NCBI GenBank assembly: GCA_020848615.1
Contig: JADLHW010000028.1
Span: 1 to 64,000, forward strand
DNA: 64,000 nucleotides
Reading direction: 5' to 3'
Source: Thermoleophilia bacterium
Lineage (GTDB): Bacteria > Actinomycetota > Thermoleophilia > Miltoncostaeales > Miltoncostaeaceae
Under the pieces are notes generated by a model that was given only the letters and a program-made list of their open reading frames with translations, searched no databases and was not told where the DNA came from. The position numbers were made by a program, and so were the translations under genes. The first letter of the stretch is position 1. Every line of letters starts with the position of its first letter. Below are positions 1 to 64,000 of this stretch, in pieces.

Positions 1-16
1 CGAAACGCCGGCCCGG

Positions 17-1051
17 TCAGTGGGACGCCATCTCCCCGAGGACCCGGTCGAACCGCCGCTCGCGCAGGTCGGCCGTGCGCACGGCGAAGGTCATGGTCCC
101 GGCGTCGCCCCACATGCCGTCGCCGGGGGCCGTCTCCAGCTGGAGCAGCATCGTCCAGTCGCCGGGCCGCGCCAGCGCGACGGCGCGGCGGGTCCACCTG
201 CGGTTGTACTCGCGCACCGCCCGCCGGTCGCCGAATGCGGGCAGGGGACCCGGGAGCAGGCGCTGCGGGTCCACTCCCGCGCCACGGAGGGCGGCGCCGA
301 GCACCGGATCCTCCTGGAGCTCGAACGGTCGTCCGCCGACCTGGTCGATGACCCGGGGCTCCATCATCACCCGCTCGTAGCGGAGCCGGTCCGCCGGTGA
401 CCACTCCGCGAACGCGGTGTCGCCCGGCAGCGGCGTGCTGAACACCGGTGTGAGGCCCATGGGGATCGGGTCCGGTCCCCAGTCGGCCGGACCGTCGCGC
501 CGGAGGACGAGCCCATCGCGCCGCCGCTGCCAGATCACGACGGGATCGAGCCCCGTGGGACTGCTGAGCGCCCGGCTGAGGTCGAGATCGCCGATGTCCA
601 TGAAGAACTGCATCAGGCCCGAGCGCGGCAGCCCCGGGACCCGCCCGCCGATCGCGTCGAGGTCGAGCTGGGCGACGTGGACGAGGCGGAAGCCGCCACG
701 CGTCGGCCACGGCGCATCGGGCGGCATGAGCGGCGCTCCGCCGACGCGGCTCTCACCGCCGGCGAGCGCGGCCGCCCGCTCACCCTCGCGCACCAGCAGC
801 ACCCCCGGCCGTGAGGCCCGCACGGCGTCCTCCACCCGGGCATCGGACAACCCGGAGCCCCGGAGCATCGCGCGGAGCACCGCCGGCGAGGCCGGCCGCT
901 CCGCCCGGTGAGCGTCGTACGACGCCGTCTCCGGCCGGACCGGCGGCTCCGAACCGGTGTCGGGCGCGGCGCATCCCGCGAACGCCATGGCCAGCGCCGC
1001 CAGGGCGGCGGCGAACGGGGCCGATGGGCGGGGCGCGTGCTGCACCCTCAC
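17..1051 (-). CDS. DUF1963 (YwqG-like) lipoprotein
   Basis: Protein of 344 residues. The N-terminus is a lipoprotein signal ending in AFAGC, so it is probably an exported, lipid-anchored protein. The middle part (about residues 95-160) carries the DUF1963/YwqG pattern: SRVGGAPLMPP, then PWPTRGG, a HVAQLDLD strand and a short LMQFF strand. YwqG-family proteins have no firmly established activity, so no reaction is assigned. The start is GTG. It lies 35 bases downstream of the adenosine deaminase gene on the same strand and may be co-transcribed with it, although the functions look unrelated. Family membership is fairly sure; the role is unknown. Confidence 0.75.
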   Translation of the reverse strand: MRVQHAPRPSAPFAAALAALAMAFAGCAAPDTGSEPPVRPETASYDAHRAERPASPAVLRAMLRGSGLSDARVEDAVRASRPGVLLVREGERAAALAGGESRVGGAPLMPPDAPWPTRGGFRLVHVAQLDLDAIGGRVPGLPRSGLMQFFMDIGDLDLSRALSSPTGLDPVVIWQRRRDGLVLRRDGPADWGPDPIPMGLTPVFSTPLPGDTAFAEWSPADRLRYERVMMEPRVIDQVGGRPFELQEDPVLGAALRGAGVDPQRLLPGPLPAFGDRRAVREYNRRWTRRAVALARPGDWTMLLQLETAPGDGMWGDAGTMTFAVRTADLRERRFDRVLGEMASH

Positions 1052-1086
1052 CTCATCGGCCGCACCGGGGCGTCAGTGAAGGCCGC

Positions 1087-2160
1087 TCACCCGTCGGCCC
1101 CGAGCATGGCGTAGCCGGGCTTGATGACCCGGTTGATGATCGCCAGCCGCTGGTCGAACGGCAGGAACGCGCTCTTCATGGCGTTGATGGTGGCCCACCG
1201 CACGTCGTTGAGCGTCCAGCCGAACGCCTCGCCCAGCAGCGCGAACTCGTCGCTGAGGGTGGTGTTGCTCATGAGCCGGTTGTCGGTGTTCACCGTGACC
1301 CGGTACCGCAGGGCGGCGAGCATCCCGATGGGGTGCCGGTCGATGGACGGCACGGCCCCCACGTGGACGTTGCTGGACGGGCACATCTCCAGCGTCACGC
1401 GGCGGTCCCGCACGAACGCGGCGAGGCGCCCCAGGTGGTGCTCGCCCCCGGCGTCCGTGGTGATGTCGTCGATGATCCGCACGCCGTGGCCCAGCCGCTC
1501 GGCGCCGCACACGTGCAGGGCCTCTGCGATGGACGGCAGGCCGAAGGCCTCGCCGGCGTGGATCGTGATGTGGAAGTTCTCGCGCATCACCAGCGAGAAC
1601 GCGTCCAGGTGGCGGGCCGGCGGGTGCCCGGCCTCGGGCCCGGCGATGTCGAACCCGCACACCCCCTGGTCCCGGTGGCGCAGGGCCAGCTCGGCGATCT
1701 CCCGGCTGCTGGCGCGCTGCCGCATCGCGGAGCACAGCACCCGCATCGTGATGCCGCGGCCGCTGCTGCCGCGCTCGAACCCGGCGAGCACGGCCTCCAC
1801 GATCTCGTCCAGGCCCAGGCCGCGGTCCTGGTGCAGCTCCGGCGCGAAGCGGATCTCGGCGTACACGACGCCGTCGTCGGCGAGGTCCTGGGCGCACTCG
1901 GCGGCGACCCGCTCCAGGGCCTCCCGCGTCTGCATCACCGCCACGGTGTGCGCGAACGTCTCCAGGTACAGGACCAGGTCGTTGCGGTTCGCCCCCCGGC
2001 TGATGACCTCCCGGAGCTCGTCCGGGTCGGTGGTGGGGAGGCCGTCGTAGCCGCCCTCGGCGGCGAGGTCCACGATCGTCTGCGGGCGCACGCCCCCGTC
2101 CAGGTGATCGTGGAGGAGGACCTTCGGGGCCCTCGTGATGTCTTCGATGTTCATCGTCAT
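1087..2160 (-). CDS. add: Adenosine deaminase
   Basis: Cytosolic zinc amidohydrolase converting adenosine or deoxyadenosine to inosine, about 357 residues, the normal family length. The metal site HDHLDGG is near the N-terminus (two His), followed by the HAGE motif near residue 200, a MCPSSN segment near 258 and the NTDNR segment near 288 that supplies the last metal ligand. Three in-frame starts exist (GTG 2166, ATG 2160, ATG 2154) and none has a Shine-Dalgarno. ATG 2160 is chosen because a TACGCT -10-like box ends 7 bases upstream, suggesting a leaderless message. It diverges from the nucleoside salvage genes at 2247-4635, which fits purine nucleoside catabolism. Confidence 0.93.
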
Positions 2161-2167
2161 GTCCACG

Positions 2168-2173
2168 AGCGTA
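2168..2173 (-). promoter_or_regulatory. Candidate -10 box for adenosine deaminase
   Basis: TACGCT on the minus strand, 7 bases before ATG 2160. No convincing -35 is visible. The spacing suggests transcription starting at or next to the start codon. Confidence 0.35.
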
Positions 2174-2234
2174 GACCACGGGGGGACGCTCGCCCACGCA
2201 CGCCCCGTTGCATCGTGGAATGCGGGTCCGGGCG

Positions 2235-2240
2235 TACACT
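2235..2240 (+). promoter_or_regulatory. Candidate -10 box for the HAD-cdd-deoA operon
   Basis: TACACT ends 6 bases before ATG 2247. TTGCAT at 2208-2213 is a possible -35 but the spacing of 21 is long. No ribosome binding site precedes ATG 2247, so a leaderless transcript is likely. Confidence 0.4.
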
Positions 2241-2246
2241 CGCCCG

Positions 2247-2960
2247 ATGGATTTCACGGTGATCGGGGTGGACGGCGACGACACCCTCTGGCACAGCGAG
2301 GGGCACTTCGTCCTCACCGAGCGGCGGTTCACCGAACTGCTCGCCCCCTGGGTGGACGCCCAGACGGTGCACGCCACGCTCCTGGAGACCGAGCGGCGCA
2401 ACCTCACCCACTTCGGCTACGGGGTGAAGGGCTTCACGCTCTCCATGGTCGAGACCGCCCTGCAGCTCACCGAGCACCGCATCGACGGCCGCCAGATCCG
2501 GGAGATCATCGGCCTGGGCAAGGAGCTGCTCGCCCACCCCGTCGAGCTGCTGGACGGCGTGGCCGACACGCTGGAGGTCCTCTCGGAGCGGTACCGGCTG
2601 GTGCTGGTCACCAAGGGCGACCTGTTCCACCAGGAGAGCAAGGTCGCGGCCTCCGGCGTGGCGGAGCGCTTCGAGCGCATCGAGATCGTCGCGGAGAAGG
2701 ACGTGGTCACCTACGCCCGCGTGCTGGCCCGCATGGGCGTCGCGCCGGCCGCGTTCTGCATGGTCGGGAACTCCGTGAAGTCCGACGTCCTGCCGGTGCT
2801 GGAGATCGGCGGCGCCGGCGTCCACGTGCCGTACCACGTGACCTGGGCGCTGGAGCACGCGGAGGTGGAGCTGGGGCACCCGCGGATGGCCGGCGTGGCC
2901 GGCATCCGGGAGGTCCCGGACGCGATCGCCGCGCTGGAGGCCGAGCGATGGGCGGCGTGA
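2247..2960 (+). CDS. HAD-superfamily hydrolase (probable nucleotide or sugar phosphatase)
   Basis: Protein of 237 residues in the HAD phosphatase fold. Motif I is D9-G-D11-D-T13, giving the nucleophile and acid/base aspartates. Motif II is the LVTKGD strand, and motif IV is in the [10 protein letters not shown] region followed by GAGVHVPY. It resembles YjjG/pyrimidine 5'-nucleotidase-like members. Its first place in an operon with cytidine deaminase and thymidine phosphorylase suggests dephosphorylation of nucleotides or of the released sugar phosphate, but that is inference. A longer reading frame starts at 2208; ATG 2247 is preferred because motif I then lies at the usual position. It overlaps the next gene by 13 bases. 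Confidence 0.85.
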
Positions 2961-3358
2961 ACATCGACTGGGATCTCCTGCGACGGGAGGCGGTGGCCAT
3001 GACCCGCCGGGCGTACGCCCCGTACAGCGGGGTGCTGGTGGGGGCCTGCGCGCTCACCGGCGACGGTCGCCTCGTGCGGGGCTGCAACGTGGAGAACGCC
3101 AGCTACGGGCTCACGCTGTGCGCCGAGTGCGGCCTGGTGAGCGACCTGGCCGCCACCGGCGGCGGCCGCCTCGTGGCGATCTCGGTGGTCGCGGGGGACG
3201 GCGAACCCATCGCCCCGTGCGGGCGGTGCCGCCAGCTGCTGTTCGAGCACGGCGGCCCGGACCTGTTGCTGGACGACCCGGACGGCCCCGTGCGCATGGA
3301 CGCCCTGCTGCCCGGCGCCTTCGGGCCCGGCGACCTGGACACGAGGGCCGGCACGTGA
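2948..3358 (+). CDS. cdd: Cytidine deaminase
   Basis: Homotetramer-type cytidine deaminase of 136 residues, hydrolysing cytidine or deoxycytidine to (deoxy)uridine. The family signature is complete: the NVENASYG substrate loop, C58-A-E60 with the proton-shuttling glutamate, and P-C91-G-R-C94, giving three zinc cysteines. ATG 2948 lies inside the end of the HAD gene. The stop overlaps the GTG of the thymidine phosphorylase gene (GTGA), so the three enzymes should be translated together: deamination first, then phosphorolysis. Confidence 0.95.
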   Translation: MGGVNIDWDLLRREAVAMTRRAYAPYSGVLVGACALTGDGRLVRGCNVENASYGLTLCAECGLVSDLAATGGGRLVAISVVAGDGEPIAPCGRCRQLLFEHGGPDLLLDDPDGPVRMDALLPGAFGPGDLDTRAGT

Positions 3359-4635
3359 GCCACTCCGCGGTGGAGATCATCCGCGCCAAGCGCGACGGGG
3401 CCGAGCTCTCCGAGGACCGGATCCGCTGGTTCCTGGATGCCTACACCCGCGGTGAGGTCGCCGACGAGCAGGCATCGGCGCTGCTCATGGCGGTGTTCTT
3501 CCGCGGCATGACCCCCGCCGAGCTGTCGGCGTGGACCGACGCGATGATCCGCTCCGGCCGGCGCCTGGACCTGTCCTCGGTGCCCATGCCCACCGTCGAC
3601 AAGCACTCCACCGGCGGGGTGGGCGACAAGATCAGCCTCCCGTTGTGCCCCCTGGTGGCGGCGTGCGGGGTGGCGGTGCCGCAGCTGTCGGGCCGCGGCC
3701 TGGGCCACACCGGCGGCACGCTGGACAAGCTGGAGGCCATCCCGGGCATCCGCACCGCCCTCTCCGGCGACGAGTTCGTGGCGCAGCTCGCGGAGATCGG
3801 CGCGGTGATCTGCGCCGCGGGGCCCGACCTGGCGCCCGCCGACCGCAAGCTCTACGCGTTGCGCGACGTGACCGGCACGGTCGAGTCCATCCCGCTGATC
3901 GCCAGCTCGATCATGTCCAAGAAGATCGCCGAGGGCACCGCCGGCCTGGTCCTGGACGTGAAGTTCGGGTCGGGCGCCTTCATGACCGAGGTGGATCGCT
4001 CCCGCGAACTCGCCCGCACCATGGTGGGCCTCGGGGACGCCCACGGCGTGCGCACCGTCGCGCTGCTCACCGACATGGACACGCCCCTGGGCCGCACCGC
4101 CGGCAACGGCCTGGAGATCCGGGAGACGCTGGAAGTGCTGGAGGGCGGCGGCCCCGCCGACGTGGTGGAGGTCACCCTCGCCCTCGCCCGGGAGATGCTG
4201 GACCTCGCCGGGGTGGACGCCGACCCGGCGGCGGCGCTGCGCGACGGGCGGGCGATGGACCGGTGGCGCACCATGATCCGCGCCCAGGGCGGCGACCCCG
4301 ATGCCTCGCTGCCGGTGGCCCGGCACATCGAGGAGGTCCGGGCGGACCGCGACGGGTTCGTGACGCGCCTGGACGCCATGGCCGTGGGCGTCGCCGCCTG
4401 GCGGCTGGGCGCCGGCCGCGCCCGCAAGGAGGACCCGGTGAGCCCCGCGGCGGGCGTCGTGCTGCGCGTCGCGCAGGGCGACCCCGTGCGGGCGGGGGCG
4501 GTCATCGCCGAGCTCCACGCCGACGACGAGGACCACCTGTCCTCGGGGCGGGACGCCTTCGCCGCGGCGGCCCGCATCGGGGATGCGCCGCCGCCCCCGG
4601 CGCCCCGCGTGCTGGAGCGCATCGCGGCCGGCTGA
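3355..4635 (+). CDS. deoA: Thymidine / pyrimidine-nucleoside phosphorylase
   Basis: Protein of 426 residues, typical for the family, splitting thymidine or (deoxy)uridine with phosphate to base plus (deoxy)ribose-1-phosphate. The glycosyltransferase-family signature is clear: KHSTGGVGDK at 83-92 for phosphate binding, SGRGLGHTGGT and SSIMSKK further on, and GNGLEIRE near 250. The C-terminal alpha/beta domain carries the RKEDPV stretch. GTG start 3355 overlaps the cdd stop. The next gene begins 156 bases later after a hairpin, so the uptake genes probably have their own promoter. Whether uridine is also used cannot be read from sequence. Confidence 0.93.
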   Translation: MSHSAVEIIRAKRDGAELSEDRIRWFLDAYTRGEVADEQASALLMAVFFRGMTPAELSAWTDAMIRSGRRLDLSSVPMPTVDKHSTGGVGDKISLPLCPLVAACGVAVPQLSGRGLGHTGGTLDKLEAIPGIRTALSGDEFVAQLAEIGAVICAAGPDLAPADRKLYALRDVTGTVESIPLIASSIMSKKIAEGTAGLVLDVKFGSGAFMTEVDRSRELARTMVGLGDAHGVRTVALLTDMDTPLGRTAGNGLEIRETLEVLEGGGPADVVEVTLALAREMLDLAGVDADPAAALRDGRAMDRWRTMIRAQGGDPDASLPVARHIEEVRADRDGFVTRLDAMAVGVAAWRLGAGRARKEDPVSPAAGVVLRVAQGDPVRAGAVIAELHADDEDHLSSGRDAFAAAARIGDAPPPPAPRVLERIAAG

Positions 4636-4642
4636 CGGGGTC

Positions 4643-4683
4643 GCGGAAACCGCTGCATGCGCGGATTCCCAGCGGGTTTCCGC
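4643..4683 (+). terminator. Hairpin after the salvage operon
   Basis: Inverted arms GCGGAAACCGCTG (4643-4655) and CAGCGGGTTTCCGC (4670-4683), differing by one bulged base, with a 14-base loop. It lies 8 bases after the deoA stop. There is no T-run, as is common at high GC. Confidence 0.55.
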
Positions 4684-4716
4684 CGCTGCCCGCATCCGTT
4701 CCGTGGGCGCAGCCTG

Positions 4717-4722
4717 TATAAG
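4717..4722 (+). promoter_or_regulatory. Candidate -10 box for the nucleoside transporter operon
   Basis: TATAAG preceded directly by TG, in an otherwise GC-rich leader 69 bases before the lipoprotein start. No good -35 is seen. Confidence 0.4.
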
Positions 4723-4790
4723 CATCGGCACGGCCCGACCGGGGTTCGTGGGCGCCCCCGCCGCCGAAGGGGGAGTTGGAGGTGTTGTTG

Positions 4791-5837
4791 ATGAGCGCAC
4801 GACGCTGGAAGGCGTGGGCCAGTGTGGTTGCTGTGGTGGCCTCGGTGGGCATGATCGCCGCCGGGTGTGGTGACGACGACGAGCCGGGCGCTGGCGGGGA
4901 CTCGACCGCAGCGGCCCCGGCGTCGGACTTCACCGCGGGCCTGGTGAGTGACGTCGGCAAGTTCAACGACCGCTCGTTCAACCAGTCGGCCCTCGAGGGC
5001 CTCGAGCGAGCCCAGTCCGAGCTCGGCGTGAAGGGCACCCCCGTGGAGTCCGCGGCGGCCGGCGACTACATCGCCAACCTCACCACGCTCGCCCGTGACA
5101 AGACCGGCGTCACGATCGGCGTGGGCTTCCTCATGGCCGACGCCATCGACGCCGTCGCGGGCAAGTTCCCCAACCAGAACTTCGCGATCGTGGACTACCC
5201 GAACGCGGCGCTCAAGACCAAGCCCAAGAACGTCCGCGGCCTGGTGTTCGCCACCAACGAGAACAGCTACCTCATCGGCTACATGGCCGCGAAGGTGGCC
5301 GAGGCCAAGGGCTCCAAGGTCATCTCCGCCGTCGGCGGCCTCAAGATCCCGACGGTCGACATCTTCATCGCCGGCTACCAGGCCGGGGCGAAGGCCGCCG
5401 TGCCGGACGTCAAGGTCCTCATCGACTACTCCCAGGACTTCGTCGCGCAGGCGAAGTGCAAGGAGAAGGCCCTCGACCAGATCTCCAAGGGCTCGCAGGT
5501 CGTGTTCCAGGTGGCCGGCGGCTGCGGCCTCGGCGCGCTGTCCGCCGCGAAGGACAAGGGCGTCTGGGGCGTCGGCGTCGACCGCGACCAGGCCGACCTG
5601 GGCACGCACATCCTCACCAGCGCCGTGAAGCGGGTCGACACCTCCGTGTTCGACACCATCAAGGACGCCAAGGACGGCAACTTCACCGGCGGTGAGGACA
5701 AGGTCTTCAACCTCGCCAACGACGGCGTGGCGCTCGGCAAGGTGAGCGACCAGGTGCCGGCCGAGCTCGTCGACGAGGTCGATGGCCTCAAGCAGCAGAT
5801 CATCGACGGCACCATCAAGGTCCCGGACGCCCTCTAG
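4791..5837 (+). CDS. BMP-family nucleoside-binding lipoprotein
   Basis: Substrate-binding lipoprotein of an ABC importer, 348 residues, of the Bmp/Med/PnrA family that binds purine or pyrimidine nucleosides. The signal peptide ends in a lipobox (IAAGC). After an acidic/Ala linker comes the signature GLVSDVGKFNDRSFNQSA, and later GYQAGA and VGVDRDQAD. ATG 4791 is chosen because GGAG lies 9 bases upstream; a TTG at 4776 would add five residues before the signal. It is followed after 6 bases by the ATPase and fused permease genes, giving a complete importer beside the salvage enzymes. Confidence 0.92.
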   Translation: MSARRWKAWASVVAVVASVGMIAAGCGDDDEPGAGGDSTAAAPASDFTAGLVSDVGKFNDRSFNQSALEGLERAQSELGVKGTPVESAAAGDYIANLTTLARDKTGVTIGVGFLMADAIDAVAGKFPNQNFAIVDYPNAALKTKPKNVRGLVFATNENSYLIGYMAAKVAEAKGSKVISAVGGLKIPTVDIFIAGYQAGAKAAVPDVKVLIDYSQDFVAQAKCKEKALDQISKGSQVVFQVAGGCGLGALSAAKDKGVWGVGVDRDQADLGTHILTSAVKRVDTSVFDTIKDAKDGNFTGGEDKVFNLANDGVALGKVSDQVPAELVDEVDGLKQQIIDGTIKVPDAL

Positions 5838-5843
5838 GCAGAC

Positions 5844-7409
5844 GTGACCGGGCCGGACGCCCACGCACAGGCTCCCTCGGCGGCGGTGCCGCCGGGGGAG
5901 CTGGTGCTCCAGCTCACGGGGATCACCAAGCGGTACCCCGGGATCGTGGCGTCCGACGACGTGAGCTTCGATCTGCGCCGCGGCGAGGTGCACGCGCTCC
6001 TCGGCGAGAACGGCGCCGGCAAGTCGACGCTCATGAACGTGCTGTACGGGCTCACCGCCCCCGACGAGGGGGAGATCCGGGTCCGCGGCGAGGTGGTGCA
6101 CATCGCCTCCCCGAACGACGCCATCGCCCTGGGGATCGGCATGGTGCACCAGCACTTCATGCTCATCCCGGTGATGACCGTCGCCGAGAACATCGTCCTG
6201 TCCGTGGAGCCCACCCACGCGGGCGGCCTCATCGACCGGGCGGAGGCCTCCGGCCGGGTGCGCGCCATCTCGGAGCGCTTCGGGCTCGCGGTCGACCCGG
6301 ACGCGCTGGTGCAGGACATCACCGTCGGGATGCAGCAGCGCGTCGAGATCCTGAAGGCCCTGTACCGCGGCGCGGACATCCTCATCCTGGACGAGCCCAC
6401 CGCGGTGCTCACCCCGCAGGAGATCAAGGAGCTCGAGGGGATCCTGCGGAGCCTCACGGCCCAGGGCACCTCGATCATCTTCATCACCCACAAGCTCAAC
6501 GAGGTGCTGGAGATCGCGGACCGGGTGACGGTCCTGCGGCGCGGGAAGTACATCGCCACCCAGAGCACCGAGGGCGCCACCGAGCAGAGCCTCGCCACGT
6601 TCATGGTGGGCCGCGACGTGGTGCTGACCGTCGAGAAGGCCGAGGCGCACCCCGCCGGGCCGATCCTCGAGATCACGGACCTCGTGGTGCTCGACGAACG
6701 CGACCTGGAGGCCGTGCGGGGGCTGTCGCTCACCGTGCGGGCAGGCGAGATCGTCGGCGTCGCGGGGGTGGACGGCAACGGCCAGGCCGAGCTCATCGAC
6801 GCCATCACCGGCCTGCGCCGGCCGGCCTCGGGGAGCATCAGGGTCCTGGGGCGGGAGATCGCGGGGGGCACGCCGCACGACGCCCTGGAGGCCGGGGTGG
6901 GGCACATCCCCACCGACCGCCACCACCGGGGGCTGGTGCTCGACTTCAGCCTCGCCGAGAACATCGCGATCCACGACTTCGACAAGCCGCCGGTCGCGAA
7001 GCTGGGATGGTTGTTCCCCAGGCGGCTGGACGCGGCCGCCGAGCCGCTCCTCGGCGAGTTCGACATCCGCGGCGGCGGCCCGCAGACCGCCGCGAGCGCC
7101 CTGTCGGGCGGCAACCAGCAGAAGGTCATCATCGCCCGTGAGGTCTCCCGCGACCCGCAGGTCCTGGTCGCGAGCCAGCCCACCCGCGGCCTCGACGTGG
7201 GCGCGATCGAATACGTGCACAAGCGCCTGGTCGCCGAGCGCGACGAGGGCCGCGCGATCCTGCTGGTGTCGTTCGAGCTGGACGAGGTGCTGGGCCTGTC
7301 GGACCGCATCGTCGTGCTGTACGAGGGCCGCATCGTCGCCGAGTTCGGGCCGGACGTGACCAAGGACGAGCTGGGCGTGGCGATGCTCGGCGGGAAGGCG
7401 GGGTCGTGA
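5844..7409 (+). CDS. Nucleoside ABC importer ATPase, two fused ABC domains (NupO/YufO-like)
   Basis: Protein of 521 residues with two ABC cassettes in tandem, as in sugar and nucleoside importers. Domain 1 has Walker A GENGAGKS, a Q-loop in VHQHFML and Walker B LILDEPTAVL. Its signature region reads TVGMQQRVE rather than LSGGQ. Domain 2 has a degenerate Walker A (GVDGNGQAE), a full LSGGNQQK signature and SQPTRGLDVG in place of a standard Walker B. This asymmetry is normal in RbsA/MglA/NupO-type ATPases. GTG start, 6 bases after the lipoprotein gene. The stop overlaps the permease start (GTGA), so ATPase and permease are made together. Confidence 0.92.
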   Translation: MTGPDAHAQAPSAAVPPGELVLQLTGITKRYPGIVASDDVSFDLRRGEVHALLGENGAGKSTLMNVLYGLTAPDEGEIRVRGEVVHIASPNDAIALGIGMVHQHFMLIPVMTVAENIVLSVEPTHAGGLIDRAEASGRVRAISERFGLAVDPDALVQDITVGMQQRVEILKALYRGADILILDEPTAVLTPQEIKELEGILRSLTAQGTSIIFITHKLNEVLEIADRVTVLRRGKYIATQSTEGATEQSLATFMVGRDVVLTVEKAEAHPAGPILEITDLVVLDERDLEAVRGLSLTVRAGEIVGVAGVDGNGQAELIDAITGLRRPASGSIRVLGREIAGGTPHDALEAGVGHIPTDRHHRGLVLDFSLAENIAIHDFDKPPVAKLGWLFPRRLDAAAEPLLGEFDIRGGGPQTAASALSGGNQQKVIIAREVSRDPQVLVASQPTRGLDVGAIEYVHKRLVAERDEGRAILLVSFELDEVLGLSDRIVVLYEGRIVAEFGPDVTKDELGVAMLGGKAGS

Positions 7410-9946
7410 GCGGCGTCGCCGGTCCGGTGGTCACCCCGCCCGGGGGCGCGCCACCGCCGCCCGGCGCGGGAGCGCCGCCCGAGCAGCCGGACGCCCCCGG
7501 CCCGGGGGCGCTGCGCGGCCTGTTCATGCAGAGGAGCGGCGGGCTCATCACGTCGCTCATCACCACGCTCATCGCGTTCCTGGTGGGCGGCATCGTGGTG
7601 CTGCTCACCGGCAGCAACCCGCTGAAGGTCTACAAGGGCATCTTCTACGGCACCGGCCTGGACTGGTTCTTCCCGTGGGTCGGCGGGGACGAGCGCGTGG
7701 ACGCCGCGTTCAACCTGCAGCAGACCCTGCTGGTCACCACCACGCTCATCCTCACCGGCCTCGCCGTGGCGTTCGCGTTCCGGTGCGGGCTGTTCAACAT
7801 CGGCGGCACCGGTCAGTGGGTCGTCGGCGCGACGGTGTCGGCCTGGGTCGGCTCCTCATGGGCGGGGCTCGCCGGGCCGGCGCACATCGTGCTGACCATC
7901 GTGATCGCGACCCTCGCGGGGGCCCTGTGGGCCGGAATCGCCGGGATCCTGAAGGCCACCGTGGGCGCCCACGAGGTCATCAGCACGATCATGCTCAACT
8001 GGATCGCGATCTACACGGGCATGTACCTGTTCGGGCTGGGCGGGCCCCTGCAGAACGACGTGAACCCCTCGGTCCCGATCAGCAACGACGTGCTCGACAG
8101 CGCCAAGCTGCCGGTGATCTGGGGCGACAAGGAACTGCAGGGCCTGCACATCGGCTTCCTGATCGCCGTGATGGCGCTGGTCGCCTACTGGCTGCTGCTG
8201 TCGCGGACCACCCTCGGGTTCCGGGTGCGCGCCGTGGGCCGCAACCCGGAGGCCGCGCGGTACGGCGGCATCAGCGTCGGGCGCAGCTACTTCATGGCGA
8301 TGGCCATCTCGGGCGGCTTCGCCGGCCTCGCCGGCGCGCTCGACATCCTGGGGTGGCAGTACCGCCTGGGGACCCTCGACATCCAGGCCTACCAGCTGGG
8401 GTTCGTCGGCATCGCGGTGGCCCTGCTGGGACGCAACACCGCCGTGGGCGTGTTCTTCGCATCGCTGCTGTTCGGCGCCCTGCTGTACGGCACCTCGACC
8501 CGCAGCATCGACCAGGACATCATCGCCCCGCAGCTCGCGGGGAACCTCACCACCATCATCCAGGCGCTGGTGCTGCTGTTCATCGGCGCCGACGTCGTGA
8601 TCCTGTGGTTCTGGAGCCGGCGCGGGAAGGGGCTCCCGCGGCTCCGCATGCCGGACCTCCGTCTGCGGCGTCCTCCCGAGGCCACATCGACGCTCGTGGA
8701 ACGGGCGCCCGAGGAACTGGTGCGACCCGTGGGGCCGCCGTGGGCCGAGCGGCTCGCCGTGTGGGCGCGGTCGCGCGTGCCGCGGGGAGACCGCGCGGTC
8801 GGCATCGCCGGCGTCGCGCTCGGCGTGCTGGCGTTCTGGGTCGCGGTGCCGCCGCTGGCGGTGCGGACGCCCGTCGTCCCCATCATCATCGGCATCGCCG
8901 GTGTCGCGGCGGGGGCCTACGTGGCCTCGCGCGGCGCCATGCGGCTCGGTCTCGTCGCCGTCGCCCTGTCGGTGATCGGCGCGGGCGTCGGGGCGCTCGC
9001 AACGAACTCCAGCGTCGCGAACCTCGAGTCGGTGTTCGTGTGGTCGGCCCTCACCGCCTCGATGCTCCGCTTCGCCACGCCGCTCATCTTCGCGGCGGTG
9101 GGCGGCATGTTCTCCGAGCGCAGCGGCGTGGTGAACATCGGCCTCGAGGGCATGATGCTCAGCGGCGCGTTCTTCGGGATCCTGGGCGCCGACCGCTTCG
9201 GCCACTGGACCATGGGCGTGCTGAGCGCCCTGGTGGCGGGGGCGCTCATCGCCCTGATCCACGCGGTGGTCTCGATCCACTGGCGCGCCGACCAGATCGT
9301 GAGCGGCACCGCCATCAACTTCCTGGCGTCCGGGCTCACCGGCTACCTGTTCATCGACATCTTCGGACCCGAGGGCACCCCGGGCGGCATCCCCGCGATC
9401 CCCGCGCTCGACCTGGGTCCGCTGAAGGACATCCCGTTCTTCGGGAATGCGTTCGGTGAGCTCAACCTCATGATCTGGCTGGCGTTCGCCGTGGTCATCG
9501 CGTCGTTCTACGTGATCTTCCGGACGCCGTTCGGGCTCCGGCTCCGGGCCGTCGGGGAACACCCGAGGGCGGCGGAGACCGTGGGCCTGTCCGTCTACCG
9601 GATCCGCTACACCGCGGTGATCATCTCCGGGATGCTGGCGGCGATGGGCGGCGCGTTCCTGTCGATCGGCTTCGTGAACAGCTTCAGCGAGGACATGACC
9701 GGCGGCTCGGGCTTCATCGCGCTGGCCGCGCTCATCTTCGGCAACTGGCGCCCCAAGGGCCTGCTGCTCGCGGCACTGCTGTTCGGCTTCTCGAGCGCCG
9801 TCGCGCAGCGCCTGCCCGTGTACTCCGAGAGCGCGGCGATCCTCTTCGAGACGTTCCCGTACGTGCTGACCCTCGTGATGATCGCCGGCGTCATCGGGCG
9901 GCCCCGTCCGCCCGCGGCGGTCGGCATCCCGTACAAGCGGTCGTGA
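7406..9946 (+). CDS. Fused nucleoside ABC permease (NupP-NupQ in one chain)
   Basis: Integral membrane protein of 846 residues in which the two permease subunits, normally separate, form one polypeptide. After a Pro-rich cytosolic N-terminus (about residues 1-35), residues 45-400 form the first permease with the EEA-like GRNPEAARYGGI loop. A charged linker (about 400-450) follows. The second permease starts with extra membrane segments and then the typical core from about residue 548 (FSERSGVVNIGLEGMML), with its own ATPase contact loop GEHPRAAETVG. With the lipoprotein and double ATPase this makes a complete importer from three genes. No stop or frame change interrupts the junction, so the fusion appears genuine. 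Confidence 0.9.
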   Translation: MSGVAGPVVTPPGGAPPPPGAGAPPEQPDAPGPGALRGLFMQRSGGLITSLITTLIAFLVGGIVVLLTGSNPLKVYKGIFYGTGLDWFFPWVGGDERVDAAFNLQQTLLVTTTLILTGLAVAFAFRCGLFNIGGTGQWVVGATVSAWVGSSWAGLAGPAHIVLTIVIATLAGALWAGIAGILKATVGAHEVISTIMLNWIAIYTGMYLFGLGGPLQNDVNPSVPISNDVLDSAKLPVIWGDKELQGLHIGFLIAVMALVAYWLLLSRTTLGFRVRAVGRNPEAARYGGISVGRSYFMAMAISGGFAGLAGALDILGWQYRLGTLDIQAYQLGFVGIAVALLGRNTAVGVFFASLLFGALLYGTSTRSIDQDIIAPQLAGNLTTIIQALVLLFIGADVVILWFWSRRGKGLPRLRMPDLRLRRPPEATSTLVERAPEELVRPVGPPWAERLAVWARSRVPRGDRAVGIAGVALGVLAFWVAVPPLAVRTPVVPIIIGIAGVAAGAYVASRGAMRLGLVAVALSVIGAGVGALATNSSVANLESVFVWSALTASMLRFATPLIFAAVGGMFSERSGVVNIGLEGMMLSGAFFGILGADRFGHWTMGVLSALVAGALIALIHAVVSIHWRADQIVSGTAINFLASGLTGYLFIDIFGPEGTPGGIPAIPALDLGPLKDIPFFGNAFGELNLMIWLAFAVVIASFYVIFRTPFGLRLRAVGEHPRAAETVGLSVYRIRYTAVIISGMLAAMGGAFLSIGFVNSFSEDMTGGSGFIALAALIFGNWRPKGLLLAALLFGFSSAVAQRLPVYSESAAILFETFPYVLTLVMIAGVIGRPRPPAAVGIPYKRS

Positions 9947-10019
9947 CGAGTCAGTCCATCACTGGGTGGCGTGCCGTCCAAGCACCTGCCATCCCGAAGA
10001 GACAAGCCGTCGCTGGGCG

Positions 10020-10766
10020 ATGAACGGTCTCACCGACGCCGGTGAAAGCGCCCTCTCCGCCGGGCCGGCCCTAGACCTGCCGGCTGAACTCCAAGCGATC
10101 AATAAGGCCTACGTCTCCTCGTCCGCGTTTGCGGACCTCCTGACGCGCGCGACACAACTGGCGAGTGACTTCGACGAGCTGATGTCGCTGGCTCAGGTGG
10201 GGCGCTCGACTCAGGACGCGCTCAAACTAGCCGCCAGAGAAGTCCAGTTCGGCGGAGTCCTAGCCCGAGCGGGCATGTTTCGCCCTGCCTTCGGATCGTT
10301 GCGCCTAGCCCTCGAAGTGGGCTCTTGGGGCATCTTCCTGTCGACGGATGAGATGGCCTCGCGTCGTTGGCTAACCAATCTCCAAGACGTGAGTTGGTCC
10401 ATGGCTGTGGCGGGGGAACGCGGAGTACTAACGACGCAGTTCGCCAATGTGTTCTTTCCTGAACTGGCCGAACATGTTGATGACTACCACGGGCGCGCAA
10501 CCAGCCTCTATAGAACGCTCTCGGGGTTCGTCCACGGAGAAGTGCGAACACATGCGCTCGCTGGAACAATCGCCTATTCAGAAGAAAGCCTGAGTCAGGT
10601 AAGAGTTGCGATAGGCGATGTAGGCGAGCTCCTCCTCTTTATGTTCCTGCTGCGCTACGCTAGTGATATCCATTCGCTTACCTCGGCGGCTGAGGCTGCA
10701 CTCCAGAATGCTCTCGGTCACTTGTCGCCCGTCCGCGAGTGGCTCGAGGCAAAGGACCGAAACTGA
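10020..10766 (+). CDS. Uncharacterised helical protein with HEPN-like motif, first gene of a low-GC pair
   Basis: Protein of 248 residues that I do not recognise. It is predicted largely alpha-helical with no signal peptide or clear membrane segment. The C-terminal half has Y164-R165 followed by SGFVH172, an R-x6-H spacing as in HEPN ribonuclease or HEPN-like domains. The usual polar residue after the Arg is Thr here, so this is tentative. ATG 10020 is chosen because it opens the first compact region; an in-frame GTG at 9966 would add 18 odd residues. Base composition is clearly lower in GC than the neighbours (58% on a sampled line). Its stop shares one base with the ATG of the ATPase gene. 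Confidence 0.7.
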   Translation: MNGLTDAGESALSAGPALDLPAELQAINKAYVSSSAFADLLTRATQLASDFDELMSLAQVGRSTQDALKLAAREVQFGGVLARAGMFRPAFGSLRLALEVGSWGIFLSTDEMASRRWLTNLQDVSWSMAVAGERGVLTTQFANVFFPELAEHVDDYHGRATSLYRTLSGFVHGEVRTHALAGTIAYSEESLSQVRVAIGDVGELLLFMFLLRYASDIHSLTSAAEAALQNALGHLSPVREWLEAKDRN

Positions 10767-12355
10767 TGGACGAGCTCCGGTACCGCACAGAGGACTTCAA
10801 ATCCTCTGAACTAGAGGAGTACTTCGTCCCCTCCGGTGGTGATGAGGAGATAATCACAAAGCTGTCCGGTAGAGAGACCGTACTCCTTGTGGGAAGTAGA
10901 GGCGTGGGCAAGTCGTTCTTGCTCCGACTCAGCGAGCATCGTCTCGAGAAAGACTTCGCAAGTAGACACGTCGTGCCGGTGTACGTAACGTTCTTCCGGT
11001 CGACACTGCTCCAAGCCGGCAATCAGATCGATTTCAGAGCTTGGATGCTCGCGAGGATTTGTTCGCAGGTCGTGAGGGCGCTTGCCAACTGCGGGGTGTC
11101 GGCTCCCAAGTCAGACCTCACGACCTTGACAGGCGGTCAGGGCGTGTCCGGTCAAACTACGCGGCTCGATGAGATCGTGGAGGCCCTCGAGGGAGCTTGG
11201 CGCCACCCAACGGAGAGCGTCGCAACAGCATCAGTGCCTACGGTCGAAGCGGTGCGTGACGCCGTTGCGGACATCTGCGAAGCCTCGAGTGTTGAGCGCA
11301 TCAACCTATTCATCGACGAGGCAGCGCACGTGCTTGTTCCTGAGCATCAGCGCCAGTTCTTTACACTGATGCGAGACCTTCGCAGCCCTTACATCGCCGT
11401 TAAGGCCGCGGTCTACCCAGGCACAACGGCGTACGGGGACTCGTTCGAACCGTCACACGATGCGACGATGCTTTCAGTTGATCGGGATCCCACGAAGGGC
11501 GAGTACCTCGACCAAATGAGAGAGATCGTTCTCAAGCAGGACCCCGCTCTCGCGAGGATGATAAGCGAGAACCGCTCATACTTTGACGCGCTCGCAACGG
11601 CTGCATCTGGAAACCCACGAACATTGCTTAAGACGTTGGCGCGGGCGAAGAAGTTGACCGCGAGGAATGTCACCGAGGTGGTCCGCGAGTTCTACCGCGA
11701 GGAGATATGGTCGGATCACTCGAATCTCGGTGAGCGATATGCCGGTCACCGGCGGTTGATTGATTGGGGGAGGGAGTTCCTCGAGGGTGTGGTAGTCGGC
11801 CAGCTGAGCGAAAGGAATCAGGGCGCGTCTGAGAAGTCCGCGTTCTTCTGGATTCATCGAGACTCGCCCGCCGCGGTCAAAGAGGCACTGCGGCTGTTGT
11901 CGTACTCAGGTCTTGTGCATGAGAGTGGAACCTCTATAAAAGGCACGCGGAGCGAACTGGGCACGAGGTATATGGTGAACTTGGGGTGCCTGCTCGCAGT
12001 TGAGAATGAGCCTGTGCCGGTATCCGCCAGTCTTCGTGGCGATCTCTCGATCAAGCGGATGATGGAGTTTGGGAAGAATCACCGCGCCTATGAAGAGATC
12101 GCGCGCTTGAACGTGGACGCGTCCGCGAATCCGAGCGCCGATGCGCTCCGAGAACGGCTTGACGCGAGCGTAGGTGAGCTGGATTTGTCCGACTTTCAGA
12201 AGAAGAGCTTGCGAAGCGTGGGCTTAGAGACGATTGGCGGTGTTCTGCAGGCCACCGAAGATCAGTTGCAGGAGGCACACTACGTCGGCCCGACGCGGTC
12301 TAGACAGATGATGAACGCCGCTCAAGCAGCCGTGCTTGAGTATCTCTCGGGCTAG
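10766..12355 (+). CDS. P-loop ATPase, ORC/CDC6- or STAND-like, with helix-hairpin-helix-like C-terminus
   Basis: Protein of 529 residues. The N-terminal AAA-type ATPase has Walker A GSRGVGKS at 43-50 and Walker B LFIDEAAH near 180-187, then a putative sensor region (SGNPRTLLKTL) and a winged-helix-like stretch. The last 60 residues (LSDFQKKSLRSVGLETIG, later VGPTRSRQMM) resemble a helix-hairpin-helix or RNA polymerase alpha-CTD-like fold. It looks like orphan ORC/CDC6-type ATPases seen in bacterial accessory regions. ATG 10766 overlaps the stop of the upstream partner, so the two are coupled. The low GC is shared by both genes. The function is unknown; nucleic-acid sensing or defence is a reasonable hypothesis, and a replication role is unlikely at this site. 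Confidence 0.75.
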   Translation: MDELRYRTEDFKSSELEEYFVPSGGDEEIITKLSGRETVLLVGSRGVGKSFLLRLSEHRLEKDFASRHVVPVYVTFFRSTLLQAGNQIDFRAWMLARICSQVVRALANCGVSAPKSDLTTLTGGQGVSGQTTRLDEIVEALEGAWRHPTESVATASVPTVEAVRDAVADICEASSVERINLFIDEAAHVLVPEHQRQFFTLMRDLRSPYIAVKAAVYPGTTAYGDSFEPSHDATMLSVDRDPTKGEYLDQMREIVLKQDPALARMISENRSYFDALATAASGNPRTLLKTLARAKKLTARNVTEVVREFYREEIWSDHSNLGERYAGHRRLIDWGREFLEGVVVGQLSERNQGASEKSAFFWIHRDSPAAVKEALRLLSYSGLVHESGTSIKGTRSELGTRYMVNLGCLLAVENEPVPVSASLRGDLSIKRMMEFGKNHRAYEEIARLNVDASANPSADALRERLDASVGELDLSDFQKKSLRSVGLETIGGVLQATEDQLQEAHYVGPTRSRQMMNAAQAAVLEYLSG

Positions 12356-12375
12356 GACGCCGAAAAGGACACTGA

Positions 12376-14283
12376 TTGGGGGCGTACCAGGAGACCTATG
12401 ACCGGTGGCTCGCGGACCCGGAGGGCTTCTGGGCCGAGCGGGCGCGGGACATCGACTGGTCGCGGGAGCCGGACGCCGTGCTCGACCGCTCGGCGGACCC
12501 GATCTTCCGCTGGTACCCCGGCGGGCGGCTGAACACCTGCCACAACGCCCTGGACCGCCATGTGCGGGACGGGTGCGGGGATCGGGCGGCGCTCATCCAC
12601 GACAGCCCGGTCACGGGCACGGTCACCACGTACACGTACGCGGAGCTCCTGGATCGCACCGCCCGCGTCGCCGGTGCGCTGGCGCGCCTGGGCGTGGGCA
12701 GGGGCGACCGCGTGGTGCTGTACATGCCGATGGTCCCCGAGGCCGTCATGGCGATGCTCGCCTGCGCGCGGCTGGGGGCGGTGCACTCGGTGGTGTTCGG
12801 CGGGTTCGCCGCCGCCGAGCTCGCGACGCGCATCGACGACTGCACCCCGAAGGTGGTGGTCACCGCCTCCTGCGGCATCGAGCCGAGCCACGTGGTGCGC
12901 TACATGCCGCTGCTGGACCACGCCCTGGAGCTGGCGGAGCACCGGGTGTGGCACTGCGTGGTGCTGCAGCGCCCGCAGCACACCGCGGAGCTCACGCCCG
13001 GCCGGGACCTCGACTGGGACGCGTTCCTGGACGGCGCCCAGCCCGCGCCGTGCACGGAGGTGGAGGCCACCGACCCGCTGTACGTGCTCTACACCTCGGG
13101 CACGACGGGGACGCCCAAGGGCGTGGTGCGCGACAACGGCGGCCACGCGGTGGCGCTGAACTGGTCGATGCCCGCCGTGTACGGGGTGGACGCCGGCGAC
13201 GTGTTCTGGGCGGCGTCCGACATCGGCTGGGTCGTGGGCCACAGCTACATCGTGTACGGGCCGCTGCTGCGCGGCTGCACGACCGTGATGTACGAGGGCA
13301 AGCCGGTGGGCACCCCCGACGCCGGGGCGTTCTGGCGGGTGTGCCGGGACCACGGGGTCGACGTGATGTTCACGGCTCCCACCGCGATGCGGGCGATCAA
13401 GCGCGACGACCCGCGGGCGGAGCTCATGGCCGGGCACGACCCGGGGCGGCTGCGCGCCCTGTTCCTCGCCGGCGAGCGCTGCGACCCGGACACGCTGCTG
13501 TGGTGCCAGGGGATCCTGGGCGGGCGCCCGGTGATCGATCACTGGTGGCAGACCGAGACCGGCTGGCCGATGGCCGCCAACTGCCTGGGCATCGAGGCGC
13601 TGCCGGTGAAGCCCGGGTCGCCGGCGCGGGCCGTGCCGGGCTACGACATCCGGGTGCTGGACGAGGACGGCCACGATGCGCCCATCGGCGAGATCGGCGC
13701 GCTGTGCGTGCGGCTCCCGCTGCCGCCGGGCTGCACCCCCACCCTGTGGGGCGGCGATGAACGCTGGATCGACGGGTACCTGTCGCGCTTCCCCGGCCAC
13801 TACATGACCGCCGACGCCGGCCACATGGACGCCGACCGGTACGTGTACGTGATGAGCCGCATCGACGACGTCATCAACACCGCGGGCCACCGGCTGTCGA
13901 CGGGGCGGATGGAGGAGGTGGTGGCCGCGCACCCCGACGTCGCCGAGTGCGCCGTGGTGGGAGTGGCCGACGCGTTCAAGGGGCAGGTGCCCATGGGCTT
14001 CGCCGTCCTGAAGCGCGGCGTGGACCGCCCGCACGACGACGTGGTGGCCGAGCTGGTGCAACGCGTGCGTGACCAGATCGGTCCCGTGGCGTCGTTCAAG
14101 CAGGCGAGCATCGTGCGGGCCCTGCCGAAGACCCGCTCCGGCAAGGTCCTGCGCGGCACGATCCGCCGCATGGCCGACGGGGAGGTGTGGCACATGCCGG
14201 CCACCATCGAGGACCCGTCGGTGCTCGACGACCTCGCGGCCCTGCTCGAGTCGTTCGGCCACACGGTGCGGCCGCACGCCTGA
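12376..14283 (+). CDS. prpE: Propionyl-CoA synthetase (PrpE-type acyl-CoA synthetase)
   Basis: AMP-forming acyl-CoA ligase of 635 residues, the size of PrpE/Acs. The N-terminus reads like PrpE: a YDRWLADPEGFWAE helix, WYPGGRLNTCHNALDRH, then a YTSGTTGTPKGVVRDNGGH ATP/AMP loop, where the RDNGGH extension is typical of PrpE rather than Acs. WWQTETGW and the C-terminal SGKVLRGTIR with the adenylation lysine are intact. It should activate propionate, and acetate less well, to the CoA thioester in the cytosol. TTG start with AAAGGA 7 bases upstream. It begins 20 bases after the low-GC cassette, so its original upstream region may have been displaced. Confidence 0.9.
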   Translation: MGAYQETYDRWLADPEGFWAERARDIDWSREPDAVLDRSADPIFRWYPGGRLNTCHNALDRHVRDGCGDRAALIHDSPVTGTVTTYTYAELLDRTARVAGALARLGVGRGDRVVLYMPMVPEAVMAMLACARLGAVHSVVFGGFAAAELATRIDDCTPKVVVTASCGIEPSHVVRYMPLLDHALELAEHRVWHCVVLQRPQHTAELTPGRDLDWDAFLDGAQPAPCTEVEATDPLYVLYTSGTTGTPKGVVRDNGGHAVALNWSMPAVYGVDAGDVFWAASDIGWVVGHSYIVYGPLLRGCTTVMYEGKPVGTPDAGAFWRVCRDHGVDVMFTAPTAMRAIKRDDPRAELMAGHDPGRLRALFLAGERCDPDTLLWCQGILGGRPVIDHWWQTETGWPMAANCLGIEALPVKPGSPARAVPGYDIRVLDEDGHDAPIGEIGALCVRLPLPPGCTPTLWGGDERWIDGYLSRFPGHYMTADAGHMDADRYVYVMSRIDDVINTAGHRLSTGRMEEVVAAHPDVAECAVVGVADAFKGQVPMGFAVLKRGVDRPHDDVVAELVQRVRDQIGPVASFKQASIVRALPKTRSGKVLRGTIRRMADGEVWHMPATIEDPSVLDDLAALLESFGHTVRPHA

Positions 14284-14289
14284 CCGGCG

Positions 14290-14949
14290 TCAGGCGCCCC
14301 CGCCCGCGAGCCGCCGCTCGAGGCCGTCGAGGATGATCTCCAGGCCGTAGCCGAACTCGTCGCCGTGGTCGTACCCGCGGCCGGCGACCAGTTCGGCGAT
14401 CATCTCGTTCATGCGCGGGTACCGGTCCACGGGGAGCAGGTGGGCGATGCCGCCGGCGAACGCCTCGGCGTCCTCTCCCGGTGCGAACGGCAGGTTGAGC
14501 TCGGTGAGCACGAAGCCGTACACGTAGGCGTCGAGGGCCGAGAAGGCGTGGACGGCCAGGGCGACGCCGAACCCGTTGGCCCGCAGGCACGCCAGGACGG
14601 CCTCGTGATGGGCGAGCAACGCGGGGCCAGGGGTGCGGCGCGACTCGACGAGCCCGAGCGCCCAGGGGTGACGGCACAGCACCTCCCGGGCGGAGGCGGC
14701 GCGCGCGGTCATCGCGGTGCGCCAGGGCTCCGCGGCCGGGGGGAGCGCGATGGACGCGAAGGCGGCGTCGGCCAGGCCGTCGAGCAGCGCCTCCTTCCCG
14801 GGCAGGTGGTGGTAGAGCGACATCGCCTCCACCTGCAGCTCCCGCCCCACGCCGCGCATCGTGACCGCCGTGAGCCCGCCGCGGTCGGCCACGCGCACGG
14901 CCGCCGCGATGATGCGGTCGCGGGTCAGCGCCGGGCGCCGCTGCGCCAC
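14290..14949 (-). CDS. TetR-family repressor of the adjacent oxidoreductase
   Basis: Protein of 219 residues with an N-terminal TetR helix-turn-helix (about 8-55: RDRIIAAAVRVADRGG, then VTMRGVGRELQ and MSLYHHLPGKEALL) and a TetR_C-like ligand domain. The start is GTG 14949, with GGGAGG 4-10 bases upstream; an earlier in-frame start at 15003 would run through the operator. It diverges from the alcohol dehydrogenase-like gene at 15033. Two copies of CTTAC-N4-GTAAG lie between the two starts, so it very likely represses both genes. The inducer is unknown. Its 3' end lies 6 bases from the convergent prpE gene. Confidence 0.88.
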   Translation of the reverse strand: MAQRRPALTRDRIIAAAVRVADRGGLTAVTMRGVGRELQVEAMSLYHHLPGKEALLDGLADAAFASIALPPAAEPWRTAMTARAASAREVLCRHPWALGLVESRRTPGPALLAHHEAVLACLRANGFGVALAVHAFSALDAYVYGFVLTELNLPFAPGEDAEAFAGGIAHLLPVDRYPRMNEMIAELVAGRGYDHGDEFGYGLEIILDGLERRLAGGGA

Positions 14950-14974
14950 ATGACCTCCCGACGGGGTTGAACGG

Positions 14975-14988
14975 CTTACGGCCGTAAG
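14975..14988. promoter_or_regulatory. TetR operator, copy 1
   Basis: Perfect 14-base palindrome CTTACGGCCGTAAG, 26 bases upstream of the repressor start. Confidence 0.75.
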
Positions 14989-15008
14989 GCCATCGTGGAC
15001 CACTCGGA

Positions 15009-15022
15009 CTTACACACGTAAG
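15009..15022. promoter_or_regulatory. TetR operator, copy 2
   Basis: CTTAC-ACAC-GTAAG, the same arms and spacing as copy 1 with a non-palindromic centre. Centres are 34 bases apart. It overlaps the AAGGA ribosome binding site of the oxidoreductase gene. Confidence 0.75.
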
Positions 15023-15032
15023 GATGGTGGGG

Positions 15033-15980
15033 ATGCGAGCGGCGCTGGTGGAGCGGTACGGCGGGCCGGAGGTCGCGCGCGTGGCGGAGGTGCCCACGCC
15101 GGAGCCCGGGCCCGGGCAGGTGCTGGTGCGGGTGCACGCGGCGGCCGTGACCGCGGGCGACGCGCGCATCCGCGCCGCCCGGTTCCCGCGCGGCTTCGCG
15201 CTCCCCGCCCGGCTGGCGTTCGGCATCACGCGCCCGCGGCGCCGGATCCTCGGCGGGGTGTTCTCCGGGGTCGTCGCCGCGGTGGGGGAGGGCGTCGCGG
15301 GCATTGCGGACGGCGCGGCGGTGTGCGGGATGACCGGCATGCGCATGGGCGCCCACGCCGAGTGCGTCGCCGTGCCCGCCGCCCGGCTCGTGCCCGTGCC
15401 GGAGGGCGTGTCCCACGAGGACGCGGCGGGGGTGCTGTTCGGCGGTACCACCGCGCTGCACTTCCTGCGCCGCCGGGGCGGTGTGGGCCCCGGCATGTCG
15501 GTGCTGGTGATCGGGGCGTCCGGTGCCGTCGGCACCAACGCGGTGCAGCTCGCGCACGCCGCCGGCGCCGTGGTGACCGCCGTGAGCAGCGGGGCGAACT
15601 CCGCGCTGGTCATGGGGCTGGGCGCCGGCCGGGTGATCGACCACACGGTCGCCGACGTCACCCGGCTGGGCGAGCGCTTCGACGTGGTGATGGACACCGT
15701 GGGGGCGCTCACGATGGCGTCCGGCCGCCGGCTCCTGGCGCCCGGCGGCCGCCTGCTGCTGGTGGCCGCCGACCTGGGGCAGACCGTCCGGGCCCGCGGC
15801 GCGGTCGCGGCGGGCACCTCGGGCGAGCGTCCGGAGGACATGGCCGAGCTGATCGGGATGGTCGCCGCCGGGACGCTGCGGGTTGTGCATGACGCCGCGT
15901 TCCCGCTCGACCGGATCGCCGAGGCGTACGCACGGGTGGACACCGGACGCAAGACCGGCAACGTGCTGGTCCGGCCCTGA
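15033..15980 (+). CDS. Zinc-free alcohol dehydrogenase / quinone oxidoreductase family NAD(P) enzyme
   Basis: Medium-chain dehydrogenase/reductase of 315 residues. A GroES-like N-terminal domain (AALVERYGG, PTPEPGPGQVLVRVHA) precedes a Rossmann domain with the NADPH loop GASGAVGTNAVQLA. Zinc-binding cysteines of classical alcohol dehydrogenases are absent, which places it with quinone oxidoreductase-like members. ATG 15033 is chosen over ATG 15024 because AAGGA sits 8 bases upstream. It is divergent from the TetR gene and its leader holds operator copy 2, so expression is probably induced by a reactive carbonyl or quinone-like compound; that substrate class is inference. Confidence 0.85.
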   Translation: MRAALVERYGGPEVARVAEVPTPEPGPGQVLVRVHAAAVTAGDARIRAARFPRGFALPARLAFGITRPRRRILGGVFSGVVAAVGEGVAGIADGAAVCGMTGMRMGAHAECVAVPAARLVPVPEGVSHEDAAGVLFGGTTALHFLRRRGGVGPGMSVLVIGASGAVGTNAVQLAHAAGAVVTAVSSGANSALVMGLGAGRVIDHTVADVTRLGERFDVVMDTVGALTMASGRRLLAPGGRLLLVAADLGQTVRARGAVAAGTSGERPEDMAELIGMVAAGTLRVVHDAAFPLDRIAEAYARVDTGRKTGNVLVRP

Positions 15981-15985
15981 GCCCG

Positions 15986-16693
15986 TCAGCCGGCGGCGGC
16001 CTCCGCCGACGCCGGCGCGGGGACGTCGAGGTCGGGGAACGCTCGGGCGACGCGGGCGATGGCCTCCTCCGACACGGCCCGCACGCCGCGCTCCACCTCC
16101 GCCGGGGGGCGGTCGGCGAGCACCCACTCGGCGAGCGTGGCGTGGCGCAGCTGCGCCGTGGCGGCGAGCATGGCGGCCATCGTCCGCACGGCCTCGTCGT
16201 CGGCGGACCGCCCGGCCTCGGCGGCGATCACGTCCCGCAGGTCGTCCTGCAGCCGCCGTCCCCACACCAGCGCACGGGCCTGCAGTGCCGGCGACGCCCG
16301 CCACACCTCCAGGAACCGCCGGAACCCCGCCAGCGCGCCGGGCTCGTACATCGCGCCCCACCCGCGGCCGTCGGGGATGCGGTGCTCGGTGAGCAGGGCG
16401 CCGAGCGCCGCGGTGATGGTGACACCGGGGCCGCGGTCCGTGATGGCGCCCAGCAGGTGGGCCCGCAGCTCGGCGTCGCGGTCGAGGTACAGGTCCTCCT
16501 TCGACCCGAAGTAGTTGAAGATCGTCTTCACCGACACGCCGGCGGCCTCGGCGACCTCCGCCAGGGTCACGGCGTCGAAGCCGCGCTCCATGAACAGCCG
16601 GGTGGCGACATCCGAGATCGTCCGCCGCGTCTGGGCCTTCTTGCGTTCCCGGAGACCCTGGAACGCGCACTCGTCCCCCGAACGGGTACCCAT
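15986..16693 (-). CDS. TetR-family regulator of the ABC exporter
   Basis: Protein of 235 residues. The helix-turn-helix is at about 20-65 (RTISDVATRLFMERGFDAVT, then AGVSVKTIFNYFGSKEDL), followed by a helical ligand domain with a C-terminal Ala/Pro-rich tail. It diverges from an ATPase/permease pair of a drug-export type, the usual arrangement for a repressor released by the exporter's substrate. A TACA-N5-TGTA repeat lies between the genes. It converges on the oxidoreductase gene 6 bases away. Confidence 0.87.
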   Translation of the reverse strand: MGTRSGDECAFQGLRERKKAQTRRTISDVATRLFMERGFDAVTLAEVAEAAGVSVKTIFNYFGSKEDLYLDRDAELRAHLLGAITDRGPGVTITAALGALLTEHRIPDGRGWGAMYEPGALAGFRRFLEVWRASPALQARALVWGRRLQDDLRDVIAAEAGRSADDEAVRTMAAMLAATAQLRHATLAEWVLADRPPAEVERGVRAVSEEAIARVARAFPDLDVPAPASAEAAAG

Positions 16694-16731
16694 GGGACGA
16701 GTCTAGCCCGGGACTCCCATCGTGCGATCTT

Positions 16732-16744
16732 TACATCGGTTGTA
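16732..16744. promoter_or_regulatory. Candidate TetR operator
   Basis: TACA-TCGGT-TGTA in an AT-richer patch between the divergent regulator (start 16693) and the ABC ATPase (start 16819). The arms are short, so this is only a candidate. Confidence 0.4.
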
Positions 16745-16818
16745 TCTTTCGGACGGCTGTGGGACCCTGGCTCGTGCCGCACCCCGCCCACAGGGTGCGC
16801 ACCCACCAGAGGAGCGTG

Positions 16819-17790
16819 ATGTCCACACACGCGATCGAGGCCGTGGGCCTCATCAAGCGGTACGGCGACAAGGAGGCGCTCGCGGGCGTGAGCTTCGAGG
16901 TGCCCCGAGGCGCGGTCTGCGGGCTGCTGGGCCCCAACGGCGCCGGCAAGACCACCGCCGTCCGCATTCTCACCACCCTCACCGGCGCCGACGGGGGCAC
17001 CGCCACCGTGGCGGGCCTCGACGTGGCGACGCGCGGCGGGGATGTCCGCGCCCGCATCGGGCTGGCCGCCCAGGACGCGACCGTCGATGCGCTGCTCACG
17101 GGGCGCGAGAACCTCATCATGATCGGCGAGCTGCACCACCTGGGCCGCCGCGTCGCCGCGGCGCGCGCCGACGAGCTGCTGGAGCAGTTCGACCTGTCGG
17201 ACGCCGGCGGCCGCCTGGCCAAGACGTACTCCGGCGGCATGCGCCGCCGCCTCGACCTGGCCGCCACCCTGGTGGCCCGGCCGGAGGTCCTGTTCCTGGA
17301 CGAGCCCACCACGGGGCTGGACCCGCGGGCCCGCAACGAGCTGTGGGACGTGCTCGACACGCTGGTGGCCGACGGCACCACGATCCTGCTCACCACGCAA
17401 TACCTGGAGGAGGCGGACCGCCTGGCCGACGACATCGTGGTGGTCGACCACGGACGGGTGATCGCCCGCGGCGACGCCCGCGCCCTGAAGCGCCAGGTGG
17501 GGGGCAGCCAGCTGTTCGCCACGCCCACCGACCCAGGCGACCTGGAACGGGTCGCGGCGATGATCGGGGACATCGCGGGTGCGCCGCCCGGCATCGATGT
17601 CCCGTCGCGCCTGGTGCAGGCGCCCACCGACGGCGGTCCGCTCGCGGTGTCGCGGCTCGCCGACGCCCTGGGCGACGCCGGAATCGCGGTGGACGACATC
17701 GGCCTGCGCCAGCCCACGCTCGACGACGTCTTCCTCACCCTCACCGGCGAGCACATCGCCGAGGAACAGCCCCAGGAGGTGGCGAGGTGA
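16819..17790 (+). CDS. ABC exporter ATPase (DrrA-like)
   Basis: Protein of 323 residues with one ABC domain: Walker A GPNGAGKTT, signature YSGGMRRRLDLA, Walker B LFLDEPTTGLDPRAR, and the H-loop region changed to LTTQYLEEADRL, as in the daunorubicin-resistance DrrA group. A C-terminal DUF4162-like extension ends in QPTLDDVFLTLTG, typical of this subfamily. ATG 16819 has AGAGGA 5-10 bases upstream. The stop overlaps the permease GTG. With the permease it should form a drug, lipid or antibiotic exporter; the substrate is unknown. Confidence 0.92.
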   Translation: MSTHAIEAVGLIKRYGDKEALAGVSFEVPRGAVCGLLGPNGAGKTTAVRILTTLTGADGGTATVAGLDVATRGGDVRARIGLAAQDATVDALLTGRENLIMIGELHHLGRRVAAARADELLEQFDLSDAGGRLAKTYSGGMRRRLDLAATLVARPEVLFLDEPTTGLDPRARNELWDVLDTLVADGTTILLTTQYLEEADRLADDIVVVDHGRVIARGDARALKRQVGGSQLFATPTDPGDLERVAAMIGDIAGAPPGIDVPSRLVQAPTDGGPLAVSRLADALGDAGIAVDDIGLRQPTLDDVFLTLTGEHIAEEQPQEVAR

Positions 17791-18614
17791 CCGTTCACGT
17801 CCCGTCCGCCGACACCCGTCGCGGCAGCCTGCTGGGCGACACCTGGGTGGTCGCCCGCCGCGGCATCCAGCACATCCGCCGCCAGCCGGAGGCCCTGTCC
17901 GACGTGACGCTGCAGCCCGTGATGTTCGTGCTGCTGTTCGCCTACGTGTTCGGCGGCGCCATCGACGTGGCCGGCGGCAACTACCGCGAGTTCCTGATGG
18001 GCGGCATCTTCGCCCAGACGATCGTGTTCGGGGCGTTCGGGGTGGCGATCAGCCTGGCCTACGATCGCACGAACGGCGCGATCGACCGCTTCCGGTCGCT
18101 GCCCATGGCGAAGGGGTCCGTCCTGGCGGGCCACGCCGTGGCGAGCCTCATGCGCTCGCTGCTGCCGGTCGTGCTGATGTCGATCTGCGGGCTCATCGTG
18201 GGCTGGCGCATCCACACCTCCGTGGCGGACGCCGTCGGCGGGTACGCGCTGATGATCGGGTTCTCGTTCGCGATGATCTGGGTGGGCGTGCTGATGGGCG
18301 CGATGCTGCCGTCGCCGGAGGCGGTGCAGGGCGTGGCGTTCACGGCGCTGTTCCCCATCACGTTCGTGGCCAGCACCTTCGTGCCGGTGGAGTCGCTGCC
18401 CAGCGTGCTCCGCACCATCGCCGAGTGGAACCCGGTGACGGCGGTCGCGGAGGCGCTGCGCACGCTGTTCGGCAACCCCAGCGCGATCCAGGGGCCGGAC
18501 GCGCCGTGGTCGATCCAGCACCCCGTCATCTACTCGCTCGCCTGGATGGTGGGGATCATCGCCGTGTGCGCGCCGCTGGCGGTGCGGGCCTACAACCGGA
18601 CGATCGCGGACTGA
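17787..18614 (+). CDS. ABC-2 type exporter permease (DrrB-like)
   Basis: Membrane protein of 275 residues with about six transmembrane segments and the ABC-2 pattern: cytosolic N-terminus with RQPEALSDVTLQP, then FVLLFAYVFGGAI. A loop containing DRFRSLPMAKGSVLAG follows, and near the end FVPVESLP and WNPVTAVAEALR. GTG start coupled to the ATPase stop by a GTGA overlap. The 3' end overlaps the convergent Gfo/Idh gene by 25 bases. Confidence 0.9.
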   Translation: MTVHVPSADTRRGSLLGDTWVVARRGIQHIRRQPEALSDVTLQPVMFVLLFAYVFGGAIDVAGGNYREFLMGGIFAQTIVFGAFGVAISLAYDRTNGAIDRFRSLPMAKGSVLAGHAVASLMRSLLPVVLMSICGLIVGWRIHTSVADAVGGYALMIGFSFAMIWVGVLMGAMLPSPEAVQGVAFTALFPITFVASTFVPVESLPSVLRTIAEWNPVTAVAEALRTLFGNPSAIQGPDAPWSIQHPVIYSLAWMVGIIAVCAPLAVRAYNRTIAD

Positions 18615-19639
18615 GCGGCGCTGGTGCGCGCGGCCTCCAGCACGCGCAGCACCGTCACCGCGTCCGCGGCGTCCACGGGCGGTGGTGCGCCGTCGCGCAC
18701 CGCCGCCGCGACCCCCGCGTAGAACGCGGGCCAGGCGCCGGGTTCCGACGGCACCGGGGTGCGCGCGTCCCCGGCGACCACCTCGCCCCACCGGGACTCG
18801 GGCTCCACGCCCCACGGGGCGCCGTCACCGGGCCGGGCGCCGGCGCGCAGGGCGTCCTCCTGCCCGTCCAGGAACGGATTGACGTAGGCGGCGCGGGTGC
18901 CGAGCACGCGCAGGCGCGGCCCCGCGTCGGCGGCGAACGCGCTGGCCCACAGGTGCGCCCGCACGCCCCCGTGGTGGCCCAGCGCGATGAACACGTCGTC
19001 GTCGGGGCCGGCGCCGGGCCGCCGCCGGTCGACCTCCGCGTACACGCTCATCGGCGCCCCGAGCAGCGCGACGCACTGGTCCACCAGGTGCGACCCCAGG
19101 TCCAGCAGCAGCCCTCCGCCGTCGGCGGGGTCGGCGCTCTCGCGCCACGAGGCAGGCCGGGGGTCCGGCCGCCAGCGGCAGAACCGGGACTCGATCCGCA
19201 CCGGGTCGCCCAGCGTGCCGTCGCCCAGCAGGCGCCGGAGGGTGAGGAACTCCGCGTCCCAGCGGCGGTTGTGGAACGGGATGAGCAGGCGCTCCCGCCA
19301 GCGGGCCAGCTCCTGCAGTTCGGCGGCCTCCGCGGCGGTCACCGCGAGGGGCTTGTCGACCACCACGTGCAGGCCGGCGCCCAGGCCGGCGGCCGCGAGC
19401 GGGTGGTGCGCGCGGTTCGCGGCCGCCACCACGAGCAGGTCGTGGCCCGGCATGGCCGCCTGGGCGTCCGCCGCGATCCGCACGCCCGGGTGGGCGGCGC
19501 GGGCGCGGGCGGCGCGATCCGGGTCGCGGGTGACGACGGTCGTGAGCTCCAGGCCCGGTTCCGCCGCGATGAACGGGGCGTGGAAGAACTCTCCCGCCAG
19601 GCCGTAGCCGGCGAGGATCACGCGAGATGGTGGCGGCAC
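18590..19639 (-). CDS. Gfo/Idh/MocA-family oxidoreductase
   Basis: NAD(P)-dependent oxidoreductase of 349 residues. The N-terminal Rossmann fold starts with VILAGYGLAGEFFHAPFI, then VVTRDPDRAA, VAAANRAHHPLA and VDKPLAVT, whose lysine is the catalytic EKP-like residue (here DKP). The C-terminal alpha/beta domain has DLGSHLVDQCVALLG. These enzymes act on sugars, inositols or related hydroxy compounds; the substrate cannot be read here. It stands alone, converging with the ABC exporter. Confidence 0.88.
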   Translation of the reverse strand: MPPPSRVILAGYGLAGEFFHAPFIAAEPGLELTTVVTRDPDRAARARAAHPGVRIAADAQAAMPGHDLLVVAAANRAHHPLAAAGLGAGLHVVVDKPLAVTAAEAAELQELARWRERLLIPFHNRRWDAEFLTLRRLLGDGTLGDPVRIESRFCRWRPDPRPASWRESADPADGGGLLLDLGSHLVDQCVALLGAPMSVYAEVDRRRPGAGPDDDVFIALGHHGGVRAHLWASAFAADAGPRLRVLGTRAAYVNPFLDGQEDALRAGARPGDGAPWGVEPESRWGEVVAGDARTPVPSEPGAWPAFYAGVAAAVRDGAPPPVDAADAVTVLRVLEAARTSAAQSAIVRL

Positions 19640-19664
19640 GGGCGGATTCTGCCACCTGCGCGGG

Positions 19665-19695
19665 CCGGGTGGCGCGGCGGGGCCGCGTCACCCGG
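19665..19695 (-). terminator. Terminator-like hairpin after gdhA
   Basis: Arms CCGGGTGGCGCGG and CCGCGTCACCCGG pair at 12 of 13 positions around a 5-base loop. It lies 10 bases beyond the gdhA stop and before the Gfo/Idh gene start. Confidence 0.6.
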
Positions 19696-19704
19696 CCGGA
19701 TCGC

Positions 19705-21970
<2,266 letters not shown>

Positions 21971-22054
21971 GGGCGCGACCCTACGAGCCGGGCCTGAGAA
22001 CTCCCTGAGACGCGGGGGGTCCCGGGGAGTCCTCCTGGCGCGGGGGCACTGCGC

Positions 22055-23215
22055 TCAGACGGCCGCCGCCTCCACGCGACTGCAGCTGGGGTCGAGCGCC
22101 CACGGGTCACCGGTGGCCAGCTCCGCGCGGGCACGGTTGCCGCCGCCGCACAGCGCCAGGTCGGGGCAGGTCGCGCACACCGGGGCGAGCGGTCGCTCGG
22201 CGGACCGCAGCTCGGCGAGCCACGGGTCCTTCGCCTCGGTCCAGATCTGCGAGAACGGCTCCTCGCGGATGCTCCCGAGCACGCGGTGCCGGGAGAACTG
22301 GTCGGGGTGCACCAGGCCGCGTTCGTCGACGCAGCCGATGCCGATGCCGGGACCGCCCTTGGAGCCGGCGTTCCAGGTGAGCATCTCCCGGCAGCGGACG
22401 GCCCGCTCCGGGTCCCGGTCCTCCAGCCAGTGCACCAGGGCGGGGCCGTCGGACGGGTTGTCGACGGTCAGGACCTCGACGTCCGGGTGGTCCTCCGCGA
22501 ACTGGAACACCGTGGCGAGCACGGCGCGGCGCTGCTCGGGCGTGACGTCCTGCAGGTGGCCGCCGCGGCCCGACGGGACCAGGTGGTACAGGCAGAACCG
22601 CTCGATGTTCTCCCGCACCACCAGGTCGAGCACCTCGTCTAGGCCCTCGTGGTTGCCGGGGGTCACGGTGAACCGCACGCCGCGGCGCACGTCGGCCTCC
22701 CCGAGGTTCCGCAGGCCCTGCACCGACGCCCGGAACGCGCCCTCCTCGCGGCGCTGCCGGTCGTGGAGCGCCTCGGGCCCGTCGATGGACACGCCGGCGT
22801 AGATGAGGCCGGCGGTCTTGAGGCGCTTGGCGGTGATGCCGTCGATGAGCGTGCCGTTGGTGGAGAGGGTGAACCGCAGGCCGCGCTCCACGCCGTAGCC
22901 CATGAGGTCGAGCAGGTCGGGCCGGGACAGCGGCTCCCCGCCGGAGATGAGGACGGCCGGGACGCCGTACCCGGCGAGGTCGTCCAGGAACGCGCGGGCC
23001 TCGTCGCCGGTGAGCTCGTCGGGGGCGGGGGTGCGCTTGGCGCTGGCGTAGCAGTGGGTGCACGCCAGGTTGCAGGCGCGGGTGACGTTCCACACCACCA
23101 CGGGGCGGCGCTCGGTGGACGAACGGGGTGTGTGCTCGCCGCTGCGGTGGCGTCCGTAGCGGAGGGCGTCGGACGCCGACTGGCGCGTGCCCAGGAGCGA
23201 GGAGACGTTGATCAT
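22055..23215 (-). CDS. Radical SAM / SPASM protein (NirJ/AhbC-like)
   Basis: Iron-sulfur enzyme of 386 residues. The N-terminus (INVSSLLGTRQSASDALRYG) resembles the NirJ/AhbC/AhbD group. The radical SAM cluster motif CNLACTHC is at about residues 49-56, followed by ISGGEPLSRPDL and STNGTLI. The C-terminal SPASM-type region has Cys clusters GCVDERG, CATCPDLALC and a final Cys near the end for extra clusters. Members act in modified-tetrapyrrole or peptide maturation; no tetrapyrrole or RiPP genes are beside it, so the substrate is unknown. ATG 23215 has an AGGAT site 8 bases upstream. It stands alone on its strand. Confidence 0.87.
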   Translation of the reverse strand: MINVSSLLGTRQSASDALRYGRHRSGEHTPRSSTERRPVVVWNVTRACNLACTHCYASAKRTPAPDELTGDEARAFLDDLAGYGVPAVLISGGEPLSRPDLLDLMGYGVERGLRFTLSTNGTLIDGITAKRLKTAGLIYAGVSIDGPEALHDRQRREEGAFRASVQGLRNLGEADVRRGVRFTVTPGNHEGLDEVLDLVVRENIERFCLYHLVPSGRGGHLQDVTPEQRRAVLATVFQFAEDHPDVEVLTVDNPSDGPALVHWLEDRDPERAVRCREMLTWNAGSKGGPGIGIGCVDERGLVHPDQFSRHRVLGSIREEPFSQIWTEAKDPWLAELRSAERPLAPVCATCPDLALCGGGNRARAELATGDPWALDPSCSRVEAAAV

Positions 23216-23294
23216 TCGGGGATCCTGCCCCCGGGGCGCCGCCGGGGACATCGGGGATGCCCGGCGGCGCCGTGCGGACAACTGCGGAACCGGG

Positions 23295-25202
23295 CTATGC
23301 CGCGACGAGCGCGGCACCCGCGGCGGAGCAGTCGTACAGCCCGTCCACGGTGGTCGCGGCGCAGGACGCGGTGACCGCCGACATCACCGTGCGGCTGCCG
23401 GTGCGGCCGTCGCCGCCCATGCCCCCGCCGCCGGTGTCGGACGCCAGGACCCAGCGCACCTTCCCGGAGGCCACGGCCTGCGCGAGCCACGCCGTGGTGA
23501 CCTCGCTCTCCCGGCCGCTGAAGCCGCCGATGCCGGCGACGTCGGCGTCCGTGTCGAGGATCGCAGCGGCCGCGGTGCTCTGGCTGGACACCACGAGGGT
23601 GCCGCCGCCGTTGGCATCGATGTACGACAGGGCGGAGGTGAGCCCGGACGTGCCCGCGCCGAACATCCCCCCGCCGCCAAGGCCGCCGCCGCCCCCGAAC
23701 CCGCCGCCGCCGAAGCCGCCGCCCCGCTGACCGCCGCCACCGCCGGGGCCGCCGAACGCCGACGCCTGCGGACCGCCGGCCGGGAACGTCCCGCTGGTGG
23801 CGTGCCCCAGGGTCTGCACCGACCACACCGCGGGGCCCAGCAGCAGGAGCGCCATCACGCCCGCCAGGGTCCAGGTGCGCACGCGCGGGGTGAGGATCAC
23901 CGCCAGGGCGGTCGCGGCGGCCACGCCGCCCAGCACCAGCGGGGTGCGGAGCCACTCCAGATCGGTGGCGCCGTTCCGGATGACCGCGAGCTCGGCCACC
24001 ACCCCGGCCATCACCAGGGCGGGCGCCAGGAGCCGCGCGGGCAGGTCCCCGCCGCGCAGGACCGCCACGCCGGCGCCCACCAGGGCCGCGGCGTACGGGG
24101 CGAGCAGCGCCACGTAGTACGGGTGGAAGATGCCGCCCGCGAAGCTGAACGCGACCGCGGTGACGGCGAAGGCGCCGCCCACGGCGATCACCCAGCCCGT
24201 GCGGGCGTCGTCCCGGCGCAGCCGGCACGCGGCGATCACGGCGACGGCCGCGACGGCGGCGGCGCCCACCAGCCAGCCGGCCTGCGGGCCGAGGCTGGCG
24301 TTGAAGAGGCGCCACACGCCGGCGTCGCCGCCGAACACCCCGCCGCCCATCCCGCCGGTCCCCTGCGGGCCGCCGGCCTGGCCGGCGATGCGGCCCAGGC
24401 CGTTGTAGCCGGTGATGAGCGACCACACGCTGTTGTCGGAGGTGCCGCTGATCCACGGGCGGTCCGATGCGGGGGTCAGGGCCACGACCAGCGGCCACGC
24501 GCCGCCCACCGCCACCATCGCCCCGGCGCCGGCGAGCAGCCTGCGGGCCGCGACGGCGCGGCCGTCCCGGCCCACCCACATCCAGGCGGCGGCGATGCCC
24601 GGCAGCACCAGGAGGGCGGCGGCCATCTTCGTCTCGAAGGCCAGGCCCACGCAGGCGCCGGCGCCCAGCACCCAGCGCAGGCGGCCGTCCTCCAGCGCCC
24701 GGACCGTGCACCACAGGGCCCCGACGCTGGCCAGGGTGAGCAGCGCCTCCGGGTTGTTGTGGCGGGACATGGCGACCGCGATGGGCGTGAGCGCGAGGGC
24801 CGCGCCGGCGACGGTGCCCGCGACCCGTCCGAACACCCGGCGGGTGAGGTCGTACGCCAGCAGCACCGAGGCGACGCCCATCAGGGCCTGCGGGATGAGG
24901 ATCGCCTCGCTCGAGAAGCCGAACACGCGCACCGACAGGGCCTGCACCCACAGCGCGGCGGGCGGCTTGTCGACGGTCTGCAGTCCGGCGGGGTCGAGCG
25001 CGCCGTACAGGAAGTCGTGCCAGTCGGAGGCCATCGTGCGCACGGCGGCGCTGTAGTACTCGTTCGCCCACCCGTTGCGGCCGAGCGCCCACAGGTTCAG
25101 CAGGCCGGCGACGGCGGCCAGGGCGATCATCTCGGGGCGGGCGAGGCGGAGCCGCCGGGTGAGTGCCTCGGGACGCGAGCGCGGGCCGGCGATGGTGCTC
25201 AT
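23295..25202 (-). CDS. Glycosyltransferase family 39 (ArnT/PMT_2-like) membrane protein with glycine-rich linker
   Basis: Protein of 635 residues with about 11-12 transmembrane segments. The N-terminal loop has NEYYSAAVRTM, and near residue 75 VDKPPAALWVQ, the PMT_2/ArnT loop that binds a polyprenyl-phosphate sugar. SRHNNPEALL follows. After the last membrane segment is a low-complexity Gly/Phe-rich stretch (about 470-510), then a compact extracytoplasmic domain (LTSALSYIDANGG...). It probably transfers a lipid-linked sugar to an acceptor outside the membrane. ATG 25202 overlaps the stop of the upstream dioxygenase-like gene (ATGA). Confidence 0.85.
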   Translation of the reverse strand: MSTIAGPRSRPEALTRRLRLARPEMIALAAVAGLLNLWALGRNGWANEYYSAAVRTMASDWHDFLYGALDPAGLQTVDKPPAALWVQALSVRVFGFSSEAILIPQALMGVASVLLAYDLTRRVFGRVAGTVAGAALALTPIAVAMSRHNNPEALLTLASVGALWCTVRALEDGRLRWVLGAGACVGLAFETKMAAALLVLPGIAAAWMWVGRDGRAVAARRLLAGAGAMVAVGGAWPLVVALTPASDRPWISGTSDNSVWSLITGYNGLGRIAGQAGGPQGTGGMGGGVFGGDAGVWRLFNASLGPQAGWLVGAAAVAAVAVIAACRLRRDDARTGWVIAVGGAFAVTAVAFSFAGGIFHPYYVALLAPYAAALVGAGVAVLRGGDLPARLLAPALVMAGVVAELAVIRNGATDLEWLRTPLVLGGVAAATALAVILTPRVRTWTLAGVMALLLLGPAVWSVQTLGHATSGTFPAGGPQASAFGGPGGGGGQRGGGFGGGGFGGGGGLGGGGMFGAGTSGLTSALSYIDANGGGTLVVSSQSTAAAAILDTDADVAGIGGFSGRESEVTTAWLAQAVASGKVRWVLASDTGGGGMGGDGRTGSRTVMSAVTASCAATTVDGLYDCSAAGAALVAA

Positions 25203-26251
25203 GACGCCACCCGCCTCGGGATCCGCACCCCCCGGCGCAGCGTCTGCGTCCGGCCGGACCGCTCGAACCGCACCACGGCGTTCGCGGCGCCCGCGGCGGC
25301 GGAGGCGCGCACCGGCACCCCGATCACGCGGTCGCCGGCCGCGACCACGCGCCGGCGGTGGCCCAGCACGCGGCCGGCACGGCGGACGCTGGCGTCCACG
25401 ACCGTCGTGGCGCCCAGGCGCACCCCCACCCGCACGACGCGGGCACCGGGCGCGGTGCGGGCGGCGGCCACCGATGTGATCGTCCCCAGCGACGTGCCGG
25501 TGCCGGACCCGCCGCCCGCACCGCCGACGTGGCTCGCCGGGACGCCGGTGACGCCCACCGTGAAGGTGCCCGAGTACCCGGCCCCGTCGGCGTCCAGGTC
25601 GATCGTGAGCGAGGACCCGTCGCTGCCGTGGATGCCGTCGTCGGCGTTCCGGGTGTCCGGCGTGCCGCGCGTGGCGTACGGGGAGCGGGCCATCACGGCG
25701 TCGGTCACCGCCTCCTCGAAGAAGATCTGCGAGGTGAACGCCGACGTCACCGTGGAGCCGTCCAGCGTCCGGACCTTGAAGTGGATGTGGACCGTGCGGC
25801 CGCGGTACCAGCCGGGATAGACGGTGGTGAACTCGACCGCCCCGTCGGCGTCGGTCACCTGGTAGCCGCGCAGGAACCTCCGGCCCACGGTGCCGTTCGC
25901 GGCCTCGTCGGAGTACCGGCCGGCCGCGTCCGCGTGCCAGACGTCCACGAGCGCGCCGACGACCGGCGCGCACCCCGCGTCGGTCGCGAGGACCACGAGG
26001 CGCAGCCGCAGCGGCACGCCGCCGGACACCGACCCGTCGGACGGGTCGGTCCGGATGTCGCCGCGCAGGAGGCGCTCGTCGACGAAGTACGGGCCCTCGG
26101 TCTTCTCGGGCGTGAGGACGCACGCGACGGCGGCGTCCGCCGCCGGCACGGCGCCGGGAAGGCCGGGCAGGCGGCCGCGGCCCAGCAGGAGCGCGGCTCC
26201 GGCGGCGCCGGTGAGGCCGACCAGCTGCCGGCGGGTGAGATGACGGGTCAA
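25199..26251 (-). CDS. Exported intradiol ring-cleavage dioxygenase-like protein
   Basis: Protein of 350 residues. The N-terminus TRRQLVGLTGAAGAALLLG resembles a twin-arginine signal. The dioxygenase fold follows: EGPYFVDE, DVWHADAAGRYSD, FLRGYQVTD, and PGWYRGRTVHIHFKV near 145-160. The two Tyr (GRYSD, WYRGR) and two His (HIH) iron ligands of catechol dioxygenases are all present. A C-terminal Ig-like tail of about 90 basic residues is extra. TTG 26251 is chosen because GAGGAG lies 7 bases upstream. It may oxidise an extracellular catechol-type substrate, which is inference. It is coupled to a glycosyltransferase, an unusual partner. Confidence 0.85.
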   Translation of the reverse strand: MTRHLTRRQLVGLTGAAGAALLLGRGRLPGLPGAVPAADAAVACVLTPEKTEGPYFVDERLLRGDIRTDPSDGSVSGGVPLRLRLVVLATDAGCAPVVGALVDVWHADAAGRYSDEAANGTVGRRFLRGYQVTDADGAVEFTTVYPGWYRGRTVHIHFKVRTLDGSTVTSAFTSQIFFEEAVTDAVMARSPYATRGTPDTRNADDGIHGSDGSSLTIDLDADGAGYSGTFTVGVTGVPASHVGGAGGGSGTGTSLGTITSVAAARTAPGARVVRVGVRLGATTVVDASVRRAGRVLGHRRRVVAAGDRVIGVPVRASAAAGAANAVVRFERSGRTQTLRRGVRIPRRVAS

Positions 26252-26475
26252 CGTGGGCTCCTCGTCGGGGTCGGGTCCGAAGGTAGGGCCCGTGCCTGAG
26301 AGGCCCATAAGGGACGCCCGCACGGGGACCGGGCCGCTCAAGTCGGGTGCGGGCCGGTCGACGGGACCCCTATGACGACGCTCGCGTGCACCGCCGCAGA
26401 CCCATCCGGACGTCCCGGCCCCCGGCCCGGGGGCGCATCCCGCCGCCGCGGCCCGGGTCGCTAGGCCCGCCGGCG

Positions 26476-27885
26476 GTGTCCTCCGCGTTCGACTTCGACC
26501 TGCTGGTCATCGGGTCCGGCCCGGCGGGCAAGCACGCCGCCATCCAGGCGGCGAAGCTCGGCCGCCGCGCGGCGATCTGCGAGCGCGCCGCCGTGGTGGG
26601 CGGCGTGTGCGTGAACACCGGGACCATCCCCAGCAAGACGCTTCGCGAGGCGGTCATGTACCTCGCCGGCATGCGGGAGCAGGGGAACTACGGCACCTCG
26701 TACCAGGCGAAGCAGCACATCACGGTGAACGACCTGCTGTTCCGCGCCGACCGCGTGGTGCAGTCCGAGATCGACGTGACGCGCAGCCAGCTCATGCGCA
26801 ACGACGTGGAGATCATCACCGGGCACGCCGAGTTCCTGGATCCGCACGAGCTGCGCATCACCCGGCCCGACGGGCGCGGCGAGCGCATGGTGACCGCCGC
26901 GCACGTGGTGATCGCCACCGGCACGTCGGCCACGAAGGACCCGGCCATCCCGTTCGACGGGACGTGGGTGCTCACCAGCGACGACGTCCTCACCCTCGAC
27001 CGCCTGCCGCGCACCATGGCGGTGATCGGGGCGGGGGTGATCGGCCTGGAGTACGCCAGCATCTTCGCGGCGCTGGGCGTCCGCGTGACCCTCATCGACC
27101 GCCGGCCCCGGATCCTGCCGTTCGTGGACGGCGAGATCGTCGACGCGCTGATGTACCACCTGCGCGAGCGGCGCATGACCGCGTGGCTCGGCGAGGACGT
27201 GGACGCCATCGAGCACCACGAGGGCCAGAACGGCGAGCGCGTGCGCATCAGGCTGGCGAGCGGCAAGGAGGTGCTGGCCGAGTGCGTCCTGTACTCCATC
27301 GGCCGCACCGGGGCGACCGCGTCGCTCAACCTGGGCGCCGCGGGGCTCACCGCGGGCGGGCGCGGCCTGCTCACCGTGAACGACCGCTTCCAGACCGAGG
27401 TGCCGCACATCTACGCGGTGGGCGACGTCATCGGCTTCCCGAGCCTCGCCTCCACGAGCATGGAGCAGGGCCGCCTCGCCGCGTGCCACGCGTTCGGCAT
27501 CGCGTCGCCCACGGTGAACGAGGTGCTGCCGTTCGGGATCTACGCCATCCCGGAGATCTCGATGGTGGGACGCACCGAGGAGGACCTCACGGCGGCGGGC
27601 ATCCCGTACGAGGTGGGGAAGGCCCGGTACCGGGAGATCGCCCGCGGGATGATCGCCGGGGACACCACGGGCATCCTCAAGCTCATCTTCCACCGCAACA
27701 CGCGGGCGCTGCTGGGCGTCCACATCCTCGGCGAGGGCGCCACCGAGCTGGTGCACATCGGCCAGGCCGTCCTGACCCTGGGCGGCACCGTCGACTACTT
27801 CGTGAACTCCGTGTTCAACTACCCGACGCTGGCCGAGTGCTACAAGACGGCCGCGTTCGACGGGGTGAACCGGCTCGCCGGCTGA
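26476..27885 (+). CDS. sthA: Soluble pyridine nucleotide transhydrogenase
   Basis: Flavoprotein of 469 residues (E. coli SthA 466) moving hydride between NADPH and NAD. FAD loop GSGPAGKHAA is at 13-22, and the NAD(P) loop IGAGVIGLEYASIFAALG follows near 180. The dihydrolipoamide-dehydrogenase redox motif CxxxxC is changed to C45-VNTG-T50, losing the second cysteine. This is the diagnostic difference between SthA and true disulfide reductases. The C-terminal interface domain ends in NYPTLAECYK. GTG 26476 is chosen to give the family N-terminus; the upstream extension to 26347 is Arg/Pro-rich and not like the family. Confidence 0.92.
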   Translation: MSSAFDFDLLVIGSGPAGKHAAIQAAKLGRRAAICERAAVVGGVCVNTGTIPSKTLREAVMYLAGMREQGNYGTSYQAKQHITVNDLLFRADRVVQSEIDVTRSQLMRNDVEIITGHAEFLDPHELRITRPDGRGERMVTAAHVVIATGTSATKDPAIPFDGTWVLTSDDVLTLDRLPRTMAVIGAGVIGLEYASIFAALGVRVTLIDRRPRILPFVDGEIVDALMYHLRERRMTAWLGEDVDAIEHHEGQNGERVRIRLASGKEVLAECVLYSIGRTGATASLNLGAAGLTAGGRGLLTVNDRFQTEVPHIYAVGDVIGFPSLASTSMEQGRLAACHAFGIASPTVNEVLPFGIYAIPEISMVGRTEEDLTAAGIPYEVGKARYREIARGMIAGDTTGILKLIFHRNTRALLGVHILGEGATELVHIGQAVLTLGGTVDYFVNSVFNYPTLAECYKTAAFDGVNRLAG

Positions 27886-27914
27886 CCGGGCGGCCCTCAC
27901 GGACCCCGCCGTCG

Positions 27915-28313
27915 TCAGGCGAACAGCGCCCGCAGGCCCTCCAGGGCCGCCCGCTGCCGGTCCGCAAGGCGGGCCTCCAGGTCCGCGCCCTCCTCCAGCG
28001 GCTCGCCCTCGGTGCTCCACAGCACCCGTGACCCCGTGCCGTTGGCGAGCACCTCGAAGCTCGCCCGGTGCGACCTGAGCGGCACCCCGTCGATCACGCC
28101 GTAGCGGTAGAAGCGCCGCGCGTCGTCGCGCTCCAGCAGGCGCTCGGTCACCACCGACCCGTCGGCGCGGGTGAGCGTCCGGATGTCGCCGTCGGTGACG
28201 CAGGAGGTGTACTGCGGGTACCAGCGGCTCACGTGGTCGGGGGCGCCCAGCACGGCCCACACGGCCTCCGGCGGCGCGTCGATGTCGATGCTCACGGTGA
28301 ACGCATTGCCCAT
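27915..28313 (-). CDS. SRPBCC-family polyketide-cyclase-like protein
   Basis: Protein of 132 residues of the START/SRPBCC (PF10604-type) fold: IDIDAPPEAVWAVLGAPDHVSRWYP at the start, the central strands with GVPLRSHRASFEV, and a long C-terminal helix. These proteins form a hydrophobic pocket. The ligand is unknown. It stands alone, converging with sthA. Confidence 0.8.
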   Translation of the reverse strand: MGNAFTVSIDIDAPPEAVWAVLGAPDHVSRWYPQYTSCVTDGDIRTLTRADGSVVTERLLERDDARRFYRYGVIDGVPLRSHRASFEVLANGTGSRVLWSTEGEPLEEGADLEARLADRQRAALEGLRALFA

Positions 28314-28441
28314 CCCGGTCCCCTCCCAGGGTCGCCTGCGGCGATCGTACCCGTGGCCTGCGGACGGTTGCGGATGACGTCGTCCGGCCGCTGGGGGATC
28401 CTCAGGGGCACACGGTGCCCTTCAGGAGAGGCGGGACGGCC

Positions 28442-28942
28442 ATGCGCGTTCTGGTGGTGGTGTCGAGCAAACACGGTGCGACGGTGGGGTACGGCGAGGC
28501 GATCGCCGACGTGCTCCGCTCGCGCGGCATCGAGGCCGGCGTGTTCCGGCCCCAGTCGGCCCCCGACCCCGCCGGCTTCGACGCCGTCGTGATCGGCAGC
28601 GCCGTGTACACGGGCCATTGGATGGCGGAGGCCCGCGACTGGGCGGAGTTCCACGCCGACGCCCTCCGCGCCCGCCCCGTCTGGCTGTTCAGCAGCGGCC
28701 CGGTGGGCGAGCCCGCCCTGCCCGACCCCGGTGACGCCGTCACCCTCGGCGACCTGCCCGACCGGCTCGGCGCCCGTGAGCACCGGCTGTTCCCCGGCCG
28801 GCTCGAGAAGCACCGCCTGGGCTTCGTCGAACGGGCCCTGATGACCGCCGTCCACGCCGCGGAGGGCGACTTCCGGGACTGGCCGGCCATCGACGCCTGG
28901 ACCGAGGAGATCGTGCGGTCCCTCACCCCGGTGAGGGACTGA
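28442..28942 (+). CDS. Flavodoxin-domain protein (HemG-like)
   Basis: Protein of 166 residues with a flavodoxin fold. The FMN phosphate loop is SSKHGATVGYGEAI near residue 8, followed by DAVVIGSAVYTGHWM and LFSSGPVG. The pattern resembles flavodoxin-domain protoporphyrinogen oxidases (HemG) and related redox proteins found in actinobacteria. No haem genes are adjacent, so the partner is unknown. ATG 28442 follows an AGGAG-containing stretch. Confidence 0.82.
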   Translation: MRVLVVVSSKHGATVGYGEAIADVLRSRGIEAGVFRPQSAPDPAGFDAVVIGSAVYTGHWMAEARDWAEFHADALRARPVWLFSSGPVGEPALPDPGDAVTLGDLPDRLGAREHRLFPGRLEKHRLGFVERALMTAVHAAEGDFRDWPAIDAWTEEIVRSLTPVRD

Positions 28943-29043
28943 GGTCCCCGCGGCCCGGCCGGCTCGGGTAATGCAACGCCGCCGAAAGGGCGAAAAAGCG
29001 TGTAGAAAGCAGTACCGACCGGTTGACGAATGGGGTGCCCACC

Positions 29044-30363
29044 ATGAAGCAATCCGTGCGCGCGGGGATCGCCGCCGCAGCAGCAGTGCTCGTCGCAACG
29101 CCGATCGCGGCGGCGCTGCCGCCCGAGTGGTCGCGCACCGCGACCCAGGCGATGCCCGCGGCGGGGGAGTTCAGCGTGGAAGCCATCGCCGCGGCGAACG
29201 GGTTCGGCGCGACCGCCGGCCTGGGCGCGGACACGGCGAACGGACGCGTGCCGGCCGTGATCGAACGGTCCGGATCGGGCTCTCAGTGGAGTCAGCCGAT
29301 CCGGCTGGGGGAGGCGAGCCGCCTGGACTTCGGGCCGCTGGTGGCCCGCAACGGCCGGGGTGACGCCGTCGCCGTGTGGGGATCCGTGGGCGGCAAGCTC
29401 ACGGCCGCGGTGCGCTTCGCCGGGTCGTGGGGGAAGCCGGTGGACACCGGCGTGAAGGTGCCGGGCCTGCGGAACGGCAACGCCGACGACGCCATCAAGG
29501 TCGCGATGGGCGCGGACCGCCGCGCCCGCATCGGCGTGCTGGCCTGCTCGGGCGGGGCATGCACCCTGTCGGTGGCCGCCTCGGCGCCGAAGGCGGCCCG
29601 GTGGGCCGTCGCCGGGTCGGTCAGGACCCCGCGCGGCGGCGGCGCGTCGGCCGGCTGGGCGCTGGGCGCCGGCGGCAACGCGGTCATCGCGTGGCGCACC
29701 GGCCGGCGGGTGACCGCCGCCCAGCTGGGGCCGCGCGACAGGCGCTTCACCCCGGCCCGGGCGGTCCCGTCCGGCGACGCCACGGGCCGCATCGCGGTGG
29801 ACGCCGGCGCCACCGGGGAGTCCGCGATCGGCTGGACCACGGCGGGCGGCGGGGTGGGCGTGAGCGTCCGCCTGCGCACCGACCCGGGATGGCGCACCCC
29901 GCGGCGGGTCGGCCGCCCCGCGGGCGCCGGCGAGCCGCGCGTGGGCGTGTCGTGCGAGGGCAGCATCGCCGCCGGGTGGGTTGAGCCCGGCACCCCGAAG
30001 GTGCTGGTGAAGGGCGCGACCGCCCAGGGCACCGACGGCCTGTTCACCGAGACCACCGAGATCGGCACCTACGGCGACGAGACCAAGGCGCTGCGGATGG
30101 CCGGCGCGAGCGTGCTCGGCAAGACCGGCATCGCGTACGTGGGGTGGACGCGCGCCGAGGAGCAGGGCGCCGGCGGCGCCAGCCGCCTCACCGGCGACCG
30201 CGCCAAGAACGGCTGGCGCGGCCAGAACCAGGACGGCTTCTTCCGGGAGGGCCCGGGGCCCGCATTCGCCCCGGACGGCACCGGCGTGCTGGTGGGCACC
30301 GAGGACGCGGGCCTGCGGTCCCAGGAGTTCACCCCGGGCGACGCGATCGTGCGCTGCCCCTGA
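29044..30363 (+). CDS. Secreted repeat-containing protein, unknown
   Basis: Protein of 439 residues with a cleavable signal peptide (MKQSVRAG then a 15-residue Ala/Val core ending near AAALPP). The rest is strand-rich with loosely repeating units containing [26 protein letters not shown] and GSIAAGWV. This is the pattern of a beta-propeller-like surface or exported protein in actinobacteria. No enzymatic motif is seen. A TTG at 29023 could add seven residues; ATG 29044 places the basic n-region at the terminus. It ends just before a strong bidirectional hairpin. Confidence 0.7.
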
Positions 30364-30369
30364 CGCGCT

Positions 30370-30399
30370 GACGGCGGGGCCCCGCGGGGCCCCGCCGTC
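30370..30399. terminator. Perfect 30-base palindromic hairpin between convergent genes
   Basis: GACGGCGGGGCCCCG followed directly by its exact reverse complement, between the secreted-protein gene and convergent gcvP. It probably terminates both. Confidence 0.75.
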
Positions 30400-30408
30400 A
30401 CGCGGCGG

Positions 30409-33282
<2,874 letters not shown>

Positions 33283-33327
33283 GGGGGAGGACTCCCGGTC
33301 GGACGGCAGGCGGAGCACGCTCGCCCC

Positions 33328-33500
33328 CGCTGTCCGTGTGCCTGAGAGATGCACCCGGGCCGTCCCGGGCTTTCCCCATCGGCGGGATGCTCGCGGCATC
33401 CTCTCTCCAGCGCCACCGCGCCCACCACGGTCCGTTTGCCTGAGAGATTCCGGGGCGGTTGCTCCTTCGGCGCCGGCGCGAGGCCGGTCTCTCCCACGGC
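33328..33500 (-). promoter_or_regulatory. Tandem glycine riboswitch
   Basis: Two glycine aptamers on the minus strand ahead of gcvP. Aptamer 1 runs from GGGAGAGACC (33486-33495) to AATCTCTCAGGCAAACGGAC (about 33430-33449). Aptamer 2 runs from GGAGAGAG (33401-33408) to CATCTCTCAGGCACACGGAC (about 33333-33352). Both have the conserved GGAGAG and CTCTCAGGCA-ACGGAC cores, joined by a short linker, the classical cooperative arrangement. Confidence 0.93.
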
Positions 33501-33560
33501 GGGCGATCGGTGCGGGAACCGTAGCAGCGGGTGCGGCGACCCCGTCCGGGGCGCCGACGG

Positions 33561-33824
33561 TCAGTCCTCCGGCGCCCAGGCCCTCCCGGCCATGCGGCAG
33601 GCGTTGCACTGCACGCCGGCGTTGTACCGGCTCAGGACCGTGCTGCAGCTCACGCACACCCGCGGCCGCGTGGAGGGGCGCACCTTCTCGGGCTCCGGGC
33701 ACGCGCACAGCTTGGGACGCTGCCGGCCGCGCGGCCGGTGCAGCTCGGCGATGAGCCCGCACGTCGTGCAGACGACCTCCACCAGCTCGAGCTGCCGCGC
33801 GCGGGTGACCATGAGGACGATCAT
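33561..33824 (-). CDS. Small zinc-ribbon protein
   Basis: Protein of 87 residues with four cysteine pairs or knuckles: CTTC near residue 19, CAC near 40, CVSC near 57 and CNAC near 73. The last two form [20 protein letters not shown], a spacing that would hold a zinc ion and resembles zinc ribbons in small actinobacterial regulators. It may bind DNA or a protein partner. No neighbour suggests a pathway. It lies upstream of the riboswitch on the same strand. Confidence 0.6.
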
Positions 33825-33843
33825 CGACCATCCGGGGCGCGGG

Positions 33844-34254
33844 TCAAGCCCCGGGGGCCGCCTCCCGCCGCGGGCGGCGGTCCCGGCCGCCGGACGAACC
33901 GTGGCTCATGGACGCCACGACCAGCAGGATCACGATGGCCAGCAGGTTCCTGAGCGTCGGCTCCGGCCAGTGGACGCGGGCCGCGTCGTCCAGCCACGCG
34001 GGGTCGGCGATGAACACGATGAGCACCATGATGAGCCGGATCGCCATGGGCGCGGCCAGGAACCAGCCCAGCAGCACGCAGCCCCAGAACCCGAGGGTCC
34101 CGAGGCCGATGGCGGCGCCCAGGTCCAGGACGTTCCAGGCCAGGGCCACCAGGGCCGGCGCGACGAGCAGCGCCAGCACCACCAGCGCCGCGACCATCGC
34201 GATCCCGGCGGTGAGCATCGCCCCGAACCCCAGTGCGACGAGCGGCCCGCGCAT
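33844..34254 (-). CDS. Small membrane protein, unknown
   Basis: Protein of 136 residues with three or four hydrophobic segments (about 5-35, 38-68, 68-85 and 105-120) and a basic Ser/Gly/Arg-rich C-terminal tail. The family is not recognised. ATG 34254 is supported by GGAGG about 9 bases upstream. A longer frame running to 34692 overlaps the next genes and is rejected. Confidence 0.55.
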   Translation of the reverse strand: MRGPLVALGFGAMLTAGIAMVAALVVLALLVAPALVALAWNVLDLGAAIGLGTLGFWGCVLLGWFLAAPMAIRLIMVLIVFIADPAWLDDAARVHWPEPTLRNLLAIVILLVVASMSHGSSGGRDRRPRREAAPGA

Positions 34255-34310
34255 GGGGTCATCCTCCCCCGTCCTGGCGCCGGGCGCCACCGGCCGCGGC
34301 CGGTGGGCCT

Positions 34311-34595
34311 TCAGGGGATGTCCGGGTCGTCCGGCCCGCCCAGGCGGCCGTCGGCGCCCAGCCGGCCGAACCGGGCCTGCCCTCCGCGCCAGTGCGCCTC
34401 CCGGACCATCCCCGTGATCAGCTCCCGGCGCTCGTCGGCGCTCATCTCCTCGAGCTGCCGCACCTGCTCGGCCGACACCCGGATGGGCCCGGCCTCGGCG
34501 AGCGCACGCAGGGGGTCCTCCACCAGCGCCGCCCGGAACCGGTCGTCCGCGATCGCGCGGACCCAGATCGACGGGACATCGGGATCGCCGGTCAT
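34311..34595 (-). CDS. 94-residue acidic protein, NHLP/Os1348-like, coupled to the AlkZ-like gene
   Basis: Protein of 94 residues. The first 60 are helical with FRAALVEDPLRALAEAG then SAEQVRQLEEMSADERREL, resembling the short NHLP-clan (Os1348-type) and nif11-like proteins, whose leaders are built on a 'F..L..DP..AL...G' helix. The C-terminus is Gly/Asp-rich without Cys. Its ATG overlaps the stop of the upstream winged-helix gene (ATGA) and has GGAGGAG close by, so the two are co-translated. It could be a RiPP-precursor relative or simply a small partner protein; no maturation enzyme is adjacent. Confidence 0.6.
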   Translation of the reverse strand: MTGDPDVPSIWVRAIADDRFRAALVEDPLRALAEAGPIRVSAEQVRQLEEMSADERRELITGMVREAHWRGGQARFGRLGADGRLGGPDDPDIP

Positions 34596-35800
34596 GCCGT
34601 CTCCTCCTTCGCGAGCTCGGTCTGCAGGGGGGTGGGGAACCGCGGGCGCACCACCCGGCCGTCCAGCAGCGCGGTGAGCCGCTCGGCGGCACGCCGCACC
34701 TGCGCGGCGCGCCGCTGCGCCACGCGCGTGAGCAGCCGCGTCACGACCGTGCCGTCGCGCCGCTGGCCCCAGCCGCCCACCACCTCGCCGTCCACCCACA
34801 CGGTGGGTCCCGCGTTGCCGTTGCGGTCGAACAGCGGCCCCGCGAACGCGCCGTGGTCGCCGAGCGTCCAGCCCCGCTCCCTCCAGCCCATCGTGGTGGG
34901 GTCCAGGGCGGGCAGGAGGGCCACGCACGGCTCCAGGTCGTCCACGGGCGCGGTGTCGTCCGGGTGCAGCCAGGCCGGTCCGGCCTCGGTCTCGACGGGC
35001 ACCGCGCCCGTGGCGCGCAGCGCGCGGGTCGCGGTGGCGGCGGTCCAGCCGGCCCACCAGCGGATGTCGGCCGTGGTGACCGGCCCGAAGGCGCGCAGGG
35101 AACGCTCGAGGAGGTCGCGGGCCGCCTCCGCGGGGTCCATCCCCGCGACCCCGCCCGGCAGCCAGTCCTCCGCCGCCGACCACGCGTACTCGCCGGCGGT
35201 CCACGTGCCCGCGGTGGGCCGCCCGCGGATGATCGCGCCGTCGAAGCCCAGGTTCTGCAGGATGCGAGCGTGGGCGCCCTGGGTGCCGGCGTACGGCTTG
35301 CCGACGGCCAGGTGCAGCTTGGCGGTGAGCTCCGGGACATGCCGGCCCAGCTCCCGGGCGCCGGCCGTGCCGATCTCGTGCAGCGCCGTCAGGGTGTGGG
35401 CCCGGGCGACCGCCACCCACGCCGCACCGTCGGCGGCCACACCGCTGTCCTCCACCATCCGCGCGAGGCGGCGCCACTCGACCGGGGCCAGGCCGACGGT
35501 GCACGCCGCGTGCGCGGCGCGGGCGACGGGCGGGGTCATCACCCACACGGTGCGCCGCATCGCGTGGTGGCGCACGACGGCGCGGCGCACGTACAGGGCG
35601 TCGTCGACCGCGGCCAGCGACGGGACGGCCATGCGCGCGGCGGCCGACAGGTACACGGTGGCGGGATCGGAGGAGTGCAGGGCCACCAGCGCGTCGGCGA
35701 TGCCCTCCGGGTCGTCCCGCCGCGCCGACGGGGCCAGCAGGTGCCGGCGCACCAGGCGGGCGCGGCGCTCTGCGTCGGTGACGCGGCGGAGCACGGTCAT
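34592..35800 (-). CDS. Winged-helix DNA-binding protein, AlkZ/YcaQ-like (HTH_42)
   Basis: Protein of 402 residues of the HTH_42 family, tandem winged helices forming a ring around DNA. Family blocks include ALVALHSSDPATVYLSAAAR, RRTVWVMTP, TWTAGEYAWSAAEDWLP and the C-terminal LLPALDPTTMGW and GGWGQR. Characterised relatives (AlkZ, YcaQ) are DNA glycosylases that remove bulky or cross-linked bases. The catalytic pair is not certain here, so glycosylase activity is inference. ATG 35800 diverges from the F420-type oxidoreductase gene. The stop overlaps the start of the 94-residue protein. Confidence 0.82.
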   Translation of the reverse strand: MTVLRRVTDAERRARLVRRHLLAPSARRDDPEGIADALVALHSSDPATVYLSAAARMAVPSLAAVDDALYVRRAVVRHHAMRRTVWVMTPPVARAAHAACTVGLAPVEWRRLARMVEDSGVAADGAAWVAVARAHTLTALHEIGTAGARELGRHVPELTAKLHLAVGKPYAGTQGAHARILQNLGFDGAIIRGRPTAGTWTAGEYAWSAAEDWLPGGVAGMDPAEAARDLLERSLRAFGPVTTADIRWWAGWTAATATRALRATGAVPVETEAGPAWLHPDDTAPVDDLEPCVALLPALDPTTMGWRERGWTLGDHGAFAGPLFDRNGNAGPTVWVDGEVVGGWGQRRDGTVVTRLLTRVAQRRAAQVRRAAERLTALLDGRVVRPRFPTPLQTELAKEETA

Positions 35801-35839
35801 GGCCGTATTCTCACAGGGGCGACACCGAGGAGGCCCAAG

Positions 35840-36316
35840 ATGATGCGGCCCGAATGGCTCCGGTGGATGTACCGCGGGCGGCGGCCCAACCGCCTCGCGC
35901 GGCTCATGAACCGCAGCGGCGCCCTGCTGGCCCGCACCGGCATGAACCGCATGCGCACGCTGGAGGTGCGGCACGCCCGCACCGGCCGGCCCCTGACCCT
36001 GCCGGTGGTGCCGGTGCCCATGGACGGCACCACCTACCTGGTGTCCATGCTCGGCGAACGCGCCAACTGGGTGCGCCACGTGCGCGCCGCGGACGGCCGC
36101 GCGGTGCTGCACGGCCGCGGCCGCCACGACGTGGTGCTGCTGGAGGTGCCGCCGGACCTGCGGCCGCCGGTCCTGCGGCGCTATCTCGACCTGGCGCCCG
36201 GTGCGCGGCCGCATATCCCGGTGCGGCGCGGCGACCCGCTCGAGATGTTCGAGCGTGTCAAGGGGGACTTTCCCGTGTTCGAGGTGCGGGTGCCGCGCAG
36301 GCCCACCGGCGCATGA
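35840..36316 (+). CDS. Deazaflavin (F420)-dependent nitroreductase-family protein
   Basis: Protein of 158 residues of the DUF385/Ddn-like split-barrel family. The N-terminus RLMNRSGALLARTG leads into VRHARTGRPLTLPV, VPMDGTTYLVS and ANWVRHVRAA, the family's cofactor-binding strand order, and it ends with FPVFEV. Relatives use F420H2 to reduce nitro compounds, quinones or enones. Start ATG 35840 has GAGGAGG 6 bases upstream. Its stop overlaps an in-frame ATG of the next gene. Confidence 0.85.
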   Translation: MMRPEWLRWMYRGRRPNRLARLMNRSGALLARTGMNRMRTLEVRHARTGRPLTLPVVPVPMDGTTYLVSMLGERANWVRHVRAADGRAVLHGRGRHDVVLLEVPPDLRPPVLRRYLDLAPGARPHIPVRRGDPLEMFERVKGDFPVFEVRVPRRPTGA

Positions 36317-36387
36317 ACCCCGAACCCGGGGCACCGCTGGCCGAACGGGGGGCGCGGACCGCCACGCCCGGCCGCACACTCGGGGCG

Positions 36388-37635
36388 ATGCGGATCTCCC
36401 TGCGTCATGTCCCCCTGCTGGGCGCGGTCGTCCTCGCGGCCCCCGGGCAGGTGCTCGCGGCGCCGCCCTCGGTGCCGGTCGTGAACGCCCCGCCGGCGGT
36501 GGTCGCGCCGGGGTCCGGCCTGAGCTGGAGCGCCGCCGCCTTCGACCCCGGGCACACCTCGCAGGGCTATCACCTGGAGTTCACCGGCGCGGGGGCACCC
36601 ACGGTGACGGCCGACCCCCTGGGCCCCCTCGCCACCACGCTGCCGCTGCCGGCGGGCCTGGTGGACGGCACGACGTACCGGGTGACCGTCGCCGCCACGG
36701 CGCTGGAGAACGCCGCACCGGTGTCCAGCGCCCCGTCGGAACCCGCCACGTTCCTGTACGACGCCCGGCCTCCCACGGGCTCGGTGCTCATCGACGACGG
36801 GGCGGCCTACGCCACGGGCCTCACCGTGACCCTCCACTTCCAGGCCGCCGACCCGCTGCCGGGCTCCGGCGAGGTGGGGTCCATGGACGTCGTGGAGGGC
36901 GCCTTCCCCTGCGGGGACCCCATCGCCTGCCGCCGCTCGTTCGTGACCGGCGTGCAGAAGTACCTCGCCGCCGGCCCGGACGGCGTCCGGACGATCAGCG
37001 CGCGGTTCCACGATACCGCCGTGGGCGCCGCCGGGGCCGGCGGCAACGCCTCCGCGATCGTGAGCGACACGATCTTCCTGGACCGCAGGGCGCCCACCGC
37101 GAGGCTCGCGGCGACCACGGCCCCGGCGGCCGGCCGGGCGGTCACGTTCACCTCCGTGGGCAGCGTGGACGGGGCCGGCGGGCCCGCCGACTCCGGCCTC
37201 TCGGGCCGGGTGGACTGGGACTTCGGCGACGGCGTCGCCGCGACCGGCGTCACCGCGCGCCACACCTTCGCGGCGGGCCGCCGCACGGTCACGGTGCGCG
37301 TCTACGACCGCGCGGGCCTGTCCGGCACCGCGTCGGCCACCTTCTCCGTCCCGCCGCCGTCCGGCGCCGTCGTGACGGGCCTGCGCGCCGTGGGGACGCC
37401 CCGGGCGGGCGGCCCGCTGCGGGTGCGCCTCACGATGCCCCGCCGGGCACGCGTGACCGTGCAGCTCCTGCGCGGCCGCACCGGGGCGGCCGTGGTGCGG
37501 ACGCTGCGGCGCACCGCCGGCCCCGGGCGCGTCACGCTCACCCTCCGGGCGCCCGCGCCGGGACGGTACCGCGTGCGGGCCCGCGTCGGCGCCCGCGCCG
37601 TGACGGCGCCGGTCACCGTGCTGCCCGCCCGCTGA
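36388..37635 (+). CDS. Secreted PKD-domain protein
   Basis: Exported protein of 415 residues. A signal peptide (MRISLRHVPLLGAVVLAAPG, cleaved near VLAAPP) precedes a fibronectin/cadherin-like region (about 20-120), a Cys-containing domain (CGDPIACRRS) and a PKD domain near 275-320 (VDWDFGDG, HTFAAG, VTVRVYD). A basic C-terminal Ig-like tail ends it. It is likely a surface or adhesion protein. An ATG at 36313 overlapping the previous stop would add 25 cytosolic-type residues; 36388 is preferred because the signal then starts the protein. Confidence 0.75.
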   Translation: MRISLRHVPLLGAVVLAAPGQVLAAPPSVPVVNAPPAVVAPGSGLSWSAAAFDPGHTSQGYHLEFTGAGAPTVTADPLGPLATTLPLPAGLVDGTTYRVTVAATALENAAPVSSAPSEPATFLYDARPPTGSVLIDDGAAYATGLTVTLHFQAADPLPGSGEVGSMDVVEGAFPCGDPIACRRSFVTGVQKYLAAGPDGVRTISARFHDTAVGAAGAGGNASAIVSDTIFLDRRAPTARLAATTAPAAGRAVTFTSVGSVDGAGGPADSGLSGRVDWDFGDGVAATGVTARHTFAAGRRTVTVRVYDRAGLSGTASATFSVPPPSGAVVTGLRAVGTPRAGGPLRVRLTMPRRARVTVQLLRGRTGAAVVRTLRRTAGPGRVTLTLRAPAPGRYRVRARVGARAVTAPVTVLPAR

Positions 37636-37711
37636 CCGCGGCGCCCCGGTTTGCGCCGGGGCCCCTTCCGGGAACCCCTGGTGCACGCCTCTTGCGATCA
37701 GGAGCGGGACC

Positions 37712-38236
37712 GTGGTCCAGGCGCCCGGCACCATCGAGCCCATCCCCGGCCATTCGGCGCCGCGCGGATCGGGCGCGGTGTGGGCGCGGCGGGCCGCGAC
37801 GGCCCTGCTGGCCGCCTTCGTCGCGGCGGGCCTGGCGAACGTGTTCGGGCAGCGTTCCACCACCACCGTCGCCGAGGCGCCCGCCGCGCGTCTCACCGTG
37901 GACGGTCCGGTGCGCCTTCGGCAGGGGGACGTCGGCCAGGTGCGCATCGCCGTCGCCGCCGCCACCCGCATCGTCCGGCCCCGCCTGGTGCTCGGCGACG
38001 GCTTCCTCGAACAGTTCACGGTGAACACGATCACGCCCGAGCCGGCCGCCGAGGGCGCCGGGGTGGGGCACTGGCTGCTGGTCTACGACCCGGTGCCGGC
38101 GGGCGGGACGCTGGTCGTGCGCATCCAGTTCCAGGTGGGGTCCCAGGGCGCGGGGAAACGCTCCCAGGACGTGGAGCTCCGTGACGGCGACGCCGTCCTC
38201 GCGTCGGTGCACCGCCGCCTCATCGTCTTCCCGTAG
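37712..38236 (+). CDS. Membrane-anchored exported protein, unknown
   Basis: Protein of 174 residues: a short cytosolic part, one transmembrane anchor near 25-48 (ATALLAAFVAAGLANVFG) and a strand-rich outer domain (about 55-174) without Cys. The family is not recognised. GTG 37712 has AGGAG 8 bases upstream. It is followed 11 bases later by the DUF421 gene and is probably co-transcribed with it, so it may be a partner of that membrane protein. Confidence 0.65.
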   Translation: MVQAPGTIEPIPGHSAPRGSGAVWARRAATALLAAFVAAGLANVFGQRSTTTVAEAPAARLTVDGPVRLRQGDVGQVRIAVAAATRIVRPRLVLGDGFLEQFTVNTITPEPAAEGAGVGHWLLVYDPVPAGGTLVVRIQFQVGSQGAGKRSQDVELRDGDAVLASVHRRLIVFP

Positions 38237-38247
38237 GGGGTGGGGAC

Positions 38248-38685
38248 ATGGACATCGTCATCCGCGCGGCCGTCATCTTCCTGGTGCTGTACGCCGTGGC
38301 CCGCCTCATCGGGCGACGGGAGCTCGGGCAGATGGAGCCCTTCGACATCCTGCTGCTGGTGGTGCTGGGCGACCTCATCCAGCAGGGCGTCACCCAGAAC
38401 GACGCGTCGGTCACCGGGGCGCTCCTGGCGGTCGCCACGATGTGCCTGCTCACCGTCGCGATGTCGTTCGCGTCCTACCGGTGGCGCCCCATGCGGCTCC
38501 TGCTGGAGGGGACCCCCGTGGTGCTCATCGCCGACGGGCGCATGGTGGAGCCGAACCTGCGGCGTGAGCGCATCACCCACGAGGAGCTCGCCGAGTGGGC
38601 GCGCATGCAGCAGATCGCCGACCTCGGCGACGTGCGGTGGGCGGTGCTGGAGACCACCGGGAAGGTCAGCTTCATCCCGCGGTGA
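38248..38685 (+). CDS. DUF421 (YetF-like) membrane protein
   Basis: Protein of 145 residues with two or three N-terminal membrane helices (RAAVIFLVLYAVARLIGRRELGQM..., DILLLVVLGDLIQQGV) and a cytosolic YetF domain (GTPVVLIADGRMVEPNLRRERITHEEL). In Bacillus these proteins are linked to the general stress response and spore or membrane functions. Its 3' end overlaps the convergent phosphatase gene by 14 bases. Confidence 0.88.
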   Translation: MDIVIRAAVIFLVLYAVARLIGRRELGQMEPFDILLLVVLGDLIQQGVTQNDASVTGALLAVATMCLLTVAMSFASYRWRPMRLLLEGTPVVLIADGRMVEPNLRRERITHEELAEWARMQQIADLGDVRWAVLETTGKVSFIPR

Positions 38686-41326
38686 CGCCGGCCGCCGAAG
38701 CCGGCCCGTCGGCGGGCACGCCGCCGAGGCCGACATGCTCCAGGCACACCACCACCAGGTCGTCGCCCATCCCCTCCGGGTCGTCCATCTCGCCGATCAC
38801 CACGTCCACGAACTCGTCGGGCGGCAGGGCGTGGTGGCGGCGCGCGGCCGCCGCCAGCCGGTCGAGTCCCGCGTCGATGCGCTCCGCGCGGCGCTCCACC
38901 AGGCCGTCGCTGTACAGCAGCAGCTTCGCGCCGGGCGGGAGTTCCGCGCCGGCTTCGTTGCGCACGGGGTCGGGCACGGCCCGCAGCGGCGTGGACCGGC
39001 CGCCCCACAGCCAGTGGGTGATGCCGTCCGGGTAGACGACCAGGCCCGGCGGGTGCCCGGCCGAGGCGTAGGTGAGGTGCCCGGTGAGCGGGTTCAGCAT
39101 CGCGTACACGAGGGTGGTGAGCCCGCTGCCCGGCACCGACTCGGCGAAGGCGTCGAGGCGCCGCAGCAGGGCCGCGGGACGGTCGGTGCCGGGGGCGAGC
39201 GCGGCCAGGGCGGTGCGCAGCCGGCCCATCGCGGCCGCGGCGGACAGCCCGCGCCCCACCACGTCGCCCACGGCGAGGGCCAGGCGGCCGTCCGGCAGCT
39301 CGAAGGCGTCGTACCAGTCCCCGCCCACCTCCATGTGGTGCTGGCCCGGCCGGTACCGCACCGCCAGGCGGTTGCCGGGGAGCTCCGGGATGCGCTCGGG
39401 CAGCAGCGACACCTGCAGGCCGACGGCGATCTCGCGCTGCTCCTCGTACAGCTGGGCGTTCTCGAGGGCGACCCCCAGGCGGCTCGCCAGCTCCTCGCCG
39501 AACCCCACGTCCTCCTGTGCCAGCGGTTCCCGGCCGCCGCCCCGCCCCAGCACCAGGGCCCCGGTGAGGTGACCGCGGGTGCGCAGCGGGACCATGAGCG
39601 TGGAGGTGGGGTCCAGCCGGGCCAGGAGCGCCGCGCCGCGCGGGTCCTCGGGCCGCACCCACGTCTCCGGGGTGATGGGCGACAGGAGCTGCGCCCGGCC
39701 GGTGAGCACCGTCTGCGCCACCGACCGCGCGTCCTCGGAGTCGAGGCGATGCTCGCGGCGCAGCGCCCGCAGGGCCGGCTCGAGCGCGGGATCGCGGTGG
39801 TGCAGCCCCAGGACGCACCATCCGGGTTCGTCGCGGCGCTCGATCGTGGCGAAGTCCGCGACCTCGGGCACCAGCAGCTCGGCGGCGAGCTGTGCGCGGC
39901 CGCGCACGGTCATCTCGCGCTCCAGGGCGGTGGTGAGGCCCTCCAGCATCTCGGCGCGGCGCCTGCGGGCCCGCTCGGCCTCGTGCTGGATCGCCCGTTC
40001 CAGGGCCTGTGCGGTCTGGTCGGCGAGGGCGCGCAGCAGCGCGCGCTGGTCGGCCGAGAACGGCCGGGGTTCCGGGAACGCGACCAGCATCACCCCGGTG
40101 GGCTCCGACCACGTCCGCAGAGGAAGGGCCGCGACCGCGGGGGGTCGCGGCCCGGTGCCGATGCCGGCGAGGCTCACCGTCGCCTCGGCCGGGGCCTCCG
40201 CGAGGAACGCCGGCTCACCGGACGCCATGGTCGTGGCGACCGGCCCGCCCGGCAGCGGCGGCTGGACGCGCAGGCGCTCGTACGCCTCCGGCGGGAGGTC
40301 GCCGGCCACCGCGGCGGGCGGCAGGTCCCGGCTCCGGTAGATCGCGACGGCGATCGCGTCGAGCTCCTGGTCGGAGATTGCGGCGGCCGTCACCTCCTGC
40401 ACGGTCACGGCGGCGGCCAGCTGGGCGCCGGTGCGGCGCAGCAGGTCGATGCGCCGCCGCGCGATCCGCTCGCCCCGCACCGACCGGTCCAGCAGCCGCC
40501 CCAGGAACCATGCGAACGCGATGCCCGCCAGCGCGACGAGGATCCACACCCCCACGCGGGTGCCCAGCTCGCCGCGGGCGTGGCGCAGCGCGTCGTCCTC
40601 GGGCAGCTGGTACACCGCCGACCACGAGGTCCCGGCGATGGGCGCGCGGGAGACCATGCGATCCGGTTCCCCCAGGACCCCGGGGACCCCACTGCGCACG
40701 TCCACGCCGTCATGGACGCTGCCCGGCGGCGCGGGGGCGGCGGGGCGGGGTCCGGCGCCGGCGACCACCTGTCCGGCGCCGTCGAGGAGCCGCAGGTCGC
40801 GGTCGGCCCGTCCCGCCTCCAGCGGCCCGGTGAGCTGGTCCAGGCCGACGCGGCCCGCGAGGACGCCGGACGGGCGGCCGGCCCGGTCCAGGGTCCGCAC
40901 GGCGATGACGACGAACCCTCCCCCGGGCGCCGCGGGGTCCTCCACCGCGGGACCCACCTCCGGCCGGCCGGTGGCCAGGACCCGCGCGAACCAGGCGTGG
41001 TCGCCCAGCCCGGCGTTCCCCGCGGAGGCCGCGACATCACCGCCGGGCCGGGTCCACGCCACACCGTGCACGAGGCTCCCGCGGGCGAGCGGCGCGAGGG
41101 CGGCACGGATGCCGGCGGGATCGCCGCCGCGCACCGCCGGCAGGCGCGCGAGGCCCTCCAGGAACGCCGTGCGGTCGGCCAGCGCGGTGCTCACGCGCTG
41201 GGCGGCCTCCTGCGCGATGAACGCCGACAGGCGCTCCGCGGTGCGGCGGTCCGACGCGTAGTTGCGGGCGGCGAGGCCCACGCCCACCGCGAGCACCGCC
41301 GCGATGAGCGCCGACACGAGCACCAC
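38672..41326 (-). CDS. Membrane SpoIIE-type PP2C phosphatase with extracellular sensor and GAF domains
   Basis: Protein of 884 residues. A first membrane helix near 3-20 is followed by a dCACHE/CHASE-like extracytoplasmic sensor to about 255 and a second helix near 268-287. GAF-like domains follow (about 300-440 and 460-620), then a SpoIIE PP2C domain (about 630-860: GGDWYDAFELPDGRLALAVGDVVGRG, YASAGHPPG, LLYSDGLVE). It should sense an outside signal and dephosphorylate STAS antagonists, releasing a sigma factor. It lies 74 bases downstream of a STAS gene on the same strand, its likely substrate. GTG 41326 is the first start after an in-frame stop. Confidence 0.9.
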   Translation of the reverse strand: MVLVSALIAAVLAVGVGLAARNYASDRRTAERLSAFIAQEAAQRVSTALADRTAFLEGLARLPAVRGGDPAGIRAALAPLARGSLVHGVAWTRPGGDVAASAGNAGLGDHAWFARVLATGRPEVGPAVEDPAAPGGGFVVIAVRTLDRAGRPSGVLAGRVGLDQLTGPLEAGRADRDLRLLDGAGQVVAGAGPRPAAPAPPGSVHDGVDVRSGVPGVLGEPDRMVSRAPIAGTSWSAVYQLPEDDALRHARGELGTRVGVWILVALAGIAFAWFLGRLLDRSVRGERIARRRIDLLRRTGAQLAAAVTVQEVTAAAISDQELDAIAVAIYRSRDLPPAAVAGDLPPEAYERLRVQPPLPGGPVATTMASGEPAFLAEAPAEATVSLAGIGTGPRPPAVAALPLRTWSEPTGVMLVAFPEPRPFSADQRALLRALADQTAQALERAIQHEAERARRRRAEMLEGLTTALEREMTVRGRAQLAAELLVPEVADFATIERRDEPGWCVLGLHHRDPALEPALRALRREHRLDSEDARSVAQTVLTGRAQLLSPITPETWVRPEDPRGAALLARLDPTSTLMVPLRTRGHLTGALVLGRGGGREPLAQEDVGFGEELASRLGVALENAQLYEEQREIAVGLQVSLLPERIPELPGNRLAVRYRPGQHHMEVGGDWYDAFELPDGRLALAVGDVVGRGLSAAAAMGRLRTALAALAPGTDRPAALLRRLDAFAESVPGSGLTTLVYAMLNPLTGHLTYASAGHPPGLVVYPDGITHWLWGGRSTPLRAVPDPVRNEAGAELPPGAKLLLYSDGLVERRAERIDAGLDRLAAAARRHHALPPDEFVDVVIGEMDDPEGMGDDLVVVCLEHVGLGGVPADGPASAAGVTAG

Positions 41327-41399
41327 CAGGCGGCGGCCGGGCCGGTCCGGATCGCTCGCGAACCGGGGATGCGGGGCGCCGGCCCGCGACGTACGGACC

Positions 41400-41717
41400 T
41401 CAGCTCACGGCGTCGAGATCCGCGATCTCGTTCAGGTGCCCCCGGAGCTCGGTGAGCTCCAGCACCCGTGTGACCGCGGGGGACGGCGCCAGGAGCGACA
41501 GGTCGTTCCCGGCCACGCGGTTCGCCTCGAGCAGTGTCCGGACACCGGTCGAGTCGATGAAGCTCACCCCGCTCATGTCGAGCACGAGCCGGGACGGGCC
41601 GCCGTCGCACGTCGCCGCCTCGACGGCCGCGAGCACCTCGGGTGCGGTGGCCAGGTCGAGCTCCCCCGTGAGCCGGAGCACGGTCGCGTTCGGGCGCCGC
41701 TCACGGCCGATTTCCAT
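41400..41717 (-). CDS. STAS-domain anti-sigma factor antagonist
   Basis: Protein of 105 residues consisting of one STAS domain. GELDLATAPEV starts it, and the phosphorylation loop is DMSGVSFIDS56TGVRTL, with Ser56 at the site phosphorylated by RsbW-type kinases. The C-terminus has LLAPSPAVTRVLELTEL. In the unphosphorylated state such proteins sequester the anti-sigma kinase. ATG 41717 has GAGGT upstream. It is probably in one transcript with the phosphatase gene that follows. Confidence 0.92.
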   Translation of the reverse strand: MEIGRERRPNATVLRLTGELDLATAPEVLAAVEAATCDGGPSRLVLDMSGVSFIDSTGVRTLLEANRVAGNDLSLLAPSPAVTRVLELTELRGHLNEIADLDAVS

Positions 41718-41975
41718 GTGAACGACCTCGTTGTCGTCGTGGCCTGCGGACGTGCCGAGCGTAGCAGGGGGCCTCCGGCCACCCGGGGGGTCCGGGGCCA
41801 CCGGATCATCCCTCACGGCGGTGACGCCCGCGACGGCCGGCGGACCGGCGCTGGGGGTTCGGGCACGCTGCAGCGGTGGGCAATTCGGGACCTCCCCGGG
41901 CACTCGACGCACGAGCGGCGTACCCGGGGGCGCGCGGGATCAAACCGGCGGCGGCGCGACCCGTGCAGGAGGCGT

Positions 41976-42000
41976 GTTTGCCCGCGCACACGCCGGGAAC
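41976..42000 (+). promoter_or_regulatory. Sigma-B-type promoter (distal)
   Basis: GTTTGC, 13 bases, GGGAAC. It faces the Pro-rich peptide gene at 42120. Confidence 0.65.
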
Positions 42001-42063
42001 AGCAGATCAGGCGGGAGGCGTGGCGCGCGGGGGTGCTGCGTCTCCCGCTCTGCGTCCGGGGCG

Positions 42064-42088
42064 GTTGCGCCGCCGGCGCGCGGGGAAC
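42064..42088 (+). promoter_or_regulatory. Sigma-B-type promoter (proximal)
   Basis: GTTGCG, 13 bases, GGGAAC, ending 31 bases before ATG 42120. Confidence 0.6.
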
Positions 42089-42119
42089 ACGACGGGCCAA
42101 CCCAGAACGGGAGGTCCGC

Positions 42120-42284
42120 ATGTCGACCCAGCCGCCCACGGGGCCCAGCGAGGTCCCCACTCCCAGCCCGCCCCATCCGTCGCCCGCCGACCCGGGGCGC
42201 GGCGACCCGCCGGTGACGCCCGACCCGGCGCCGGGACCCGAGCCGCCCGTCCCGGAGCCGCCGATCGTGCCGCCGATGCCCTGA
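42120..42284 (+). CDS. Proline-rich 54-residue peptide
   Basis: Small protein of 54 residues, more than half Pro, Gly, Ser or Thr, with repeated Pro-Glu/Pro-Asp and PEPP units and no Cys or membrane segment. GGGAGG stands 6 bases before the ATG, and two sigma-B-type promoters precede it, which is the main argument that it is a real gene. It is likely disordered. The function is unknown. Confidence 0.55.
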
Positions 42285-42302
42285 CCGCCCCGGGGCGGCC
42301 GG

Positions 42303-42569
42303 TCAGTCCCCGCGGCGCGTCATCCGGTCGATGCGCCGCTGGACCCGGCCGTCCTCCAGGGCGGCGAGCACGGTCCCGGCCAGCGCGACCGCCGCGATCG
42401 CCATGAGCGGCACGGTGCCCCAGCCGCCGCCGGCGAGGGCGATGACCACGCCGGCCAGCGCGCCCACGACGGCGGCGACGGGAAGCCAGCGCGCGAGGCG
42501 CCGGGTGAGCCACCGCCCGCCGGTGGGGTCGTCCTCCCGGATGCGGCGTCGCCGCGGGTCCCGCGCCAT
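42303..42569 (-). CDS. Small two-helix membrane protein
   Basis: Protein of 88 residues: a basic N-terminus ([13 protein letters not shown]), two hydrophobic segments at about 28-46 and 50-68 separated by a Gly turn, and a charged C-terminal tail ([12 protein letters not shown]). The pattern matches the other small membrane protein at 44443, which also ends in an EDGRI-type amphipathic tail. ATG 42569 is 9 bases after a sigma-B-type -10 and has no ribosome site, so it is probably leaderless. Confidence 0.65.
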
Positions 42570-42577
42570 GCCGGTGG

Positions 42578-42603
42578 GTTTCCCTCCCCGCGGGTGGGGA
42601 AAC
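42578..42603. promoter_or_regulatory. Bidirectional sigma-B-type promoter
   Basis: On the plus strand GTTTCC (42578-42583), 13 bases, GGGAAA (42597-42602). On the minus strand GTTTCC (42603-42598), 13 bases, GGGAAA (42584-42579). The element is self-complementary at its ends and serves two divergent genes whose starts lie 11 and 9 bases away. Confidence 0.75.
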
Positions 42604-42613
42604 GCATCCTCAC

Positions 42614-43435
42614 ATGACGAGCACACTGCGCTACGCGGCCATCGGCGATTCGATCCCCCGCGGTTTCCTGATGGGCGTCCCGCGGCGCGTGGCGCCCGGA
42701 ACGTGCACCGTGCCGGCCGCCCGGGTCCTCCGGTGGTTCGACCGGCCCGGGCACGGCTACCCCGCCGTGCTGGCGCGGCTGCTGGAGGCGGCCGGGCGCC
42801 GCGTGGAGCTCGACACGTCGCTCACCTGCTCCGGCGCCGGCACCTCGGCGTTCTGGCGCGGCGGGCCCACCGAGCCGGTGCGTCGCGTGTTCGCGCGCCG
42901 CGTCGACCTGGCCACCGTCACCGTGGGCGCGAACGACCTCATGGCGCACTGGTCCGCGTACGTGCCCGCCGCGATGGTGCTGCGCGCCGCGTCGACGGGC
43001 CTGCCGCTGGACCCGCAGCCGGTTCTGGACCGCCTCGCCCCGCCGCCGTCGTGGTGCGACCCGGCCATCCGCCGGCTCGGCGCGCGGCTGCGCGGGCTCC
43101 TGGACTGGGTCGCCGGACGCGCGTCGGGCCCGGTCCTGGTGACCACCTACCACCCCGGGGACGCCAGCGACGTGGTGCGCGCCCGGTTCGTGCGGCCGGT
43201 GAACGAGGCCATCCGCGCGGCCGCCGCGGACCTGCCCGGCGTGCGGGTCGTGGACCTGGAGCCGCTCTTCCACGGGCATGGCACGACGGCGCCGCCCGGC
43301 GAGCGTTACGTGAGCGCACGCGACGGCCTGCATCCCACCGATGCCGGCCAGTACGCGATCGCCGCGGCGATCCTCGAGGCCGCCCCCGAACTGGCGGGGA
43401 ACCTCGCGATGCAGGGCGCAGGGGAGACGGCATGA
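42614..43435 (+). CDS. SGNH/GDSL-family hydrolase
   Basis: Protein of 273 residues with the SGNH blocks: block [10 protein letters not shown] (nucleophile Ser), block III GANDLM, and block [12 protein letters not shown] with the Asp-His of the triad. It is likely an esterase or lipase acting on an ester substrate. No clear signal peptide is seen, so it is probably cytosolic. It starts 11 bases after the -10 of the bidirectional promoter without a ribosome site. The stop overlaps the start of a sigma factor gene (ATGA), an unusual operon partner. Confidence 0.85.
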
Positions 43436-44358
43436 CCGAGCGCAGGAGGACCGGGCTGGCACCGGCGATGGGCCGGGCCCGCAGGGTGCCGGAGGACGAG
43501 GGGCTCCGGGAGTTCATGAACCGGGCGGCCCGGCACCGCCTGCTGCGCGCCGACGAGGAGATCGCGCTGGCCAGGCGCATCGAGGCCGGCGACATGCGGG
43601 CCAAGGACCAGCTGGTGGAGAGCAACCTGCGCCTCGTGCTGTCCATCGCCAGCCGTTACCAGGGGGCCGGGCTGCCGCTGTCGGACATGGTGCAGGAGGG
43701 CACGCTGGGCCTCATGCGCGCCGCCGAGCGGTTCGACCATCGCCGCAGGCTCAAGTTCTCGACGTACGCGGTGTGGTGGATCCGGCAGGCCATCGCGCGC
43801 GCCCTGGCGAACCAGAGCCGCACCATCCGCCTGCCCGTGCACGTGAACGACGAGGTGCGGCGCCTCACCGGCGCCGCGAGCGAGCTCGCGTCGCGGTCCG
43901 GCGGGCAGCCGGGGGAGGACGACGCGGTCGCCGCGCGCGCCCGCGTGCCGGTGGAGCGGCTCGCCGACCTGCGCCGCGCACGCACGCTGGGCGACGTCAT
44001 GAGCCTGGATCGCAGGCTCGGGGACGACAGCGATGAGTCCCTGGGCGTGCTGCTCGCCGACGAGGGCCAGCCGGAGGCATGGGAGGACGTGGACCGCGAG
44101 ATCACCCGGCGGGCGCTGCGCGACGCGCTGGGCTGCCTCCCCGAGCGGGAGCGCACGGTGCTCACCCTGCGGTACGGCCTGAACGGCGGCGAACCCGCCA
44201 CGTTCGAGGTCATCGGGCGGCGCCTGGGCGTCACCCGGGAGCGCGCCCGGCAGCTGGAGCGGGCGGCCCTGGGCCGCATCCGGCACGACGACCACCTGCG
44301 CATGCTCGCCTCGGAGTCGCCGTGGGCGGCGGGACGCCGGGAGGAACCCGCCGCCTGA
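43432..44358 (+). CDS. Group 2 (RpoD-like) sigma-70 factor
   Basis: Sigma factor of 308 residues. Region 1.2 is [27 protein letters not shown]. Region 2 has [20 protein letters not shown], then [18 protein letters not shown] and [16 protein letters not shown]. Region 3 follows, and region 4 contains [20 protein letters not shown] with [14 protein letters not shown]. The long non-conserved region of RpoD is absent, so it is a non-essential group 2 factor like HrdD or SigB of mycobacteria. It is translationally coupled to an SGNH hydrolase and transcribed from the sigma-B-type promoter at 42578, which suggests a sigma cascade. Confidence 0.93.
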
Positions 44359-44382
44359 CGCCCGGGGGTCGGCCCTCGCCGG

Positions 44383-44437
44383 CGTCGTCCGGCCGGACGA
44401 CGAGGGCCTGGCCGCCGGGACGGACCCGGCGGCCAGG
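44383..44437. terminator. Double hairpin between convergent genes
   Basis: A perfect 20-base palindrome (44383-44402, CGTCGTCCGG and its complement) is followed by a stem with 13-base arms and a 5-base loop (44407-44437, CCTGGCCGCCGGG). It probably terminates both convergent units. Confidence 0.65.
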
Positions 44438-44442
44438 GAACC

Positions 44443-44802
44443 TCACCGCCGGCCGTGGCGGTGTCGGCCCACCCAGCGGGCGATGCGCCCGTCCTCGCCC
44501 TCGGCGAGGAGCAGGGCGGCGATCACGGCCAGCACCAGGGCCCCGGCGAACCCGGCGTTCACGGCCGTCGCCCATCCGCTGATGGGGCCGACCACCAGGA
44601 ACGTCACCAGGTAGCCCACCACCAGGGCGGCGGCGACGGTGCCGACGAGCAGCCAGGTGAAGCCCGCCCGGGTGCTGGGATCGCGCTCGAGGTCACGGCC
44701 GCCTCGGTCCATGACCTCGTGCTGCTCCTCCTCCACCCGGTGCAGGGTCTCCTCGTGGGACTCGACGTTCGGCCGTGCGGGCTCGTGACGGGACGTGGAC
44801 AT
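44443..44802 (-). CDS. Small two-helix membrane protein with acidic/His-rich N-terminus
   Basis: Protein of 119 residues: a charged helical N-terminus (about 1-45, with repeated Glu and His), two transmembrane helices at about 48-70 and 78-98, and an EDGRIARWVGR amphipathic tail. The tail resembles the end of the 42303 protein. It starts 11 bases after the DUF378 gene and belongs to that transcript, driven by a sigma-B-type promoter. The role is unknown. Confidence 0.65.
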   Translation of the reverse strand: MSTSRHEPARPNVESHEETLHRVEEEQHEVMDRGGRDLERDPSTRAGFTWLLVGTVAAALVVGYLVTFLVVGPISGWATAVNAGFAGALVLAVIAALLLAEGEDGRIARWVGRHRHGRR

Positions 44803-44813
44803 GCGGGGCCTCC

Positions 44814-45059
44814 TTACGCCAGGGACTCCTCGCGGTACCGGTCCGAGCGGCTCGAGACGATCGTGGGAAGGCGCACCAGCCAGTACAGCGCCGCGACGCC
44901 CACCAGCAGGTAGATGATCCGGGATGCGACGTTGGTCTCCCCGAAGTCCAGGCCGCCGCAGATCCAGGCGACGAGGTCGAATTCGGCGAGGCCGACGAGG
45001 CCCCAGTTGATGCCGCCCACGACGATCAGCAGCAGGGTGGCGGGGTCGAGGAGTCTCAT
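44814..45059 (-). CDS. DUF378 membrane protein
   Basis: Protein of 81 residues with two or three membrane helices and the DUF378 pattern: VVGGINWGLVGLAEFDLV, then a short Gly/Asn loop and RIIYLLVGVAALYWL. The family is common in stress regulons but its function is not established. It is the first gene of a two-gene unit behind the promoter at 45106-45130. Confidence 0.85.
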   Translation of the reverse strand: MRLLDPATLLLIVVGGINWGLVGLAEFDLVAWICGGLDFGETNVASRIIYLLVGVAALYWLVRLPTIVSSRSDRYREESLA

Positions 45060-45105
45060 GGGGGTCTCCGTTCGGGTCGGTCCTGTTCGCGGTCAGGCGG
45101 CTGTG

Positions 45106-45130
45106 TGCCCCCCGCATTCCGGCGCCAAAC
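45106..45130 (-). promoter_or_regulatory. Sigma-B-type promoter, variant -10
   Basis: Minus strand GTTTGG, 13 bases, GGGGCA, upstream of the DUF378 gene. The -10 differs from GGGAAC. Confidence 0.5.
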
Positions 45131-45169
45131 ACGGACCCGGCTCGAGATGTCGCCGGCCGGCGGATCCGT

Positions 45170-45194
45170 GTTTCGCCCGGATTCGCCGGGGGCA
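45170..45194 (+). promoter_or_regulatory. Sigma-B-type promoter, variant -10
   Basis: GTTTCG, 13 bases, GGGGCA, 56 bases before ATG 45251. It shares its unusual -10 with the divergent promoter at 45106. Confidence 0.5.
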
Positions 45195-45250
45195 GGGACG
45201 GGCCACACGGGACCCGCCGGTCCCGCAAAGCCGAAGGAGAGGAGGCGACC

Positions 45251-45460
45251 ATGCGGAATCCGCGCACCACCCGGCCCACCGGAGTCCCCCGTCATCGAAC
45301 GCCGGTCATCCCCCCGACGCCCCCGCCCCGGCGGGCGGAGTCCCGCACGTGCTTCTGCGCGACGTGCTGGGGTGCCGGCCGCATCCTCGTGCAGGCCCGC
45401 AACGGCGAGGGGCCGGTGCCCGTGACCTGCCGGACCTGTGACGGCGGTGGCGTCGTATGA
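45251..45460 (+). CDS. Mini zinc-finger protein, DnaJ-type cysteine repeats
   Basis: Protein of 69 residues. After a basic, Pro-rich first half come two CxxC units, CFCATCWGAGRI and TCRTCDGGGVV, matching half of a DnaJ cysteine-rich zinc finger (CxxCxGxG). It probably binds one zinc ion. GGAGGCGACC stands just before the ATG. The stop overlaps the next gene (ATGA), coupling it to an FMN reductase-like protein. Confidence 0.7.
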   Translation: MRNPRTTRPTGVPRHRTPVIPPTPPPRRAESRTCFCATCWGAGRILVQARNGEGPVPVTCRTCDGGGVV

Positions 45461-46056
45461 GGGCCGTCGCGCTGAACTGCACCCTCAAGGCGTCGCCGGC
45501 GCCCTCCAGCTGCGAGTTGCTGCTGGGGCAGGTGATGGAGCAGCTGCGGTCGCTGGGGGTGGACGGCGAGATCCACCGCGTCGCGGACCGTCACATCCCG
45601 CCCGGCGTGGAATCCGACCTGGGCGACGGCGACGAATGGCCGCCGCTGCGCCGGGCGGTCCTGGACGCGGACATCCTGGTGCTGGGGACGCCCATCTGGA
45701 TGGGCCAGCCCTCCAGCGTGTGCAAGCGCGTGCTCGAGCGCATGGACGCCTTCCTCGCCGAGACCGACGAGCAGGGGCGGCTGGTGTCGTACGGCCGGGT
45801 CGCGATGGTCGCGGTGGTGGGCAACGAGGACGGCGCCCACCACGTCAGCGCCGAGCTGTTCCAGGCGCTCAACGACGTGGGGTTCACGATCCCCGCCGCC
45901 GCGGTGACCTACTGGGTGGGGGAGGCGATGGGCCGGACGGACTTCAAGGACCTGCCGGAGACACCCGGGACCACGGCGGGCACCACCCGCACCGCCGCCG
46001 TGAACGCCGTGCACCTGGCGCGGCTGCTGGGCGGGGACGGGTACCCGCCCTCCTGA
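45457..46056 (+). CDS. NADPH-dependent FMN reductase / flavodoxin-like protein
   Basis: Protein of 199 residues with a flavodoxin-like fold: VALNCTLKASPAPSSCELL for the FMN phosphate, then a LVLGTPIWMGQPSSVCKRVLERMD block around the isoalloxazine site, and a TTRTAAVNAVHLARLL tail. It resembles NAD(P)H-dependent oxidoreductases of the FMN_red family. It is the second gene of a stress-promoter unit, so a role in quinone or redox protection is plausible. It converges on the next gene. Confidence 0.83.
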   Translation: MRAVALNCTLKASPAPSSCELLLGQVMEQLRSLGVDGEIHRVADRHIPPGVESDLGDGDEWPPLRRAVLDADILVLGTPIWMGQPSSVCKRVLERMDAFLAETDEQGRLVSYGRVAMVAVVGNEDGAHHVSAELFQALNDVGFTIPAAAVTYWVGEAMGRTDFKDLPETPGTTAGTTRTAAVNAVHLARLLGGDGYPPS

Positions 46057-46059
46057 GGG

Positions 46060-46377
46060 TCAGTCGCCGGGACCGGGTTCGGTGAGCGTGTTCCCGCGCC
46101 ACGGATCCCGGTCCCCGCCCGCCGGTACGTCGAGCACCACCTCGTTGGTGGCGTCGCCGGGGCGCTCGGCGAGGATCCGCAGGCCCGTGGTGACGACCCA
46201 CTCGTCGATGGCCGCCTCGTCGTCGCCGGCGGCCCTGCGGGCGGCCGCGGCGTCGGAGGTGATCCCCACACGGGCCGCGCTGCCGTCCGACCGCCTGAAG
46301 CGGTACCAGCGGTGCACGCCGACCAGCCCGACGCGCGGATTCTCGGTGCCCTCGAACTGCGGGTCGGACGCGGTCAC
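46060..46377 (-). CDS. Small conserved-looking protein, unknown
   Basis: Protein of 105 residues without membrane segments or cysteines. It contains VHRWYRFRRSDGSAARVGI, a DDEAAIDEWVV helix and a Pro/Gly-rich end. The family is not recognised. The GTG start lies 38 bases after the -10 of a sigma-B-type promoter, back-to-back with the promoter of the SRPBCC gene. Confidence 0.6.
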   Translation of the reverse strand: MTASDPQFEGTENPRVGLVGVHRWYRFRRSDGSAARVGITSDAAAARRAAGDDEAAIDEWVVTTGLRILAERPGDATNEVVLDVPAGGDRDPWRGNTLTEPGPGD

Positions 46378-46414
46378 GTGATCCCCCTGGGTGGTGCGGA
46401 CGGGTGCCGCGCGG

Positions 46415-46439
46415 GTTCCCGTTCCGCGTGCCCGGAAAC
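46415..46439 (-). promoter_or_regulatory. Sigma-B-type promoter
   Basis: Minus strand GTTTCC, 13 bases, GGGAAC, exact consensus. Confidence 0.75.
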
Positions 46440-46453
46440 CGCACCCGGACGGC

Positions 46454-46478
46454 GTTTCCGGGGCGGGACGGTGGGAAC
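46454..46478 (+). promoter_or_regulatory. Sigma-B-type promoter
   Basis: GTTTCC, 13 bases, GGGAAC, exact consensus, 35 bases before ATG 46513 and back-to-back with the minus-strand copy. Confidence 0.75.
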
Positions 46479-46512
46479 ACGCGCTCACGAGCCGAGCGAA
46501 GGAGGGCGACGG

Positions 46513-47295
46513 ATGTCGACCATCGAGGAGACCATCGAGGTCGGGGTGCCCGTGCGGGCCGCCTACGACCAGTGGACGCAGTTCGAGGAGTTCCCCCGTT
46601 TCATGGAGGGGGTGGAGGAGGTGCGCCAGCTGGACGACACCCACCTGCACTGGCGTGCGAGCGTGGCCGGCGACACCCAGGAGTGGGATGCCGAGATCAC
46701 CGAGCAGGTGCCCGAGCGGGTCATCGCCTGGCGGGCGACCGGCGGGTACCGCAACGCCGGCGCCGTCCGCTTCGAGCCGATCGGCGGGGACCGCACCAGG
46801 ATCCACCTGCACCTCGACCACGAGCCGGAGGGCACGGCCGAGAAGATCGGCGACCGGCTGGGAATGGCGGGCCACCGCGTCGGGAACGACCTGAAGCGCT
46901 TCCGCGAGATGATCGAGTCCCGCGGCGCCCCCACCGGCGGCTGGGGCGGCGAGGTCCACGGCGGGACGGCTGGCACCGGCATGGCCGGCGAGCAGATCAC
47001 CGACCCACTGCCGCCCCTGGACGGACCCCACGGCGATCCGGAGGCGATCGGCATGAGCGACGACATCCGCCGCGGCACGGGCATGTCCGGCGACGCGACC
47101 GGCGCGACGCGCACCGACATCGGCATCGGCATCGAGCGCGAGGTTCACGACGTGAGCGAGGGCCCCACGCCCGAGACGCGCGAGGCCATGCGCGGCGCGG
47201 AGGGGGAGGGCCGCGACATCACCGAGGGCCCCACCCCCGCCACGCGCGAGGCGATGGACGACGAGCGGCGCCGCCGGGGCGGCGACGGCATCTGA
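46513..47295 (+). CDS. SRPBCC (cyclase/dehydrase) stress protein with repeated acidic tail
   Basis: Protein of 260 residues. Residues 1-145 form a SRPBCC domain of the cyclase/dehydrase type: EETIEVGVPVRAAYDQWTQF, EEFPRFMEGVEEVRQLDD and WRASVAGDTQEWDAEI. The remaining 115 residues are Gly/Asp/Thr-rich and probably disordered. They end in two copies of a unit of the form D-(V/I)-(S/T)-E-G-P-T-P-x-T-R-E-A-M. It is transcribed from an exact-consensus sigma-B-type promoter and has GGAGGG near the ATG. Similar proteins are common in stress islands; the ligand is unknown. Confidence 0.8.
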   Translation: MSTIEETIEVGVPVRAAYDQWTQFEEFPRFMEGVEEVRQLDDTHLHWRASVAGDTQEWDAEITEQVPERVIAWRATGGYRNAGAVRFEPIGGDRTRIHLHLDHEPEGTAEKIGDRLGMAGHRVGNDLKRFREMIESRGAPTGGWGGEVHGGTAGTGMAGEQITDPLPPLDGPHGDPEAIGMSDDIRRGTGMSGDATGATRTDIGIGIEREVHDVSEGPTPETREAMRGAEGEGRDITEGPTPATREAMDDERRRRGGDGI

Positions 47296-47301
47296 CCGGA
47301 A

Positions 47302-47338
47302 CGGCACGGGGACCCGGTCACGCCGGGCCCCGGTGCCG
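47302..47338 (+). terminator. Hairpin after the SRPBCC gene
   Basis: Imperfect inverted repeat, CGGCACGGGG and CCCCGGTGCCG, 7 bases after the stop. Confidence 0.4.
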
Positions 47339-47363
47339 TCCCGGGGCGACGAGGAGGATCCCC

Positions 47364-47861
47364 ATGTCATCAACCGGCGAGGCACAGCGCCTGGAGCGCC
47401 GCATCACGGAGCTGCGCGCCGGGATCGCCGGCAGCACCGAGCGGGACGCCGCCGGTGAGCTGGCGGACGTCGACCAGCACCAGGCCGACGCGGCGTCGGA
47501 GCTGGAGGACCGCGAGCGGACGCTCGGCCTCATCGAGAAGCTGGAGCAACGCCTGCACCGCCTCCGCACCGGCGAGGGGCCCGAGGACCGGCGCGCCCCC
47601 GCCCCGGGGACGTCCGACGACCGGGACGGGGATGTCACGACGCCCCTGGATGCGCCGGAACCCCGGGAGGACCTGTCCGCGATCCCGATGGCGGCCGGTG
47701 CGGCGCCGGACGACCCGGATGTCGTGGCCGATCCGCAGGAGGACACGGGGGAGCCGGACATCGACATGCCCGGGACCCTCTACCCGGATGAGGGCGGGGC
47801 GCCCGCGGTGGGCCGCCCGGAGCCCGGCGACGCGCTGCTCGAGGACTACCGCCCGGACTGA
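47364..47861 (+). CDS. DksA/TraR-like coiled-coil protein lacking the zinc finger
   Basis: Protein of 165 residues. The N-terminal 70 residues are a coiled coil with GELADVDQHQADAASELEDRE, close to the 'ELS.yDNHpADxAsE..ERe' block of TraR/DksA-type proteins. The four-cysteine zinc finger that normally follows is missing; instead there is an acidic, Pro-rich tail (about 75-165). GAGGAGGATCC precedes the ATG. It may bind a nucleic-acid machine through the coiled coil, but that is inference. It converges on the sigma-B-type gene. Confidence 0.65.
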   Translation: MSSTGEAQRLERRITELRAGIAGSTERDAAGELADVDQHQADAASELEDRERTLGLIEKLEQRLHRLRTGEGPEDRRAPAPGTSDDRDGDVTTPLDAPEPREDLSAIPMAAGAAPDDPDVVADPQEDTGEPDIDMPGTLYPDEGGAPAVGRPEPGDALLEDYRPD

Positions 47862-47880
47862 GGCGCGCGGACCGGCATCG

Positions 47881-48609
47881 TCACGGCCGGCCCTCCTCGG
47901 CGACCCTCCGCAGCGTCTCGAGGCTGCGGGAGATGAGGCGCGAGACGTGCATCTGGGAGATCCCGACGATCTCGGCGATCTCGGACTGGATGAGCCCCTT
48001 CTCGAACCGCAGGTGCAGGATCACCCGCTCACGGGCCGGGAGGCACGCGAGGCCCTGCTGCAGCGTGTGGCGGCCCTCGGCCGTGTCGTAGCCCTGCTCC
48101 TCGACGGGGATCTCGAACGGCGCCTCGTCCTCGCGGCTGGGCGGCGGATGGGACAGTGACCGGGGCCGGTACGCCGTGTGCGCGGCGATGGCGTCCAGCA
48201 CGTCCTCCTCGGTCAGGTCCGCCTCCGCGGCGATCTCGGCGACGCTCGGCGTGCGGCCCAGCCGCGTCGTGAGCGCCCCGGACGTGGTGACGACCTTCGA
48301 GTAGTCGTCCTTCAGCCCGCGTGCGACGCGGACCGCCCAGGTGCGGTCGCGGAAGTGCCGGCGGATCTCACCGAGGATCGTGGGGGTCGCGAACGACCGG
48401 AAGTCGGTGCCCTTCGCCGGGTCGAACCGGTCGACCGCCTTGATGAGGCCGATCGTGCCGGCCTGCTCGAGGTCGTCGAGCGGCTCCCCGCGGTTGGCGT
48501 ACCGGCGGGCGAGCGCCCGCACCAGCGGCAGGTGCTCGACGATGAGATCCTCGCGTTCGCGCGAGGTCGCCGGTGCCCGGGTCTGCGGGGCCGATCCGCT
48601 GGAGGTCAT
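47881..48609 (-). CDS. Sigma-B/F/G-family RNA polymerase sigma factor
   Basis: Alternative sigma factor of 242 residues. Region 2 is LVRALARRYANRGEPLDDLEQ followed by AGTIGLIKAVDRFDPAKG and FRSFATPTILGEIRRHFRD. Region 3 is TTRLGRTPSVAEIAAEADL, and region 4 has LPARERVILHLRFEKGLIQS with EIVGISQMHVSRLISR. These are the hallmarks of the sigma-B/F/G group controlled by RsbW-type kinases. ATG 48609 lies 15 bases after a GTTTCC-N13-GGGTAC promoter, so it is probably autoregulated. It is the best candidate for the factor reading the many promoters of this type in the window. Confidence 0.95.
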   Translation of the reverse strand: MTSSGSAPQTRAPATSREREDLIVEHLPLVRALARRYANRGEPLDDLEQAGTIGLIKAVDRFDPAKGTDFRSFATPTILGEIRRHFRDRTWAVRVARGLKDDYSKVVTTSGALTTRLGRTPSVAEIAAEADLTEEDVLDAIAAHTAYRPRSLSHPPPSREDEAPFEIPVEEQGYDTAEGRHTLQQGLACLPARERVILHLRFEKGLIQSEIAEIVGISQMHVSRLISRSLETLRRVAEEGRP

Positions 48610-48624
48610 CGCCACGCGGTCGGC

Positions 48625-48649
48625 GTACCCCCGGCCGGCCGCAGGAAAC
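48625..48649 (-). promoter_or_regulatory. Sigma-B-type promoter of the sigma factor gene
   Basis: Minus strand GTTTCC, 13 bases, GGGTAC. The -10 is the classical sigma-B/F form. Confidence 0.75.
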
Positions 48650-48650
48650 C

Positions 48651-48977
48651 TCAGAACGTGCGATGCGAACCCGGCGGTTCGGGGCACGGGACGCGGGTGC
48701 CGGCGTTGCGCGTCGACCGGGACGGCACGCCGGCGGTGGCGCCCGAGGCCGCGGCCACGGTGCCGGGCGGGGAGCACGACCCCGGGGTCGCGCATCGGGT
48801 CGCGGGCCGTACGAGGCGGATCCCGCCGGTGATGGCGAGGATGACCCCGGCCATGAGGCCGGCGCCGCCGCCGGACGCCCCGTGGTGCGCCCCGGCGCCG
48901 GTCACCTGCGGCGGGCCGCCGGATGGGCCGCCGCCCATGTGCATGCCCGCCTCGGCCACGGCCGGCGCGGCCATCAC
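48651..48977 (-). CDS. Doubtful small Gly/His-rich protein
   Basis: Reading frame of 108 residues, with a Gly/His/Met-rich first 40 residues, one hydrophobic stretch near 40-55 (GLMAGVILAITGGIRLV) and a Ser/Pro/Arg tail. There is no good ribosome binding site and no recognised family. If it is not real, the whole stretch 48650-49139 (about 490 bases) holds no gene that I can support. The part 48978-49139 shows nothing in either case. Confidence 0.25.
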   Translation of the reverse strand: MMAAPAVAEAGMHMGGGPSGGPPQVTGAGAHHGASGGGAGLMAGVILAITGGIRLVRPATRCATPGSCSPPGTVAAASGATAGVPSRSTRNAGTRVPCPEPPGSHRTF

Positions 48978-49139
48978 GCGCCGCCGTCCGGAGCCCGCCG
49001 GACCTCCGCCCGGGTCGCCATGCCGTCGGCTCCGGTGACCGTGCGTCCGGGACCCGGCGGCTCCCCCCGCCGCGGGTCCCGGAACGGGGTCCGGCCACGA
49101 TGTCCCGGCGCGGCGTGCCCAGGCCGTGAGCGCGGCCGC

Positions 49140-49661
49140 CTACTCGACGAACTCCAGGCCGTACCTCGGGGCGGCGGCAACGTAGCGGGCGGCCACCTCG
49201 TCGACGTTGTCCGGGGCGTCGGTCGCGTCGGCCGGTGCCGCGTCGAGCGTCTCCTCGAAGAACCTCTCGAGGCCGGCGGGGATGAAGGTCACGATCAGGC
49301 GGGCGCGCGCGGAGCCGGAGTTGTGGAAGCGGTGCACGGTCCCGCGCGAGATGCTCACGAAGTCGCCGGCGCCGGCGGTGATCCGTTCCGTGCCGAGCAG
49401 GAACTCGACCTGGCCCTCCAGCACGAAGAAGGTCTCGTCCTCACGCCGGTGGATGTGCGGAGGCGGTCCGCCACCCGGCGGGACCAGCGCCTCCATCGCG
49501 AAGTAGGCGCCGCCGGACTCCTCGCCCGTCACGAGGAACGTGTAGTGGTCACCGGGCCCCCAGTACGCCCGGCCGGTGTGGACGGGGCGGTGCATCGGCC
49601 GTTTGCCGGCCGGCGCCGGCGGGAGCGGGTCACGCGTGCGGATCCCGTCGTGTGTCGTCAT
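49140..49661 (-). CDS. Cupin-domain protein
   Basis: Single-cupin protein of 173 residues. Cupin motif 1 is PPPHIHRREDETFFVLEG with the two His and Glu metal ligands; motif 2 is GTVHRFHNSG with the last His. A C-terminal helix (LERFFEETLDAA) follows, as in quercetin-2,3-dioxygenase-like small cupins. The substrate is unknown. ATG 49661 has GGAGG 7 bases upstream. Confidence 0.85.
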   Translation of the reverse strand: MTTHDGIRTRDPLPPAPAGKRPMHRPVHTGRAYWGPGDHYTFLVTGEESGGAYFAMEALVPPGGGPPPHIHRREDETFFVLEGQVEFLLGTERITAGAGDFVSISRGTVHRFHNSGSARARLIVTFIPAGLERFFEETLDAAPADATDAPDNVDEVAARYVAAAPRYGLEFVE

Positions 49662-49794
49662 CACCGGACCTCCGTTCGGGTCGTCGGTCCCGGGGACGTG
49701 ACGGGACCCCGGGTACACCCTCCGGAGGCTTCCGCCGCATGGCGGTGCCATCAATCCCAGGATCCTGGGTGATCCGGCCGACGGGCCCCGCCGG

Positions 49795-50871
49795 TCACAG
49801 CAGCCGGGGCGCGTGGTGCTCGAAGAACAGGCGCGCGACGAGCTCACCGCGGCTGGCGACGCCCACCTTCTCGAAGACCGATTTCAGGTGGTCCTGGACG
49901 GTGTAGGCCGACAGGTGCAGCCGTTGCGCGATCGCCGCCGTCCGGTGCCCCTGCGCGACGAGCTGCGTGACCAGCCGCTCGCGGTTGGTGAGGCTGTACG
50001 CATCGGCGACCAGCGGCGCGAGCTCCGGCGACCGGGCCGCCTCGAGCGTGACCGCGACATGTCCCCCCGGTCCATCCCCCAGGCTGGTGGCGCGGGCCAG
50101 GGCCCAGCGCCCCGGTCCGATCCGGATCCGGGCGCTGGCGGTGCCGTCGGGGTCGCCGGGTGTGGCCCGCGCCCGGGCCGCGACCGCGTGGATCACCGGC
50201 GGGAGCCGCGCCCCGGGGACCTCGCCCTCGCCCAGCTCCGCCAGCCACTCCTCGGCTCCGCGGTTGGCCATCTCGATCGAGTTGTCCCCGGCGAGCACGA
50301 TGACCCCGGGCGGCGCGCCCGGCGGGCGGGTCTCGTCGTCCCTCACGGGGCGGATGATGATGCCCTGGACCCCCTCGGCGAACGCGCGGGAGAGCGACGC
50401 CACCAGCCGGGTGTCGGCCGCGGTGAAGTCCGGGCGGCCCGCCTCTCGGCTCAGCGTGATCGCCCCCCAGGCGCCGGCATCGGTCGTGAACAGCCCGCGG
50501 AGCTCGTCCCCGAACCCGTGGGGCCCCCGCAACTCGCGGTGGCGCCGGCTGCGGTTGAGCTCGCCGCCGGTCGCCTCGCTGAGGGCCGCCGCCGGGATGC
50601 CGGCATGCGCGAGGTCGACGAACTTGTTGATGTCGGGCTCGCGCATCTCGATCTCCAGCAACCTGGGGAGGGCCGCAGGGGGAAGCGCGTTCTCCACGAC
50701 ATCGCGGGTCGGGAGGGCCGTCGCCGGGTCGAACGTGAGCAGGCAGATGCCTTCGAAGGCCACCTCACGGCGCAGTGCCCGGGCCGCCGCGAGCATGAAG
50801 CCCCGCAGGTCCAGGTCCCGCTCACCGAGGCGCGCGATGTCCGCCCGGAGCCGTGTCGGCACCGTGCCCAT
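49795..50871 (-). CDS. GAF-like LuxR-family regulator
   Basis: Protein of 358 residues. A GAF-like sensor covers about 20-175 (FEGICLLTFDPATALPT, AWGAITLSREAGRPDFTAAD), a PAS-like middle follows, and a LuxR/NarL helix-turn-helix closes it (about 288-345: LTNRERLVTQLVAQGHRTAA, HLSAYTVQDHLKSVFEKVG). It diverges from a cytokinin-dehydrogenase-like flavoprotein, its likely target. ATG 50871 stands 10 bases after a sigma-B-type -10 with no ribosome site, so the message is probably leaderless. Confidence 0.85.
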   Translation of the reverse strand: MGTVPTRLRADIARLGERDLDLRGFMLAAARALRREVAFEGICLLTFDPATALPTRDVVENALPPAALPRLLEIEMREPDINKFVDLAHAGIPAAALSEATGGELNRSRRHRELRGPHGFGDELRGLFTTDAGAWGAITLSREAGRPDFTAADTRLVASLSRAFAEGVQGIIIRPVRDDETRPPGAPPGVIVLAGDNSIEMANRGAEEWLAELGEGEVPGARLPPVIHAVAARARATPGDPDGTASARIRIGPGRWALARATSLGDGPGGHVAVTLEAARSPELAPLVADAYSLTNRERLVTQLVAQGHRTAAIAQRLHLSAYTVQDHLKSVFEKVGVASRGELVARLFFEHHAPRLL

Positions 50872-50881
50872 GACCCCGAGG

Positions 50882-50906
50882 GTGCCCGCAGGCCGGCGGG
50901 GCAAAC
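50882..50906 (-). promoter_or_regulatory. Sigma-B-type promoter
   Basis: Minus strand GTTTGC, 13 bases, GGGCAC, upstream of the LuxR-type gene. Confidence 0.6.
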
Positions 50907-51011
50907 CCCCAGACCCCTGGGATGGCTCCCACGCGCCGCGCCGCTCATCCTGAACCCGGTCGTGGCGGACGCTCACCCGTCACGCGATCGTTCCACGAGG
51001 AGGCGTGTGTC

Positions 51012-52394
51012 ATGAGCACCGACCGGGCGGACATCGCGAGCCTGCCACGCCGGCTGGACGGCGCCGTCCACGTCGACGAGGCGGCGCGGGCGGCTGCCGG
51101 GGACGACTTCGGGCACATCGTGCACCGGTCCCCGGACGGGGTCGTGGTGGCCGGCTCGGCCGGGGACATCGTCGACGCCATCCGGTGGACGGCCGGCCGC
51201 GGCGGGCACCTCGCGGCCCAGGGGCAGCGCCACTCCACGTTCGGCCGGGCACAGGTTCGCGATGGCGTCGTCGCCGACATGCGCGGGCTGCGGGACATCG
51301 GCCCGGTGGCGCGGGACCGGGTCACGGTGGGGGCGGGTGCCACGTGGGGCGAGGTGCTCGCCGCGACCCTGCGCGAGGGCACGACGCCTCCCGTGCTCCC
51401 CGACTACCTGGGGCTGTCGGTCGGCGGAACCCTCGTCGTCGGCGGCGTCGGCGACACCAGCTGGCGATGCGGCCTGCTGAGCGACAACGTGATCGCGATG
51501 GAGGTCGTCACCGGGACGGGCGAGCTCCTGACCTGCTCGGCCACCGAGCACGCCGACCTGTTCGACGCCGTGCGCGCGGGCCTCGGGCAGGTGGCGGTGA
51601 TCACCGCGGCGACGATCCGGCTGACCCCGGCGCCGGAGGCGGTGCGCTGGTACCACCTGTCCTACCCGGATCTGGGGACGATGCTCCAGGACGAGCGGCT
51701 GCTGGCGCGCGACGGGCGGTTCGAGGCGCTGGAGGGGGCGATCGTGCCCGTGGACGCCGGAGGCTTCGCCTTCCGCATCGAGGCGGCGAGGTTCGTCACG
51801 GGCGACACCCCGGCCGACGAGCCCCTGCTGGCCGGCCTCCGCGACGAACGGGCCCTGCGGAAGGCCATGACGCTCACGTACGCCGACTACCGGGATCGCC
51901 TCGCCGCCCTGGAGCGCGCGCTGCGGGCGAACGGCCAGTGGTTCTTCCCGCACCCGTGGCTCAACACGTTCGTCGGCGACGCCCAGGTGGAGCGGGTGGC
52001 CGCCGAGGAGGTCGGCCGGCTGCACCCCGCCACCGACCTCGGGGAGTTCGGCCGGATCGTGTTGTTCCCCCTCTGGACGCGGGCGATCGGCAGCCCGCTG
52101 GTGCGATTGCCGTCCCAGCCGCTGGTGTTCACGTTCAACCTCCTGCGGGTGCCTCCGACCGACGACCCGCACGAGGCCGACCGCCTCGTCCGGGACAACG
52201 CCGCGGCGTACCGCCGGATCACGGCGGCCGGCGGCACGCTGTTCCCGGTGAGCGCGCTTCCGCTGTCCCCCGGGGAATGGCGCCGCCACTTCGGACCGGC
52301 GTTCCCGCGGCTGGCCGCGGCCAAGCGCAGGTACGACCCGGGCAACATGCTCACCCCGGGCTACCCGGTGTTCCCGCCCGGGCCGGCGGCGTGA
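51012..52394 (+). CDS. FAD-linked oxidase, cytokinin-dehydrogenase-like
   Basis: Flavoprotein of 460 residues of the p-cresol methylhydroxylase/vanillyl-alcohol oxidase fold. The FAD domain has GGHLAAQGQRHSTFGRAQV, where His74 matches the residue that carries covalent FAD in cytokinin dehydrogenases. VGAGATWGEVL and SVGGTLVVGGVG follow. The C-terminal half contains WFFPHPWLNTFVG and ends in YDPGNMLTPGYPVF, strongly like cytokinin dehydrogenase. It may oxidise cytokinins or another N-substituted or benzylic compound. No clear signal peptide is seen. It is divergent from the GAF-LuxR regulator, with GAGGAGG near the ATG. Confidence 0.85.
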   Translation: MSTDRADIASLPRRLDGAVHVDEAARAAAGDDFGHIVHRSPDGVVVAGSAGDIVDAIRWTAGRGGHLAAQGQRHSTFGRAQVRDGVVADMRGLRDIGPVARDRVTVGAGATWGEVLAATLREGTTPPVLPDYLGLSVGGTLVVGGVGDTSWRCGLLSDNVIAMEVVTGTGELLTCSATEHADLFDAVRAGLGQVAVITAATIRLTPAPEAVRWYHLSYPDLGTMLQDERLLARDGRFEALEGAIVPVDAGGFAFRIEAARFVTGDTPADEPLLAGLRDERALRKAMTLTYADYRDRLAALERALRANGQWFFPHPWLNTFVGDAQVERVAAEEVGRLHPATDLGEFGRIVLFPLWTRAIGSPLVRLPSQPLVFTFNLLRVPPTDDPHEADRLVRDNAAAYRRITAAGGTLFPVSALPLSPGEWRRHFGPAFPRLAAAKRRYDPGNMLTPGYPVFPPGPAA

Positions 52395-52411
52395 AGCCCG
52401 GGCCATGCCCG

Positions 52412-52457
52412 CGTCGGCGCGGCGGCGGACCGGGGAGGGCCCGCCGCCGCGCCGGCG
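52412..52457. terminator. Strong hairpin between convergent genes
   Basis: Arms of 17 bases (52412-52428 and 52441-52457), matching at 16 positions, around a 12-base loop. It lies between the flavoprotein gene and the convergent ScyD/ScyE-like gene. Confidence 0.7.
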
Positions 52458-53525
52458 TCAGCGGCGCACGGGTGCGATGGTCGCCACGCTCCCGTTCTCG
52501 AACACGTCGTAGGTGACGTACAGCTTCCCGCGCGCGTATTCGAGCGCCGACGGGGACGGCAGCTCGGCCACCGGGACCGGTCCCTTGGGCCCCGGCGTGG
52601 AGACCCGTCCGGCGAACAGCTCGGCGACGTACAGGGTGCCCTCGGGGCCCACCGCCAGGCCGGTGGCGCCCAGGAAGCCACGGGCGATCGTGCGGACGTG
52701 GCCGGTCCGGGTGTCGATGCGGTGCACGGCGCCGCGCGGACCCAGGACCGGGCTCTCGGGACCTCCGGGAAGGGTCGTCACGTACAGGCCGTGGCCGGGC
52801 CCGGCCTCCACGTCGGTCGGCACCGGCTCGAAGTTGTAGGTCAGGCCCACCGCGCAGGTCGGCAGCTTCAGCTCGTCGGCCGCCGCCTGGGTCACGACCG
52901 CCGGCTGCGGCGGGAGCACCGCGACGGTGCGCACGCCCTTGCGCGTGACCTCGAGGATCGCGTTGGCGCCGGCGTCGGCCACGTACGTGCGTCCGTGGCG
53001 CACCAGCACGGCGAAGGGGTTGGAGTCGATCTGCCCGGTGGAGGACGGCGGGCCGAGCTCCGGAGGCAGTTGCGCGGCGCAGTCCGCCGGGATCGACGCG
53101 AAGCCGTAGGTGTTCACGGCATCCGGGTTCGCGCGCCGTTCGTACGCGAGCAGGTCGGCGACCGGGGCGGTGGTGCCGTCCGCGTTCAGGCGGGACAGGG
53201 CCGAGGCCGTCACCTCGGCCTCCTCGCCCGCCCGCGTCGCGTAGGTCACCGCGCCGTGGCGGGCCTCGATGCCGGCGATGTCGGCGACCGGGGTGTCGGT
53301 GCGGGTGCCGTCCGCGCCGAAGCGGGTCAGCAGGCCGGCGAACTGCTGGGTCACGTGGACGTCGCCTCCGTCGACGGCCAGCTGGAGGGGGCCGGCCAGG
53401 CCGGTGGCGATGGGCGGGGACACGGCGGGCGCCGGACCGGGCTTGCCGTTGGCGACGGCGGCGGCCGGGACGGCGGCGAGCAGGGCCGCCGACGCGGCGG
53501 CGGCGAGGCGCGCGGGAACGGGCAT
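52458..53525 (-). CDS. Exported ScyD/ScyE-family beta-propeller protein
   Basis: Protein of 355 residues. A signal peptide (LAAAASAALLAAVPAAAVA) is followed by NHL-like beta-propeller blades: ATGLAGPLQLAVDGGDVHVT, GRTYVADAGANAILEV, PGHGLYVTTLPGG and GLAVGPEGTLYVAELFAG. The order matches the ScyD/ScyE family of secreted proteins. No catalytic residues are obvious. ATG 53525 has CGAGG 5 bases upstream; ATG 53540 is an alternative with a more basic n-region but no ribosome site. Confidence 0.8.
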   Translation of the reverse strand: MPVPARLAAAASAALLAAVPAAAVANGKPGPAPAVSPPIATGLAGPLQLAVDGGDVHVTQQFAGLLTRFGADGTRTDTPVADIAGIEARHGAVTYATRAGEEAEVTASALSRLNADGTTAPVADLLAYERRANPDAVNTYGFASIPADCAAQLPPELGPPSSTGQIDSNPFAVLVRHGRTYVADAGANAILEVTRKGVRTVAVLPPQPAVVTQAAADELKLPTCAVGLTYNFEPVPTDVEAGPGHGLYVTTLPGGPESPVLGPRGAVHRIDTRTGHVRTIARGFLGATGLAVGPEGTLYVAELFAGRVSTPGPKGPVPVAELPSPSALEYARGKLYVTYDVFENGSVATIAPVRR

Positions 53526-53769
53526 GGGGCCTCGTTTCATGGGGTGTGGGCGTGACGCGGAACCCCGGCGCCGCGTCACCGTGAGCATCCGCCGTCCCCC
53601 GGCCCGCGGGCGTCACCCCCGAGGGGGACATTCCCGTGCCCGTCACCCGTGCGGGGAGGCGACGTCCCGTCGGCGCTCCGGCGTGAGCATCGCGGTCTCG
53701 CCCGTTGCCGCTCCCCGAGTTCACCACGGCGGCCGGGGCATGCCCCGGGGTCGGCCACCGCGGATGCCG

Positions 53770-53795
53770 GTTCTGGTTCACGGCCCGGGGGGTAC
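53770..53795 (+). promoter_or_regulatory. Possible sigma-B-type promoter of the topoisomerase gene
   Basis: GTTCTG, 14 bases, GGGTAC, 9 bases before GTG 53805. The -35 is weak and the spacing one longer than the others. Confidence 0.4.
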
Positions 53796-53804
53796 CGCAT
53801 CGCC

Positions 53805-54809
53805 GTGCCGAGCCTCCGACACTCCAGCGACCGGGAAGCCGGATACACCCGGCGCCGTCGCGGCAGGGGATTCCAGTACCTCGATCACCGCGGGGCCGCC
53901 GTGGACGGACCCGTCGAGGAGCGTCTGCGGGCGCTGGCGATCCCGCCGGCGTGGCGCGAGGTGTGGATCTGCCGCAGCTCCCGCGGGCACCTGCAGGCCA
54001 CGGGCGTCGACGCGGCGGGCCGCAAGCAGTACCTGTACCACCCGGCGTGGCGGGAGGAGCGCGACCGTGCGAAGCACGAGCGCATCCTGGACTTCGCCGA
54101 GGCGCTGCCCGCGCTGCGCGGCGCCGTGCGCCGGCACCTCCGGAAGCCGGGACTGGACCGCGACACGGCGCTGGCCGCCGGGGTGCGGCTGCTGGACCGC
54201 ACGTGGATCCGCGTGGGCGGCGAACGCTACGCGCAGGGGGCCCGCACCTACGGCCTCGCCACCCTGCGATCCCGTCACCTCACCATCGAGGGTGACACGG
54301 TGGTCATCGACTTCGAGGCGAAGGGCGGCAAGCGCCAGACCGCCGAGGTGGACGATGCCCGCCTGGCCCGGGTGCTGGAGGAGATGGATGCGCTGCCCGG
54401 GTACGAGGTGCTGAAGTACCGGGGGCCGGACGGCGGGCTGGTGGACGTGCGCTCCTCCGACATCAACGCGTACATCAAGGAGCGCATGGGGGAGGCCTAC
54501 ACGGCGAAGGACTTCCGCACATGGGCGGCCACCGTGGGCACCGCCGTGGTGCTGGGCGACATGGATGACGTCCCGCCGGGCCGCCGCCGGGAGCGCGCGA
54601 CGGCCACGGCCTGCCGCGTGGTGGCGGAGCGGTTGAACAACACCCCGGCGGTCTGCCGTCGCAGCTACATCGACCCGCGCGTCATCGACGCCTACCTGGA
54701 GGGCGTCACGATCTCCGCCCCGGGGGTTGCCGACGGCCTGCCGCGACGGGCCGGCCAGTCGGCCCCGGAACGCGCGGTGGTCGCGTTGCTGCGCCGGGCC
54801 CGGGGATGA
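53805..54809 (+). CDS. DNA topoisomerase IB (poxvirus-like)
   Basis: Type IB topoisomerase of 334 residues, relaxing DNA by a 3'-phosphotyrosyl nick. The N-terminal domain begins TRRRRGRGFQYLDHRG and contains WREVWICRSSRGHLQATG. The catalytic core has RVGGERYAQGARTYGLATL, KDFRTWAATVGT with an active-site Arg, and NNTPAVCRRSYIDPRVID with the nucleophilic Tyr near residue 288. These features match the short bacterial topoisomerase IB family. GTG 53805 lies 9 bases after a possible sigma-B-type -10. The next promoter starts 3 bases after its stop. Confidence 0.93.
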   Translation: MPSLRHSSDREAGYTRRRRGRGFQYLDHRGAAVDGPVEERLRALAIPPAWREVWICRSSRGHLQATGVDAAGRKQYLYHPAWREERDRAKHERILDFAEALPALRGAVRRHLRKPGLDRDTALAAGVRLLDRTWIRVGGERYAQGARTYGLATLRSRHLTIEGDTVVIDFEAKGGKRQTAEVDDARLARVLEEMDALPGYEVLKYRGPDGGLVDVRSSDINAYIKERMGEAYTAKDFRTWAATVGTAVVLGDMDDVPPGRRRERATATACRVVAERLNNTPAVCRRSYIDPRVIDAYLEGVTISAPGVADGLPRRAGQSAPERAVVALLRRARG

Positions 54810-54811
54810 CG

Positions 54812-54836
54812 GTTTCCCGCGGGGCCCGGTGGGAAC
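54812..54836 (+). promoter_or_regulatory. Sigma-B-type promoter
   Basis: GTTTCC, 13 bases, GGGAAC, exact consensus, 33 bases before GTG 54869. Confidence 0.75.
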
Positions 54837-54868
54837 AAGTGCCCCGCAGGCGACGGGAGGACGGCGAC

Positions 54869-55189
54869 GTGAGCGGTGCGATCTCGGTGCTGGTGAGCGG
54901 CAGGGCCGCGCTGGTGGTGGTGAGTGGCCATCCGAGCGCCGGCCAGGCGCAGCAGGTGGGGGAGCGCGTCGGGCTGATGCTGCACCTGGGGATGTCGGTG
55001 ACCGTCGAGCTCACCGGCCTGGAGATCTGCACCTCCCCGGTGCTGGAGGCCCTGGTGCGGGCGCGGCAGCGGGCGAACCACGACGGATCGGACCTCACGA
55101 TCGCCGAGCCGGGGCCCGGCGCGCCCCGGCACGTCGTCAACCTCCTGGCCCTGGTCGGTCTCACCGGAACCCTCACGCCGCCGTCCTAG
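54869..55189 (+). CDS. Divergent STAS-like protein
   Basis: Protein of 106 residues with the strand-helix order of STAS anti-sigma antagonists. The loop that normally reads D-S-x-G is ICTS56PVLEAL, so Ser56 is kept but the preceding Asp and following Gly are lost. It could be an alternative antagonist or a member locked in one state. GTG 54869 has GGGAGG 8 bases upstream, and the promoter is an exact match to the sigma-B-type consensus, placing it inside the regulon it might control. Confidence 0.6.
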   Translation: MSGAISVLVSGRAALVVVSGHPSAGQAQQVGERVGLMLHLGMSVTVELTGLEICTSPVLEALVRARQRANHDGSDLTIAEPGPGAPRHVVNLLALVGLTGTLTPPS

Positions 55190-55298
55190 GCGCGGCCGGC
55201 CGGGGGCCCGGGTTGACGAACCACCCCGGCGTGGGCCGGCGGGCGTGGGGTCCCCACGTACGGGGCGCGCTCCCGGGCGACCCGGGGCGCGCCCGCGG

Positions 55299-55700
55299 TC
55301 ACGTGCGCGACTTCGCCTGCTGCGCGCGGGCGATGGACCGCGCGAGATCCGCCTTGGACATGCGGCTCCGGCCCGGCACGTCCAGACGGCGGGCCCGCTC
55401 GTACAGCTCCTGGCGGGTGGAGCCCTCGTAGTCGACCCCGCCGAAGGTCTCGCCCTCCCCGCGCCGGGCCGCTTCCCCGCCTCGCGCCGCGCGCGGGTCG
55501 CTCGGGCCCGGCTCGTCCTTCGGCTCCCAGCGGTCGTCCACCCGCTCGTGGGTGTGCTTCAGCGCGGCCCACGCCGTCCGGTGGGCGCGCTCACCCTCCC
55601 CGTAGGTCTCGACCGCGCTGTCGTGCGCCTTCACCCACGTGCGCCTGGCCTTCTCGCCGGAGCGCCGCAGCGTGGAGGGCAGTTCCTCGCTCCCGGGCAC
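55299..55700 (-). CDS. ChaB / Rho-N-domain stress protein
   Basis: Protein of 133 residues. Residues 1-60 match ChaB: ELPSTLRRSGEKARRTWVKA, HDSAVETYGEGERAHRTAWA and a following LKHTHERV helix. After an acidic, Arg-rich linker, the last 35 residues (TRQELYERARRLDVPGRS, RMSKADLARSIA) are like the Rho N-terminal SAP-type module. GTG 55700 has GGAGG 7 bases upstream. A sigma-B-type promoter with a 14-base spacer lies above it. ChaB/Rho-N proteins are frequent in actinobacterial stress clusters; the role is unknown. Confidence 0.8.
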   Translation of the reverse strand: MPGSEELPSTLRRSGEKARRTWVKAHDSAVETYGEGERAHRTAWAALKHTHERVDDRWEPKDEPGPSDPRAARGGEAARRGEGETFGGVDYEGSTRQELYERARRLDVPGRSRMSKADLARSIARAQQAKSRT

Positions 55701-55736
55701 CGCGTCACCTCCATGGTCGCCTCGATGCGGCACGGC

Positions 55737-55762
55737 GTCCCCGCAAACCGCGGCCCGCAAAC
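55737..55762 (-). promoter_or_regulatory. Possible sigma-B-type promoter of the ChaB gene
   Basis: Minus strand GTTTGC, 14 bases, GGGGAC. Confidence 0.45.
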
Positions 55763-55840
55763 CGCGCCCCCGGCGGCCTTCCGTCACGGTCCCCGGACCC
55801 CGTGACCGGCCCCCGACGGTCCACGGGAACCGTGCCGGGG

Positions 55841-55865
55841 GTTGCCCGGGGGGCGGGCGGGGAAC
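55841..55865 (+). promoter_or_regulatory. Sigma-B-type promoter
   Basis: GTTGCC, 13 bases, GGGAAC, ending 9 bases before ATG 55875. Confidence 0.7.
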
Positions 55866-55874
55866 CCCGGTGGC

Positions 55875-56444
55875 ATGGAGGAGCACGAACAGGCCGTCGC
55901 CGCGGCTCCCGGGACCCGGCGGCGGCGGGGTGCGGGCGCCGGTCCCCTGGTGCAGGCCCTGTGGCGGTACGAACGCGGCCGGCCGCCGCTGCGCATGCGG
56001 CTGCCGGAGCAGGGCATCGCGGAGGTCGAGGACGCCCAGGGCACCGGTCATCTGGTGGTGCTCGCCGCGCCGCCGCGTTCCCCGCTTCACCCCGCGCGGA
56101 TCGACCCCGCCGCGGTCCGCGCCCTGGAGATGCTCGGGTGGGCGCGCACGTTCCTGGTGTGGCCCAGCGACGACGGACGGCGGGCGCGCATCGTGGGGCC
56201 GTCGCACCGGTGGGCGCCGGCGCGGTGGCAGGGAATGCAGGACGTGGTCGCGCACGCCGGGGGCGGTGAGCTGCGGGTGTGGGCGGTCACCGGTGAGGCC
56301 GGCCGGTCGGCCCTGGGCCTGGTGGCGCCGACCCTGCGCGCCCGGCTGGGGCTCGCCGACGCCCCGTCCGGGGCCCTCGGCGCCCGCGTCCCCGACTTCG
56401 TGCGCACGCTGCGGGAGATCCAGGAGGGCGCGCCCGTCACCTGA
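55875..56444 (+). CDS. 189-residue protein, unknown, leaderless
   Basis: Protein of 189 residues without signal peptide, membrane segment or cysteine. After a basic N-terminal stretch it has an alternating strand/helix pattern: GPLVQALWRYERGRPPLRM, LGWARTFLVWPSDDGRRARI and GGELRVWAVTGEAG. It ends in RVPDFVRTLREIQEG. I do not recognise the family. ATG 55875 stands 9 bases after a GGGAAC -10 with no ribosome site, so the start is set by the promoter. Confidence 0.65.
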   Translation: MEEHEQAVAAAPGTRRRRGAGAGPLVQALWRYERGRPPLRMRLPEQGIAEVEDAQGTGHLVVLAAPPRSPLHPARIDPAAVRALEMLGWARTFLVWPSDDGRRARIVGPSHRWAPARWQGMQDVVAHAGGGELRVWAVTGEAGRSALGLVAPTLRARLGLADAPSGALGARVPDFVRTLREIQEGAPVT

Positions 56445-56484
56445 GCCCCGGCGGGTCAGGAGCGGGGCTCGCCCCCCGGCGGGG

Positions 56485-56661
56485 TCACGAGCGCCGCCTG
56501 CCGCCGACCGACGGCGTGCCGAAGGCCGGGGGATCCGAGCTGGGGAACGATTCCTCCGACGCCTCGTCCACCTCGTCGTGGGCGTCCTCCTGCCGCGGCG
56601 AGGCCTCCGGGGTGCGCTCGCGGTCGCCGTCGTCCTGCCCCTGCCTGGTGCCGGTGGTCAC
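56485..56661 (-). CDS. Small acidic stress peptide with SEESFPSSDPPA motif
   Basis: Protein of 58 residues, strongly acidic and Glu/Asp/Gln-rich at first, then DEASEESFPSSDPPAFGTP. The SEESFPASDPP-type motif recurs in short proteins of many bacteria, mostly of unknown function and often near stress genes. GTG 56661 has AGGAGG 6 bases upstream; a start at 56709 would run into the promoter. It is transcribed from a sigma-B-type promoter back-to-back with the TspO promoter. Confidence 0.7.
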   Translation of the reverse strand: MTTGTRQGQDDGDRERTPEASPRQEDAHDEVDEASEESFPSSDPPAFGTPSVGGRRRS

Positions 56662-56692
56662 GGTCGCCTCCTGTCGTGGTGCCACGTTCCGG

Positions 56693-56718
56693 GTTCCCGT
56701 TCCGCGCACGCCCGTAAC
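56693..56718 (-). promoter_or_regulatory. Sigma-B-type promoter, 14-base spacer
   Basis: Minus strand GTTACG, 14 bases, GGGAAC. Confidence 0.5.
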
Positions 56719-56734
56719 CCCGTCCCGGTGCGCC

Positions 56735-56759
56735 GTTTCGGCCGCACATGGCCGGGAAC
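56735..56759 (+). promoter_or_regulatory. Sigma-B-type promoter
   Basis: GTTTCG, 13 bases, GGGAAC, 33 bases before ATG 56793. Confidence 0.7.
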
Positions 56760-56792
56760 GACGGCGGGACCGGACACGATCGGAGGTGCGTG

Positions 56793-57431
56793 ATGCCGCA
56801 GCGGCGCGCGGGCGAGGTGAGTCCGCGGGAGTTCATCCGGCGGCGGCCCGAGGAGCGCCCCGAGCGGGGGATGGGAGCGGGGCCCGGAGCCCCGGAGACC
56901 GCGGAGCCGACGCGGGACGGGAACACGACGGGAGCGGTGGGGCCCGCGCCCGCGCACCGGCTCGGTACGCCCGGGTCGCTGGCCGTCCTGGCGATCTCCG
57001 TGGCGCTCGTGGGCGTCGTCTCGCTCGTGGGGCGGTCGTGGACGGACACGGGGCCGGGATCCTGGTACGCCGGGCTCGACACCGCGCCGTGGCAGCCCGC
57101 GGGGTGGGCGTTCGGGGTGGTGTGGACCCTGCTGTACGTGCTCATGGCGATCGCCGCCTGGCGGGTGGCGGCGACCGGCCGGACCTCCCGCGGGGTCCGC
57201 GCGGCCCTGGCGTGGTACGGGGTGCAGCTGGCCCTCAACCTGGCGTGGACCGGGGTGTTCTTCGGGCGGGAGTCGCCGTGGGGCGGGATGGTGGTGATCG
57301 TCGCCCTCATCGCCGCGGTGGCGGTGACGATGCGGGAGTTCGCGGCCTGCTCGCGCCCGGCCGCGCTGATGCTGGCGCCGTACCTCGCGTGGGTGGTCTT
57401 CGCCGCCACCCTCAACGGCTACGTGCTGTGA
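56793..57431 (+). CDS. TspO/MBR-family membrane protein with extra N-terminus
   Basis: Membrane protein of 212 residues. The last 160 residues carry the five-helix TspO fold: SWYAGLDTAPWQPAGWAFGV then VWTLLYVLMAIAAWRVA, QLALNLAWTGVFFG and APYLAWVVFAATLNGYVL. TspO proteins bind tetrapyrroles and act in stress and porphyrin handling. An extra 55-residue Arg/Glu/Pro-rich N-terminus precedes it. ATG 56793 has GGAGG 6 bases upstream. It is transcribed from a sigma-B-type promoter and overlaps the convergent STAS gene by 13 bases. Confidence 0.88.
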   Translation: MPQRRAGEVSPREFIRRRPEERPERGMGAGPGAPETAEPTRDGNTTGAVGPAPAHRLGTPGSLAVLAISVALVGVVSLVGRSWTDTGPGSWYAGLDTAPWQPAGWAFGVVWTLLYVLMAIAAWRVAATGRTSRGVRAALAWYGVQLALNLAWTGVFFGRESPWGGMVVIVALIAAVAVTMREFAACSRPAALMLAPYLAWVVFAATLNGYVL

Positions 57432-57747
57432 TCCGGCGGAGCCAGGTGGACGTCCAGGCCCGTGAGCTCCAGCAGTTCCGCGACGAACCCGTCGCGCGGC
57501 ACCGACACGCGCAGGCGGGTGCCCGCGGCGCGGGCGTCCTGCAGGAGGATCACGAGGATCCGCAGGCCCGCGCTGTCCAGGTAGCGGACCGCCCCGAGGT
57601 CCAGGACCGCCGCCGCGGCGCCCCGGATGTGGCCGGCGCAGGCGCGCTGCACCTCCTCCGCGTTGGATGCGTCGACCTCCCCGGACACCGTGACGGTCAC
57701 CGTGTCCCCGTGGCCCCGTTCGGCCCGGATGCTCGCCAGCGGCTCGG

Positions 57748-57751
<4 letters not shown>
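57419..57751 (-). CDS. STAS-domain anti-sigma factor antagonist
   Basis: Protein of 110 residues with a full STAS domain: TVTVSGEVDASNAEEVQRA, then LDLGAVRYLDS60AGLRILV with Ser60 at the phosphorylation site, and a C-terminal ELLELTGLD helix. Its ATG overlaps the stop of the large phosphatase/kinase gene (ATGA), so the antagonist and its switch enzyme are made together. That is the natural pair for partner switching. Confidence 0.93.
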
Positions 57752-60873
<3,122 letters not shown>

Positions 60874-60980
60874 CGGTGGGCTGGCGTCCTTTCGTGGACT
60901 GCCGGTCGACCCTACCCGCTCGGCGAGGCGCGGGCGAGGGATCGGTTCCCCCGGTCGTGTCGTCCCGCGACCGCCGGCGG

Positions 60981-61005
60981 ATTGCGCGGCGCCGTCGCGG
61001 GGAAC
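60981..61005 (+). promoter_or_regulatory. Sigma-B-type promoter, weaker -35
   Basis: ATTGCG, 13 bases, GGGAAC, 38 bases before ATG 61044. Confidence 0.55.
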
Positions 61006-61043
61006 ACGCCGCCAAACTCGACCCACCGCGGCGGGAGGACCCC

Positions 61044-61589
61044 ATGAGCGACGACACCGACCGGCACGAACCCGACGACGATGCGGCCCGCATCGGGCCC
61101 GAGGCCTACCCCGACACCACGCGCCTGCCGTCGCTGAGCCGCATCCGCGGCATGGACGTGTGCGACGAGTCCGGAGACCGGGTGGGGAAGGTGAGCGACG
61201 TGTTCCTGGACGCCGACGCGCGGTACGTGCGGTACCTGGTGGTGGGCACCGGGATGATGGGCCGCCGCAGGGGCGCGATCCCCATCGACGAGGTCCGGTA
61301 CGTCGACGACGGCGACGGGGACCCGCGCATCGTGGTGCCGTACAGCCGCGACCACCTGGCGGCGGCGCCCGCCCTGGAAGACGGCGACGAGCTGTCGCCC
61401 GAACGCGAGCACGCGATCTACGACCACTACCGGCGGGCGGGGTACTGGGAGGAGGCGCGCCAGGCGGTCCGGGCCCGGCAGGCGACCCCGGCGCCCACCC
61501 CGGAGGTCGCCCAGGCGGAGGCCGTCGCCGACATGAACCGCCAGGTGCGCCTGGGGCACCGGCCGCGCGTGCGCCGGCTGCAGGACTGA
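61044..61589 (+). CDS. PRC-barrel domain protein
   Basis: Protein of 181 residues. After an acidic start, residues about 30-110 form a PRC-barrel: SRIRGMDVCDESGDRVGKVS then DVFLDADARYVRYLVVGT, and IPIDEVRYVDD followed by RIVVPYSRDHL. The C-terminal part has a helical YDHYRRAGYWEEARQA segment. Such proteins are common in stress islands and may bind RNA or membranes. GGGAGG precedes the ATG. It is expressed from a sigma-B-type promoter. Confidence 0.82.
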   Translation: MSDDTDRHEPDDDAARIGPEAYPDTTRLPSLSRIRGMDVCDESGDRVGKVSDVFLDADARYVRYLVVGTGMMGRRRGAIPIDEVRYVDDGDGDPRIVVPYSRDHLAAAPALEDGDELSPEREHAIYDHYRRAGYWEEARQAVRARQATPAPTPEVAQAEAVADMNRQVRLGHRPRVRRLQD

Positions 61590-61664
61590 AGGGGCCGGGC
61601 GCCGCGCCTGCCGTGCTCGTGCGCGGCCCCCTCGGGCCGGGGGACCCGAGCGGCTCGGCGGCCT

Positions 61665-61680
61665 GCGGCGGTACCGCCGC
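61665..61680. terminator. Perfect 16-base palindrome between convergent genes
   Basis: GCGGCGGTACCGCCGC, 2 bases from the stop of the minus-strand 90-residue gene, with another GC-rich hairpin near 61631-61650. Probable terminators for both directions. Confidence 0.5.
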
Positions 61681-61681
61681 G

Positions 61682-61954
61682 CTACGCCTCCCGGCCGGAC
61701 GCCATGCGCCGGATGCCCTCCACGAGGTGATCCGGCGCAGACGTGGGCAGGTCGTGCCGCTCGAGCTCCGCGACGCATCGGTCGTCGTCGAGCATCCTCC
61801 CCAGGTCGTCCCGGGTGATGCCGAGCGCGCGCAGCGCCCTGCGGAAGGACGTCGCCCGCCCGGGCGGAGGGACGAAGCTCGTCTGGTCGCCGGTCCGGCT
61901 CCGGCGCTGCTTGGCGCGGTGCATGTCGCTCCTCGGGATGAAGGTTCCGGTCAT
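61682..61954 (-). CDS. Small protein behind the ECF sigma gene, possible accessory
   Basis: Protein of 90 residues, basic first half with RAKQRRSRTG, then a helical region SFRRALRALGITRDDLGRML and LERHDLPTSAPDHLVEGIRR. There are no cysteines and no membrane segment. It starts 2 bases after the ECF sigma gene, in one transcript, so it might be a partner or regulator of that factor; it does not look like a known anti-sigma factor. Confidence 0.6.
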   Translation of the reverse strand: MTGTFIPRSDMHRAKQRRSRTGDQTSFVPPPGRATSFRRALRALGITRDDLGRMLDDDRCVAELERHDLPTSAPDHLVEGIRRMASGREA

Positions 61955-61956
61955 GG

Positions 61957-62478
61957 TCACGCCGCCTGGGGGTCGGGTCCGTCCTGCTCGAGCAGCGTGC
62001 GCAGCCGCTCGCGTGCCCGCATCAGCGCGGTCGTGACGGCGGAGATGCTCATGCCCAACGCCTCGGCGATCTCCCGCACGCTCTGGCCCTCTCCGAACCG
62101 CAGCAGGAGCTCGCGGTCGCGGGGGGCGAGCCGGTCGATCGCGCGCCGGACGTGGTCGTGCCAGGCGAGACGCTCGATGAGGTCGGTCGCCCGGGCGTCC
62201 ACCTGCTCCTCCGGCGCCTCGGCCTCGCGGGCCCGTCGCCGCCCGACGCGGGACCGGTGCCGCATGAGGATCAGCGGCACGAACCCGTTGATCCAGGCGT
62301 CGACGGTACCCCGCCGGGGGTCGAACCGGCTCCGCACGCGGAGCACCTCCAGGAAGAGCTCCTGGGTGAGGTCGTCGGCCGTGTGCGGGTCGCGAGTCTG
62401 GCTCAGCAACACCCGGTAGATCCGGTGGATGCGCTGAGCGCTGAAGGGATCGCCGTCCTGCTCGCGTTGTTGACACAT
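61957..62478 (-). CDS. ECF-type sigma factor
   Basis: Protein of 173 residues with sigma region 2 (PHTADDLTQELFLEVLRVRSRF, WINGFVPLILMRHRSR) and region 4 (LAPRDRELLLRFGEGQSVRE, ALGMSISAVTTALMRARERL). Region 3 is absent, as expected for ECF factors. ATG 62478 has GGAGGG 6 bases upstream. An earlier start at 62607 would read through two inverted repeats and is rejected. Those repeats upstream may control it. No standard anti-sigma gene is adjacent; the following 90-residue protein is the only candidate. Confidence 0.88.
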   Translation of the reverse strand: MCQQREQDGDPFSAQRIHRIYRVLLSQTRDPHTADDLTQELFLEVLRVRSRFDPRRGTVDAWINGFVPLILMRHRSRVGRRRAREAEAPEEQVDARATDLIERLAWHDHVRRAIDRLAPRDRELLLRFGEGQSVREIAEALGMSISAVTTALMRARERLRTLLEQDGPDPQAA

Positions 62479-62592
62479 CGCACCCTCCGCCTGTCGTCCT
62501 GTGGCAATCGGGAAGTGCCATACGTTGTTCTCGCGAGGAGACGGGGATGTCACACCCCGCCGGAATGCATGCCGCATCGCGTCCTTCGCGAG

Positions 62593-62610
62593 GATATGCG
62601 CGTGCATATC
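62593..62610. promoter_or_regulatory. Inverted repeat 1 upstream of the ECF sigma gene
   Basis: GATATGC-GCGT-GCATATC, perfect 7-base arms. It is AT-richer than its surroundings and lies between divergent genes. Confidence 0.6.
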
Positions 62611-62613
62611 GCC

Positions 62614-62629
62614 ATGTCACGTGTGACAT
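62614..62629. promoter_or_regulatory. Inverted repeat 2 upstream of the ECF sigma gene
   Basis: ATGTCAC-GT-GTGACAT, perfect 7-base arms, 3 bases after repeat 1. A third ATGTCAC half-site stands at 62547-62553. Confidence 0.6.
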
Positions 62630-62687
62630 TCCCGCGGGATGGCGCGAAGAGACGGATGCAGGGCACACCACGGCACGGAGGTGGCCC

Positions 62688-62939
62688 ATGGGCGCGCATC
62701 AGGTCACGTTGCAGGGGCCCATCCCGGGCAGGATCGTCAGGGTGGGCGCGTACGACACCGGTGTCGCCGAGTTCGACGTCCGGCACGCGCGTGGCGCGGC
62801 GTTCGCGATCGGCGACGCGGTGGTGCTGGGGGGCGGTGGCGACGCCGATCCGCCGGGGCAGCCGGTGCCGCGGCTCCACATCCCGGACGTGGTTCCGGTG
62901 GTGCTGGGCATCGTGCTGAACATCGTCTACGGGCGGTGA
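62688..62939 (+). CDS. 83-residue strand-rich protein, unknown
   Basis: Protein of 83 residues, beta-rich, with GPIPGRIVRVGAYDTGVAEF, FAIGDAVVLGGGG and a hydrophobic C-terminal VVPVVLGIVLNIVYGR. The family is not recognised. ATG 62688 has GGAGGT 7 bases upstream and is followed by a strong hairpin after the stop, both of which support it as a separate gene. It is divergent from the ECF sigma gene, with the two inverted repeats between them. Confidence 0.65.
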   Translation: MGAHQVTLQGPIPGRIVRVGAYDTGVAEFDVRHARGAAFAIGDAVVLGGGGDADPPGQPVPRLHIPDVVPVVLGIVLNIVYGR

Positions 62940-62945
62940 CGGCGC

Positions 62946-62975
62946 GGGGGCCGGGCCATGGAGGGCCCGGCCCCC
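62946..62975 (+). terminator. Strong GC hairpin
   Basis: GGGGGCCGGGCC and its exact complement around a 6-base loop, 7 bases after the 83-residue gene's stop. Confidence 0.7.
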
Positions 62976-63038
62976 GGACGGTTCCGCGGATGGGGGGCGG
63001 GGTACGGGTGGGCACCGGCCCCCGTCCCAGGAGCACCG

Positions 63039-63623
63039 TTGCCGTCGGTCCAGTCCGAACCGCTGCTCGAGTCGCTCAAGCGCATCGCCGCGGTCCTGCG
63101 CGAGGCCGGGGTGGACTTCGCGCTGGGCGGCGGCCTCGCGGCGTGGGCCCGCGGCGGCCCGCCCACCGAGAAGGACATCGACCTGCTCATCCGCGAGGAC
63201 GACGCCCCGCTGGTGCAGGAGCTCGCCCGCGCCGCGGGCCTGCGGGTCGAGGTGCCGCCGGAGGGCTGGCTGGTGAAGGCCTGGGACGGCGACGTCCTCA
63301 TCGACCTCATCCATCACCCCACCGGGTTCCCGGTGGACGACGTGCTCCTCGGCAGGTGCGACGAGATGGTGGTGCACGCCGTCCAGATGCGCGTCATGCG
63401 CGTCGACGATCTGCTCACCAGCAAGCTGCTGGCGCTCACCGAGCACAGCCTCGACCTGGGGCCGCCCCTGCAGATCGCCCGCGCCCTGCGGGAGCAGATC
63501 GACTGGGACGAGCTGTGGCGACGCACCGGCGAGAGCCCGTTCGCGCGGACGTTCTTCACGCTCGTGCGTGAGCTGCGGCTGCTCACCGCCCCGTCGGCCC
63601 CGCGGCCCCTGGAGGTCGCGTGA
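63039..63623 (+). CDS. Nucleotidyltransferase-family protein
   Basis: Protein of 194 residues with a nucleotidyltransferase fold (AbiEii/aminoglycoside-transferase-like): GVDFALGGGLAAWARGG, then TEKDIDLLI with D46 and D48 as metal ligands, and DVLIDLIHH as the third acidic strand. A helical C-terminus follows. TTG 63039 has CAGGAG 6 bases upstream. An ATG at 62958 would lie inside the hairpin and is rejected. The stop overlaps the next gene (GTGA). The substrate is unknown. Confidence 0.75.
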   Translation: MPSVQSEPLLESLKRIAAVLREAGVDFALGGGLAAWARGGPPTEKDIDLLIREDDAPLVQELARAAGLRVEVPPEGWLVKAWDGDVLIDLIHHPTGFPVDDVLLGRCDEMVVHAVQMRVMRVDDLLTSKLLALTEHSLDLGPPLQIARALREQIDWDELWRRTGESPFARTFFTLVRELRLLTAPSAPRPLEVA

Positions 63624-64000
63624 TCCGCGTGGCCGCGGTCGGGGACGTCCACGCCTCCGACGACCGCGAGGACCTCCTGGCCCCCGGCTTCGCGGACCTC
63701 GACGCGCGTGCCGACGTCCTGCTGCTCGCCGGTGACCTCACCCGGCGCGGCACCCGGGAGGAGGCGGACGCGCTGGGGCGGCAGCTGGCGGGGGTCACCA
63801 TCCCGAAGCTCGCCGTGCTCGGGAACCACGACCACCACGCCGGCGACCCGGATGCGGTGGTGGCGGCGCTCGGCGCTCACGGCGTGACGGTGCTGCGCGA
63901 CGCGGCGGTGGTGCTGGAGGTGGACGGTGCCCGCCTGGGGGTGGCGGGCGTGAAGGGCTTCGCCGGGGGATTCGGGCACAACGTGCTCACGGCGTTCGGG
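63620..64000 (+). CDS. Metallophosphoesterase, cut by the window end
   Basis: First 127 residues of a calcineurin-like phosphoesterase, open at the right edge. Motifs: VAAVGDVHAS (Asp-x-His), LLLAGDLTRRG (GD) and VLGNHDHHAG (GNHD), so three of the metal-binding blocks are present; the rest lies outside. GTG 63620 overlaps the stop of the nucleotidyltransferase gene. It is probably a phosphodiesterase or phosphatase in the same transcript. Confidence 0.85.
   Translation, partial: MIRVAAVGDVHASDDREDLLAPGFADLDARADVLLLAGDLTRRGTREEADALGRQLAGVTIPKLAVLGNHDHHAGDPDAVVAALGAHGVTVLRDAAVVLEVDGARLGVAGVKGFAGGFGHNVLTAFG

Follow-up and report, generated by a model that had tools for sequence, protein, structure and literature searches.

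A horizontally acquired gene pair coupling a predicted HEPN-like protein to an ORC/Cdc6-like ATPase in a Thermoleophilia bacterium

Introduction

What is a small, GC-poor gene pair doing between an importer gene and prpE in the GC-rich DNA of a Thermoleophilia bacterium? The window, that is the whole 64-kb stretch of DNA (64,000 nucleotides) that was analysed, contains such a pair. Here we ask where it came from, what its two products may be, whether they belong together in other genomes and which function would best account for their association.

Results and Discussion

Composition and insertion site of the cassette

The following features define the locus:
10020..10766, plus strand, gene 1; ATG at 10020, TGA at 10764-10766, 248 aa
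10766..12355, plus strand, gene 2; ATG at 10766, 529 aa
9947..12376, unstranded, foreign block of 2,430 bp; blastn homology to sister species G009 breaks off after 9946 and starts again at 12377; 59% GC versus 74%

The stop codon of gene 1 and the start codon of gene 2 have one base in common, and here the sequence-only reading was correct, as it was for the coordinates of both genes. The foreign block, slightly larger than the gene pair (10020-12355), carried only these two genes. Its GC content of 59.0%, compared with a mean of 74.3% (sd 3.3) across same-size windows of the 64-kb stretch, was the lowest among 1,232 window positions, the next lowest outside the block being 70.0%; such a deviation is far beyond chance. 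The low-GC cassette that had been proposed from the letters was therefore more pronounced than described. Of the single 60-base lines quoted in its favor, those at 10321 (58%), 10921 (58%) and 11941 (62%) were right, whereas the neighboring line at 13501 had 70% and not 72%. The weaker bias that had been suspected at third codon positions was borne out by GC3 values of 0.663 for gene 1 and 0.694 for gene 2 versus 0.94-0.98 in seven flanking genes.

In sister species G009, importer and prpE are adjacent on one contig with a spacer of ~40 bp, and the DNA on both sides of the block is ~86% identical to that of the window (blastn). Homology stopped at the importer stop codon (9946) and resumed at 12377, inside the prpE start codon; the start region of prpE reads ATG GGG GCG TAC in G009 and TTG GGG GCG TAC in the window. 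From this break and the change from ATG to TTG it follows that the block took the place of the ~40-bp spacer and of the initial A of the prpE start codon, leaving prpE with a TTG start. This TTG start (12376) may lower translation of prpE. A second indel with respect to G009 was seen at 14284-15987 of the window, where homology jumped from 14283 to 15988; it comprises a TetR-type regulator and a quinone-oxidoreductase-like gene, both of host-like GC and missing in G009.

Searches for gene 1 found it neither in the 41 other genomes of the family nor in 396 further genomes sampled from the phylum; gene 2, sought at E 1e-10, was missing from 398 further genomes within the class. The cassette was thus horizontally acquired and inserted here as a two-gene unit. 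Transfer, as had been suggested, is backed by the empty site in the sister species, by the alien composition and by the absence from relatives, in which the pair was not conserved at this site with host-like composition. The clean empty site shows that both genes travel together as one unit. No transposase or integrase was found in the foreign block. Read by eye, its two ends had nothing more in common than a weak inverted match with imperfections, GTCAGTCC / ATCAGTGTCC, which does not make credible terminal repeats. Neither a sigma-70-like promoter nor a terminator was detected in the block, a scan of little value at such GC. The pair stands alone between metabolic genes, the importer and prpE, and is not part of a defence island.

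Gene 2 is an ORC/Cdc6-like ATPase

The following elements were located in gene 2:
10892..10915, plus strand, Walker A GSRGVGKS, residues 43-50; G43, R45, G46, G48 and K49 invariant in 65 sequences
11300..11320, plus strand, Walker B INLFIDE, residues 179-185; D184 and E185 invariant in 65 sequences
11609..11620, plus strand, GNPR, residues 282-285; invariant in 65 sequences, sensor-2-like by motif resemblance
11750..12001, plus strand, predicted winged-helix region, residues ~329-412, after the AAA+ core; from the helix/strand order of the model, with the layout of the archaeal Orc1 matches
12134..12349, plus strand, predicted C-terminal helix-hairpin-helix, residues ~457-528, similar to the RNA polymerase alpha CTD; from a profile comparison with the PDB

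The product of gene 2 matched the Pfam family PF24389 (ORC-CDC6-like) with an E value of 1.9e-11 and 43.9 bits against a cut-off of 27; the curated cut-offs that it passed were those of broad ATPase families only (ORC-CDC6-like, AAA_22). The best Foldseek matches of its model were archaeal Cdc6/Orc1 proteins, with 2qby_B, a structure on DNA, at E 2.7e-6 and a probability of 1.00. At the C-terminus, the profile comparison with the PDB pointed to the RNA polymerase alpha CTD (E 9.8e-5), and two Pfam matches remained below cut-off, one to HHH_5 with an E value of 0.0066 and the other to RNA_pol_A_CTD with 0.012. Gene 2 is an ORC/Cdc6-like AAA+ ATPase by sequence, as the sequence-only reading had it, with an ORC fold predicted by the model. 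ORC-type ATPases are DNA-bound rings.

The absence of gene 2 from the 398 further genomes of the class speaks against a replication initiator of the Orc1/Cdc6 type, belonging to the housekeeping set of the lineage. In a tree that contained no housekeeping ORC sequences, the ATPase grouped with the other members of this two-gene system rather than with any housekeeping family, a point that rests on the absence from relatives as well.

Gene 1 probably encodes a HEPN-like protein

The following motif was located in gene 1:
10509..10538, plus strand, Rx6H motif Y164-R165-T-L-S168-G-F-V-H172-G173; family consensus YRECSE[YF]VHGN, closing model helix 147-172

The gene 1 product was predicted to consist of helices only, with a mean AlphaFold2 pLDDT of 91.6; the alignments for the structure models were built without the row from the plasmid collection. 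In HEPN proteins, an Rx4-6H motif closes helix 3 and an acidic residue is situated in helix 2 (PMC3710099). R165-x6-H172 of gene 1 falls within this pattern, and the model helices 62-83, 87-107 (with E99), 147-172 (R165 to H172) and 188-216 match the published layout when compared by eye on the predicted model. E99 was invariant across the family alignment. In a family with a mean column identity of about 33%, the Tyr, Ser and His of the motif were found in all 67 sequences and the Arg in 65, in agreement with the proposal, made from the letters, of a HEPN-like protein. Where HEPN proteins usually have N, D or H, in the position following the motif Arg, gene 1 has a different residue.

No family for gene 1 of the window was present in Pfam, PADLOC, NCBIfam or PHROGs; DUF5677 was matched in seven of 57 family members, with a best E value of 0.0085. 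The gene 1 profile had no match in the PDB. By Foldseek, the PDB match of highest probability (0.89) was 4nqf, annotated as HEPN, at E 0.59 and TM scores of 0.31/0.49, and nothing significant was returned from viral models. Taken with the motif and the predicted helix arrangement, gene 1 probably encodes a HEPN-like protein, a predicted ribonuclease. HEPN proteins are metal-independent RNases that serve as suicide effectors.

The two genes form one unit across phyla

A relative of the ATPase with 37% identity is encoded on a Planktothrix plasmid, with a gene 1 homologue directly upstream. The ATPase-seeded scan, in which each species was represented by one genome and only patterns from the window and Planktothrix ATPases were used, yielded 66 related loci. 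With an iterated gene 1 profile, all 68 loci, the window and one plasmid included, were found to carry the HEPN-like gene immediately upstream of the ATPase gene; among these, the gene 1 homologue is broken in L035 and cut by the contig end in L012. The median intergenic distance was 2 nt. Searching genome samples from the other side, with the HEPN profile, gave five strong matches outside the window, all adjoining the ATPase and overlapping the ATPase-seeded set.

The ATPase tree spanned 12 phyla and placed the window among Actinomycetota members on a long branch. The distance matrices of both proteins were correlated (Mantel r = 0.89, with none of 2000 permutations as high); this correlation shows co-inheritance, not contact, and shared ancestry contributes to it. 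Presence was patchy: even where a family has the system, no more than about 1% of its genomes carry it (3/399 and 2/301 genomes in two such families), and a single occurrence was found among 72,556 plasmids. No relatives of the window ATPase were detected in viral contigs, no copies of the pair in a phage collection, and none at DNA level in E. coli genomes with two gammaproteobacterial copies as query. The HEPN-like and ATPase genes form one horizontally spread unit.

In Nostoc sp. CHAB 5824 (L035:8080-9990), a transposase-like insert breaks the HEPN-like gene and leaves the ATPase intact, as would be expected if the effector were costly.

Genomic neighborhoods

Genes near the pair matched 245 defence-related PADLOC families, as compared to 44 for genes at >6.5 kb (E 1e-5; 119 versus 125 proteins), numbers that count overlapping families and not genes; this enrichment is no more than suggestive. 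The matches include type IV REases, methyltransferases and PbeA, and helicase-type restriction enzymes, C5 methyltransferases, HNH proteins and integrases were recurrent neighbors. The Planktothrix copy is located within an sspBCD locus for phosphorothioation and a Sphingobium copy near SspC/SspD homologues, which were within reach in only two of the 67 related loci (L003, L059). The SspBCD locus on Planktothrix agardhii plasmid p2 (L003) also has genes for a PbeA-like helicase, a MzaB-like GHKL ATPase, a DUF2779 protein and a PLD-family protein, a rich uncharacterised set.

Distant cousins of the ATPase, with 24-27% identity, were found on plasmids of Rhizobium, Limimaricola and Cupriavidus (L111-L113). 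There, the ATPase precedes a different, Rx4H HEPN-like gene, which in one case matched RiboL-PSP-HEPN at E 0.0012; the ATPases contain a zinc ribbon and, in L111 and L112, a weak C-terminal helix-hairpin-helix. Since this HEPN-like gene is a different one, ATPases of this clade seem to have become associated with HEPN-like partners on two or more occasions. With a DNA methyltransferase upstream of the ATPase in two of the three, these loci possibly represent a separate three-gene modification/HEPN system.

Proposed function and alternatives

We somewhat favor the view that the cassette is a horizontally acquired module for infection-triggered (abortive) defence, with a HEPN RNase under the control of a DNA-sensing, ORC-like ATPase. 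This sensor-effector mechanism is proposed because of the established biology of HEPN proteins and of ORC-type ATPases. The ATPase would assemble on DNA by means of two domains, the winged helix and the alpha-CTD-like helix-hairpin-helix, and may act as an ATP-dependent sensor or switch. A cue, probably invader DNA or a replication intermediate, would make it release or activate the HEPN protein, which would then cut RNA at its Rx6H site and halt translation of the cell or of the virus. A defence role is suggested by the predicted chemistry, by the defence genes near some relatives and by the literature on HEPN effectors; we also infer RNase activity, a physical complex of the two proteins and the trigger. 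In favor of this reading are further the strict coupling of the genes, the conserved active-site residues, the predicted ORC fold and HEPN-like helix layout, the transfer, the patchy presence and the distant cousins with their own HEPN-like partner. Counting against it are the non-significant sequence and fold matches of the HEPN-like protein, the atypical residue behind its motif Arg, the position in the window outside any defence island, the overlap of families in the neighbor counts, and the rarity among mobile elements (one plasmid, no phage). The broader proposition, namely that an as yet unnamed immune system present across phyla uses an ORC-like, DNA-loading ATPase with a DNA-binding tail of the RNAP-alpha type to detect DNA that is invading or being replicated and to license HEPN RNases of a new family, has in our estimate an even chance of being right.

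The pair might instead be an addiction module resembling toxin-antitoxin systems, gene 1 being the toxin, an RNase, and the ATPase serving mainly to neutralise it, and would then have spread by maintenance and not by antiviral sensing. Two overlapping genes with the effector first would suit such a module, as would the Nostoc copy with its interrupted HEPN gene beside an intact ATPase; a 529-aa AAA+ ATPase with two domains of DNA-binding type is, however, far bigger than typical antitoxins, and the occurrence on one plasmid only and the very low frequency also speak against it, so that we hold this explanation to be unlikely. We give still less credence to an accessory of DNA phosphorothioation (Ssp) or of another restriction-modification system that would use its DNA mark to tell self from non-self. 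The Planktothrix and Sphingobium contexts and the methyltransferases adjoining the distant cousins agree with it, but the block of the window contains just the pair, and the two loci out of 67 with Ssp genes in reach ruled out a phosphorothioation accessory as the general rule that the Planktothrix context had suggested.

Equally improbable, in our judgment, is that gene 1 encodes an inactive helical adaptor and that the pair serves DNA maintenance or regulation, with the alpha-CTD-like domain binding to promoters. The HEPN assignment came without a significant profile or fold match, and ORC-like ATPases serve replication and transposition; both would fit an adaptor. Against it stand the motif residues His, Ser and Tyr, which never vary among 67 proteins that have diverged elsewhere, and the very patchy distribution, which argues against housekeeping.

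If the preferred reading, defence by a DNA-sensing ATPase and a HEPN RNase, holds true, an undescribed system would exist across at least 12 phyla, and screens centered on E. coli, in whose searched genomes none was found at DNA level, may have missed it. Machinery of the origin-recognition type would be coupled to an RNase effector, a DNA sensor being wired to an effector that cuts RNA. The predicted catalytic and ATPase residues are already mapped.

Comparison with known systems

The earlier statement that no known system is matched agrees with our searches: Pfam, PADLOC, NCBIfam and PHROGs did not contain the pair. In PADLOC-DB 2.0.0, no model matched both genes over their full length; gene 1 had no match there and gene 2 weak partial ones. 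These concern Mad8 of MADS and the candidate system PDC-S01, to which 35 and 21 of 55 ATPase members were weakly similar (best E about 1e-5) in partial, low-scoring matches. Gene 2 has the N-terminal P-loop region in common with PF24389, Sll1717 and DS41_1 (NF053860), but falls outside the NCBIfam family of Sll1717 (27 bits versus a cut-off of 75) and outside the anti-phage protein DS41_1 (20.3 bits versus 370). Archaeal and eukaryotic Cdc6/Orc1 proteins share the AAA+ core and winged helix with it by structure, at about 12% identity; unlike them, gene 2 is coupled to a HEPN-like gene and, by context, is no replication initiator.

Ssp phosphorothioation systems need an adjacent sspBCD, whereas the block of the window holds only the pair. 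In HEPN-MNT toxin-antitoxin systems the partner is a minimal nucleotidyltransferase; that of gene 1 is an ORC-like ATPase, and the block has no further gene. The methyltransferase-ATPase-HEPN loci on Rhizobium and Cupriavidus plasmids (ATPase-HEPN in Limimaricola) have a homologous ATPase adjoining an Rx4H HEPN-like gene, but there the HEPN-like gene is of another family and lies downstream, and the ATPase bears a zinc ribbon; in the window, the HEPN-like gene is upstream.

The pair was not found described in the literature searched, and a supplement could still contain it; it is most likely an undescribed anti-virus system. Related themes have been reported, namely HEPN domains fused to DUF499 ATPases (PMC3710099) and Orc/Cdc6 ATPases in conflict systems. 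The DUF499-centered, BREX-related systems (Anantharaman 2013, PMC3710099; PMC12839542) resemble the pair in linking an ORC/STAND-type AAA+ ATPase with a HEPN RNase in the context of defence. In those systems, however, HEPN and a larger ATPase make up one fusion protein, accompanied by a methyltransferase and a helicase, whereas the block in the window has two separate genes without methyltransferase or helicase, a different HEPN-like family and an ATPase with a predicted alpha-CTD-like tail.
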